From Planctomycetota bacterium (lineage in GTDB: Bacteria; Planctomycetota; Planctomycetia; Pirellulales; UBA1268): 39,507 nt of DNA. The notes beneath the pieces are model-generated. The model was not told where the DNA came from. It searched no databases and saw nothing but the letters and a program-made list of their open reading frames with translations. The DNA is taken from contig VGZO01000041.1 of NCBI GenBank assembly GCA_016872555.1, forward strand, positions 1-39,507. Direction: 5' to 3'. This document shows positions 1 through 39,507 of this stretch, one piece after another; positions within the stretch are counted from its first letter, which is position 1, and the number at the start of each line of letters is the position of its first letter. The translations under genes and the position numbers were made by a program.

Positions 1-118
1 CGCGGCGGCGGAGATGGCCAAGACCGGCCGCACGAGCGCGCAGCTGCTCGCCGACATCACGGCGCTCCAGGCACTGGTCAAGCAGAAGACGCCGATCGAC
101 TGGACCTTGCCGGAGTGA
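1..118 (+). CDS. 3' end of an unrecognised gene (partial)
   Basis: The frame starting at base 2 is open from the window edge to a TGA at 116-118 and gives 38 residues ending in DWTLPE. The visible part is helical and Ala/Leu/Lys-rich (AQLLADITALQALVKQK), like the end of an amphipathic helix. The body of the protein lies outside the window, so no family can be named. It converges on the minus-strand gene ending at 159. Confidence 0.5.
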   Translation, partial: AAAEMAKTGRTSAQLLADITALQALVKQKTPIDWTLPE

Positions 119-158
119 GCCGGCGGCCAGGTCAGCGACGTTTCCCGCCGCGCGGGGG

Positions 159-926
159 TCAGGGAGATTTCGGGACGTCGCCGCGGATCACGCCCTGGAC
201 CGGGGCGCGCGACGGGTCGTTTTCCAGCTTGCGGATGATCGCCAGACCGGTGACGAGGATCTCCTTCTGGCGCTGCTCCTCGGCGTCGAGCGGCTCACCC
301 GACGTGAGGCGCTCGACCAACCGGCCGATCCCGTCGGCGGCCTGCCGGTACTCGACATACAGCTCGTCGACCGCCTTCTTCAGTTCGGCGCGGATCTGCG
401 GGGCGCTGGCGTCGACGAGGGCGTCGAGCTGGGCGTCGTCGTCGAGGTTGATCCCCTCGCGCCGGGCGCGGGCGAGCGATTCCTGGAGCATCCCCGAGAC
501 GAGCGTGTAGACCTTCTCCTCGAGACCCTTGATCTGGCCGTCGAACTGGGTCGCCAGCAGGTCGCGGGCGCCCGACACGATCTGCGGCGGGGCGTCGAGC
601 AGCGCCTTCTCCGCATGGTCCAGCACCGCCGGCGCCTCGGCCACCAGCCGCTGGCCGAGCTTTCCGACCTCCTCGTCGAGGCGCGGCTCGAGCGTGGCCG
701 CCGCCAGCGCGACGATCACGTCGGGCTCGGCGAACTTCTTCACCGTCGAATGGAGGTAGTTGAGGTAGGCACCGACGCCGGCGACCAGCGCGGCGACCGC
801 CAGACTGGTGAGCAGCCGGCGGGTGCCGGCGGCCGCCGCGGTGGAGTCGAGCCGGCGCTCGAGCGCGGCCACGGCGCCGGCGAGATCGCCGGAACGGTCG
901 GCACCGGGAGACGTGTGGGCGGCCAT
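159..926 (-). CDS. Single-pass membrane protein with long helical domain, paralogue of upstream gene
   Basis: A 255-residue protein starting MAAHTSPG. The ATG at 926 was chosen because GAGGAG lies 8 bases upstream and because longer frames would run into the upstream gene. After a short cytoplasmic stretch with a coiled-coil heptad (residues about 14-30) comes one hydrophobic segment (SLAVAALVAGVGAYLNYL, about 39-58), then about 190 residues of charged helix (EEVGKLGQRL, KGLEEKVYTLV, RAELKKAVDELY). No enzyme motif is visible. The layout of helix, one membrane span and a long external helix is the same as in the gene just upstream, which ends 55 bases before this start, so the two look like a duplicated pair in one operon. 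Function unknown; a scaffold or envelope spacer role is only a guess. Confidence 0.75.
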   Translation of the reverse strand: MAAHTSPGADRSGDLAGAVAALERRLDSTAAAAGTRRLLTSLAVAALVAGVGAYLNYLHSTVKKFAEPDVIVALAAATLEPRLDEEVGKLGQRLVAEAPAVLDHAEKALLDAPPQIVSGARDLLATQFDGQIKGLEEKVYTLVSGMLQESLARARREGINLDDDAQLDALVDASAPQIRAELKKAVDELYVEYRQAADGIGRLVERLTSGEPLDAEEQRQKEILVTGLAIIRKLENDPSRAPVQGVIRGDVPKSP

Positions 927-981
927 CGGAAACACTCCTCGGGACACGGTGCGGGACAGCGCGAATCGGACGCCGACGGGC

Positions 982-1788
982 TCACGGGGCCGGGGCGGGG
1001 TCGGGCGCTTCGGCGGGAGCCGGCGTCGACCGGACCGCTGCCGGCGGCGCCGCGGCCGGCGCGTCGTCGACGGGCCATTGCTCGACGGCACTGTCGACCA
1101 TCATCAGGACGTTGTGGATGAACCGCTTCTGGAGCCGCGACTCGGCTTCGGTCATGGCGTCGGCGATCGGCAGCTTGTCGAGCAGCGCCGCGAGCCGCTC
1201 GCGCTCGGTGGCGATCGTCCGCTCCACCTGCTCGCCGAGACCGGCGCCTTCGGAGATCAGGCCGTCGCGGAGCCGCCCGGCGAGTTGCTCGACGCGGGTC
1301 TCGGTGAGTTTGGGGAAATCGCGCTTCAGATCGGCGGCCAGCTTGCGCGCCACGCGCTGCATCGCCTCCTCGGAGCGGGCGCGAACCATCTTCTCGGTGT
1401 CGGTGGCGAACGAGTCGGCTTCGGTGGCGATCCGCGACGACATCTCCGGGAGGAGCTTCATCCCGCGCTCCATCGCCAGGTCGCCGTAGGCCGGCACCGC
1501 GCCCATCACCTGGGAGGCGAGCTTCTCGCCGAGCGGCGGGCCGATCGCCTCGACCTTCGCCTGGAGCGCCTTCTCGAGCCCTTCGGCCGTGACCTGGCTC
1601 TCGAGCGTCTTCCACAGCGACCAGCCGAACAGCCCGGCCATCGCCAGCAGGGCGAGCGAGCCGCCGGTGAGGAGCCAGCGCGTGAGGCGGTTGGCCGACT
1701 CGATCTGGTCGAGCCGGCGGTTGCACTCGCCGATCGCCCTGGTGAGGTGGTCGTGTCCGCCGTCGCCGACGGCATCGGGATGGTGCAT
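982..1788 (-). CDS. Single-pass membrane protein with long helical domain (first of tandem pair)
   Basis: A 268-residue protein whose ATG at 1788 is preceded by AAGGGGG. Residues 17-38 form a short charged helix (LTRAIGECNRRLDQIESANRL), about 40-60 form one membrane span (LLTGGSLALLAMAGLFGWSLW), and the rest is a long charged helix ending in an Ala/Pro-rich tail (APAAAPPAAVRSTPAPAEAPDPAPAP) typical of planctomycete envelope proteins. It shares architecture, not much sequence, with the gene at 159-926. The 15-bp palindrome at 1898-1912 lies about 110 bases upstream. No known family is recognised. Confidence 0.75.
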   Translation of the reverse strand: MHHPDAVGDGGHDHLTRAIGECNRRLDQIESANRLTRWLLTGGSLALLAMAGLFGWSLWKTLESQVTAEGLEKALQAKVEAIGPPLGEKLASQVMGAVPAYGDLAMERGMKLLPEMSSRIATEADSFATDTEKMVRARSEEAMQRVARKLAADLKRDFPKLTETRVEQLAGRLRDGLISEGAGLGEQVERTIATERERLAALLDKLPIADAMTEAESRLQKRFIHNVLMMVDSAVEQWPVDDAPAAAPPAAVRSTPAPAEAPDPAPAP

Positions 1789-1897
1789 GGAAGCCCCCTT
1801 GGTCTCGTCACGGCTGCCGGCCGGCGCCGGCCCCGCGCCTCCCCTGGCACGGGTGTCCCCGCGGCACGCGATCGTGCCCAGCGGCAGCGAGCCTAGC

Positions 1898-1912
1898 TTC
1901 GTGAATCACGAA
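1898..1912. promoter_or_regulatory. Operator-like 15-bp palindrome
   Basis: TTCGTGA-A-TCACGAA is a perfect 7+7 inverted repeat around one central base. It sits between the DUF1501 stop (1983) and the start of the tandem membrane-protein pair (1788). The size and AT-rich arms in GC-rich DNA suit a dimeric regulator site. No regulator gene is next to it, so its target and ligand are unknown. Confidence 0.35.
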
Positions 1913-1920
1913 AGTCGGCG

Positions 1921-1936
1921 GCCCCGCCGGCGGGGC
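1921..1936 (-). terminator. GC-rich hairpin downstream of DUF1501 gene
   Basis: GCCCCGCCGGCGGGGC is a perfect palindrome able to form a 6-bp all-GC stem with a CCGG loop. It lies about 50 bases past the DUF1501 stop. There is no U-tract, so it would be an atypical terminator or merely an RNA-end stabiliser. Confidence 0.25.
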
Positions 1937-1982
1937 GCCCGCTCATCCCTCGCGGAGGGGAGAGGCCGGGGCGCGGTCCACG

Positions 1983-3389
1983 TCAGGCGAACAGGCCCGT
2001 CACCACCCGGCCGGCGACGTCGGTGAGCCGGAAGTCGCGGCCGGCGTGGCGGGACGTGAGGCGCTCGTGGTCGAGGCCCAGCGCCGCCAGGAGCGTGGCG
2101 TGGAGGTCGTGCATGTGGACGCGGTCGGCGATCGCGTGATGGCCGAACTCGTCGGTGGCGCCGTGGGCATGGCCGGCGCGGAACCCGCCGCCGGCCAGCC
2201 ACACCGTGAATCCGGCGGGGTTGTGGTCGCGGCCCGTGCCGTTGTCCTGGGCGTAGGGGGTGCGGCCGAACTCGCCCCCCCACCAGACGATGGTGTCGTC
2301 GAGCAGCCCGCGCCGTTTGAGATCCGTGACCAGCGCCGCCACCGGCCGATCGACCGCCCGGGCGTGGTCGAGGTGCTTGGGCATGTTGGAGTGCTGGTCC
2401 CAGGCGGGGTTGTTGGAGTTGTCGGTGTAGTTGACCTGCACGAACCGCACGCCGCTTTCCACCAGCCGCCGCGCCAGCAGGCACTGCCGGCCGAAGTTGT
2501 CGGTCTCCTTCGCGCCGATGCCGTACAGGGCGAGGGTCTCGGCCGTCTCGTCGGCGATGTCGAAGACGCGCGGCGCCGCCGCCTGCATCCGCGCCGCGAG
2601 CTCCTGCGCCGCGATCACCGCCTCCAATTCGCCGTCGCCATGCCGGCCGGCGAGCTGGGCCCGGGCGAGGTCCGAGGCGAGGAGGCGGCCGCGCTCGGCT
2701 AGCGCCCCGGTCCGCGCCGGAGCGAGGTTGGGGACGGTCGCCTCGGTGGCCGGTTGGCCGGCACGGCCGACCGCCGTGCCCTGGTGGATCGCGGGGAGGA
2801 AGGCATGGCCGTAGTTGCGCGGGCCACCGTTGGCCAGTGCCGGCGACAGGCTCACGAACCCCGGCAGGTCGGCGTTCTCGCTGCCGAGTCCGTAGTGGAC
2901 CCACGCTCCCATGCTCGGGCGGATCGCCGTCGTGCTGCCGGTGTGGAGAAACAGCGTTGCCGGCCCGTGGGCGATCCCCTCGGTGTGGAGGCTCTTGACG
3001 AGGCACAGCTCATCGACGATCCCCGCCATCTCCGGAAATAACTCCGACACCCACTGGCCGCTATGGCCATGGCGGGCGAACTTCCACAGCGGCTTCATCA
3101 CCCGCTGCGGCGGGCTGGTGCCGGTCTTGGCGATGCTCCGCAGGTCGCCGAACGGCATCTGCTTGCCGTCGTCGGCGAACAGGCGCGGCTTGTGGTCGAA
3201 GCTGTCGACGTGGCTCACGCCGCCGGCCATGAACAGGAAGATCACGCGTTTGGCACGCGGCGGCAGATGGGGGCCGACGGCGGCGCCGGCGCTGCCGGCA
3301 AGTCCGGCCAGGGCGAGGCTGCCGAAGCCGCAAGCGGCCCGGGACAGCGCGATCCGGCGCGGAACGGGGAGGGCGGTCACGGTGGTCAT
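1983..3389 (-). CDS. DUF1501 family protein with twin-arginine-like signal
   Basis: A 468-residue protein of the DUF1501 family (PF07394), which has a sulfatase/alkaline-phosphatase-like fold and is hugely expanded in planctomycetes. The N-terminus PRRIALSRAACGFGSLALAGL is a Tat-type signal, followed by the family opening AKRVIFLFMAGGVSHVDSFDHKP (broken here by position: residues about 46-69). Later family blocks include the W-GGEFGRTP and GRDHNPAGFT regions and the final DxH region near the C-terminus. The ATG at 3389 overlaps the TGA of the preceding PSD1 gene as ATGA, implying translational coupling. These pairs are usually proposed to act in breakdown or binding of complex polysaccharides; the actual activity is not established. 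Confidence 0.93.
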   Translation of the reverse strand: MTTVTALPVPRRIALSRAACGFGSLALAGLAGSAGAAVGPHLPPRAKRVIFLFMAGGVSHVDSFDHKPRLFADDGKQMPFGDLRSIAKTGTSPPQRVMKPLWKFARHGHSGQWVSELFPEMAGIVDELCLVKSLHTEGIAHGPATLFLHTGSTTAIRPSMGAWVHYGLGSENADLPGFVSLSPALANGGPRNYGHAFLPAIHQGTAVGRAGQPATEATVPNLAPARTGALAERGRLLASDLARAQLAGRHGDGELEAVIAAQELAARMQAAAPRVFDIADETAETLALYGIGAKETDNFGRQCLLARRLVESGVRFVQVNYTDNSNNPAWDQHSNMPKHLDHARAVDRPVAALVTDLKRRGLLDDTIVWWGGEFGRTPYAQDNGTGRDHNPAGFTVWLAGGGFRAGHAHGATDEFGHHAIADRVHMHDLHATLLAALGLDHERLTSRHAGRDFRLTDVAGRVVTGLFA

Positions 3390-6274
3390 TCCAAGTAGCG
3401 GAAGTCGATCGAGCCGAAGAGGGCCTGGACGAGGACCGCCAGGGCGTCGGGATCGGCCGGGGAATCGCGGAGGAACTCCAGGCACCGCGCCGCCTCTTCG
3501 GACCGCGGCGGGCGGCCGAGCAGCGCTCGGTACAGCCAGTCGACGCGCGCCCCGTCGGCCGGCGTGCCCTCGCCGTCGGGGACGACGGCCAGCACCCGGG
3601 CGGCGGTCGCCCGCGCCTGCTCGACGACGAACGGATCGTTGGCGAAGAACAGCGCCTGCGCGGCGACCGTGCTCGTGCCGCGCGTTCCGGCGGCGGCGTT
3701 GATGTCGGCGAAGTCGAAGACCTCGAACACGGTCGGCCGGCGGTTGCGGAACGCGGGGACGTAGACGCTCCTCCGCGTGTCGGTGAACGCGTAGCCGTAT
3801 TCGATCGTCTGGGCGGAGGTGTCGTTGGCGTCGATCTCGCCGGCACCGCGGATCGAGAGACCGCCGACGGTGCGCTCGAGCGTGCCGGCGGCGGCGAGGA
3901 TCGCGTCGCGGATCTGCTCGGCGTCGAGCCGGCGCCGGCGGGCCCGGGTGAACAGGGCGTTGTCGGGGTCGGCCGGATCGGGTGGGGCGACGGCGGCGGC
4001 GTAGGTCCGCGACAGCACGATCGCGCGCACCAGGGGCTTGAGGCGGTAGCCGTCGGCGACGAGGCGGGCGGCGAGGTGATCGAGTAATTCGGGATGCGAG
4101 GGGCTGTCGCCGGTGGCGCCGAAGGCGTCGACCGTGGCGACGATCCCCCGTCCGGTGAGCCAGTGCCAGACGCGGTTGGCGATCACGCGGGGAACGACGG
4201 GATGGGAGGGGTCACCGAGCCAGGCAGCCAGTTCGCGGCGACCGCTCGCCCCCGTCGGGATCGCCAGCGCGTCGCCGAACACCGCCGGCACGCCGCGCGG
4301 CACGGCGGCGCCGCGGTTCTTCTCGATCCCGCGCACGCGCACCGCGGTGTCGGCCGGGGCCTCGCGGTCGCGGACGGTCATCACCGTCGGCCGCGGGGGC
4401 AGCGCGGTCTCCAGGGCCTTGCGCCGCGCGTCGAGGTCGCGGACGCGGGCGGCGGCGCCGTCGTCGCCGGCCGGGACGGCCGCTTGCCCCTCGGGCACCA
4501 ACTGGATTCCGTCGACGATCACGTGGCCGTCGGTGCCGGCGGTGCCGACGAGGAGGTGGCCGGCAGACCCCTTCTCGAAACGCCACGTGCCGACGCTCAC
4601 GAACCGGCCGAGCAGGGGCGGCGGGCGGCGCTGGTCGACGGTGAGGTCCTCCTCGCCGTCGGCGTGGAGGAGGTGAAGCGGCACGTTGGTGGCGCGCGAG
4701 GCGCCGGCGTTGTAGGCGAGGCGGATCTCGTAGCGGCCGCTCGCCGGTGGGTCGATCGCGAACGTCGCCGACTTCTCCCCCTTGCCGGCGTTGTCGTCGT
4801 GGACGTAGCCCGTGCCGAGGTGGTCGGGGGAAAACGTCGAGTGGCGCCACGCACCGACGAACGTCGCCCGGGTGTCGTCGATCACCAGCCCGGCGAGCCG
4901 CGCCGGATCGAGGGGGCCGGGCGGAAACGGGCTCGACCCCGCGGCCTGCTTCTTGGCGCCGCGCAGGGCCTTGGTGACCTCGGCCAGTTCGGCGTCGATC
5001 GCGGCCCGCCGCGCGGCGACCGGCTCCGGTTCGGCCAGCGGGGCGGCGATCCAGCGGGCGACGTTGTCGGTCTCGTTGAGGAGCGTCTGCGTCGAGGCGA
5101 AGATCCCGGCCAGGGCGTGGTAATCGGCCTGCGTGATCGGCTCGAAGGCGTGGTCGTGGCAGCGCGCACAGCCGAACGACTGGCCGAGGAACACCTTGCC
5201 GATCGTGTCGAGCTGCTCGTCGACGATGTCCATCCGCAGTTGCTGCTTGTCCTGCTCCTCGTAGTTGGTCGGCCCGAGGGCGAGGAACCCGGTCGCCGCC
5301 AGCAGCGCCTCGCGCTCGTCGGCCGAGTCGGCCGGAAGCTGGTCGCCGGCGAGCTGGGCGGCGATGAACCGGTCGAACGGCAGGTCGGCGCCGAGGGCGC
5401 CGATCACCCAGTCGCGGTAGCGCCAGGCATCCTTGAACAGCAGCGTGCGCCCGCCGCCGCTGCTCTCGGCGAACCGCGCCAGGTCGAGCCAGTGGCGGCC
5501 GAAGCGCTCGGCGAACCCGGGATCGGCGAGCAGCCGGTCGACGACCGCGACGACGGCCCCCTGCGGGTCGCGGGCGCTGGCGGCGAGGAACGCGTCGAGC
5601 TCGTCGGGCGCGGGGGGCAGGCCGACGAGGTCCTCGTGGAGGCGGCGGAGCAGCACCTCCGGGGAGGCGCGCGGCGCCGGTTCGATCCCGGCCGCCTCGG
5701 CCCGCGCGCGGACGAGCCGGTCGATCGGATCGCCGTTCCACTCCGCGTCGGCCACCGCCGGCGCGGCGGGTGCGGAAAGCGGCTGCAGGCACCACAGCTT
5801 CCGCCCCTCCTCGAGCGACATCCCGGCGGTCCCGCGCGGCCGGTTGACGCCGGAGTGCGGCAGTGGGTCGCCGTCGCGCGGATCGAAGGCCCCGCCGGCG
5901 ATCCACTTCTCGAGGATCGCGACCTCGGCGGGGTCGAGCCGCTCCCCCGGGGGCATCTTCGGAGCGTCGATCTCCCAGCGGACGGCGCGGACAAGCAGGC
6001 TCTCCCCCGGCTTGCCAGGTACCACGGTCGGACCCGAATCGCCCCCCCGCTGCCAGCCGGCGCGGAGGTCGAGCTGAAGGCCGCCATTGACCTCGGCGGC
6101 GGCGGAGTGGCAGTCGAGGCAGCGGCGGGCGAGGAGCGGCGCTACCGCGGAGGAGAAGAATGCCGCCTCATCGGCCGGCACGGCCGGAGATTCGGCACCG
6201 CCGACGCCGGTCAGCTGGCCAGCCAACGCGGCCACCCACGCGATGGTTCGTAGCGATCGCCCCGGTCGCATCAT
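3386..6274 (-). CDS. PSCyt1-PSCyt2(DUF1549)-PSD1(DUF1553) secreted cytochrome-type protein with inserted CBM-like domain
   Basis: A 962-residue secreted protein. In order: a signal peptide (about 1-27); a PSCyt1 domain with one heme-type CxxCH motif (C52, C55, H56); a PSCyt2/DUF1549 domain (about 180-395) with the hallmark CARCHDHAF near 370; a beta-rich segment at about 460-600 (GTGYVHDDNAG, YEIRLAYNAG, VDGIQLVPEG) resembling the golvesin/Xly-type carbohydrate-binding fold; and PSD1/DUF1553 (about 640-960) with VVPRVIANRVWHWLTGRG and FEVFDFAD. Either ATG at 6274 or 6271 fits the GGGAGAG upstream. It is coupled to the DUF1501 gene, the usual planctomycete pairing. Substrate unknown; the inserted binding-type domain hints at a glycan. 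Confidence 0.93.
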   Translation of the reverse strand: MMRPGRSLRTIAWVAALAGQLTGVGGAESPAVPADEAAFFSSAVAPLLARRCLDCHSAAAEVNGGLQLDLRAGWQRGGDSGPTVVPGKPGESLLVRAVRWEIDAPKMPPGERLDPAEVAILEKWIAGGAFDPRDGDPLPHSGVNRPRGTAGMSLEEGRKLWCLQPLSAPAAPAVADAEWNGDPIDRLVRARAEAAGIEPAPRASPEVLLRRLHEDLVGLPPAPDELDAFLAASARDPQGAVVAVVDRLLADPGFAERFGRHWLDLARFAESSGGGRTLLFKDAWRYRDWVIGALGADLPFDRFIAAQLAGDQLPADSADEREALLAATGFLALGPTNYEEQDKQQLRMDIVDEQLDTIGKVFLGQSFGCARCHDHAFEPITQADYHALAGIFASTQTLLNETDNVARWIAAPLAEPEPVAARRAAIDAELAEVTKALRGAKKQAAGSSPFPPGPLDPARLAGLVIDDTRATFVGAWRHSTFSPDHLGTGYVHDDNAGKGEKSATFAIDPPASGRYEIRLAYNAGASRATNVPLHLLHADGEEDLTVDQRRPPPLLGRFVSVGTWRFEKGSAGHLLVGTAGTDGHVIVDGIQLVPEGQAAVPAGDDGAAARVRDLDARRKALETALPPRPTVMTVRDREAPADTAVRVRGIEKNRGAAVPRGVPAVFGDALAIPTGASGRRELAAWLGDPSHPVVPRVIANRVWHWLTGRGIVATVDAFGATGDSPSHPELLDHLAARLVADGYRLKPLVRAIVLSRTYAAAVAPPDPADPDNALFTRARRRRLDAEQIRDAILAAAGTLERTVGGLSIRGAGEIDANDTSAQTIEYGYAFTDTRRSVYVPAFRNRRPTVFEVFDFADINAAAGTRGTSTVAAQALFFANDPFVVEQARATAARVLAVVPDGEGTPADGARVDWLYRALLGRPPRSEEAARCLEFLRDSPADPDALAVLVQALFGSIDFRYLE

Positions 6275-6346
6275 GCTCTCCCGACGATAGCCTACCTCGC
6301 GCCCGGGGGCCGACCAATGCGGGTCGGTCTCCGTGGGGTTGGGCTA

Positions 6347-6374
6347 CCGGACGCCCCGGCGCGCCGGCGTCCGG
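6347..6374 (-). terminator. Possible terminator hairpin after retropepsin gene
   Basis: Arms CCGGACGCC (6347-6355) and GGCGTCCGG (6366-6374) are perfectly complementary over 9 bp with a 10-base loop. The hairpin lies about 50 bases past the stop of the protease gene and before the PSD1 start. No U-run follows, so the call is tentative. Confidence 0.35.
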
Positions 6375-6425
6375 AGGAGCGACCGGCCGCCGGGCGATTG
6401 TCTCGGGCCCGGTCGCCGCCCGGGG

Positions 6426-7571
6426 TCACTTCCCGTCGATCCGCACCAGCGACAGCGTGCCGGCGTCGGCGTCGATCTCGAACTTGAAATTGCGGAGGAA
6501 CCCCATCCCCAGGAGCAGCTCGGCCCCGACCGCGTCGGGCCCGAGGACGACGCACTCGACGTCGTTGACCGTGAACCGGCCGACCCGGACGCTCTTGAGA
6601 CTCTTGCGCACGCCGCGCACGCCGCGGCCGTCGGCCATGAAGCACTCCACCTCCTCGTCGCCGGTAGTCGGTTCGACGTCGAACTCCGCGGCCGCCGCGG
6701 CCGGCACGAGGAGCGTCGAGCACCCGGAATCGACGATCATCTGGCGTGGCTTGCCGCCGTTGACGACCACGCTCGCCGCCAGCGTGCCCCGGTCGCGGAC
6801 GAGCGGAACGGTTTCGGAGAGGATCGACTCCTCGAGGTCGGCGAGTTTCTTGAGCGCGGCGCGGAATCCGCTTCCCGGGCCGAACGCGAGCGCCTTGCCG
6901 GCGGCCTCGCCGGCGGCCGTGACCGCGCGCGACACCGCGGCGTCGTCTTTCCGGTTGTCGTAGGCTGCGGAGAGCTCGGCGGCGCGTTTCCGCAGCGCGA
7001 GGAGATGGTCGAGGTAGGCCTCGCGCGCCTCGTTGGCGGCCGTCCGCAGCTCGCGGCCGCGCTCCTCGCCTTGCGTGCGGTCCTCGGTGAGCTGGTTGAG
7101 TTGGCTGGTGACGGCATTGGCCGCGCCGACGAGGCGGTTGTAGGTGGCGGGATCGGTGTTGGTGGTCCCCGCCATCAGACCGCTGAGGCGGACGTGCTCG
7201 GCGCGGAGTTTGGCCTGGAGATCGCGGCCGCGGGCCATCGCGGCCTCGTGATTGGCCACCTCGCGACCGGCCTTCTGGACGCCGGCGCGGAGCGTCGTCG
7301 CCCGGCCGAGCTCCCGGGTGAACTCCGCCTCGTCGGCGAGCACGACCTGCGCCCCGCTGACCCGCAGCCCGGCCTCGTCGAGGAGTTTCTTGGCGGCGGC
7401 CTTGTCGTCGGCCGACTGGGCGGTGGACAGGGCGGGGAGCATTGTCACGAGAGCTACCCACGCCGCCACGACGGCGCGGAGGCTCGATCGCGCGAGGATC
7501 TGGTCAGCCGCGTTCGCCGCTGCGGCGTTCATCCGAGCTTGTGCCAAGCCGATCGCGGCGGGCGTTACCAT
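6426..7571 (-). CDS. Secreted retropepsin-like aspartic protease with coiled-coil N-terminal region
   Basis: A 381-residue protein from the ATG at 7571, which has GAGGAG 8 bases upstream. Residues about 28-52 form a signal sequence (RAVVAAWVALVTMLPALSTAQS). About 55-250 are charged helix with coiled-coil character (RDLQAKLRAEHVRLSG, RELRTAANEAREAYLDHL). The C-terminal 120 residues match single-domain retroviral-type aspartic proteases of clan AA: IVDSGCSTLLVP carries the catalytic D281-S-G, and the closing block ELLLGMGFLRNFKFEID is the hydrophobic-hydrophobic-Gly psi-loop partner. Such domains act as homodimers, and the coiled coil could promote that. It stands alone between two family pairs; the substrate is unknown. 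Confidence 0.85.
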   Translation of the reverse strand: MVTPAAIGLAQARMNAAAANAADQILARSSLRAVVAAWVALVTMLPALSTAQSADDKAAAKKLLDEAGLRVSGAQVVLADEAEFTRELGRATTLRAGVQKAGREVANHEAAMARGRDLQAKLRAEHVRLSGLMAGTTNTDPATYNRLVGAANAVTSQLNQLTEDRTQGEERGRELRTAANEAREAYLDHLLALRKRAAELSAAYDNRKDDAAVSRAVTAAGEAAGKALAFGPGSGFRAALKKLADLEESILSETVPLVRDRGTLAASVVVNGGKPRQMIVDSGCSTLLVPAAAAAEFDVEPTTGDEEVECFMADGRGVRGVRKSLKSVRVGRFTVNDVECVVLGPDAVGAELLLGMGFLRNFKFEIDADAGTLSLVRIDGK

Positions 7572-7733
7572 GGCCTGTCTCCTCGGTGCTGCCGCTCGGC
7601 CGTGCCGATCGACGCACGCGATCATACCGCCGGCGGTGAGCCGACTGCCGCAGGAACGAGCACGGGCCACGGGACCACGGAAAACGGCGTCGGCGCGGCT
7701 CATGTCGCGATCGTCGCGGCGCGGGCTCCCGGC

Positions 7734-8189
7734 TCAGACGGGCGCCTGCTTGCGTTCCGGGGCGTCGGCCGGGGCGACGTCGATGTCGATCACCGTGTCG
7801 CCGGAGGTCGAGGTGTCGAGCGGCAGCGTGTGCTCGAAGAACCGGCTGCCGTCGGCTTCGAGCAGCCCCATCACCATCGCCTTCATCGGGCCGCCGCCGA
7901 CCCCCGGTGCCCGGCTCCCCTTGGTGTCGAACGTGCCGTCCTTGATGACGGCGATCCCCTGGGCGCCGCTGTTCTTCTTCTCGCCGTCGGGGGTGATCAC
8001 GATCTCCCCACCGACCACCGGCTTGCCGCCGTAGGTGATCTTCCCCGAGACGCGGTGGCGGACTCGCGTGTCGCGCGGGCCGCCGCAGCCGGCGGTCGTG
8101 AGGAGGGCTCCCGCGCCGAGCCGGACGACGGCCCGGCGCGTGCGGAGCGGCGTGGCGGGCCGGGGGGGACGGGCGTCGTGGTCGGTCAC
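7734..8189 (-). CDS. Small lipoprotein, DUF1559 partner (carboxypeptidase-regulatory-like)
   Basis: A 151-residue protein with an arginine-rich Tat-like start (TRRAVVRLGAGALL) and the lipobox TTAGC, so likely exported and lipid-anchored. The mature part (VSGKITYGGKPVVGGEIVITP) opens like the transthyretin/carboxypeptidase-regulatory beta-sandwich proteins that commonly follow DUF1559 genes in planctomycetes. The start is a GTG at 8189 sharing bases with the upstream TGA (GTGA), so it is translationally coupled to the DUF1559 gene. Exact role unknown. Confidence 0.85.
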   Translation of the reverse strand: MTDHDARPPRPATPLRTRRAVVRLGAGALLTTAGCGGPRDTRVRHRVSGKITYGGKPVVGGEIVITPDGEKKNSGAQGIAVIKDGTFDTKGSRAPGVGGGPMKAMVMGLLEADGSRFFEHTLPLDTSTSGDTVIDIDVAPADAPERKQAPV

Positions 8190-9142
8190 GGCGAAACGTT
8201 CTCCGTGCCGTTGCGGCTGGCGAGGGGGAGGAGAACATTGTTGAGGTCGATGTCCTCGGTGAGGAACGTCACGCTGCCGTCGGCCATGGCGACGTTGCAG
8301 CCGCCGGGATGGTTGCTACCGATGCTCACGCTGTTGTAGTTACCCGGGGTGACGTACTTCACCGTCCGCATCCCGTTGGCCACGTTCTTGACCGCGGTCA
8401 TGTCGTTGTTCCACATCGCGCCGCGGATCCAGGAGCGCAGCGACCCGCTACCCATGTCGCTCCACGCCATCTCCATCACCATGATCGTCTTGCTCGTGCC
8501 GTCGTGGATGTCGGTCAGTGCGACGCCGAACGGCTTGGAGGGATTGCTGCCGACGACGACCGGCGACAGCGGCATCACGCCGCCGGTGGCGATGAAGCCC
8601 TGCGTCGAGGGGAGCTGCGGGTAGGCGCGATTGATCGCCGGGTTGGTCCCGATCGGTCCGGCGTTGGCGACGTAGTGGGTCGTGTAGGCCCTGGCTCCAC
8701 CGGTCACGGTGTCGATCGTGCTCCCGGAGAACTCGGCCCAGTCGTTGGCGAAGCTCGGGCAGTAGAACGACGGCACCTTGATCCGGGCGACGTTGCGGTT
8801 CTGGGCGAAGTTGGTCCCGGCATACGCGGGATTGAGCGGCTGGACCTCGGCGGCGGCTGTGGCTTCCTCGATGAACGGCAGGATCAGCGCCAGCCAGCTG
8901 ACGCCGGTCTGGCCGCCGGGGGAGAAGTGGACCGGGAGTTGCTGCCGGGCACCGTGGTAGTTCTGGCAGCCGAGAGCGAGCTGCTTCATGTTGTTGACGC
9001 ACGAACTGCGCCGTGCCGCTTCCCGTGCCGCCTGGACGGCCGGCAGGAGCAGGCCGACGAGCGTGCCGATGATCGCGATCACGACGAGCAGTTCGACGAG
9101 TGTGAACCCCTTCCGGGCGGTGCTTCCCGGTCGAGCGCGCAT
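8186..9142 (-). CDS. DUF1559 protein with type IV prepilin-like N-terminus
   Basis: A 318-residue protein. RKGFTLVELLVVIAIIGTLVGLLLP is the class III (prepilin) signal and membrane helix (residues about 11-35), cut after Gly by a prepilin peptidase. AREAARRSSCVNNMKQLALGCQNYH follows, as in essentially all DUF1559 (SBP_bac_10) proteins, and the C-terminus has the family tag MADGSVTFLTEDID. The ATG at 9142 was chosen for AAGGGG upstream and because the signal would otherwise sit about 50 residues inside. This family is expanded by the dozen in planctomycetes and is thought to form pseudopilus or surface structures. Confidence 0.95.
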   Translation of the reverse strand: MRARPGSTARKGFTLVELLVVIAIIGTLVGLLLPAVQAAREAARRSSCVNNMKQLALGCQNYHGARQQLPVHFSPGGQTGVSWLALILPFIEEATAAAEVQPLNPAYAGTNFAQNRNVARIKVPSFYCPSFANDWAEFSGSTIDTVTGGARAYTTHYVANAGPIGTNPAINRAYPQLPSTQGFIATGGVMPLSPVVVGSNPSKPFGVALTDIHDGTSKTIMVMEMAWSDMGSGSLRSWIRGAMWNNDMTAVKNVANGMRTVKYVTPGNYNSVSIGSNHPGGCNVAMADGSVTFLTEDIDLNNVLLPLASRNGTENVSP

Positions 9143-9282
9143 GGACCGGTCCCCTTGCCGAAGACGTAGAAGAAAACGATCGATCCCTCTCCCCGTGGAG
9201 GAATGTACCGCTCGGGGCCAGTCGATGCGAGACGTGGGCGCCGGCTTGAGCGGCGGCTGGGGATCGACCACACTCTTCGACC

Positions 9283-10269
9283 ATGCAGAAACGCGCGTTC
9301 GGACAGACCGGCTGGCAGGTCACCGAGATCGGGTTCGGGGCCTGGGCGATCGGCGGCGGCCAGTGGGGCGGCGCCGACGAAGGCGAATCGATGGCCGCGC
9401 TCCATGCCGCCCTCGATGCGGGGATCAATTTTTTCGACACCGCCGACGTCTACGGCGATGGCCTCTCGGAGCGGCTCATCGCCCGTCTCCGCCGCGAGCG
9501 GCACGAGCCGTTCTTCGTCGCCACCAAGGCGGGCCGACGGCTCTCGCCCCATACCGCAGCGGGGTACGACGCCGCCCACCTGACGGCGTTCGTCGACCGC
9601 AGCCTCGTCAACCTCGCCGTCGACACGATCGACCTGCTCCAGCTCCACTGCCCCCCGACCGAGGTCTATTATCGCCCTGAGGTGTTCGGCGTCCTCGATC
9701 GCCTCGTCGCCGCCGGCAAGATCCGCTTCTACGGCGTCAGCGTCGAGAAGGTCGAGGAGGCTCTCAAGGCGATCGAGTATCCCGGCGTGCAGTCGGTGCA
9801 GATCATCGTCAATTGTTTCCGTCTCCGTCCCACCGAACTGTTCTTCGAGCAGGCGCTGCGGCGGCGCGTGGCGGTGATCGCGCGGGTGCCGCTGGCCAGC
9901 GGGATACTCACCGGCCGGCTCCGCCCCGACACCGCGTTTCCCGCCGACGACCACCGCCACTTCAACCGCGACGGGGCGGGGTTCGACCGTGGCGAGACCT
10001 TCTCGGGCGTCGACTACCGCACCGGCCTGGAGGCGGTCGAACGCCTCCGCGCGCTGGTGCCACCGGGGTGGACGATGTCGCAGTTCGCGCTGGCCTGGAT
10101 CCTGTCATTCGCCGCCGTCACGACCGTGATCCCGGGTGGACGGCGAGCCGAGCAGGTCGTGGAGAATGCCGGCGCCGCGGCACTGCCGCGCCTCGACCCA
10201 CGGACACGGGCGGCGGTCCAGGAGATCTACGACGACCTCATCCGGCCGCTGGTGCACCACGTGTGGTGA
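9283..10269 (+). CDS. Aldo/keto reductase
   Basis: A 328-residue soluble NADPH-dependent oxidoreductase of the aldo/keto reductase superfamily. The catalytic tetrad is intact: D52 and Y57 (FFDTADVYGDG), K82 (VATKAG) and H122 (LLQLHCP). The C-terminal cofactor region TTVIPGGRRAEQVVENAGA also matches the family. Length is normal for the YajO/general-stress-like class. It is divergent from the DUF1559 gene, and no strong ribosome binding site precedes the ATG. The physiological substrate cannot be read from the sequence. Confidence 0.95.
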   Translation: MQKRAFGQTGWQVTEIGFGAWAIGGGQWGGADEGESMAALHAALDAGINFFDTADVYGDGLSERLIARLRRERHEPFFVATKAGRRLSPHTAAGYDAAHLTAFVDRSLVNLAVDTIDLLQLHCPPTEVYYRPEVFGVLDRLVAAGKIRFYGVSVEKVEEALKAIEYPGVQSVQIIVNCFRLRPTELFFEQALRRRVAVIARVPLASGILTGRLRPDTAFPADDHRHFNRDGAGFDRGETFSGVDYRTGLEAVERLRALVPPGWTMSQFALAWILSFAAVTTVIPGGRRAEQVVENAGAAALPRLDPRTRAAVQEIYDDLIRPLVHHVW

Positions 10270-10309
10270 CCGATCACGGCGTGGTGAACGGGTCGCGGCC
10301 GGAAAACGC

Positions 10310-10801
10310 TCAGAGGTTCATCCCGAGGTAGCCCCCCGCGGCATCGCAGGCGGCCTGCTCGCGGGCCAGGCGCTCGAGGGCCCGGCCGAGGTCACCGGCG
10401 GCGATGAACCGGTCGAACTCGACCTCGACGGCATGCTTGGCCGACTGGGTGAGCCAGACCACCGCCGGCTGCGTCAGCCAGTCGCAGGTTTCCCGGTCGA
10501 GCGTGATCGAGAGGTCGCTCCCCACGGTGCGGCGGTCGGCCTCGTCGGTGATGACGGTTCCCTCGAAGACGAAACCGACCCAGCCGCTGTCGGGGTCGTT
10601 GGTGAATCGAAACGTGCAGTGGCCGTCGGTGAGATAATAGGTGTTGCGGGTACCGTGGTGGCCGACCGCGCGCTGCATCCGCTCGAGCCGCCGGCGGAAC
10701 CCCGGTGAGGCGTCGAGCGGGATGTCGAGCCGCGGCACGCCGCGGAGCGGCGTGCATTCGAACGAGATCTCGACGGCGGGAGGAGGGGCGTCGCTCGTCA
10801 T
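10310..10801 (-). CDS. Conserved-looking hypothetical protein
   Basis: A 163-residue cytosolic protein with no signal or membrane span and no family I recognise. It has a balanced composition with beta-type segments (WVGFVFEGTVITDEADRR, SDLSITLDRETCDWL) and an acidic helical end (FDRFIAAGDLGRALERLAREQ). Its ATG (10799-10801 on the minus strand) overlaps the apbE ATG on the other strand. It converges with the aldo/keto reductase gene 40 bases away. Its own ribosome binding site is weak. Confidence 0.75.
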   Translation of the reverse strand: MTSDAPPPAVEISFECTPLRGVPRLDIPLDASPGFRRRLERMQRAVGHHGTRNTYYLTDGHCTFRFTNDPDSGWVGFVFEGTVITDEADRRTVGSDLSITLDRETCDWLTQPAVVWLTQSAKHAVEVEFDRFIAAGDLGRALERLAREQAACDAAGGYLGMNL

Positions 10802-10802
10802 G
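10799..10802. promoter_or_regulatory. Head-to-head overlapping start codons
   Basis: The tetramer CATG holds the ATG of the hypothetical gene on the minus strand (10801-10799) and the ATG of apbE on the plus strand (10800-10802). There is no intergenic space, so each gene's ribosome binding site and promoter must lie inside the other's reading frame. The purine run at 10778-10788 serves apbE. Confidence 0.6.
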
Positions 10803-11858
10803 GCCGGGTTTCCCAGGAGCGCCCGAGTCTACTCCAGACGCCGCGCCGCGGCGATCCTCGCCGGCGCCGTCGCCGCGCCGGCGCTGGCGGCTGACGCACC
10901 GCGTCTCGAGCGCGTGACGCGGTCGCGGCGGATGATGGGAGTACCCTGGGCGGTCACGGTGTTCGCCCCGGATGGTGAGGGGCGCGCCGCCGCCGAGGCG
11001 GCCCTCGACGAGGTCGCCCGGCTCGATGGAGTCCTCTCCGACTACGACCCGGAGAGCGAACTGTCGCGCCTCTCCGCGGCGGCACCGACCGACATTCCGA
11101 TCCCCCTGTCCCCCGATCTCGGCGCCGTCCTGGCGCGGGCGGTCGAGATCCGCACCGCCAGCGGGGGTGCCTTCGATCCCACCGTCGGGCCCCTGACCAC
11201 GCTGTGGCGGCAGGCACGTCGCTCCGGGAGGATGCCGCTGCCGGACCGTCTCGCCGCTGCCCGGGCGGCGGTCGGCCCCGAAGCTCTCGTGGTCGAGGGG
11301 AATCCGCTCACCGCCCGCCTCACCAGGCCGGGGATGCGCCTCGACCTCGGCGGGATCGGCATGGGGTATGCGATCGACCGGGCACTGTCCCTTCTGGCCG
11401 GCCGCGGTGTCGCCGCGGCCCTCGTCGACGCGTCCGGCGATATCGGGGCCTCGGGACCACCTCCCGGAGCCGATGGCTGGAAAGTGGCCGTCGCTGCGCT
11501 CGACCCCCGCCAGGATGGCAGCGAGACGCTGCGCCTCACGCACGCCGCGGTCACCACCTCGGGCGACGCCTTCCAGGCGATCGAGATCGACGGCAGGCGC
11601 TACAGCCACATCGTCGATCCGCGCACCGGGATCGGGGTGCCGGGGCCAGCCGCCGTCACGGTGATCGGTCCCGATGCGATCACCGCCGACGCCGCCGCCA
11701 CGGCGGCAAGCGTGCTCGGGCCGGTGGCCGGCTCGGCGTTCGTGGCGGAACTGGCAGGCTGCGCGGCGCGGTTCGTGTGGCAGGAGGAGGGGCGGCCGCG
11801 GTCCTCGATGACGGTCGGCTGGCCCGACCGGGCACGGCGGTCGCCCGACGGCGGTTGA
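10800..11858 (+). CDS. apbE: FAD:protein FMN transferase
   Basis: A 352-residue ApbE/thiamine-biosynthesis lipoprotein family enzyme, which attaches FMN through a phosphoester bond to Thr/Ser of exported flavoproteins such as NqrB, NqrC and RnfG. Visible blocks: RMMGVPWAVTVF near the start of the mature part, DLGGIGMGYAID, VDASGDIGASG, and VTTSGDAFQAIEIDGRRY followed by SHIVDPRTG. The N-terminus VYSRRRAAAILAGAVAAPALAADA is a Tat-type export signal with no lipobox Cys. GGGAGGAGGGG at 10778-10788 is its ribosome binding site and lies within the neighbour's coding region. No Nqr or Rnf target is in the window. Confidence 0.93.
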   Translation: MAGFPRSARVYSRRRAAAILAGAVAAPALAADAPRLERVTRSRRMMGVPWAVTVFAPDGEGRAAAEAALDEVARLDGVLSDYDPESELSRLSAAAPTDIPIPLSPDLGAVLARAVEIRTASGGAFDPTVGPLTTLWRQARRSGRMPLPDRLAAARAAVGPEALVVEGNPLTARLTRPGMRLDLGGIGMGYAIDRALSLLAGRGVAAALVDASGDIGASGPPPGADGWKVAVAALDPRQDGSETLRLTHAAVTTSGDAFQAIEIDGRRYSHIVDPRTGIGVPGPAAVTVIGPDAITADAAATAASVLGPVAGSAFVAELAGCAARFVWQEEGRPRSSMTVGWPDRARRSPDGG

Positions 11859-12128
11859 TCGTCGCTCCGGACGTGCACCAAACGCGGCGGCCGCGCTCCC
11901 CCGTATCGCAAGGGGACGCCTCCAGGCTCTCCCGCTCAGCCCGGCTTCACCAGCTTCTCAACGACGGTGACGATTCCTCCAAGTTTGACGGTTGGGAGGA
12001 CGATACCACCTTCGCCGTCGCTGCGCCCTCGCGAGACGACCCGGTCGCGGGTCGGGGGGCACCGCGGCGTGGGAGCCGGCCTTTGGCCGGCTGCCCCCGA
12101 GGGCGCAGCGGCGGCCCTTGAACGGGCC
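11859..12128. other. Intergenic region upstream of TolC-like gene, with REP-like palindrome
   Basis: 270 bases without a supported gene. It carries a hairpin at 12074-12092 (listed separately) and a weaker TCCTCC/GGAGGA inverted repeat near 11985-12002. No convincing -10 element was found. A plus-strand frame stays open from 11967 into the TolC gene, but its translation is Arg/Gly/Pro-rich, unlike protein. Confidence 0.4.
12074..12092. repeat. REP-like perfect hairpin
   Basis: AGCCGGCC-TTT-GGCCGGCT is a perfect 8-bp inverted repeat with a TTT loop, flanked by GGG and GCCCC that extend the symmetry loosely. It resembles the short dispersed palindromes found between genes in many GC-rich genomes. 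Only this one copy was noticed in the window. Confidence 0.4.
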
Positions 12129-14474
12129 ATGGATTTCATCCCCCGACGGACACGCCCCGTGCATCCCACCAGCCGACAGGCGCTCGTCGCGGCGTTGATC
12201 GCCTCGCTCCTGGCGCCGGGATGCGCGCCGCGGCAGCCGTTCCACTTCTTCGAGGACGGCGACCTGTCGCACTACGTCGGGGCGGTGCAGAAGATCGAGT
12301 ATCCCGACTCGTGCTCGCCGCCGCTCGACGAGGCGGCCGGCACGGTCGAACCGCTGACCCTCTCCAACGCCCGCTTCGACCAGATCTGGGAAGTGAGCCT
12401 CGAGGAGGCGATCCGCACGGCGCTGGAAAACGGCAAGGTGCTGCGGAACCTCGGCGGCCGGTTCGGCAGCTTCGGCGGGCCGCGGCCCCAGACCGGCGAA
12501 CCGCCGGTGTCGCTGCTCACGCAGCCGCTCGGCACGCCGACCGTCTACGACCCGGCGATCGTCGAGACCGACCCGATCCGCGGCGTCGAGCCGGCGCTGG
12601 CGTTCTTCGACGCACAGTTGGCCAGCTCGCTGACCTGGGAGCGGCAGAACCGGCCGCAGAACGTCGGCGGCATCGGCACGCAGATCTTCCAGCAGCAGTT
12701 CCTCGGCGACACCGGCAACTGGACGACGAGCATCACCAAACGGACGGCGACCGGGGCGACGCTCGGCTTCGCCAACTCGACGCTCTACGACAACAACAAC
12801 TCGCCGATCCGCCAGGACGGCGTGCCCTCGACGTTCACCACCAACTACGACTTCACCTTCAACCAGCCGCTCCTCGAGGGCGCTGGCGTGACCTACAACC
12901 GGATCGCCGGTCCCGATCCGTTCAACAACATTGACGGCCGGCCGATCTTCCGCGGCGTGCTGCTGGCGCGGATCAATGCCGACATTTCGCTGGCCGACTT
13001 CGAGGCCGGCGTCCGCAACCTCGTCAGCGACACCGAGCAGTCGTATTGGGAGCTGTACTTCGCCTACCGCAACCTCGAGGCGCGCAAGGCCGGGCGCGAC
13101 AGCGCCCTCGAGGCCTGGCGGCGGGTCCACGCGCTGTATGTCGAGCAGTCGCGCGGCGGCGAAGCCGACAAGGAGGCCCAGGCGCGCGAGCAGTACTTCT
13201 TCTTCCGCAGCGACGTGGAAAGCGCGCTGACCGACGTCTACCGCTGCGAGAACCGCCTCCGCTACATGATGGGGATCTCCGCCAGCGACGGGCGCCTGAT
13301 CCGCCCCGCTGACGAGCCGACCACGGCACGGATCGCCTTCGACTGGCAGCAGGCCCTCACCGAGGCGCTATCGCGGTCGGCCGAGCTCCGTAAGCAGAAG
13401 TGGGTGATCAAGCAGCGCGAACTGGAGCTCGTGGCCGCCAAGAACCTGCTGCTGCCGCGGCTGGATCTCGTCGGCCGGTGGCGGTTCCTCGGCATGGGGC
13501 AGGAGTTGATCAACCAGAACTACACCCCCTACGACGCCAACGGCCAAGACCCGCTCGCCGGTACCGACGCCTATTCGTCGCTGTTCAGCGGGCAGTTCCA
13601 GGAATGGCAGAGCGGGGCGCAATTCCTGATGCCGCTCGGGTTCCGCCGCGAACTGGCCACAGTTCGCCACCACCAGCTGCAACTGGCGCGCGAGCGGGCC
13701 CGCCTCCAGGACGAGGAGCTCGAGGCTTCGCACGCGCTGGTCGAGGCGGTGCGCAACGTCGATACCAACTTCGCGCTGTCGCAGACCAACTTCAATCGCC
13801 GTGTCGCCGCCGAGCGGCAGGTCGAGGCGGTCCAGGCCGCCTATGACGCCGGCACGGTGACGTTCGACCAGCTGCTCGACGCCCAGCGCCGCCGGGCCGA
13901 CGCCGAGAGCGCGTATTACCGGGCGATCGTCGACTACAACCGTTCGATCTCGCAGCTCCATTTCCGCAAGGGTTCGCTGCTCGAATTCAACGGCGTGTTC
14001 CTCGCCGAGGGGCCGTGGCCGGGGAAGGCCTACTTCGACGCCTACCGCCGCGCCCGGCAGCGCGACGCCAGCCTGTACCTCGACTACGGCCATTCCCGGC
14101 CAGGCGTGTTCAGCCGCGGGCCGATCACGCAGCGCTTCTCCGATGTCGGTGCGTCGACGGCGGTCGAACAGCTCGAGCCGCGCGATCCGGCGACAGTCGA
14201 GGAACCGTCGCCGCCGACCGGTAGCGACGGCAAACCCGGGGACGGCCGCCCCACGCCCGCCGAGGAAGTGCCGGCGCCGCGCCCCAAGGATCCGCCGCGG
14301 GGCACCGCCACCCTCCCGGGGAATCGACCGCTGGCCGCCTCCGTGCTCGCCCCCATCAGCCCGTTGGCGACCGACGGGGCGGCCCGCGTCGTCGACGGGA
14401 TGCGCGGCCGGCCGTTGCCCGGGAGCCGGCTGATCGAGGGTCCCGAGGTCGCCGCGTCGACACAACTGCGCTGA
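12129..14474 (+). CDS. TolC-like outer membrane efflux lipoprotein
   Basis: A 781-residue protein of the outer membrane efflux (OEP/TolC) family. The ATG at 12129 gives a lipoprotein signal ending in LLAPGCAP. The first OEP repeat begins around LEEAIRTALENGKVLRNL. The second part has the typical helical barrel pattern (TVRHHQLQLARERARLQDEEL) and the near-diagnostic block TVTFDQLLDAQRRRADAES and YYRAIVDYNRSISQLHF. A Pro-rich 100-residue tail is an addition common in planctomycetes. It should form the outer-membrane channel of an efflux or type I secretion complex. No HlyD or inner-membrane pump gene adjoins it. Confidence 0.9.
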   Translation: MDFIPRRTRPVHPTSRQALVAALIASLLAPGCAPRQPFHFFEDGDLSHYVGAVQKIEYPDSCSPPLDEAAGTVEPLTLSNARFDQIWEVSLEEAIRTALENGKVLRNLGGRFGSFGGPRPQTGEPPVSLLTQPLGTPTVYDPAIVETDPIRGVEPALAFFDAQLASSLTWERQNRPQNVGGIGTQIFQQQFLGDTGNWTTSITKRTATGATLGFANSTLYDNNNSPIRQDGVPSTFTTNYDFTFNQPLLEGAGVTYNRIAGPDPFNNIDGRPIFRGVLLARINADISLADFEAGVRNLVSDTEQSYWELYFAYRNLEARKAGRDSALEAWRRVHALYVEQSRGGEADKEAQAREQYFFFRSDVESALTDVYRCENRLRYMMGISASDGRLIRPADEPTTARIAFDWQQALTEALSRSAELRKQKWVIKQRELELVAAKNLLLPRLDLVGRWRFLGMGQELINQNYTPYDANGQDPLAGTDAYSSLFSGQFQEWQSGAQFLMPLGFRRELATVRHHQLQLARERARLQDEELEASHALVEAVRNVDTNFALSQTNFNRRVAAERQVEAVQAAYDAGTVTFDQLLDAQRRRADAESAYYRAIVDYNRSISQLHFRKGSLLEFNGVFLAEGPWPGKAYFDAYRRARQRDASLYLDYGHSRPGVFSRGPITQRFSDVGASTAVEQLEPRDPATVEEPSPPTGSDGKPGDGRPTPAEEVPAPRPKDPPRGTATLPGNRPLAASVLAPISPLATDGAARVVDGMRGRPLPGSRLIEGPEVAASTQLR

Positions 14475-14484
14475 GGTCCGGCGC

Positions 14485-15621
14485 CTACTCCGCGCGGAGC
14501 AGCCCGGCGGCGCGAATCGCCTCGTCGAGCCGGCGCCCGTCGGAGCGGCGCAGGGTCTCCAGATGGGCCCGCGCCTCGGGGCGCGGGCAGGCCGTGAGGT
14601 AGCCGGCCACCGCGCGGCGCACGTGGGGATCATCGCCACCGAGCGTGTGCCACAGCCCGGCGACGCGGTCGACGTGGTCCCAGCCGCGCTCGCGCGCCAG
14701 GTCGATCACCGCGTCGGCGGCGACCACGGGGCTGGTGGCGAGAGTCGCGGTCGCCGCCACGATCTCCTCGCGGGGGATGGTGGCGGCCAGTTCCTCCCAG
14801 GCGAAGCGCAGGGCCCCGAGGAGCTGCTTCTGCTCGACGGGGCGCTGCGGCGCGACGCGCCCCATGAGCCACTCGAGCCCCGCCGGGCCGTCGGCGACGA
14901 GCAGGCCTCCCATCAGCCCGTCAGTGCCGGCGCGGAAATCGTCGGCGTTGGCCTCGAGCGCCGCGCGGAGCGGGGCCGACGACGCCGGGGCGTCGGCCGG
15001 CAGGCCGGCGTGGGCGACGATCCCCAGCGCCAGGCCATAGAACCCGCGGCGGCGCTGGTCGATCCCCGGATCGCCGAGCCACTCGGCGAGGGGCCGGGCG
15101 GCGAGCGCCGGCGCGGCCGCGCGGACCGCCGCGAACGGTGCCTGGCCGAACTCGGCGAACGCATCGGCGGCGATCGCCTCGAGCGGGTGCTCCAGACGCG
15201 CCGCGAAAAACGCCAGCCGCTCGGCACTCGGCCGGCCCGTGTCGGGCGCCCGTGCGACATGCGCCAAAAGCAGTTCGTCGGCCGCGACCGCTTCGAAAGG
15301 GGGTGTGCCGTCGGCGCGGGCCTCGCCACCGCCGAACAACAGCGCCGTCCCCGCTACCGGCGCCGGTACCCGGGCGGTGACGAGGGCCTCGTCGGGGAGC
15401 GGGCGGCCGCGGATCAGGCTGCCGATCGCGAACGGCTGCACCTGCCCGCCGGCCGGCGTCTCGAGCGCCGGCCCGGCCGCCGAGCCGACCGCGGTCGTCG
15501 GCGCCGCATCGCGGCGCATCGCCAGCGTCGGCCCGACGGTGCCGCAGAACGGGCAGGCCAGCGCGGCGCCGCCGACGGCCACCGTGACCCAGCCGGCCAC
15601 CCAGCCGAAGCAGCGCTTCAT
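14485..15621 (-). CDS. Secreted CPFC-motif helical-repeat protein (paralogue 2)
   Basis: A 378-residue exported protein. The signal peptide (MKRCFGWVAGWVTVAVGGAALA) is followed at once by CPFC, so a Cys-x-x-Cys pair sits at the mature N-terminus. The rest is Ala-rich helix pairs resembling a HEAT-type solenoid, and it aligns along its length with the protein at 19830-21365 (shared RLAFF..LE, the RRR..Y...LG block, and YL.ACP.PEA near the C-terminus). Unlike that paralogue it has no C-terminal membrane helix. ATG 15621 is preferred for the signal peptide; ATG 15669 or 15666 would add 15-16 residues and has GGGGTGG upstream. It is last in the run of nine same-strand genes. Function unknown; metal, heme or redox binding is possible. 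Confidence 0.8.
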   Translation of the reverse strand: MKRCFGWVAGWVTVAVGGAALACPFCGTVGPTLAMRRDAAPTTAVGSAAGPALETPAGGQVQPFAIGSLIRGRPLPDEALVTARVPAPVAGTALLFGGGEARADGTPPFEAVAADELLLAHVARAPDTGRPSAERLAFFAARLEHPLEAIAADAFAEFGQAPFAAVRAAAPALAARPLAEWLGDPGIDQRRRGFYGLALGIVAHAGLPADAPASSAPLRAALEANADDFRAGTDGLMGGLLVADGPAGLEWLMGRVAPQRPVEQKQLLGALRFAWEELAATIPREEIVAATATLATSPVVAADAVIDLARERGWDHVDRVAGLWHTLGGDDPHVRRAVAGYLTACPRPEARAHLETLRRSDGRRLDEAIRAAGLLRAE

Positions 15622-15685
15622 GTGGCCGATCGGGGCGACCGACCGAGGCGCCAGCGAGCCAGGCATCATCCACCCCGTGGCGACG

Positions 15686-16354
15686 TCATTCGGCCGCGGA
15701 ACCGAACCGCTCCTGCTGCATCCGCTTCCGCCAGTAGGGGGTCGTGCACAGCAGCAACCGGCCTGAACCCTCGTAGACGTAGCTCCGTTCCTGGCCGCTG
15801 AGCCAGAAACTCAGGAAGTTGCTCGTTGGTCGCTTGAGCGACAGCCGGATGCCGGCCGTCCGGGCCATGACTTGCGGGCCGTCGACCACGAGCCGGTCGT
15901 CTTCGAGGCGGATCTCCTCGACCGGGCCGTCGACCGACAGCAGCGCCTGGCCATCCCCACGAAGTACGGTCTTGTACCAGATGAACCCCTCGCCGGCGAG
16001 AAACGCCGTCCACCACGACTCCCGGCGGACCGTGATCTCGACCTCGCCTTCGGAGACCCAGAAGCACTTGCGGTCGAGGATCCACTGCTCGCCGCGCCCG
16101 ATCCGCAGTGGATGGTAGCCGCCGAGCGTCGAGTCGAGGAACACCGTGCCCGTGCCGGTGAACCGGGGGCGGAGGAGCGATTCGTCCGAGAACAGCGACA
16201 CCCAGGCGGCGCGGAGCGACGGCAACGGCACGTCCATCGTGACCGCACCCTGCATGTGGTTGAGGGCCCCGCGCTCGGTGCGGATCGTGTCGTCGGCGAG
16301 GCTGGCCTTCACCCAGCGCATTCCCTCGGTGTGCTGGACGTCGAAGGTCGCCAT
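15686..16354 (-). CDS. AIM24-family protein (DUF124)
   Basis: A 222-residue protein of the AIM24/TIGR00266 family: a beta-helix-like soluble fold with GEGFIWYKTVLRGDGQALLSV and LEDDRLVVDGPQVMARTAGI as the clearest family blocks. Bacterial members are of unknown biochemical role; the yeast member is a mitochondrial inner-membrane organiser. The ATG at 16354 has a strong GGAGGTGA site with 6-base spacing. That site contains the TGA where the upstream substrate-binding gene would stop in the shifted frame, which argues for tight coupling to it. Confidence 0.88.
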   Translation of the reverse strand: MATFDVQHTEGMRWVKASLADDTIRTERGALNHMQGAVTMDVPLPSLRAAWVSLFSDESLLRPRFTGTGTVFLDSTLGGYHPLRIGRGEQWILDRKCFWVSEGEVEITVRRESWWTAFLAGEGFIWYKTVLRGDGQALLSVDGPVEEIRLEDDRLVVDGPQVMARTAGIRLSLKRPTSNFLSFWLSGQERSYVYEGSGRLLLCTTPYWRKRMQQERFGSAAE

Positions 16355-16360
16355 CGAGTT

Positions 16361-17642
16361 TCACCTCCGCCCCGCGGACGACGCCCCCCTTCGTCCAATC
16401 GCACGACCAGCCGGGAAACGCCAGCGCCGGGTAGGGGTCGGGGGGGATCGGAGCGGACGACTCGTGGACCACGTCGAACTGCCGGTCGGAGCGGATCCGG
16501 CCGATCCGGCAAGGCTTGGCACAGTGCTGCGTGGCCGGATCCATCGCCAGCCGGCCGCCGGGACCGGCGAACGACACGCCGTCGCGGAGGGCCTGGAGCA
16601 CCGCCCCGGTGGCCACCGATCCGGCACGGCGCACGGCGGCAGCCCAGAGGTGGAGGAGCGAGTAGCCCGTCTCCATCGTGTCGCTGGTCACCCGGTCGAA
16701 GCCGAACTCACGGCGGAAGCCGGCGATCCACTCGCCGTTGCCCGCCCCGTCGTCGCTTTGGAAGTAGGCGGAGACGGCGTAGTGCCCTGCCACGACGTCG
16801 GGGCGGAGGAGGCGCAGTTCATCCTCACCGATCGTCGTCGACATGACCGGGAGTCGGCGCGGGTCGAGGCCGGCCTCCGCGAGCCGGGAAAACAGCGCCA
16901 GGGCCGGCGTCCCGGAGAGCGTGCTGAGGATGCAGTCGGCGCCGCTCGACGTGATCGTCTCGACCGTGTCGGCGGTCACCGCAGCGGTCGTCGGGACGAG
17001 GATCACGCCGGCGAATTGCAGGGCCCGGTCGATCAGTGCCCGGCGGACGACGTGGGTCATCGTCCGGCCGTAGAAGTCGTCGCTGCCGACCACGAACAGC
17101 CGCCGCCGCAAGCCGCCGGCGGCCGACTGCAGCCAGTCGAGGACCGGCAGGACCTGTTGGTTGGGGATCTGACCGCCGTAGATGACGAACCGCGACGACT
17201 CGTTCCCCTCGTAGGGCACGCCGTAGAACAGCAGCCGCTTGTATTCCTCGACGCTGGGAATCACCGCCTTCCGCGACGGTGTCGACCAGCAGCCGAACAG
17301 CGCCACGGCGCCGCCGTCGAGCAACCGGCGGGCGCGGTTGGCGAACAGGTCGGGACGGGATCGGGTGTCGGGGGCGGAAAACTCGATCTGCCGGCCGAGC
17401 AGGCCGCCGCCGGCGTTGATCTCCTCGATGGCATGGATCTGCGCGTCGCGGACCGGTGTCGCGCTGATCGCCACCGGACCGGTCTGGGAATGGAGCAAGC
17501 CGATGGTCACGGTCCGCACCGGGGTCGGCAGGCCGCAGCCGGCGATCGTCACCGGACCGAGTGCCCGCGCGGCGGCGAGCGTCGCGGCCCAGCCGTCCCG
17601 GACGGCGGCGCGGCGGCTGCGGCTGTCGGCCTGGCGCGGCAT
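16361..17642 (-). pseudogene. UrtA-like (urea/amide-type) substrate-binding lipoprotein, apparent frameshift at a G6 run
   Basis: About 427 residues of a periplasmic-binding protein of the branched-chain amino acid/urea type (Peripla_BP_5, UrtA/AmiC group): IGLLHSQTGPVAIS, IEEINAGGGLLGRQIEF, ALFGCWSTPSRKAVIPSVEE, FYGVPYEGNESS and PNQQVLPVLDWL match the group closely. A lipobox (TIAGC, C36) suggests membrane anchoring. GAGGAG overlaps the stop of the upstream DUF4239 gene. As written, the frame has no stop at the expected end and runs antithetically through the AIM24 gene to 15666. Dropping one G from the GGGGGG at 16389-16384 gives a TGA at 16363-16361, exactly within the AIM24 ribosome binding site. 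This is a real frameshift, a sequencing error, or recoding. No UrtBCDE genes are present. Confidence 0.8.
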
Positions 17643-17646
17643 CGCC

Positions 17647-18432
17647 TCACTCCTCGACCATGTGGGCGTACAGCGTCTCGAACACCTCCGGCGCGATGCT
17701 CACCTCGCCGCGGAACGGATTGTCCATCGCCGCGATCAGGAAGATCATCGTGCCGAGGTAGGCCGACAGCAGGCCACCGAGGAGCAGATGGGTGACGAAC
17801 TTCATGTCGAACAGCCAGACCATCGCGATCGTGATCAGCGCCCCGAGGATCACGACGTACCACATCACCACCGGGATGCTCGACGTGACCGCGAACAGGC
17901 GCATCCGCCGGGCCTCGAGGAACGAGTTGAATTGCCGCAGCGCCTCGGCATGGAGGATCTCCTCGGCGGGGGTTTCCGGCTGGAAAGCGAGCAATTGCTC
18001 CTCGAACGCCTGGGCACGGACCGACCCCTCGACCGGGACGATGCCGCGGCGCTGCAGCGGCCAGGCATATTTGATGACGTAGCGCGTGTAGTCGCGCAGC
18101 GCCCAGCGCAGATTCTGGCCCCACGGCGCGGGGTACTGGCCGACGTCTTCATACAGCGCCGCCAGCGCCGCCGCCTCGTGGGTGACGTTGGCCTCGGCGG
18201 CGGAGAAATTCTGGTAGGCAGTGACCGCGATCAGGCCGAGCAGCAGGCCGTAGAACACGCAGAAGCACGACAGCACGTAGCCGACGACGTCGTTGCACGC
18301 CGGGGTCGAACGGACGAACTGGCGGAGGATCGGCCGGACGACCAGCGCCCCGCCCCAGTAGATCCCGACGAACAGCGCGATCATCCCCAGCGCGAGCGTC
18401 GCCGAGGGGATGTCGTAAATCCAGTAGAGCAT
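17647..18432 (-). CDS. DUF4239 (bestrophin-like) membrane protein
   Basis: A 261-residue membrane protein with four hydrophobic segments arranged 2+2: ATLALGMIALFVGIYWGGALVV and GYVLSCFCVFYGLLLGLIAVTAY near the N-terminus, then a 100-residue charged helical domain, then VVMWYVVILGALITIAMVWLF and LLLGGLLSAYLGTMIFLIAAM. The C-terminal DNPFRGEVSIAPE is the characteristic DUF4239 ending. The ATG at 18432 was preferred over a TTG at 18495. Its stop is 4 bases from the substrate-binding gene. A second member is at 31190-32002. A channel-like role is suggested only by distant bestrophin similarity. Confidence 0.85.
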   Translation of the reverse strand: MLYWIYDIPSATLALGMIALFVGIYWGGALVVRPILRQFVRSTPACNDVVGYVLSCFCVFYGLLLGLIAVTAYQNFSAAEANVTHEAAALAALYEDVGQYPAPWGQNLRWALRDYTRYVIKYAWPLQRRGIVPVEGSVRAQAFEEQLLAFQPETPAEEILHAEALRQFNSFLEARRMRLFAVTSSIPVVMWYVVILGALITIAMVWLFDMKFVTHLLLGGLLSAYLGTMIFLIAAMDNPFRGEVSIAPEVFETLYAHMVEE

Positions 18433-18505
18433 CGCGGTGCGGCGGCGGCGGACGGACTCCGGGGAGGTTTCGCCCCGGGGAAGCGATGGTACCAACGCCG
18501 CGGGG

Positions 18506-19078
18506 TCACTTCACGTCGTCGCCATCCAGCGCATAAATCGCCAGATGGCCGCCACCGGGCCCGCGCAGTTCCTCGACGCGAAACACCCCCGTCACCGCCA
18601 CCGGCCGGATCGAGAACTCGGCGCTCGTGCCCGGCGCCATCCGCACGACGACGCAGTCGTGGAGCGCCGCGCCGGGGCCGAAGCAGCACTCCATGTTGTC
18701 GCGCACGAGAACGAACTGGGTGAGCCCGGTCTGCTGGAAGCTGGGGAGGATGTAGCCGCGGATCCGGACGCGCTGTCGCTCGAGCTCGCGGACCCGCGGC
18801 GTGAGCGCGTCGGGGGTGAAGGGTGCGCCTTTTTCCAGCCCGAGCTTGATGTCGTCGAACGTGATCTCGCGCGGTGCGGCAGGCGCGGCGGAGGTCGCCG
18901 CGGCGGCGGGGGCGGCGGGCAGCGCCGTCGACGGCGATCCCCCGGGGGCCGCGTCGGCCGCGGGAGGAACGGGGCGCGTGGCGGGGGATCGGGGGCCACC
19001 GCAGCCGAGCAGCGCCACCACCCCGGTGACCGTCGCGCCGGCGCGGAGGGCCTGGAATAATGGAAGGGAGGAAGCCAT
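18506..19078 (-). CDS. DUF3299-like lipoprotein
   Basis: A 190-residue lipoprotein (ALLGCGG lipobox, C26) with an Ala/Pro-rich linker and a C-terminal domain of about 110 residues of the DUF3299 type: RVRIRGYILPSFQQTGLTQFVLVRD then ECCFGPGAALHDCVVVRM, which places a Cys-Cys pair in a loop. It is clearly paralogous to the gene directly upstream (19113-19799), which has GYMYPGKQQRGIVQFVLVRD and DCCFG. The Cys pair and family habit of sitting beside ABC-type permeases suggest a metal or redox role in the envelope. The ATG at 19078 lies 34 bases after the upstream stop. Confidence 0.82.
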   Translation of the reverse strand: MASSLPLFQALRAGATVTGVVALLGCGGPRSPATRPVPPAADAAPGGSPSTALPAAPAAAATSAAPAAPREITFDDIKLGLEKGAPFTPDALTPRVRELERQRVRIRGYILPSFQQTGLTQFVLVRDNMECCFGPGAALHDCVVVRMAPGTSAEFSIRPVAVTGVFRVEELRGPGGGHLAIYALDGDDVK

Positions 19079-19112
19079 GAGATCAGTGCCGGCTCGTCCA
19101 CCGCCGCGCTGC

Positions 19113-19799
19113 TCAGCGGAGGGTGGCGTTTTCGAGGTGGTAGAACACGCCCCCCTCGAGGGCCGTCGTGCCGGTCGGTCGCACCGAGAACCGGCCGGCC
19201 ACCTTGCACACCTTCGGTGTGAACATCGTGCCGACCGGATCGGCAAGTTGCACGAGCACGCGGTCGGTGATCTTGGGATTGCCACCGAAGCAGCAGTCGC
19301 CCTGGTCGCGGACGAGGACGAACTGCACGATCCCGCGCTGCTGCTTGCCGGGATACATGTAGCCCTTGAGGAGCACGTCGCGGCCGTCGAGGGCCAGGGC
19401 GCTTTCCGGGATCATGTGGGGCGGGTCGCCGGGGAGCGGCTGGAGCGCGCCGTAGTCGATCCGCTCGAACCCCTCGGGCAGCTCGGCGGCGTAGACGCCC
19501 GCCTGCCAGGCGAGGCCCGCGACGAGGGCCACGGCGGCGACGAGCGTCGCGCCGATCGCCAGCAGCCGGCCGGTGTAGTCCTCGGGGCGGGTGGCGATCG
19601 CCCGCCAGCCGATCACTCCGGCGACGAGGGCGCCGAGCGGCACCAACGCCAACCACCAATCGAGAAGCGTGAGTGGCGAGAGGACGGCGAGCACGACCGC
19701 CGGGACCACGGTGGGCGGCAGCGCGCGGTAGCGGTCGGCGTCGCCGGCGACGGGCCGCGCGACGTCGGGGGCGGGAGTATCGAACAGGCCGCTGGCCAT
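19113..19799 (-). CDS. DUF3299-like protein with two N-terminal membrane helices
   Basis: A 228-residue protein. Residues about 28-67 hold two adjacent hydrophobic segments (VVPAVVLAVLSPLTLLDW, LALVPLGALVAGVIGW, a DUF4190-like hairpin), and about 80-104 hold another (LLAIGATLVAAVALVAGLAWQAG). The external C-terminal domain is DUF3299-like (DVLLKGYMYPGKQQRGIVQF, DCCFGGNPKITDRVLVQL). It is the membrane-embedded partner of the lipoprotein downstream. No ligand can be assigned. The ATG at 19799 is 31 bases after the stop of the CPFC gene. Confidence 0.82.
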   Translation of the reverse strand: MASGLFDTPAPDVARPVAGDADRYRALPPTVVPAVVLAVLSPLTLLDWWLALVPLGALVAGVIGWRAIATRPEDYTGRLLAIGATLVAAVALVAGLAWQAGVYAAELPEGFERIDYGALQPLPGDPPHMIPESALALDGRDVLLKGYMYPGKQQRGIVQFVLVRDQGDCCFGGNPKITDRVLVQLADPVGTMFTPKVCKVAGRFSVRPTGTTALEGGVFYHLENATLR

Positions 19800-19829
19800 G
19801 GTGTCGGGCCCGGAGGACAGGAAGGGGGA

Positions 19830-21365
19830 TCAGCCGTGACGGGTGGCGGCATGGAGGGCGGTGCGGACGATCGACGCCAGAAGCAGGCCCAGCGCCGCGA
19901 CCATCAAGCCCCAGGGAACCCACGAGCCCTCCGTGGATGGCGACGCGGCGAGGGCCGGCGGCACGGCGCCGGCTGGATCGACCGCCGCGCGGTCGTCGGT
20001 GGCGTCGTCGTCGGCGAGTACGGGGGCGACCCGGGCGACGAGGGCGGCGTCGGTGCCCGAATCGGCGGTTGGTGCAGGTGCCGAGGGAGTTGCGGTCGAG
20101 GGATCACCCGGATCGCCGTCGTCCGCCGTGGTCGCCGCCGGCGGCGGTGTGGCGCCGCCCCCTTTTGCCGCCAACACCCCCGCGAACCCCGCCAGCGTCG
20201 CCGCCCGGCGCACCGCCTCGGGGTCGATCGCGGCCAGTCGCTTCACCGCCGCGTCCGCCTCGGGAAGCGGGCAGGCCTTGAGGTAATTGATCACCGGCTC
20301 ACGGACGAAGATGTTGTCGTCGGTCGCGTCGGTGAACAGTTGCTCGAGCCGACCGACCACAGACCAGTCCTGCCAGCGGGCCAGATCGGCGATCACCAGA
20401 TCCGCCAGCTTCGGCTCGTCGAGGAGCTTGCGCAGCGACGCCAATACCCGCTCCCGCGGCACGTCACGCGATTCCTCGCCGAGGAACCGCAGCGCCATCA
20501 CCGCGGCGTAGGTTTCGGTGAACGGTACGTCGCGTTTGCCTCCGGGAAGGAACAGCCGGTCGACCAGATCGAGCCCCGTGGCTCCCTCGAGCGTGACGTA
20601 GCAGGCGATCAGGGCATCGAGCCCGGAGCGGACCTCGGCCTTGTCGCCGTCGTACCCCTCGCCGGCGAGGATCGCGGCGATCCGCGCGGCATCGGCCTTA
20701 CTGCCGCAGACCCCGAGCATCGTGGCGTAGAGCCGGCGCCGGTTGGAGGCGACCTTCGGATTCTCGATCCACGCCAGCAGTTGGGCCGCGTCCATGCGGC
20801 TTTCGAGCCCACGGACGTCGTCGTACGGGGCGACGGCGAACTCGTCGTAGGCGTCGCGGGCGAGCGTCTCGTCGGCGTCCTCGAGGTATTGCTGGAAGAA
20901 CGCCAGCCGATCCGGACCCTTCTCCGGCAGCGTCGCCAGCCGGCGGATGTAGTCCACCGCCCGGTCGCTGACGGCGATCGGGGTCGACCAGACCAGTTTC
21001 GGCGGCTCGACCGCCATCAGCAGGTGGAGCCCGCCGACCGGCTTGCGATCGAGCATGATCGTCTCGATCGGCGTCCCGTCGGGGCCGGAGTGCCCGGCCT
21101 CGGTGACGAGGTCCCCTCCCTTGAGCACCTCGACGACCTCGAACCGGCCCTTGGGGAGCGGGCCGTCAGCCCGCAGTTTCAGCGCTCCCTCGGCCGGTGC
21201 TTCCACCAGCCGGGCGATCACCGCCGCCTGGCTCTGGGCGATTTCCTGGGCGAAGGTCAGCGACACCGCGCTGCAGAACGGGCAGGCGGCGGCCGGGCGC
21301 GGAAGCGATCCCAGGGCCAGGCCGAGGACCGTCACGGCGGCGACGAGCGAGCGGAGTTTCTTCAT
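19830..21365 (-). CDS. CPFC-motif helical-repeat protein with C-terminal membrane anchor (paralogue 1)
   Basis: A 511-residue exported protein. After a signal peptide (LVAAVTVLGLALGSLPRPAAA) the mature chain begins CPFC. An N-terminal beta-rich part (residues about 45-150: RFEVVEVLKGGDLV, THE-type strands) resembles domains that follow cobalamin- or metal-type Cys motifs in other secreted proteins, but no family is certain. A helical-repeat solenoid (about 160-390) follows, then a Thr/Pro/Ala-rich linker and one membrane helix (PWGLMVAALGLLLASIVRTAL) at the C-terminus, giving a type I topology with the domains outside. It is paralogous to 14485-15621. It lies between the ABC permease gene and the DUF3299 genes, implying a shared function. 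Confidence 0.82.
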   Translation of the reverse strand: MKKLRSLVAAVTVLGLALGSLPRPAAACPFCSAVSLTFAQEIAQSQAAVIARLVEAPAEGALKLRADGPLPKGRFEVVEVLKGGDLVTEAGHSGPDGTPIETIMLDRKPVGGLHLLMAVEPPKLVWSTPIAVSDRAVDYIRRLATLPEKGPDRLAFFQQYLEDADETLARDAYDEFAVAPYDDVRGLESRMDAAQLLAWIENPKVASNRRRLYATMLGVCGSKADAARIAAILAGEGYDGDKAEVRSGLDALIACYVTLEGATGLDLVDRLFLPGGKRDVPFTETYAAVMALRFLGEESRDVPRERVLASLRKLLDEPKLADLVIADLARWQDWSVVGRLEQLFTDATDDNIFVREPVINYLKACPLPEADAAVKRLAAIDPEAVRRAATLAGFAGVLAAKGGGATPPPAATTADDGDPGDPSTATPSAPAPTADSGTDAALVARVAPVLADDDATDDRAAVDPAGAVPPALAASPSTEGSWVPWGLMVAALGLLLASIVRTALHAATRHG

Positions 21366-21440
21366 GCCCCGATTCTACCAGCCCCCCGCGGCCGACACCC
21401 CCCGGCGGTCCGCGAGCGGGACCCGGCCGCGGGCGGCCGG

Positions 21441-22784
21441 TCAGCCCGGCCCCTGTAGCCAGCGGGCCACGTCGGTCCGGTAGGCGGCGATCGCGGGCAC
21501 CAGGGCGGCGACGATCCCGACCAGGACGAGCCCCGGCACGAGCAGCAGTTCCGTTCTCGGCGCCGCCGACAGCACGCTGGCAGAGACGCCGGCGTTGGTC
21601 GAGATCCACGGGCCCAGGGCCCCCACCAGCAGGTGACCGAGGATCCACCCGGCCAGGCCGCCGCCGACGGCCAGGAGAACCGCCTCGGCGAGCACCGCGG
21701 AGAGCACCACGCTCCGCCGGGCGCCGAGGGCACGCATGATCGCCACGTCGCGCGTCCGTTCCAGCGACGAGCCGATCATGCTCACCAGGATCCCGATCGC
21801 CGACACGAGCACCACCATCGCCGTCACCAGCAACAGCAGCAGTTCCAGCGGCCGGACGAACAGGTCGAGGAGTTGACGGATCTCGCCGACGGGGAGCACC
21901 GCCTGGGCGTCGCGCCCCTCGTTGATCGCCGTCCGCAGGACCATCGCCGACAGCTCCGCCGGCAGCGACGGCATGCCGGGGAGCCCGGGCTGGGAGGACG
22001 TCTCGAGGAGGATCGCGGTCACCTCGCGCTGCGCCTCGGGGAGGGGCGCGGGGCGGCCGAGAGCCGACGGCGGCGGCGGTGGGGGCGGCTCGACCCCCTC
22101 GGGAAGCGGCTTGGCGTGGCCGTCCTGGAGATAGAACCCCTCCATGTTGACGAACACGCCGCGGTCGATCGGCGTGTCGGTCCGGGCGAGGATCCCGACG
22201 ACCCGGAACGGATCGTGGACCGGGCCATTGTCGGCGCCGTGCGTCGGCGAAAACGTATCGCCGACGGCGAGCCGCAACTTCGCGGCGACGGTGGCGCCGA
22301 GCACGCCGGCGAAATAGTCGTCGTCGCGGAAATTGCCCCCCGCCGCGAACACGAACGGTTCGCCGTCGCCGCGGGTCAGCTCGCCGAAGAACGCGGCGTC
22401 GGTCCCGATCACGCGGAACGAGTTGAAATAGTCCCCCATGCAGATCGGCACGGCAGTCTTCGTGCTCGCGGCGAACCGGCCGTCGACACCGTCGGCGCGG
22501 CGCGCGGCCGGGAGGAACTCGGCGTAGAACGCCCAGGGGACGTTCTCGATCGGCTTGCTGATGAAGTAGACGCTGTTGAGCACCAGCTGCAGTGGGCTCC
22601 CCTTGGCGCCGACGATCATGTTGTAGCCCAGCCCGGCACCGCTCTCGAACGCCTTCTGCACCAGCCCCGCGGTGACCAGCGTCGCCACGACCAGTGCCAC
22701 GCCCAGCGCCAACGACAGGCTCGTCAGCAGGCTGGTGAGGGGCCGCTGCCGGATGCTGCGCCAGGCGATGCCGAGGATCCCCAT
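21441..22784 (-). CDS. FtsX/MacB-type ABC transporter permease
   Basis: A 447-residue permease of the MacB/LolE (FtsX) class. One membrane helix near residues 15-40 (TSLLTSLSLALGVALVVATLV), a periplasmic domain of about 220 residues (MacB_PCD), then three helices (LLLLVTAMVVLVSAIGILVSMIG; SAVLAEAVLLAVGGGLAGWILGHLL; LLLVPGLVLVGIVAALVPAIAAY). The family motif ERTRDVAIMRALGARR lies between the second and third helices. A GTG at 22793 overlaps the ATPase stop, but ATG 22784 has GGAGGGGAG at proper spacing and was chosen. This class usually moves lipids, lipoproteins or peptides, or drives mechanotransmission, and does not import small solutes. Confidence 0.92.
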   Translation of the reverse strand: MGILGIAWRSIRQRPLTSLLTSLSLALGVALVVATLVTAGLVQKAFESGAGLGYNMIVGAKGSPLQLVLNSVYFISKPIENVPWAFYAEFLPAARRADGVDGRFAASTKTAVPICMGDYFNSFRVIGTDAAFFGELTRGDGEPFVFAAGGNFRDDDYFAGVLGATVAAKLRLAVGDTFSPTHGADNGPVHDPFRVVGILARTDTPIDRGVFVNMEGFYLQDGHAKPLPEGVEPPPPPPPSALGRPAPLPEAQREVTAILLETSSQPGLPGMPSLPAELSAMVLRTAINEGRDAQAVLPVGEIRQLLDLFVRPLELLLLLVTAMVVLVSAIGILVSMIGSSLERTRDVAIMRALGARRSVVLSAVLAEAVLLAVGGGLAGWILGHLLVGALGPWISTNAGVSASVLSAAPRTELLLVPGLVLVGIVAALVPAIAAYRTDVARWLQGPG

Positions 22785-22789
22785 CGGTG

Positions 22790-23497
22790 TCACTCCCCTC
22801 CGACCGTCGCCCGGGCATGCCCCGCGGCGGCGCGGTTGAAGTGCTCGAGCCGCAGCCGCCGGGGAAACAGCCCCGCCACCTCCGGCGCGTGGGTCACGAC
22901 CACCAGCGCCACGCCGTGCGCCGAACAGGTGTCGCGGAGCAGGTCGATGACCTGCGCCTGGTGGGCGGGATCGACGCTCGCGGTCGGTTCGTCGGCGAGC
23001 ACGACGCGCGGCCGGTTGGCCAGTGCCCGGGCGACCGCGACGCGCTGCTGCTGGCCGACCGAGAGCTGGGCGGGACGGTAGCCGAGGCGGTGGGAGAGGC
23101 CGACCGCGTCGAGCAGGCCCTCGGCCCGGCGCCGGTCGGGGCGATCGGAACCGAACGACATCGCGACCAGCACGTTTTCCAGGGCGGTGAATCCGGGGAG
23201 GAGATTGAACGACTGGAACACGAGGCCGAGCTTGTCGGCGCGGAGCCGGTCGCGCTGCGGCTCCGCCAGCCTGGTGATGTCGATGCCGTCGACGAGGACG
23301 TGGCCGGTGTCGGGGCGGAGGATGCCGGCGATCACGTTGAGGAGTGTCGACTTGCCGGAACCGCTCGCCCCCTCGAGCGCCACCTGCGCGCCGGCCGGGA
23401 TCGTCAACTCGGGCACGTCGAGGATCTCGACGCGGCCCCCCTCGGGCTGCGGAAACGACTTGCGGACGCCGGCGAGTTCGATGACGGGCGTGGTCAT
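22790..23497 (-). CDS. LolD/MacB-type ABC transporter ATP-binding protein
   Basis: A 235-residue ATPase with all motifs: Walker A GASGSGKST, Q-loop LVFQSFNLLPGFTALENVLV, signature LSVGQQQRVAVARAL, Walker B RVVLADEPTASVD and the switch histidine in VVVTHAPEV. The LVFQSFNLLP type Q-loop and short length put it in the LolD/MacB/SalX subclass, which pairs with FtsX-type permeases such as the one it overlaps. ATG 23497 gives MTTPVIELAGVRKSF, the normal start of the family. It is the first gene of the long minus-strand run. Confidence 0.94.
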   Translation of the reverse strand: MTTPVIELAGVRKSFPQPEGGRVEILDVPELTIPAGAQVALEGASGSGKSTLLNVIAGILRPDTGHVLVDGIDITRLAEPQRDRLRADKLGLVFQSFNLLPGFTALENVLVAMSFGSDRPDRRRAEGLLDAVGLSHRLGYRPAQLSVGQQQRVAVARALANRPRVVLADEPTASVDPAHQAQVIDLLRDTCSAHGVALVVVTHAPEVAGLFPRRLRLEHFNRAAAGHARATVGGE

Positions 23498-23563
23498 GAC
23501 GAGAATGTACGCGGCGGGCGACGACGGCGTCACGGGCACAGTGGCGCGGGGGGCGCCGGCGAT

Positions 23564-23593
23564 TTGAGCGGCCGGCGGTGGGAGGTGTATATT
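23564..23593 (+). promoter_or_regulatory. Probable sigma-70-type promoter of gap
   Basis: TTGAGC (23564-23569) and TATATT (23588-23593) are spaced by 18 bases and lie 75 bases upstream of the GTG start of gap. They match four of six and five of six positions of the bacterial -35 and -10 consensus and stand out in very GC-rich sequence. Confidence 0.5.
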
Positions 23594-23667
23594 CCGCCCG
23601 CGTTTTCCCCTCCGTTTCGTCTCGCGCCGGCGCCCGAGGGCCGGTTCACCGCAGCAGGAGCGATCTC

Positions 23668-24684
23668 GTGCCCATCCGCGTCGGTATCAACGGTTTCGGT
23701 CGCATCGGCCGCCTCACCTACCGTGCCATCTACGAGAAGTACGGCCTCGGCGGCGACGTGCAGGTGGCGGCCCTCAACGATCTCACCGACGCCAAGACCA
23801 ACGCGCATCTCCTCGAGTTCGACTCCAACTACGGCCCGTTCAAGGGTGCCGTCGGGCACGACGGCAACGACCTGGTCGTCGACGGCCAGAAGGTCCACGT
23901 CTTCGCCGAGCGTGACCCCGGCGCGATCCCGTGGGGCAGCCAGGGGGTGCAGATCGTCGTCGAGAGCACCGGGTTGTTCACCGACGCGACCAAGGCGGCG
24001 GCCCACCGGCGCGACAGCGTCAAGAAGGTCGTGATCTCGGCACCGGCCAAGAACGAGGATCTGACCCTCGTCCTCGGCGTCAACAACGAGATGTACGACC
24101 CGAAGAAGCACCACGTCATCTCCAACGCCTCGTGCACCACCAACGGGCTGGCGCCCGTCGCCAAGGTGCTCCACGAGACGTTCGGCATCGACCGCGGGCT
24201 GCTGACCACGGTCCACGCCTACACCAACTCCCAGAAGACGGTCGACACCGCCGCCAAGGACCTCCGCGACGCGCGCGCCGCGGCCCTGAACATCGTCCCC
24301 TCGAGCACCGGTGCCGCCCGGGCGGTGGGGCTGGTGATCCCGGCCCTGCAGGGGAAGTTCACCGGGATGGCGTTCCGTGTCCCGGTGCCGACGGTGAGCA
24401 TCGTCGACTTCACCGCGCTCCTCCTCCGCGAAGCGTCGCCGGCCGACATCAACGCGGTGATGAAGAAGGCCGCCGACGGGCCGCTGAAGGGAATCCTCCG
24501 CTACTCCGACAAGGAGCTGGTCTCGACCGACCTCAAGGGGGATCCGCACAGCTCGATCTTCTCGGCGGTCGACACCATCGGTCTCGGCAACTTCGTCAAG
24601 GTGGTGAGCTGGTACGACAACGAGTGGGGGTACTCCAACCGCGTCGCCGACCTGCTCAACTTCCTCGAGGACCGTGGGCTGTAG
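23668..24684 (+). CDS. gap: Glyceraldehyde-3-phosphate dehydrogenase, type I
   Basis: A 338-residue glycolytic/gluconeogenic enzyme converting glyceraldehyde 3-phosphate, phosphate and NAD(P)+ to 1,3-bisphosphoglycerate. The Rossmann start is VGINGFGRIGRLTYRA, the catalytic C156 is in SNASCTTNGLAP, and the C-terminal WYDNEWGYSNRVADL is intact. The GTG at 23668 was chosen because AGGAG lies 8 bases upstream and it gives the canonical N-terminus; the longer frame would add 30 unrelated residues. It is monocistronic with its own promoter and converges on the coiled-coil lipoprotein gene. Confidence 0.98.
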   Translation: MPIRVGINGFGRIGRLTYRAIYEKYGLGGDVQVAALNDLTDAKTNAHLLEFDSNYGPFKGAVGHDGNDLVVDGQKVHVFAERDPGAIPWGSQGVQIVVESTGLFTDATKAAAHRRDSVKKVVISAPAKNEDLTLVLGVNNEMYDPKKHHVISNASCTTNGLAPVAKVLHETFGIDRGLLTTVHAYTNSQKTVDTAAKDLRDARAAALNIVPSSTGAARAVGLVIPALQGKFTGMAFRVPVPTVSIVDFTALLLREASPADINAVMKKAADGPLKGILRYSDKELVSTDLKGDPHSSIFSAVDTIGLGNFVKVVSWYDNEWGYSNRVADLLNFLEDRGL

Positions 24685-24689
24685 CGGAC

Positions 24690-24772
24690 CGCCACGTCAC
24701 CGTCTCGTCGCCACGTCACCGTCTCGTCGCCACGTCACCGTCTCGTCGCCACGTCACCGTCTCGTCGCCACG
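24690..24772. repeat. 19-bp tandem repeat, four full copies plus part
   Basis: CGCCACGTCACCGTCTCGT occurs four times head to tail (24690-24708, 24709-24727, 24728-24746, 24747-24765) with a further CGCCACG at 24766-24772. The copies are identical. The last full copy covers the stop codon and final residues (ATRR) of the minus-strand lipoprotein gene, so three extra copies of that gene end fill the gap to the gap gene. There are no spacers, so it is not a CRISPR. Confidence 0.9.
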
Positions 24773-25827
24773 AGCGCGTCAGCGGTGAACGTCCGGCCGT
24801 CGAGCGTCACGAGCGAGACGATCACCCGGACGTGGTCGGCGACCGGAGCCCGGCTGCGCCACGGCAGCGAGAAGTGCAGCCCCCGCGCCCGTGACGTCGC
24901 GCGGAAGTGACCGTTGACTTCCGCTTCGGGGATCGTGACCTGCACCAGGCACGCCTCGGCCGGGGGCGGTGGCGATGCATCGCCACCGCCGGGCGTGACC
25001 GGCAGCACCGGCGGGGCGACCGATTCGTCGAAGACGGCGATCGTCACGTCGCCGCCGGCGGCCACCAACCGGCCGGAGGCGTCGCGTGGTTCGACGACCA
25101 GCGCGAGAGCGTCGCTGGTGCCGTCGCCATCGGCGTCGATGCAGGCGGTGTGCGCCGCATTGACGACCAGGCCCGCGATCGCCGGCTGGGCCGCGACCGT
25201 CTCCTCGTGCGACAGCCGGCGCACCGGAGGGAGGCCGGCACGGGGACCGGCGGCCGGGGAGGCGGGTGCAGCCGGAAAGACCGGGAGCGGGGGCACGCCG
25301 TCGAGCACCGGCGGTGCGATCGTGCCCGGACCGATGCCCGGAGGAGCGGTGCCCGGCGGCGACGACGGGGGGCCGAACCGCAAGCCGCCCCCGGCCGGGG
25401 GCGAGGGAGCCGCCCCGGGCGTGGTCGACGCCGGTGGGACCACGACCGGCGGCACGAGCACCGGCCGGTCGGGCTCGACGGTCGAAAGCACGGGCGCCCG
25501 CGCCGGCGTTGCGACGCCGGAGGGGAGCTCGAGGCGCCCGGCGCCTGGACCGGCACCGTCGGCGATCCCCAGCTGCTTGCGCAGGCTGGCGTTCTCGACT
25601 TCACGGCGCTCCAGCTGCGACTGCCGTGAGACCAGCTCGTCCTGGAGCTGGTAGATCTGATCCTCCTGGAGGCGCAGCTCGCGCTCGAGGAGTTGCTGGT
25701 CGATGTTGCTCTTGCAGCCCACCGCGGCCAGCGCTGCTGTGGCTGCCAGCGCGACGAGGTGGGCCTTGAAGCCCTTCGCCGTGGCGCACGGTCGCGAACA
25801 CGTCGTCCACGGACAGGTCGGATTCAT
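24754..25827 (-). CDS. Coiled-coil lipoprotein with Pro/Gly-rich linker
   Basis: A 357-residue lipoprotein. ATG 25827 has AGGAGG 5 bases upstream. The signal ends in LAAVGC (C at about residue 38), followed by a strong coiled coil (LLERELRLQEDQIYQLQDELV, about 45-85), a 120-residue Pro/Gly/Ala-rich linker, and a C-terminal beta-rich domain of about 140 residues (ALALVVEPRDASGRLV, DVTIAVFDES, VRVIVSLVTLDGRTF). This layout, with lipid anchor, coiled coil, linker and beta domain, recurs in planctomycetes without a named function. It lies 84 bases after clpP2 on the same strand. Confidence 0.82.
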   Translation of the reverse strand: MNPTCPWTTCSRPCATAKGFKAHLVALAATAALAAVGCKSNIDQQLLERELRLQEDQIYQLQDELVSRQSQLERREVENASLRKQLGIADGAGPGAGRLELPSGVATPARAPVLSTVEPDRPVLVPPVVVPPASTTPGAAPSPPAGGGLRFGPPSSPPGTAPPGIGPGTIAPPVLDGVPPLPVFPAAPASPAAGPRAGLPPVRRLSHEETVAAQPAIAGLVVNAAHTACIDADGDGTSDALALVVEPRDASGRLVAAGGDVTIAVFDESVAPPVLPVTPGGGDASPPPPAEACLVQVTIPEAEVNGHFRATSRARGLHFSLPWRSRAPVADHVRVIVSLVTLDGRTFTADALVATRR

Positions 25828-25911
25828 AGCGCCTCCTGCGCCGTCGGGCCGTCCTTGGCCTCGGCTTCCCTGCCGCCTCCGAGTGGGCCGGGGCGGTGAA
25901 CGGCCCACGCG

Positions 25912-26514
25912 TCAGCCCGCGGGTCGGCCGTCCGGCATCCGGTCGATCACCTCGTCGATGAGCTTGTAGTCGAGCGCCTCGTGCGCCGACATGAACCGAT
26001 CGCGGTCGGTGTCCTGCTCGATCTTCTCCAGGGGATGGCCGGTGTGCTTGAGCAGGATCGCGTTGAGCTTGTGCTTGATGTTCCGGAACTCCTTGGCGTG
26101 GATCATGATCTCCTCCGCCGTTCCCTCCATTCCGGCCAGCGGCTGGTGGATCATGATCCGCGAATTGGGGAGCGCCCGGCGCTTGCCCCGGGCACCGGCC
26201 GTGAGCAGCACCGCCCCCATCGACGCGCACTGGCCGATGCAGTAGGTGGCGACGTCGCAGGTCACGAACTGCATCGTGTCGTAGATCGCCAGCCCCGCGG
26301 TGACGCTTCCCCCCGGGGAGTTGATGTACAGGTGGATGTCGGCCTTCGGGTCGTCCGACTGCAGGAACAGCATCTGCGCCACGATCGCGTTGGCGACCTC
26401 GTCGTTCACCTGGCTGCCGAGAAAGATGATGCGATCCTTGAGCAGGCGACTGTAGATGTCCATCGCCCGCTCTTCGCGGCCGCTCTTCTCGATCACGTAG
26501 GGGATCAGCGGCAT
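25912..26514 (-). CDS. clpP: ATP-dependent Clp protease proteolytic subunit (second copy)
   Basis: A 200-residue ClpP serine peptidase. The catalytic triad is S98 ([11 protein letters not shown]), H123 (IMIHQP) and D172 (DTDRDRF), with the Gly-rich handle [19 protein letters not shown]. It forms heptameric rings with a ClpX or ClpA unfoldase and possibly mixed rings with the neighbouring ClpP. Its start is 3 bases after the stop of the upstream clpP. No clpX follows; a lipoprotein gene comes next. Confidence 0.97.
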
Positions 26515-26517
26515 CGG

Positions 26518-27192
26518 TCAGTCCTTGTCCTTGTCGTCTTCGGCGGTCACGGGAGGCTTGGTGAGGATGTCGTCGACCAGACCGTAGTCCTTCGCCTCGG
26601 TGGCGGACAGGTACCGGTCGCGGTCGGTGTCACGGGCGATCCGCTCGAGCGGCTGGCCGGTGTGATGGGCGAGGATCTCGTTGAGGATCGAGCGGGTCTT
26701 GAGGATCTCCTCGGCCTGGATCTCGATGTCGCTGACCTGCCCGCCGACCTGGCCGTAGGGCTGGTGGATCATCACCTTGGCGTGCGGCAGGGCGAAGCGT
26801 TTCCCCTTGGTGCCCCCCGCGAGTAGCACGGCGCCGCCGCTGGCAGCGAGGCCGACGCAGTAGGTCGCGACGGGGCAGGAGAGGATCTGCATCGTGTCGT
26901 AGACCGCCATCGTCGCGGTGACGCTGCCGCCGGGGGAGTTGATGTAGAAGTGGATGTCCTTCCGCCGGTTCTCGCTCTGCAGATAGAGGAGCTTCATCAC
27001 CAGTTCGTTGGCGTTGCCGTCGTAGATCTCGCCCTGGAGGAGGATGATCCGATTCTCGAGCAGCAGGTCGCCGAGGGTCATCTGGCGCTGGCGCTGGTAG
27101 TTGCTGTAGGCGCTCGACGCTTCCGCGGCGCGCGGTGCGGAGGGACCGGCGGGGGCGGAGCGGGACGGTCCGGTCGTCTGGTGGTCGTGCAT
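26518..27192 (-). CDS. clpP: ATP-dependent Clp protease proteolytic subunit (first copy)
   Basis: A 224-residue ClpP. The triad is S118 ([11 protein letters not shown], where Met is replaced by Gly in the usual ASMG), H143 (VMIHQP) and D192 (DTDRDRY). It carries about 30 extra N-terminal residues rich in Ser, Pro and Ala before the [19 protein letters not shown] region, and an acidic tail (TAEDDKDKD). Two divergent clpP genes side by side point to a hetero-oligomeric protease, as known in actinobacteria and Listeria. Transcription probably comes through from tig, past the hairpin at 27269-27292. Confidence 0.97.
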
Positions 27193-27268
27193 GGCGGGTC
27201 CGCGGGGTGGACAGGGGACATGATGGCGGGGGAAGCGGACGGAGGCGACGGCAGGCCTCCGTTCGGGG

Positions 27269-27292
27269 CCACCGGGGTGCCGACCCCGGTGG
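27269..27292 (-). terminator. Strong hairpin between tig and clpP (attenuator or processing site)
   Basis: CCACCGGGGT (27269-27278) and ACCCCGGTGG (27283-27292) pair perfectly over 10 bp with a GCCG loop. It lies 22 bases past the tig stop and 77 bases before the first clpP start. No U-tract follows, so partial termination or RNA processing that sets different levels of trigger factor and ClpP is more likely than full termination. Confidence 0.5.
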
Positions 27293-27314
27293 ACACCTGG
27301 TCGGAGCGGCCGGT

Positions 27315-28811
27315 TCAGCGGCGCGCGGAACCGCGGGCCGGTGCCGATTCCGAATGCTTGGCGGTGGGGATCTCCTCCTCGCCGACGATCGCGCCGCAGA
27401 CGGCATGATCGACGGCGTCGGCGTCGGCCTTGCGGAACTCGAACGGCACGTCGGTGAACTCCGCCGCCGCGGTGATCAGGTCGAGCGTCTTGCGCTCGAT
27501 GATCTGGTTGCGGAGTACGTCCATCAGCCCGCGCTTCTCGAGGCTTGCCCGCACGCGCCGCGGCGACTCACCCGACTGCGTGGCGATCGCGCGGATCTCG
27601 TCGTCGTAATCGGCGCCGGTATCCGCGATCGACTCCGCTTCGGCGATCTTCTCGAGGATGAAATGCTCCTTGAGGGCCCGCGCGGTGCTCGCCAGGGTCG
27701 TTTGCCGCAGCTCGTTGACGTGACGGCGGATGGCGTCGTCGTCGAAGCCGCTCCGCCGCAGCTCGAGGATCGCCCGCTCCAGCTCGCGCTGGCTCTGGCG
27801 CTTGGGCAGGTCCGGGGGCAGGTCCCAGTCGGCCGAGGCGGTGAGTGTCGCGGCCACCTGGTGGCGCACCTGCCGTCGCCGGTGCCAGGACAGCTGATTC
27901 TCCAGCTGCGCCTTGAGCGTTGCGTGGAGGGCTTCGGGGGATTCGAAGTCGCCGAGTTCCGCGAGCAGCTCCGGGGTGAGCTTCGGGAGCTCGAGCTTCT
28001 TGACCTCGAGAATCGTGATCTCGACGAGCACCGTGCGGCCGCGGAGCGCTTCGACCGCCGCCTCCGGGGAGATCGTGACCTCCGCCGAAACGGTGTCTCC
28101 GGCCTTGGCGCGGGACACGAGCGTCACGAATCCGTCGAGGGCGGCGTCGGCGAACGACAGCCGCGGGCGGACCACGATCTCGACCTCATGGGCGCTCGAC
28201 AGCTCGGTGTCGCCGTCTCGGCAGCGGATGTCGGCGACGATCAGGTCGCCCTCCACGGGGCTCGAGTCGGACGGGACCAAGCGACTGCGTTCGCGGAGCA
28301 GGTTGGCCAAGGCCTCGTCGATGTCGGCCTCGGAAATCTCGCGGGAGGGGCGTTTGATCGCCATCCCCTTCCACTGCGGCAATTCGAACTCGGGGCGGAC
28401 CTCGATCGAGAACTCGAACGTCATCGGCCCGTCGTCGGGGAGGATGACCGCGTAGAGATCGATGTCGGGCTCGCTGATCGGCGACAGGCTCTGCTGCTCG
28501 GAGACCTGCGTCATCGCGTCGGTGAGCAGCTTCGAGCGGATCTGGTCGGACAGCTCCCTGCGGAAGCGGTTGCTGACGAGCGTCCGCGGCGCGCGGCCGG
28601 GACGGAACCCGGGGAGCAGGGCCGAGGGCATCAATTCGCCGATCGCCTCGTCGTGATAGCGCCGGATGTCGTCACGCGGGATCGTGACACGGATCCGCCG
28701 CTCGCAGGTGCTCTTGCGGTCGATGGCGACGTCGAGCGCCAGCGGCGGTCGGCTGGTCTGCGTGTCGGCGGGGTTCTGGTCGTCAGTCGTGAGGGTGGGC
28801 GAATCGGCCAT
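27315..28811 (-). CDS. tig: Trigger factor (ribosome-associated chaperone/peptidyl-prolyl isomerase)
   Basis: A 498-residue protein. The ribosome-binding signature GFRxGxxP is present (GFRPGRAP, residues 68-75). The middle FKBP-type domain (about 180-265) is divergent. The C-terminal helical chaperone arms run from about 270 to 470. ATG 28811 was chosen since the upstream part of the open frame is unlike the family. The order tig-clpP-clpP mirrors tig-clpP-clpX of proteobacteria. The N-terminal 20 residues and the last 30 are low-complexity extensions. Confidence 0.93.
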
Positions 28812-29221
28812 GGCTGGTTCCGGAAACTCGGGATCGTGGGCTGGCGTGACGGTGCCGTTGAACGACGGAAAGTGTGAAGTCGGTACGCGAACGAAGCGGG
28901 GTGCGGAGACGGGATGGCGGGGGGCGATGCGGTGTTCGGTGCTGGCCACCGGTCAGGATGTCGTTCACCGCGATCCGGTCCCCGGCCGTCTTCACCGCGC
29001 TGCCGGGGGCCGGCCGCATCCGGGAGGTCGACACCACCCCGGCCAGGGGCATGGCACCGCGGCCGGTTCGCCCACTCGGCTCGCGAACCAGGCTGCATCC
29101 GGTGCCGATCGGTCCCGGAATGACTGTACGGCCCGGGGTTCGATCCGGCCCCCCGACGACTCGTGGGTGCGAGGATCCATCCCGTCCAACGCCGAAGCAG
29201 ACCGAGACCATGTTCACCGAG
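28812..29221. other. 410-base gap between tig and tRNA-Gly, no gene seen
   Basis: No frame here has protein-like composition on either strand. It should contain the tig promoter and leader, but no convincing -35/-10 pair was found. A T-loop-like string at 29137-29146 has no surrounding tRNA structure. Confidence 0.5.
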
Positions 29222-29294
29222 AGCGGGTGATGGGATTCGAACCCACGACAACCACGTTGGCAACGTGGTGCTCTACCAACTGAGCTACACCCGC
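29222..29294 (-). tRNA. tRNA-Gly (anticodon GCC)
   Basis: Full cloverleaf on the minus strand. The acceptor arms are GCGGGTG and CACCCGC. The D-arm is GCTCAGTTGGTAGAGC. The anticodon stem CCACG/CGTGG encloses TTGCCAA, with anticodon GCC. The T-arm is GTGGGTTCGAATCCCAT. The discriminator base is U and no CCA is encoded. A promoter is recognisable about 70 bases upstream. Confidence 0.97.
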
Positions 29295-29362
29295 GAACGA
29301 CGCACGGCAGTGCCGAGGGACGGCGTTGCCGCCGCCCATCGGACAACCCCCGGAACCCCGCG

Positions 29363-29390
29363 ATTATAGGGTCGTAGGGGGTGACCGCAA
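29363..29390 (-). promoter_or_regulatory. Promoter of tRNA-Gly
   Basis: On the minus strand, TTGCGG (29390-29385) and a perfect TATAAT (29368-29363) are separated by 16 bases. Transcription would start near 29355 and give a leader of about 60 bases before the tRNA. The surrounding DNA is GC-rich, which makes the -10 box stand out. Confidence 0.6.
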
Positions 29391-29523
29391 GGTCAAGCGT
29401 TCGGGAAGTCTGGGCAGTCGGGGAGGAGGGCGGTGGGCGACCGGGGGCGGAACCATGGACTGCCGAACGACAGTGGCACCACCCGCCGGTTCGAATGCAG
29501 GGCCGGGCATCGATCGCCGCCGG

Positions 29524-30192
29524 TCAACGGCGGGATTTCACCTTGGGTTCGGGAGGAGCGAGCGGCTTGGCGAGCGTGACCTTGAGGTCGGAGAACAGCA
29601 CCTGCCCCTCCTGGACGTAGGTGCCTTCGATCTCGACCTCGTCGTCCTTGCCGACGACGGCCAGCGTGGGAGTGTCGACGAGCAACTCGGCGTCCTCCGG
29701 CACCGTGAACTCGAATCGGTCCTTGCCGACCGACAGGGCGACGGTCGTCCCCTCCACCTCACGGATGATGCCGTTGATCACGTACAACCCGGGTGACCGT
29801 TTGCCCCCCTGCGGTTTCTCGCCGGTGTCGAGCCCGGAGGCGATCACCGACGGGTTGCCGCCGCCCGGAAAGGTGACCTTCGTCACCGGCTCGGTGATCT
29901 TGCCCGTGCTGTCGAGCGTCGCCGAAAACCGGATGAATTGTTTCGGGGCGAGCATCGAGCGCTCCGCCGTGCCGACGACCTGGATCCGCGGGTTGGGGCC
30001 GGGCACCGCACGCCAGATCGTCGCGTTCTCACGCGGCAGGCGCAGGGCCAACCAGCCCGGTCCCTTGTCGATGACCACGCCGCGGCGCTGGTTCTCCTTG
30101 AGCCGCTGAGGAATGCCGGGGCTTTGGCCGAAGGCTGGCGGTGTGACCGCGCCGCAGGCGACGGCGAGGGCGACGAGGAGCGGGAATCGCAT
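29524..30192 (-). CDS. Secreted hypothetical beta-rich protein
   Basis: A 222-residue protein. ATG 30192 has AGGAG 9 bases upstream and opens a clean signal peptide (LLVALAVACGAVTPPAFGQ). The mature part is rich in short strands (WLALRLPREN, FIRFSATLDSTGKI, GIIREVEGTTVALSVGKDRFEF, DEVEIEGTYVQEGQVLFSDLKV) suggesting one or two OB- or beta-barrel-like domains. No named family is recognised. It diverges from panB. Confidence 0.8.
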   Translation of the reverse strand: MRFPLLVALAVACGAVTPPAFGQSPGIPQRLKENQRRGVVIDKGPGWLALRLPRENATIWRAVPGPNPRIQVVGTAERSMLAPKQFIRFSATLDSTGKITEPVTKVTFPGGGNPSVIASGLDTGEKPQGGKRSPGLYVINGIIREVEGTTVALSVGKDRFEFTVPEDAELLVDTPTLAVVGKDDEVEIEGTYVQEGQVLFSDLKVTLAKPLAPPEPKVKSRR

Positions 30193-30277
30193 GCAACGGC
30201 TCCTGAGAACGCGGCGGAAACGTAGCGGGCGGGGTGGCGCGATACAGTGGTGACGGTACGACCCCCACTCCACCGGG

Positions 30278-31093
30278 ATGACCCTTTCCATCATGCCCGA
30301 AACCCCCCGCCGCGTCACGGTTCCCGACCTGATCGCCGCCAAGCGGCGGAAAGCGCCGATCACGATGGTCACCGCCTACGACTGGCCGACCGGCCGGTTG
30401 GCCGACGAAGCGGGCATCGACTGTGTGCTCGTCGGCGACAGCGTGGCGATGGTAGTCGCCGGCCGGCCGTCGACGATCCCCGCCACCCTCGGGCAGATGA
30501 TCTACCACGGCGAGATCGTCGTCCGGGCGGTGCAGCGGGCCCTGGTGGTCGTCGACCTGCCGTTTCCGCTGCAGCACCTCGGTCCGCGCCGGGCGGTCGC
30601 AGCCTGCGCCCGATTGCTCAAGAAGACCGGCTGCCAGGCGGTGAAGCTCGAGGGCACCGCGGGGCAGGCCGACGTGATCGCGGCGATCGTTTCGGCCGGG
30701 ATCCCGGTGATGGGGCACGTCGGGCTGCGTCCCCAGGCGGTCCACCAGCTCGGCGGGTACCGCGTCCAGCGCGATGCCGAGCCGGTGCTGGCCGATGCCC
30801 GGGCGGCGGCCGACGCCGGGGCGTTCGCCGTCGTGCTCGAGTGCGTCCCGGCGGCGCTCGCCGCCGAGGTCACCGCGGCGCTCGCCGTCCCCACGATCGG
30901 GATCGGCGCCGGCCCCCACTGCGACGGCCAGGTGCTGGTGTTCCATGACCTCGTCGGCCTGTCCCCCGGCCGCGTGCCGCGATTCGTCCGCGGCTATGCC
31001 GATGCCCGCGGGGCGGTGGCAGTCGGCCTGGCCGCCTGGCGCGACGACGTCCGTGCCGGTCGGTTTCCGGGACCGGACGAGACGCTCGCCTGA
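30278..31093 (+). CDS. panB: 3-methyl-2-oxobutanoate hydroxymethyltransferase
   Basis: A 271-residue TIM-barrel enzyme making ketopantoate from 2-oxoisovalerate and methylene-THF, the first committed step of pantothenate and CoA synthesis. Family blocks: ITMVTAYDWPTGRLADEAGID, LVGDSVAMVVAG (Mg-binding Asp), GCQAVKLEG, VMGHVGLRPQAV, FAVVLECVPAALA (catalytic Glu), TIGIGAGPHCDGQVLVFHDL. The start may be ATG 30278 or ATG 30293; neither has a good ribosome binding site. No panC or panD is nearby, so the pathway genes are dispersed. Confidence 0.96.
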   Translation: MTLSIMPETPRRVTVPDLIAAKRRKAPITMVTAYDWPTGRLADEAGIDCVLVGDSVAMVVAGRPSTIPATLGQMIYHGEIVVRAVQRALVVVDLPFPLQHLGPRRAVAACARLLKKTGCQAVKLEGTAGQADVIAAIVSAGIPVMGHVGLRPQAVHQLGGYRVQRDAEPVLADARAAADAGAFAVVLECVPAALAAEVTAALAVPTIGIGAGPHCDGQVLVFHDLVGLSPGRVPRFVRGYADARGAVAVGLAAWRDDVRAGRFPGPDETLA

Positions 31094-31189
31094 GTGCCGC
31101 CCCGGGCGTCCGGCATCGTCGCGCCGCCGTGCCATTGGGTAGGCTGCGCGGCGGTGGTGCCGGGATCCGGTCGATCGTGGAACTGTCGC

Positions 31190-32002
31190 ATGGACATGCA
31201 AACCGGCGGATTGGTCAACTGCGGCCTGTTCATGATCGGTGGAGTGGCCGGCGCGCTGGTCGTGGTGGCGATCACACGGCTGTTGTTCAAGGGGGATGTC
31301 CTCCGTGACGCCCACGGCGTCACCGGCAACCTCCTGGCCGTCACGGGGACGCTGTACGCCGTGACGCTCGGCCTGATCGTCGTCGACGCGATGACACGGT
31401 TCGAGCAAGCCGTCGACACTGTCCAGCAGCAATCGAACTACCTGCTCGAGTCGTTTCATCTCGCCAACCGGCTGTCCGAGCCGGCCCGGAGCCGGGTTCA
31501 GCAGCGCTGCCGCGACTACGCCGTGGCCGTCGTCGAGCAGGAGTGGCCGGCGATGGCGGCCGGACGGACGAGCGCGGAGGCTCGGGCGGCGATGACGAGC
31601 ATTACCCGCGCGCTCGACGGCTTCGAACCCATCAGCGCCAGCGAGCAGGCGGTGTTCCCGCTGCTGATCGGGCAGATCTCGTCGCTCTGGCACCACCGCC
31701 GCGAGCGTCTCGGCACCGCCGCCTTCGGGATTCCGGCGATCGAGTGGGTGGCCCTGTTCGTCGGGGCGGCGGCGACGATCGTGTTCACCGGCCTGTTCGC
31801 CGTCGACAACTCCCGCCTGCACGTCCTGCTGACGGTGATGGTGGCCCTGATGATCGGGCTCAACCTGTACCTCGTGTCGCTGTTCGGCTATCCGTTCGCC
31901 GGCGACTTGTCGTTGTCGGCCGCGACCTTCCGGCACGATCTGGCGATCTTCGACGAGATGCTCTCGGCACGGCCCGGCGGCGCCGGCGAGCCGGGGACTT
32001 GA
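31190..32002 (+). CDS. DUF4239 (bestrophin-like) membrane protein, second copy
   Basis: A 270-residue protein with the same 2+2 layout as 17647-18432: FMIGGVAGALVVVAITRLLF and LLAVTGTLYAVTLGLIVVDAM, a middle helical domain of about 110 residues (FEQAVDTVQQQSNYLLESFHLANRL is the usual DUF4239 opening), then VALFVGAAATIVFTGLFAV and LLTVMVALMIGLNLYLVSLFGYPF. The family ending YPFAGDLSLSAATFR is clear. ATG 31190 or 31196 could serve. It is closer to the standard DUF4239 family than the copy in the nine-gene run. Confidence 0.88.
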   Translation: MDMQTGGLVNCGLFMIGGVAGALVVVAITRLLFKGDVLRDAHGVTGNLLAVTGTLYAVTLGLIVVDAMTRFEQAVDTVQQQSNYLLESFHLANRLSEPARSRVQQRCRDYAVAVVEQEWPAMAAGRTSAEARAAMTSITRALDGFEPISASEQAVFPLLIGQISSLWHHRRERLGTAAFGIPAIEWVALFVGAAATIVFTGLFAVDNSRLHVLLTVMVALMIGLNLYLVSLFGYPFAGDLSLSAATFRHDLAIFDEMLSARPGGAGEPGT

Positions 32003-32041
32003 GGGGGACCTTCTGACCTGCGGGCGGCGCCATACGGGACG

Positions 32042-32458
32042 TCAGGGAAGCACGACCTCGTCGGAGATCACCACCGGGCGGCCGGCGGAGATCGGTGCCG
32101 GCATCGTGCCGGCCGGAGCGGGAAGCGGTGTCGGTGCACCGCCGGGCCCCGGTGGCAGATCGGGGACGACGCGTGTGCCGGCCGGAAGCCCCCCTTCGAC
32201 CACGCTCCCGTGGCACTGATCGCATCCCTCGGCGGCCGGTGCCGAGGCACAGGGCGCTCCCTGACCGCAGGGGCGCATCGGCTGGGCGCCGGCTCCCGGC
32301 GGGACGAATCCCGGGGGCAGGTGCCCGAAGCAGCGCTCGTATTTCCAGACCTCGAGCGCGATGTAGCGCTCGTTGAGCGTCTTGCAGCCGCTGGTGCCGG
32401 CGAGCGTGCCGAACACCGCCATGGCGACAGCCAGTCGCCGAGCAACCGGGATCCGCAT
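32042..32458 (-). CDS. Small Cys/Pro-rich lipoprotein
   Basis: A 138-residue lipoprotein. ATG 32458 has GGAGG close upstream. The signal ends in TSGC (C25), then KTLNERYIALEVWKYERCFG, a Pro/Gly-rich body, and a cluster of cysteines (MRPCGQGAPCAS, EGCDQCHG). CDQCH has the CxxCH spacing of a covalent heme site, but nothing around it looks like a cytochrome domain. The longer open frame upstream is not protein-like. Function unknown. Confidence 0.75.
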   Translation of the reverse strand: MRIPVARRLAVAMAVFGTLAGTSGCKTLNERYIALEVWKYERCFGHLPPGFVPPGAGAQPMRPCGQGAPCASAPAAEGCDQCHGSVVEGGLPAGTRVVPDLPPGPGGAPTPLPAPAGTMPAPISAGRPVVISDEVVLP

Positions 32459-32604
32459 CACATCCTCCGCGCGCCCGTTCCGCCGCGATCCATCAGGCAG
32501 ATCTGACCTGGGCACCTCTTGGAAGGCGCCCCGGGGCATCGCCGGAGCGACACCTGTCAAACCTACCCCCTGAATCGCGCGCGGCAAACGAAGCAGCGCG
32601 GCGA

Positions 32605-32694
32605 TCAGCCCTTGCGGTGCCGGATCCGGGCGCGCATCCGCCGCTTCTTCTGTCCCAACTTGCGGCGCCCCTTGCCCGTCTTCTTCACACCCAT
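32605..32694 (-). CDS. 29-residue Lys/Arg-rich small protein, likely ribosome-associated
   Basis: A 29-residue reading frame beginning MGVKKTGKGRRKLGQ and ending RHRKG, preceded by GGGAG 7 bases upstream of ATG 32694. More than half of the residues are Lys or Arg. It resembles the tiny basic ribosomal or ribosome-associated proteins of other phyla, such as the AURKAIP1/COX24 (mS38/bS22-like) proteins, though at this length the match is not proof. It sits between a lipoprotein gene and a divergent phosphatase gene. Confidence 0.65.
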   Translation of the reverse strand: MGVKKTGKGRRKLGQKKRRMRARIRHRKG

Positions 32695-32842
32695 GCCAGT
32701 CTCCCTGATGTCGCGACCGCGAATGCAGTGCCGGGAGTTGTAGAATGAGGGATGACGGCCGTGCAAGCGAGGCCACCGCTCCCGGGGTGCGACGGCGGCG
32801 GGCCGCGTCCACAAGCATCTCCTCCCGCCCCGCAGCACCGGC

Positions 32843-33922
32843 ATGATCGTCCTCTTCCCCACCTACGCCCGCCAGGCCGCCGGCGGCCGCAAATGGCGGA
32901 TCACGGTCGCGGGCATGGCCATCCGGCCACTGCCGCGCACCAGCCGGCGGCGGGCGATGGCGGTGGCCGTGCTCAAGCGGGTGATGGGGCTCGACGACGA
33001 GCAGTGCGCCGCGCCGGTGTTCCAGCAACGCAGCGCCTCGTTCCTGTTCCAGCGGCTCGTCGGCCGCCACGTCCGTTGCGGCGTGGGGGGGCTGCAGTTC
33101 ACCGCGGGTCAGACCGACCGAATCGGCCACTTCGCCACCACGATCGACATCGATGCCGACCGGATCACCGGGCTCGGCGACCGGACGCCGGGAACGTGGC
33201 TCCCGACCTCGGCGTGGCTCGACGACGATGACGACGCCGAGCCGGAGGCCGGGGACGCGGCCGGCGCGGGGATCGCCAGCGGCATCGTGCACCTGGTGCC
33301 CGAGCGCGGCGCGTCGGTAATTTCCGACATCGACGACACCGTCAAGCTCTCCAACGTCGCCAACCGGCGCGAACTGCTCGCCAACACGTTCCTCCGCGAG
33401 TTCGTCGCCGTCCCGGGGATCGGTCCGATCTACCGGCAGTGGGAGGAGGAGGGCGTGGCGTTCCACTACGTCTCGTCGAGCCCGTGGCAACTCGCCGACA
33501 GCCTGTCGGGATTCTTCCGCGACGTCGGCCTGCCATCCGGATCGCTCCATCTCAAACTGTTCCGCCTCAAGGACTCGACGCCCCTGGGATGGCTGCCGTC
33601 ACGGAAGCGCTCCAAGCGCCGGGCGATCGAGCGGATCCTCGCCGATTTTCCCGCACGGAGATTCCTCCTCGTCGGTGATTCGGGGGAACGCGATCCCGAG
33701 GTCTACGCCCAGGTCGCCCGCCGCCATCCCGGCCGCATCGCCGGGGTGATGATCCGGCGCGTCGAGGGGCCGCGGCCCGCCACCGAGAAACGCTTCGCCC
33801 GGCTCGAGCGCCGCCTGCCGGCGGGGCTGGTGCGGGTGTTCACCGATGCCGAAGAGCTCGCCACCCCGCCCGCCCATCGAGCCCCGGCGGCACCTGTCGT
33901 CCCCGGAGCCGGGCCGTGGTGA
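32843..33922 (+). CDS. APP1-type phosphatidate phosphatase domain protein (DUF2183)
   Basis: A 359-residue protein. The C-terminal half matches the catalytic domain of yeast APP1 (PF09949): VISDIDDTVKLSNV has the HAD-like DxDxT nucleophile motif (D162-T166), YVSSSPWQL and LKLFRLKD are family blocks, and LVGDSGERDPEVYAQVARRHP is the last motif with the Mg-binding Asp. The N-terminal 150 residues (LFPTYARQAAGGRKWRITVAG) are the usual bacterial companion region. The family removes phosphate from phosphatidate in yeast; bacterial substrates are not settled. No signal peptide. Confidence 0.9.
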   Translation: MIVLFPTYARQAAGGRKWRITVAGMAIRPLPRTSRRRAMAVAVLKRVMGLDDEQCAAPVFQQRSASFLFQRLVGRHVRCGVGGLQFTAGQTDRIGHFATTIDIDADRITGLGDRTPGTWLPTSAWLDDDDDAEPEAGDAAGAGIASGIVHLVPERGASVISDIDDTVKLSNVANRRELLANTFLREFVAVPGIGPIYRQWEEEGVAFHYVSSSPWQLADSLSGFFRDVGLPSGSLHLKLFRLKDSTPLGWLPSRKRSKRRAIERILADFPARRFLLVGDSGERDPEVYAQVARRHPGRIAGVMIRRVEGPRPATEKRFARLERRLPAGLVRVFTDAEELATPPAHRAPAAPVVPGAGPW

Positions 33923-33941
33923 ACGGGACGGCCGCGTCGGC

Positions 33942-34313
33942 TCACAGCGGGCTTTCGAAGGCGTCGGGGGAATGTTCGACGCGCGGCTCCCCGGCGGGGT
34001 CGAACAGCACCGTCACGACGTCGATCCGCACCGGGCAATCCTCGAGCCGGTGGCGACGGATGTAGGCCGTGGCCAACTCGGCGATCCGCCGCCGCTTGCG
34101 GCCGTCGATCGACTCGGCAGGATGGCCGTGGTCGAGGTCACTGCGCGCCCGGACCTCGACGAACACCACGGTTCGGCCGTCGAGCGCCACCAGATCGATG
34201 TCGCCGCGCAGGACACGCGCACGCCGTTCGACGATCCGATAGCCGAGGCCGGCGAGGTGCCGGGCAGCCTCGGCCTCGCCCGTCCGGCCCAGCGCGTCCC
34301 TGCCGTCGACCAT
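33942..34313 (-). CDS. yraN: UPF0102 (YraN) endonuclease-like protein
   Basis: A 123-residue protein with a PD-(D/E)xK nuclease fold: GRTGEAEAARHLAGLGYRIVERR, then RGDIDLVALDGRTVVFVEVRAR carrying the Asp and the ExR (usual ExK) catalytic positions, and KRRRIAELATAYI. ATG 34313 gives the usual family length; a GTG at 34373 would add 20 Pro/Gly-rich residues. yraN often follows rplS and rnhB in bacteria; here it is 82 bases after rplS. Confidence 0.92.
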   Translation of the reverse strand: MVDGRDALGRTGEAEAARHLAGLGYRIVERRARVLRGDIDLVALDGRTVVFVEVRARSDLDHGHPAESIDGRKRRRIAELATAYIRRHRLEDCPVRIDVVTVLFDPAGEPRVEHSPDAFESPL

Positions 34314-34394
34314 CGCACCCACCAACGCACCGGCCGGGGAACCCGGCCCCGGGCCGCCGGTCGGCCCGGCCACCGGAGGACCGATGACTTCCGT

Positions 34395-34787
34395 TCAGGC
34401 GTCGGAGGCCGAACCCTTCTTCGAGCCAGCCACTTGGTCGTCGCGCTTCTCACGGAGGCGCACCGCCTTGCCGACGCGATCACGGAGGTAGTAGAGCTTC
34501 GCCCGGCGCGAGACGCCGGAGCGCTTCACTTCGACACGGGCGATCTTCGGCGAGTGGAGGGGAAACTTCCGCTCCACCCCCTCCCCGGCGACGATCCGGC
34601 GGACGGTGAACGTCTCGCGGCTGCCGGACCCGGCGCGGGCGATGACGACGCCGTTGAAGATCTGGATCCGCTCCTTCTCCCCCTCGAGGATCCGGGTGTG
34701 GACGTCGACGGTGTCGCCGATCGAAAACTGGGGAACTTCGGTCTTCAGGCTCGCGGCCTCGACCTTGGCGAGAATCTGCTGGCTCAC
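34395..34787 (-). CDS. rplS: Large ribosomal subunit protein bL19
   Basis: A 130-residue bL19. Blocks FSIGDTVDVHTRILEGEKERIQIFNGVVIAR, GSRETFTVRRI, GVERKFPLHSPKI and AKLYYLRDRVGKAVRL are canonical; each spans the expected residues in order. The start is a GTG at 34787 with AAGGA 8 bases upstream. The C-terminal KRDDQVAGSKKGSASDA is a short extra tail. It is 26 bases after trmD, in the standard operon order. Confidence 0.97.
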   Translation of the reverse strand: MSQQILAKVEAASLKTEVPQFSIGDTVDVHTRILEGEKERIQIFNGVVIARAGSGSRETFTVRRIVAGEGVERKFPLHSPKIARVEVKRSGVSRRAKLYYLRDRVGKAVRLREKRDDQVAGSKKGSASDA

Positions 34788-34812
34788 GGCGGGATTCCTT
34801 GCGGGACGGGGG

Positions 34813-35502
34813 TCAACGGGTGTGCGGGGAGCATTCGGCCCGGCGCCGGGTCGCCTCGCGGGCCTGCTCGTGCCGCCAGGTGGCGATCCGGGCATGGTCG
34901 CCGCTGAGAAGGATCTCGGGCACGGGCAGGCCGCGGAACTCCCGCGGCCGCGTGTATTGGGGTCCCTCGACGAGGCGATCGGCGCCCGAGAAGGAATCCT
35001 GCCGGGCGCTCTCGGCATCGCCGATCACGCCGGGAACGAGCCGGGAGACGGCGTCGATGATCACCATCGCCGCGACCTCGCCGCCAGAGAGCACGTAGTC
35101 GCCGATCGAGATCTCCTCGGCGTCCAACGCCGGCGCGATCCGGGCGTCGAACCCCTCGTAGCGGCCGCAGACGAGGACGAGCCGCTCGCGCCGTGCGAGC
35201 GACTCGACGAGCTCCTGGTCGAGCCGCCGCCCGCCGGGGGAGAGAAGGATCACCTGGCCGGGCCGGGGATCGCACCGTTGCACCGCTTCGACACACTCGA
35301 CGACGGGGCCGGGCATGAGGAGCATTCCCGGCCCGCCGCCGAAGGGCCGATCGTCGACCTGACGGTGGATACCACTGGCATGGTCGCGGATGTCGGTGAC
35401 CGAGACCTCGATCAGGCCGGCCGCACGCGCCGCTCCGAGCAGGCTTCCGGAGAGGAAGCCCGGAAACAGTTCCGGGAACAGGGTGACGATGTCGAAGCGC
35501 AT
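34813..35502 (-). CDS. trmD: tRNA (guanine-37-N1)-methyltransferase
   Basis: A 229-residue SPOUT-class enzyme that methylates G37 of tRNAs reading CNN codons and so prevents +1 frameshifting. Signature blocks: [42 protein letters not shown] (knot and SAM site), [12 protein letters not shown] and [13 protein letters not shown]. Length is normal. It lies between rpsP and rplS; rimM, which normally precedes it, is missing. Confidence 0.97.
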
Positions 35503-35547
35503 GGCAGGGCTCGGCCCGGATCAGCCTCCGGGCGACCGACGGACAGA

Positions 35548-35982
35548 CTAGCCGGCAGCGGGCTCGCCACCGGCCGCGTCGGCAGCGGGCGCGGCTTCGG
35601 CTGCGGCCGGTGCCGCGGGGGCCGCCGTCGTCGCCGGCTTGGCCTCGGGGGTGAACACGGGGGCACCGGCGTCGGGGATCACCTTGGGGAGCTTGAGCCG
35701 GGCGCGGGCCTGGTCCATTTCCTTGAGGTGCGTCCCCTTTGGGCCATACTTCTTGATCAGCACCCGCACCGCATCGCTGGGCTGGGCGCCGACGGAGAGC
35801 CAGTATTCGACCCGCGGGCCGTCGATCGTGCAGCGGGCATCGGTCTCGGGAATGCTCGGGTCGTAGGTGCCCAGCTCCTCGATCACGCGGCCGTCGCGCG
35901 GGCTGCGCCGATCGGTGGCGCAGATCCGGAAATACGACCTGTGCTTCCGCCCCATCCGTTTCATGCGAATCGCCACCGCCAC
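35548..35982 (-). CDS. rpsP: Small ribosomal subunit protein bS16 with Ala/Pro-rich tail
   Basis: A 144-residue bS16. The core (MAVAIRMKRMGRKHRSYFRI, DRRSPRDGRVIEELGTYDP, VEYWLSVGAQPSDAVRVLIKK) is canonical over about 85 residues. The last 45 or so residues are an Ala/Pro/Glu-rich extension (AAPAAPAAAEAAPAADAAGG), longer than in most bacteria. The start is a GTG at 35982 with GGAGG 7 bases upstream. It is the first gene of the rpsP-trmD-rplS-yraN operon. Confidence 0.97.
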   Translation of the reverse strand: MAVAIRMKRMGRKHRSYFRICATDRRSPRDGRVIEELGTYDPSIPETDARCTIDGPRVEYWLSVGAQPSDAVRVLIKKYGPKGTHLKEMDQARARLKLPKVIPDAGAPVFTPEAKPATTAAPAAPAAAEAAPAADAAGGEPAAG

Positions 35983-36215
35983 GTCCCGACCTCCGTCAAG
36001 GGTATTTCGACAGCAACCCCACAGAGTACCGGAAAAAACTGGAAACCCAAGCCCAACCCGGTTGGGGTCGCCGGAAAAGCCGTCCGCGGGTCTGGAAGGG
36101 GGGATAGGAAGGGTTAAAGGACATTCCCCGGCCGCTCATGTGTCGCCGCGCGGAGGGTATCGCTTCTCTGGAAGGCACTCAGTTCGCTGGGTGGCGATGG
36201 CGCCCCGGCGCCCTC

Positions 36216-37430
36216 TCAGGGCGTGCCGCCGGCGAGAAAGGCATGGTTGACCGCCACGGTCACGCGCGTGCCCCCGTCGGCGACGAACGTCACCTGACCG
36301 GGGGCGAATTCGGCGGTGACCACCTTGCCGAACCCCTCCGGCACGCGCGCGACGCCCTGGATGTAGCGGATCTCGGTCGGCGTGTCGGCGGAAAACACCA
36401 GCGCCGTCGGGATCCCGCGGCGCGTGAGGAGATTGGAGCCGGCCGAGGCGGCCAGGCCTTCGGCGAAGAACGCGGTCACGTCCTCGAGGCCGAGGCAGTT
36501 GTTGCGCCCCAGCCACGGGCTGCCGTGCCGGCCGCGGTTCTCGATCCACAACAGCGTCGAGCGCAGGACCTTCGGGTCCTTGAGGGCGTACCACAGCCAA
36601 CCCTCGTCGGTCCGTACGGCGCAGGTCCAGCCGATCCCCTCCGGCGTGTTGACGACCTGCACGAGGTCCGCGTATCCGCGCCGCGCCGGCAGCCTGGTCA
36701 GGTCGGCCGTGCCGGCACCACGCTCGAGGAGCGGCACGTGGGTCAGGTCGGTGAACGGGGCCGCGATCGCCAGCGACTGGTATTCCCCGTTGGCCGGATC
36801 GCTGAACCGCGTCGGATTGGTCGAGCCGAGCTCGATCGGGCCGGTCGACACGCGGAACACCCCTTCGGCATCGGGCATGGCGAGCGTGGCATGGTGGCCG
36901 CAGGGGGCCGGTCCGGCGAACCCGCTGACGACATGGCGCGAATAGACCGCATCGTGCCCGTCGACGAGCGACAGTTCCTTCACGATCCGACCGGGGCGCA
37001 CCTGCGGTTCGAACGCGAGGACGAGCGTGTGGCGACCGGGAGCGTGGCGCGTGTCGACGTGGGTCCACGGGGCGCCGGCGACCTCGCCGTGCGGCGGATG
37101 CTTCTCACCGTGAAATTCGGCACCGTTGCCACCGAACGGCAGGCAGAACCAGTCGCCGCGGAGGCTCGCGAGGACCGGTGCGGGGAGGTCGGCGCGGTTC
37201 TCGTTCTGCCACGGGCTGACGTGGTAGGGCTGCACCGGCCGGCCCGACGCCCGGAGAAACTCGACCGGCGCCATGTGGCCGCCGTGGCGCGTGACCGCGA
37301 GGCGGACGTCGCGGTTTTCGAGGATCCACGACGGCTGCGAGGCGATCGTCTCGAGCGGGGCCGGCGGCGCCGCCGTCAGCGACGAGGCCACAAGCGCCCA
37401 ACCCAGCGCGGCAAAAACCGTGTGGCGCAT
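36216..37430 (-). CDS. Secreted protein, possibly aldose-mutarotase-like fold
   Basis: A 404-residue protein with a signal peptide (MRHTVFAALGWALVASSLTA). The mature chain is beta-rich throughout, with ENRDVRLAVTRHGGHMAPVEF near the start and many Trp, His and Gly. This layout recalls the galactose-mutarotase-like sandwich (LVTRHGGHMAPVEF is like the opening of those proteins), but I cannot confirm the catalytic His/Glu set. The next gene upstream encodes a sugar-binding lipoprotein, 27 bases away, which supports a carbohydrate role. Confidence 0.75.
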   Translation of the reverse strand: MRHTVFAALGWALVASSLTAAPPAPLETIASQPSWILENRDVRLAVTRHGGHMAPVEFLRASGRPVQPYHVSPWQNENRADLPAPVLASLRGDWFCLPFGGNGAEFHGEKHPPHGEVAGAPWTHVDTRHAPGRHTLVLAFEPQVRPGRIVKELSLVDGHDAVYSRHVVSGFAGPAPCGHHATLAMPDAEGVFRVSTGPIELGSTNPTRFSDPANGEYQSLAIAAPFTDLTHVPLLERGAGTADLTRLPARRGYADLVQVVNTPEGIGWTCAVRTDEGWLWYALKDPKVLRSTLLWIENRGRHGSPWLGRNNCLGLEDVTAFFAEGLAASAGSNLLTRRGIPTALVFSADTPTEIRYIQGVARVPEGFGKVVTAEFAPGQVTFVADGGTRVTVAVNHAFLAGGTP

Positions 37431-37457
37431 CGCGGGATTCTCCGGGGGGGTGGGACG

Positions 37458-38546
37458 TCAGCGCAGGTCGGGGTCGTTCTCGGCGTCGGCTTTGCGATAC
37501 AGCCGGGTGGGGATCAGGGTCTCGGCCGGAAGCTCCTCGCCCTTCGAATGGCGGACGATCGCGGCCACGATCTCCTCCCCCATCCGCGCCGGGAATTGGA
37601 TCGGGTCGGCGTAGATCGACCCCGCGCGGATCGCCTCTTTCCCCTCCGGCTGGCCATCGAAGCCGACGACCACGACCTGCGCCGCCTTCCCCGCCTTCTC
37701 GAGGGCGCCGACGGCGCCAAGCGCCGAGGGATCGTTGATCGCGAAGATCCCGCGGAGGTCGGCGTGGGCCTGGAGGACGTCCTCGGCGGCCTTGTAGCCC
37801 ATGTCGCGCGCCCCGCCCGCCTCGAGCTCGGCGACGATCTCGATCGCCGCCGTCCCGGCGGGCAGGCCTTTGTTGTGGGCCTCGACCGCCTCGCGGAATC
37901 CCGCCACGCGCAGCAGGCAGCTCTCGGCCTGCTTGAAGTGGAGGATCGCCACCTTCCCGCCACTGCTGCCGAGGGCTTCGATCATCGCCGCCGCCGCTTC
38001 CCTGCCGCCGCCGAAGTTGTCGCTGGCGACCTGGGTGACGACCTTCGCGTCGCCGCCGCGGTAGGGGATGTCGACGGTGAACACGGGGATCCCGGCGGCG
38101 TTGGCCTCCGCGATCACCGGCCCGATCGCCTTGGAATCGCAGGGCGACAGCACGATCGCCGCCACGCGGCGGACGATGAAGTCCTTGACCTGGTTCCCCT
38201 GCTTGGCCACGTCCTTGTCGCCGGAAAGGATCTGGGCCTCGTAGCTCGACTTCCGCGCCGTCGCGGTGATCGCGTCGCCGATCACCTTGAAGAACGGGTT
38301 GTCGAGCGTGAGCAGCGAGACGCCGATCGTGCCGCGCGGCACCGGCGCGGCGCCCTGGCCGTCGTCGGCCGCCGGGCGCCGGGGGCGCTCGGGGCGCGGG
38401 GCGGCGGGACGCGAGCAGCCGGCGACGAGCGCCGCGAGGGCGAGCAGCGCCGCGACGCACCGGACCGTGGCCGACGTCGCGAACCGCCGTCGGCCTCCTC
38501 GATCGGCTGGCGGCTGGTTCTCCGGCCAGCAAGGAGCGTCTGTCAT
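37458..38546 (-). CDS. RbsB-like sugar ABC transporter substrate-binding lipoprotein
   Basis: A 362-residue lipoprotein (LVAGCSRP lipobox) of the Peripla_BP_4/ribose-binding group: TIGVSLLTLDNPFFKVIGDAI, IVRRVAAIVLSPCDSKAIGPVI, GIPVFTVDIP, SDNFGGGREAAAAMIEAL, GIFAINDPSALGAVGAL and VVVGFDGQPEGKEAIRAG match the family in order. ATG 38546 has GGGGGA 8 bases upstream. It would deliver a monosaccharide to an Rbs-type importer, but no permease or ATPase gene is within the window. Confidence 0.93.
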   Translation of the reverse strand: MTDAPCWPENQPPADRGGRRRFATSATVRCVAALLALAALVAGCSRPAAPRPERPRRPAADDGQGAAPVPRGTIGVSLLTLDNPFFKVIGDAITATARKSSYEAQILSGDKDVAKQGNQVKDFIVRRVAAIVLSPCDSKAIGPVIAEANAAGIPVFTVDIPYRGGDAKVVTQVASDNFGGGREAAAAMIEALGSSGGKVAILHFKQAESCLLRVAGFREAVEAHNKGLPAGTAAIEIVAELEAGGARDMGYKAAEDVLQAHADLRGIFAINDPSALGAVGALEKAGKAAQVVVVGFDGQPEGKEAIRAGSIYADPIQFPARMGEEIVAAIVRHSKGEELPAETLIPTRLYRKADAENDPDLR

Positions 38547-38763
38547 GGCGGAATCCCCCGGGGCACGAGACCGGCAGCGAACCTGCCGCACGGCGCGAGC
38601 ATTCTCGCCGCCCGAACGCTGCCGTGCCAGGGCGGGGCGATGGTGGGCTGGGCCAGAGCGCGACCTGGGGATGCGGCGAGACCCGTGTGCGCACCGGTGC
38701 CGCCGCGCTGGTCTTCACCCGCGGCGTGACCATCCCCTGACGGCGCCCGGGGGCCCGGGTGTC

Positions 38764-39363
38764 TCACCCGTCGGGGTCGGCCAGCAGCGTGGCGAGGCGG
38801 TCACGGAAGGGCTCGGGAAGCCACCCGAGCCACGATGCATCGACCATCCCCAGCGCGATCATGTCGCGCAGGTGGACACGGTCCTTGTCGCGAAACGAGT
38901 TCAACTTCATCCGCACCAGGGTTTCGAGCGGCACCGTGCGAAACCCCCCGGTGTTCACCGCAGGCTCGATATCCGGGTTGGGCTCGTGCTCGCCGGGTCG
39001 CACCCACTCGCCGCAGATCACCACGTGCACGGCGTCGCGTGCCGACCCTGCCGGGGTGTCCACGAACATCTGCACGCCGGCGGTTTCTCGATGGTGAAAT
39101 CCGGCTGCGAGCATGGCGGACCCGAGCGCCGGAAGATCTCTCGCGCGGACGAGAATGTCGACGTCACGGGTGTTTCGCACCGCCGCCTCGTCGACTTGGG
39201 CAACCCAGGCCCGCACGGCGTGGCCGCCCACGACCGCGTAGGGCACCCCGGCCTCCTCGAGGATCGTGACCGTGCGACGGAGTCTGTCGTTGACCCGTTC
39301 CACTGCCCGCTCCATCCGGGTCCAAAGGGCCTCGCCGGTGAGCGTGAAATCGATGCCCGCCAT
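38764..39363 (-). CDS. Nucleotidyltransferase-fold protein
   Basis: A 199-residue cytosolic protein. VPYAVVGGHAVRAW followed about 20 residues later by NTRDVDILVRA gives the GG...DxD pattern of the polymerase-beta-type nucleotidyltransferase superfamily (as in AbiEii-like and MNT-like proteins). The C-terminal helical part includes VRMKLNSFRDKDRVHLRDMIALG, like the DUF1814/AbiEii group. ATG 39363 has AGAGGA 9 bases upstream; ATG 39393 is weaker. No antitoxin-type partner is adjacent, so a toxin role is not supported. Confidence 0.8.
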   Translation of the reverse strand: MAGIDFTLTGEALWTRMERAVERVNDRLRRTVTILEEAGVPYAVVGGHAVRAWVAQVDEAAVRNTRDVDILVRARDLPALGSAMLAAGFHHRETAGVQMFVDTPAGSARDAVHVVICGEWVRPGEHEPNPDIEPAVNTGGFRTVPLETLVRMKLNSFRDKDRVHLRDMIALGMVDASWLGWLPEPFRDRLATLLADPDG

Positions 39364-39456
39364 GCCACTGGTCCTCTCGATCGGGTTCAACATAGCCCAC
39401 GCGCGGGGACCGTGTCACCGGACACCCTGACTGCAACGGTGTCCAGCGGCGGCTGT

Positions 39457-39507
39457 TTACCGGCGGCGCTTCGCGGCCTTCTTCGCGACCTTCTTGGCGA
39501 CCTTCTT
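39457..39507 (-). CDS. Lys-rich C-terminal tail, histone H1-like (partial)
   Basis: The last 16 codons of a gene running in from the right edge encode KKVAKKVAKKAAKRRR and a TAA stop. Such KKxA repeats are typical of bacterial histone H1-like or HU-extension DNA-binding tails. The main domain lies outside the window, so only the tail can be described. Confidence 0.6.
   Translation of the reverse strand, partial: KKVAKKVAKKAAKRRR

Follow-up and report, generated by a model that had tools for sequence, protein, structure and literature searches.

Do the nine closely packed genes at 14485-23497 of the window (the whole stretch of DNA analysed, 39,507 nucleotides) form one system, and what would such a set of genes do at the cell envelope of a planctomycete? 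The run of nine consecutive, tightly spaced genes on one strand described in the initial annotation was confirmed: each of the nine ORFs was found on the minus strand, with inter-gene gaps of 75 bases or less and two overlaps. In the order of transcription, preceded by the region upstream, the features are as follows.

23498..23667, no strand: intergenic region separating the operon from the divergently transcribed GAPDH gene; a Zur-like box was not found here.
22790..23497, minus strand: ABC ATPase, nucleotide-binding subunit of ZrgC/LolD/MacB type (PF00005, 1.2e-33).
21441..22793, minus strand: FtsX/MacB_PCD permease, ZrgB subfamily (FtsX 6.6e-12, MacB_PCD 4.5e-10).
19830..21365, minus strand: CPFC1, signal peptide, mature N-terminus Cys-Pro-Phe-Cys predicted (weak HEAT_2).
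19113..19799, minus strand: DUF3299 copy b (DUF3299b), N-terminal hydrophobic helices and a domain with CCFGGNPK (Pfam DUF3299, E 0.015, under the cut-off).
18506..19078, minus strand: DUF3299 copy a (DUF3299a), probable lipoprotein (LLGC lipobox), domain with ECCFGPGA (PF11736, DUF3299, 1e-5, over the cut-off).
17647..18432, minus strand: cassette gene 1, DUF4239/bestrophin-like membrane protein (PF14023, 2.5e-63).
16341..17642, minus strand: cassette gene 2, UrtA-like binding protein (Peripla_BP_5, 8.6e-104).
15686..16354, minus strand: cassette gene 3, AIM24 domain protein (PF01987, 1.8e-28).
14485..15621, minus strand: CPFC2, second secreted CPFC protein, HEAT-like (ALACPFC after the signal peptide; weak HEAT_2).

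The ABC and FtsX genes overlap by 4 nt; gaps are 75 nt from FtsX to CPFC1, 30 nt from CPFC1 to DUF3299b, 34 nt from DUF3299b to DUF3299a, 73 nt from DUF3299a to DUF4239 and 4 nt from DUF4239 to the UrtA-like gene, which overlaps AIM24; from AIM24 to the likely start of CPFC2 (15621) the distance is 64 nt. The nine genes are two modules, a six-gene core (ABC ATPase, FtsX permease, CPFC protein, two DUF3299 proteins, CPFC protein) and a three-gene cassette (DUF4239, UrtA-like protein, AIM24).

The cassette is found at the core, before CPFC2, only in part of the window's family. Among the 87 family loci mapped, 38 carry it inside the operon and many of the others are incomplete; DUF3299a is followed directly by CPFC2 in 24 family loci, and none of the mapped loci of any other family has DUF4239, UrtA or AIM24 at the core. 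The trio is intact in genome G016 on a contig (L233) away from that of the core, and in family f7 (L234) DUF4239 and AIM24 overlap each other with neither UrtA nor the core. Presence at the core in part of one family and location elsewhere in G016 identify the trio as an inserted cassette, separate from the core machine. That all nine genes are one functional system, as their tight spacing, the 14-nt overlap of UrtA and AIM24 and the 38 occupied operons would suggest, is highly improbable in view of the 24 loci that pass straight from DUF3299a to CPFC2, the separate contig in G016, the reduced pair in f7 and the other families that lack all three genes at the core. The treatment of the nine genes as one system was given up on these grounds, the cassette being missing in many family members and located elsewhere in one genome; the accompanying suggestion of a separable sensor/channel module in the lower half was supported.

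The UrtA-like protein scores 316 bits with TIGR03407, below the cut-off of 492.75, and has DUF4239 and AIM24 as neighbours; a true UrtA urea-binding protein was rejected on both counts. The Peripla_BP_5 domain is shared with UrtA of the urea permease and with kinase-fused UrtA-like sensors, but UrtBCDE, which belong to the urea permease, are not beside the cassette gene. Fusion of a UrtA-like domain to a Ser/Thr protein kinase in another Pirellulales family (L236) supports a sensory reading, and the cassette is probably a ligand-sensing, channel-type membrane module. Its insertion into the operon makes co-expression with the core likely.

The UrtA-like gene of relatives ends in a TGA within the first codons of AIM24 (ATGGCGACCTTTGA), and this 14-nt overlap is conserved. 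In the window the site of the lost stop, at position 16343, reads CGA, since Phe4 of AIM24 is encoded by TTC instead of TTT, a change that is silent in AIM24; because it removes the native stop, the UrtA-like frame stays open to 15666, through the whole of AIM24. A frameshift at a G homopolymer was ruled out by comparison with the relatives, which points to the loss of a stop by a single base, whether a true mutation or an erroneous base in the MAG.

The core is of Zrg (zinc-starvation) type, an assignment that rests on the full-length match of its permease to ZrgB/PA4065 and on the DUF3299a model, for which PA4066 is the best match. The permease aligns with a ZrgB-type permease of Phaeobacter (34% identity over 442 aa, 3e-53) and with the PA4065-type permease of P. 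aeruginosa (30% identity over 446 aa); its profile gives 246 and 235 bits for two Zrg permeases versus 61 for MacB. The ATPase by itself cannot tell Zrg from Lol, as scores for LolD, YbbA, PA4064 and ZrgC (216, 211, 208 and 206 bits) are close together. MacAB-TolC has the MacB_PCD and FtsX domains and the mechanotransmission of the MacB superfamily in common with the core, but a MacAB-type exporter was rejected: ATPase and permease are separate genes here, the operon in the window contains no MacA/HlyD-type gene, and the alignment with E. coli MacB covers only 76 residues, close to the C-terminus. In one relative (G051), DUF3299b adjoins a MacAB-like set.

LolCDE, which belongs to the same FtsX/MacB superfamily and shares with the core a LolD-like ATPase and an FtsX-type permease, brings in a rival explanation, namely that a Lol-like ABC pair moves lipoproteins or envelope proteins in housekeeping envelope biogenesis, with CPFC and DUF3299 proteins as clients or chaperones in the periplasm and the zinc control of some lineages incidental. 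The lipobox of DUF3299a and the membrane anchor of CPFC1 are in keeping with it. The permease argues against it: the core has a single permease, whose full-length match is ZrgB/PA4065; LolE aligns weakly and over a short stretch (1.6e-4 over 93 aa), LolC not significantly (BLAST E 0.78), and the lolCE profile TIGR02212 gives 23.5 bits versus a cut-off of 362.45. A permease of LolC/LolE type was rejected accordingly.

The DUF3299a profile finds 4hsp as its sole match among solved structures (E 0.012), and 4hsp (PA4066) is also the best match of the AF2 model (mean pLDDT 79; Z 9.7, 3.5 A, 105 residues), unrelated OB folds scoring Z 8.0 and below. Two cysteines are invariant in the alignments of both copies (C130 and C131 in ECCFGPGA of DUF3299a; DCCFGGNPK in DUF3299b); PA4066 has GACIHVPPPP where these pairs stand. 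The reference loci, examined directly, read DUF2796-ABC-permease-DUF3299 in P. aeruginosa and Fur-family-DUF2796-ABC-permease-DUF3299 in Phaeobacter. ZrgA (PF10986) was found in none of 59 relatives with a model that detects both proteobacterial reference records (2e-57 and 3e-49).

Compared with ZrgABCDE of Vibrio (PMC9817125, PMC9820375), the planctomycete core has in common the ABC ATPase, a separate 4-TM permease with a MacB-like periplasmic domain and DUF3299 (ZrgE), all in one operon; ZrgA (DUF2796) was not found and a ZrgD-like gene was not seen in the operon, two CPFC proteins are extra, and there are two DUF3299 proteins with CCFG motifs versus one with GACIHVPPPP. PA4063-PA4066 of Pseudomonas aeruginosa (PMC11481552, PMC8561739) resembles it in the permease, 30% identical over its full length, and in the DUF3299 fold (4hsp); PA4063, which is ZrgA-like, is missing here. 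The core thus has the common ZrgB/C/E core but is not a ZrgABCDE system, and the CPFC proteins occupy the place of ZrgA. The statement in the initial annotation that no described system has this composition does not hold for ABC-permease-DUF3299, which is the core of zrgCBE and PA4064-4066; for the composition with CPFC proteins, no description was found in the open-access literature subset.

Relatives of CPFC1 occur in 58 of 59 related genomes from 20 families, typically as a pair of genes separated by a few kb. Of the 128 loci mapped, 92 keep the order ABC-FtsX-CPFC1-DUF3299b-DUF3299a, and many of the remainder are truncated by contig ends; this frequency places the core gene set far beyond chance. 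By our reading of the locus maps, the full five-gene order is present in 14 families of Pirellulales (order name taken from contig titles); the possibility, raised at the outset, that gene order might not be conserved outside this strain is clearly disposed of for the core. In f21, of the same class and a different order, the genes are linked but shuffled (L177, L186, L188: ABC-FtsX-DUF3299b-DUF3299a-CPFC(-CPFC)). CPFC proteins are nearly absent outside the class; DUF3299 genes are common there. Linkage of ABC, FtsX and DUF3299 extends across the phylum: of 20 loci examined, 18 from other classes and two (L227, L228) from the window's own, 17 have an ABC-FtsX pair just upstream of the DUF3299 gene. 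The permease beside DUF3299 in L227 is of MacB type; in L215 one gene sits between the pair and DUF3299. In family f17, which has no CPFC protein, the operon is cut down to ABC-FtsX-DUF3299b in nine of ten loci; this minimal operon and the linkage outside the class show that ATPase, permease and DUF3299 are the irreducible unit. Outside the core, clustering of neighbours returned for the most part shadow ORFs and synteny within the family (GAPDH, ClpP, OEP), and no further conserved partner outside the window's family was recognised among the matches listed.

In the AF2 model of CPFC1 (mean pLDDT 82.9, pTM 0.71), a signal peptide leads into a small beta domain; behind this come a helical solenoid of HEAT type, a disordered linker and, at the C-terminus, a TM helix. 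C28 and C31 are invariant in sets of 24 and of 39 sequences; since these cysteines come straight after the apparent signal peptide cleavage site, mature CPFC1 would start with Cys-Pro-Phe-Cys. CPFC2 is homologous to CPFC1 and comes directly after DUF3299a in loci without the cassette. In Foldseek, agrin NtA, a domain whose description relates it to N-TIMP-1, takes all four top places for CPFC1, at a probability of 1.00 but with E values of 0.012-0.018 and a target-based TM of about 0.54; VIA-align with the model picks up the solenoid only, and a profile search of the PDB gave nothing significant. NTR/TIMP-like domains would resemble CPFC proteins in the fold predicted for the N-terminal domain and in the mature N-terminal cysteine; CPFC1, which is bacterial, differs from them in Cys spacing and in the HEAT solenoid and TM anchor behind the domain. 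The N-terminal Cys pair is a putative metal-binding site.

Invariant Cys pairs in CPFC1 and in both DUF3299 copies, with CxxC at the mature N-terminus, could also be taken for thiol or copper/heme chemistry, in which a disulfide or copper relay at the envelope, built from CPFC and CCFG proteins, is powered or positioned by the ABC pair. We consider this quite unlikely: the structural matches are to OB and NTR folds, with no thioredoxin fold seen, the absence of His after CPFC excludes a CxxCH heme motif, and the genes that share the regulatory box described below include ZigA, no copper or heme gene being recognised among them.

A palindrome was found in the regions upstream of the ABC gene in other families and was tightened to TGCAAYTNARTTGCA, the 7-1-7 form of which is typical of operators of the Fur superfamily; a looser box, TTGCAANNNNNTTGCAA with one mismatch allowed, was dropped, since in some genomes it barely exceeded the reversed control. 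Exact TGCAAYTNARTTGCA sites total 36 in 146 genomes of the order, versus 4 for the reversed pattern. Some lie upstream of ZigA zinc-metallochaperone GTPases (594, 596 and 602 bits; cut-off 600), in one case beside a Fur-family gene; a Fur-family protein is encoded next to ZigA in L260 (3923-4375). Several exact matches fall within coding genes or in front of unrelated ones and appear to be fortuitous. When ZigA was searched for first, seven of the 12 ZigA genes, each of them from the window's family, had the box upstream with at most two mismatches (G000 itself yielded no ZigA); the box before these seven genes indicates that the putative regulon exists in that family. Exact sites also precede His-rich secreted proteins and proteins with PEP-CTERM-like ends; PEP-CTERM exoproteins near Fur-family and COG0523 genes are likewise the reported setting of the zinc protein ZepA (PMC10957091).

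At the operon itself, the box with at most two mismatches precedes the ABC gene in 6 of 28 loci of other families versus 0.5% of background windows, a count that is not independent, TGCAAYTNARTTGCA being partly derived from those same upstream regions; at the same threshold it precedes FtsX in 0 of 29 and CPFC1 in 0 of 44. Out of sample, the frequency is 2 in 27 versus a background of 0.15%: L186, from another order and outside the derivation set, has an exact site 119 nt upstream of the operon, and L211, from another class, a two-mismatch site at 36 nt. In family f7, L301 carries an exact site where the ABC gene starts. Altogether, Zur-like boxes stand before the operon in at least six families and two orders. 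The best site anywhere in the window has four mismatches, and the operon has no box with at most two mismatches in any of 74 loci of the window's family and none in nine loci of f17. We read TGCAAYTNARTTGCA as a putative Zur box, and the absence of the box at the operon in the window's family and in f17 suggests that zinc control of the operon would be lineage-specific and patchy. The Zur link is demonstrated for Vibrio ZrgABCDE, whereas here it is a putative box in related lineages and not at the operon in the window.

Regulation of the zrg genes by Zur is described for both Vibrio and Pseudomonas (PMC9817125, PMC11481552); in Vibrio they are Zur-repressed, and zinc-limited growth needs ZrgA (PMC9820375, PMC9817125). 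In P. aeruginosa the pair was argued to export pyochelin-cobalt (PMC11481552). Counting against a zinc reading, ZrgA was not found in the 59 relatives, PA4066 shows no evident zinc binding (PMC11481552), and in the presence of zinc chelators a zrgE knockout showed no growth phenotype (PMC9820375). A patchy box before near-universal genes also fits housekeeping envelope biogenesis, as do CPFC relatives in 58 of 59 relatives, including reduced genomes of 2-3 Mb, and the lack of a Zur-like box at this operon in the window's family; with the permease matching ZrgB and boxes before the operon in at least six families and two orders, we hold that explanation to be unlikely. The combination of nearly universal genes and a patchy box would still allow the core a broader role at the envelope.

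On balance, the core is probably a planctomycete version of the Zrg-type envelope system for zinc, a mechanotransmission ABC system with a linked but separate cassette. MacB-superfamily pumps pass ATP-driven motion to periplasmic partners, and the ATPase-permease pair would work by such MacB-like mechanotransmission; the pump may drive transfer of zinc, or another soft transition metal, between cysteine sites of the OB-fold DUF3299 proteins and those of the CPFC proteins, in a direction that may be import, export or the loading of exported proteins, the mature N-terminal Cys-x-x-Cys of the CPFC proteins replacing a His-rich ZrgA. The initial annotation had proposed metal or heme handling at the envelope; the Zrg kinship and the Zur-like box in several lineages favour zinc for the upper half, and heme was abandoned, neither a heme-binding signature nor a heme gene having been found. 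More speculatively, and in our opinion rather doubtfully, CPFC proteins may be a new class of envelope metallochaperone that holds zinc on the N-terminal Cys pair of an NTR/TIMP-like domain, with a HEAT solenoid, a MacB-type mechanotransmission pump and CCFG-bearing DUF3299 relays; such a zinc machine would be ancestral in planctomycetes, and proteobacterial ZrgABCDE, with ZrgA, a sister variant.

There is dispute over what DUF3299 (ZrgE/PA4066) does and over which way ZrgBC/PA4064-4065 transports, the system being seen as a zinc importer in Vibrio and as a pyochelin-cobalt exporter in Pseudomonas. The planctomycete loci identify ATPase, ZrgB-type permease and DUF3299 as the conserved unit, show that zinc-binding ZrgA is replaceable, and add partners with invariant cysteine pairs. 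They also supply a sequence, compared with the regions upstream of ZigA genes, that is a candidate for the Zur operator of Pirellulales, and the predictions are directly testable in cultured planctomycetes.

The operon is adjoined by a convergent gene, and this arrangement is kept within the family of the window (at least 19 loci).
11967-14474, plus strand, outer membrane efflux protein (OEP/TolC type; domain match 1.6e-20)
A TolC-type partner adjoining a pump of the MacB superfamily may be more than coincidence.

Within the inserted cassette, the stop codon of the UrtA-like gene, which overlaps AIM24, is abolished at position 16343 by a change silent in AIM24; the stop is retained in L082, a 98% identical relative. 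Long frames with an UrtA-like binding domain are also found in other families, besides the following fusion.
L236 8625-10976, Ser/Thr protein kinase carrying a fused UrtA-like binding domain
The window holds a further, distant relative of the operon's DUF4239 copy.
31094-32002, plus strand, second DUF4239/bestrophin-like gene (domain match 6.3e-49)

DUF3299 occurs with other partners. In G051, a genome of f17 (the family without CPFC proteins), a MacB-type set adjoins DUF3299b, whereas nine other f17 genomes have the ZrgB-type pair there; the HlyD protein of this set carries EF-hands at its C-terminus.
L227 9220-14171, minus strand, DUF3299b, classical MacB-type permease, ATPase and HlyD protein
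In another class, secreted HEAT-repeat proteins without CPFC, possibly an analogue of the CPFC proteins, adjoin ABC-FtsX-DUF3299.
L219 7934-9238, HEAT-repeat protein
L221 8622-9905, HEAT-repeat protein
L225 10267-11574, HEAT-repeat protein

Two genomes have an exact box (putative Zur operator) where the gene for a His-rich secreted protein begins, and DUF1559 pseudopilin-like genes come next; boxes also precede such genes in L297 and L299.
L303 3488-3949, His-rich secreted protein (DUF2946)
L315 3506-4009, His-rich secreted protein
One further locus, with all three elements adjoining one another, is a candidate for the zur locus of Pirellulales.
L260 2435-4375, Fur-family gene, box and ZigA GTPase
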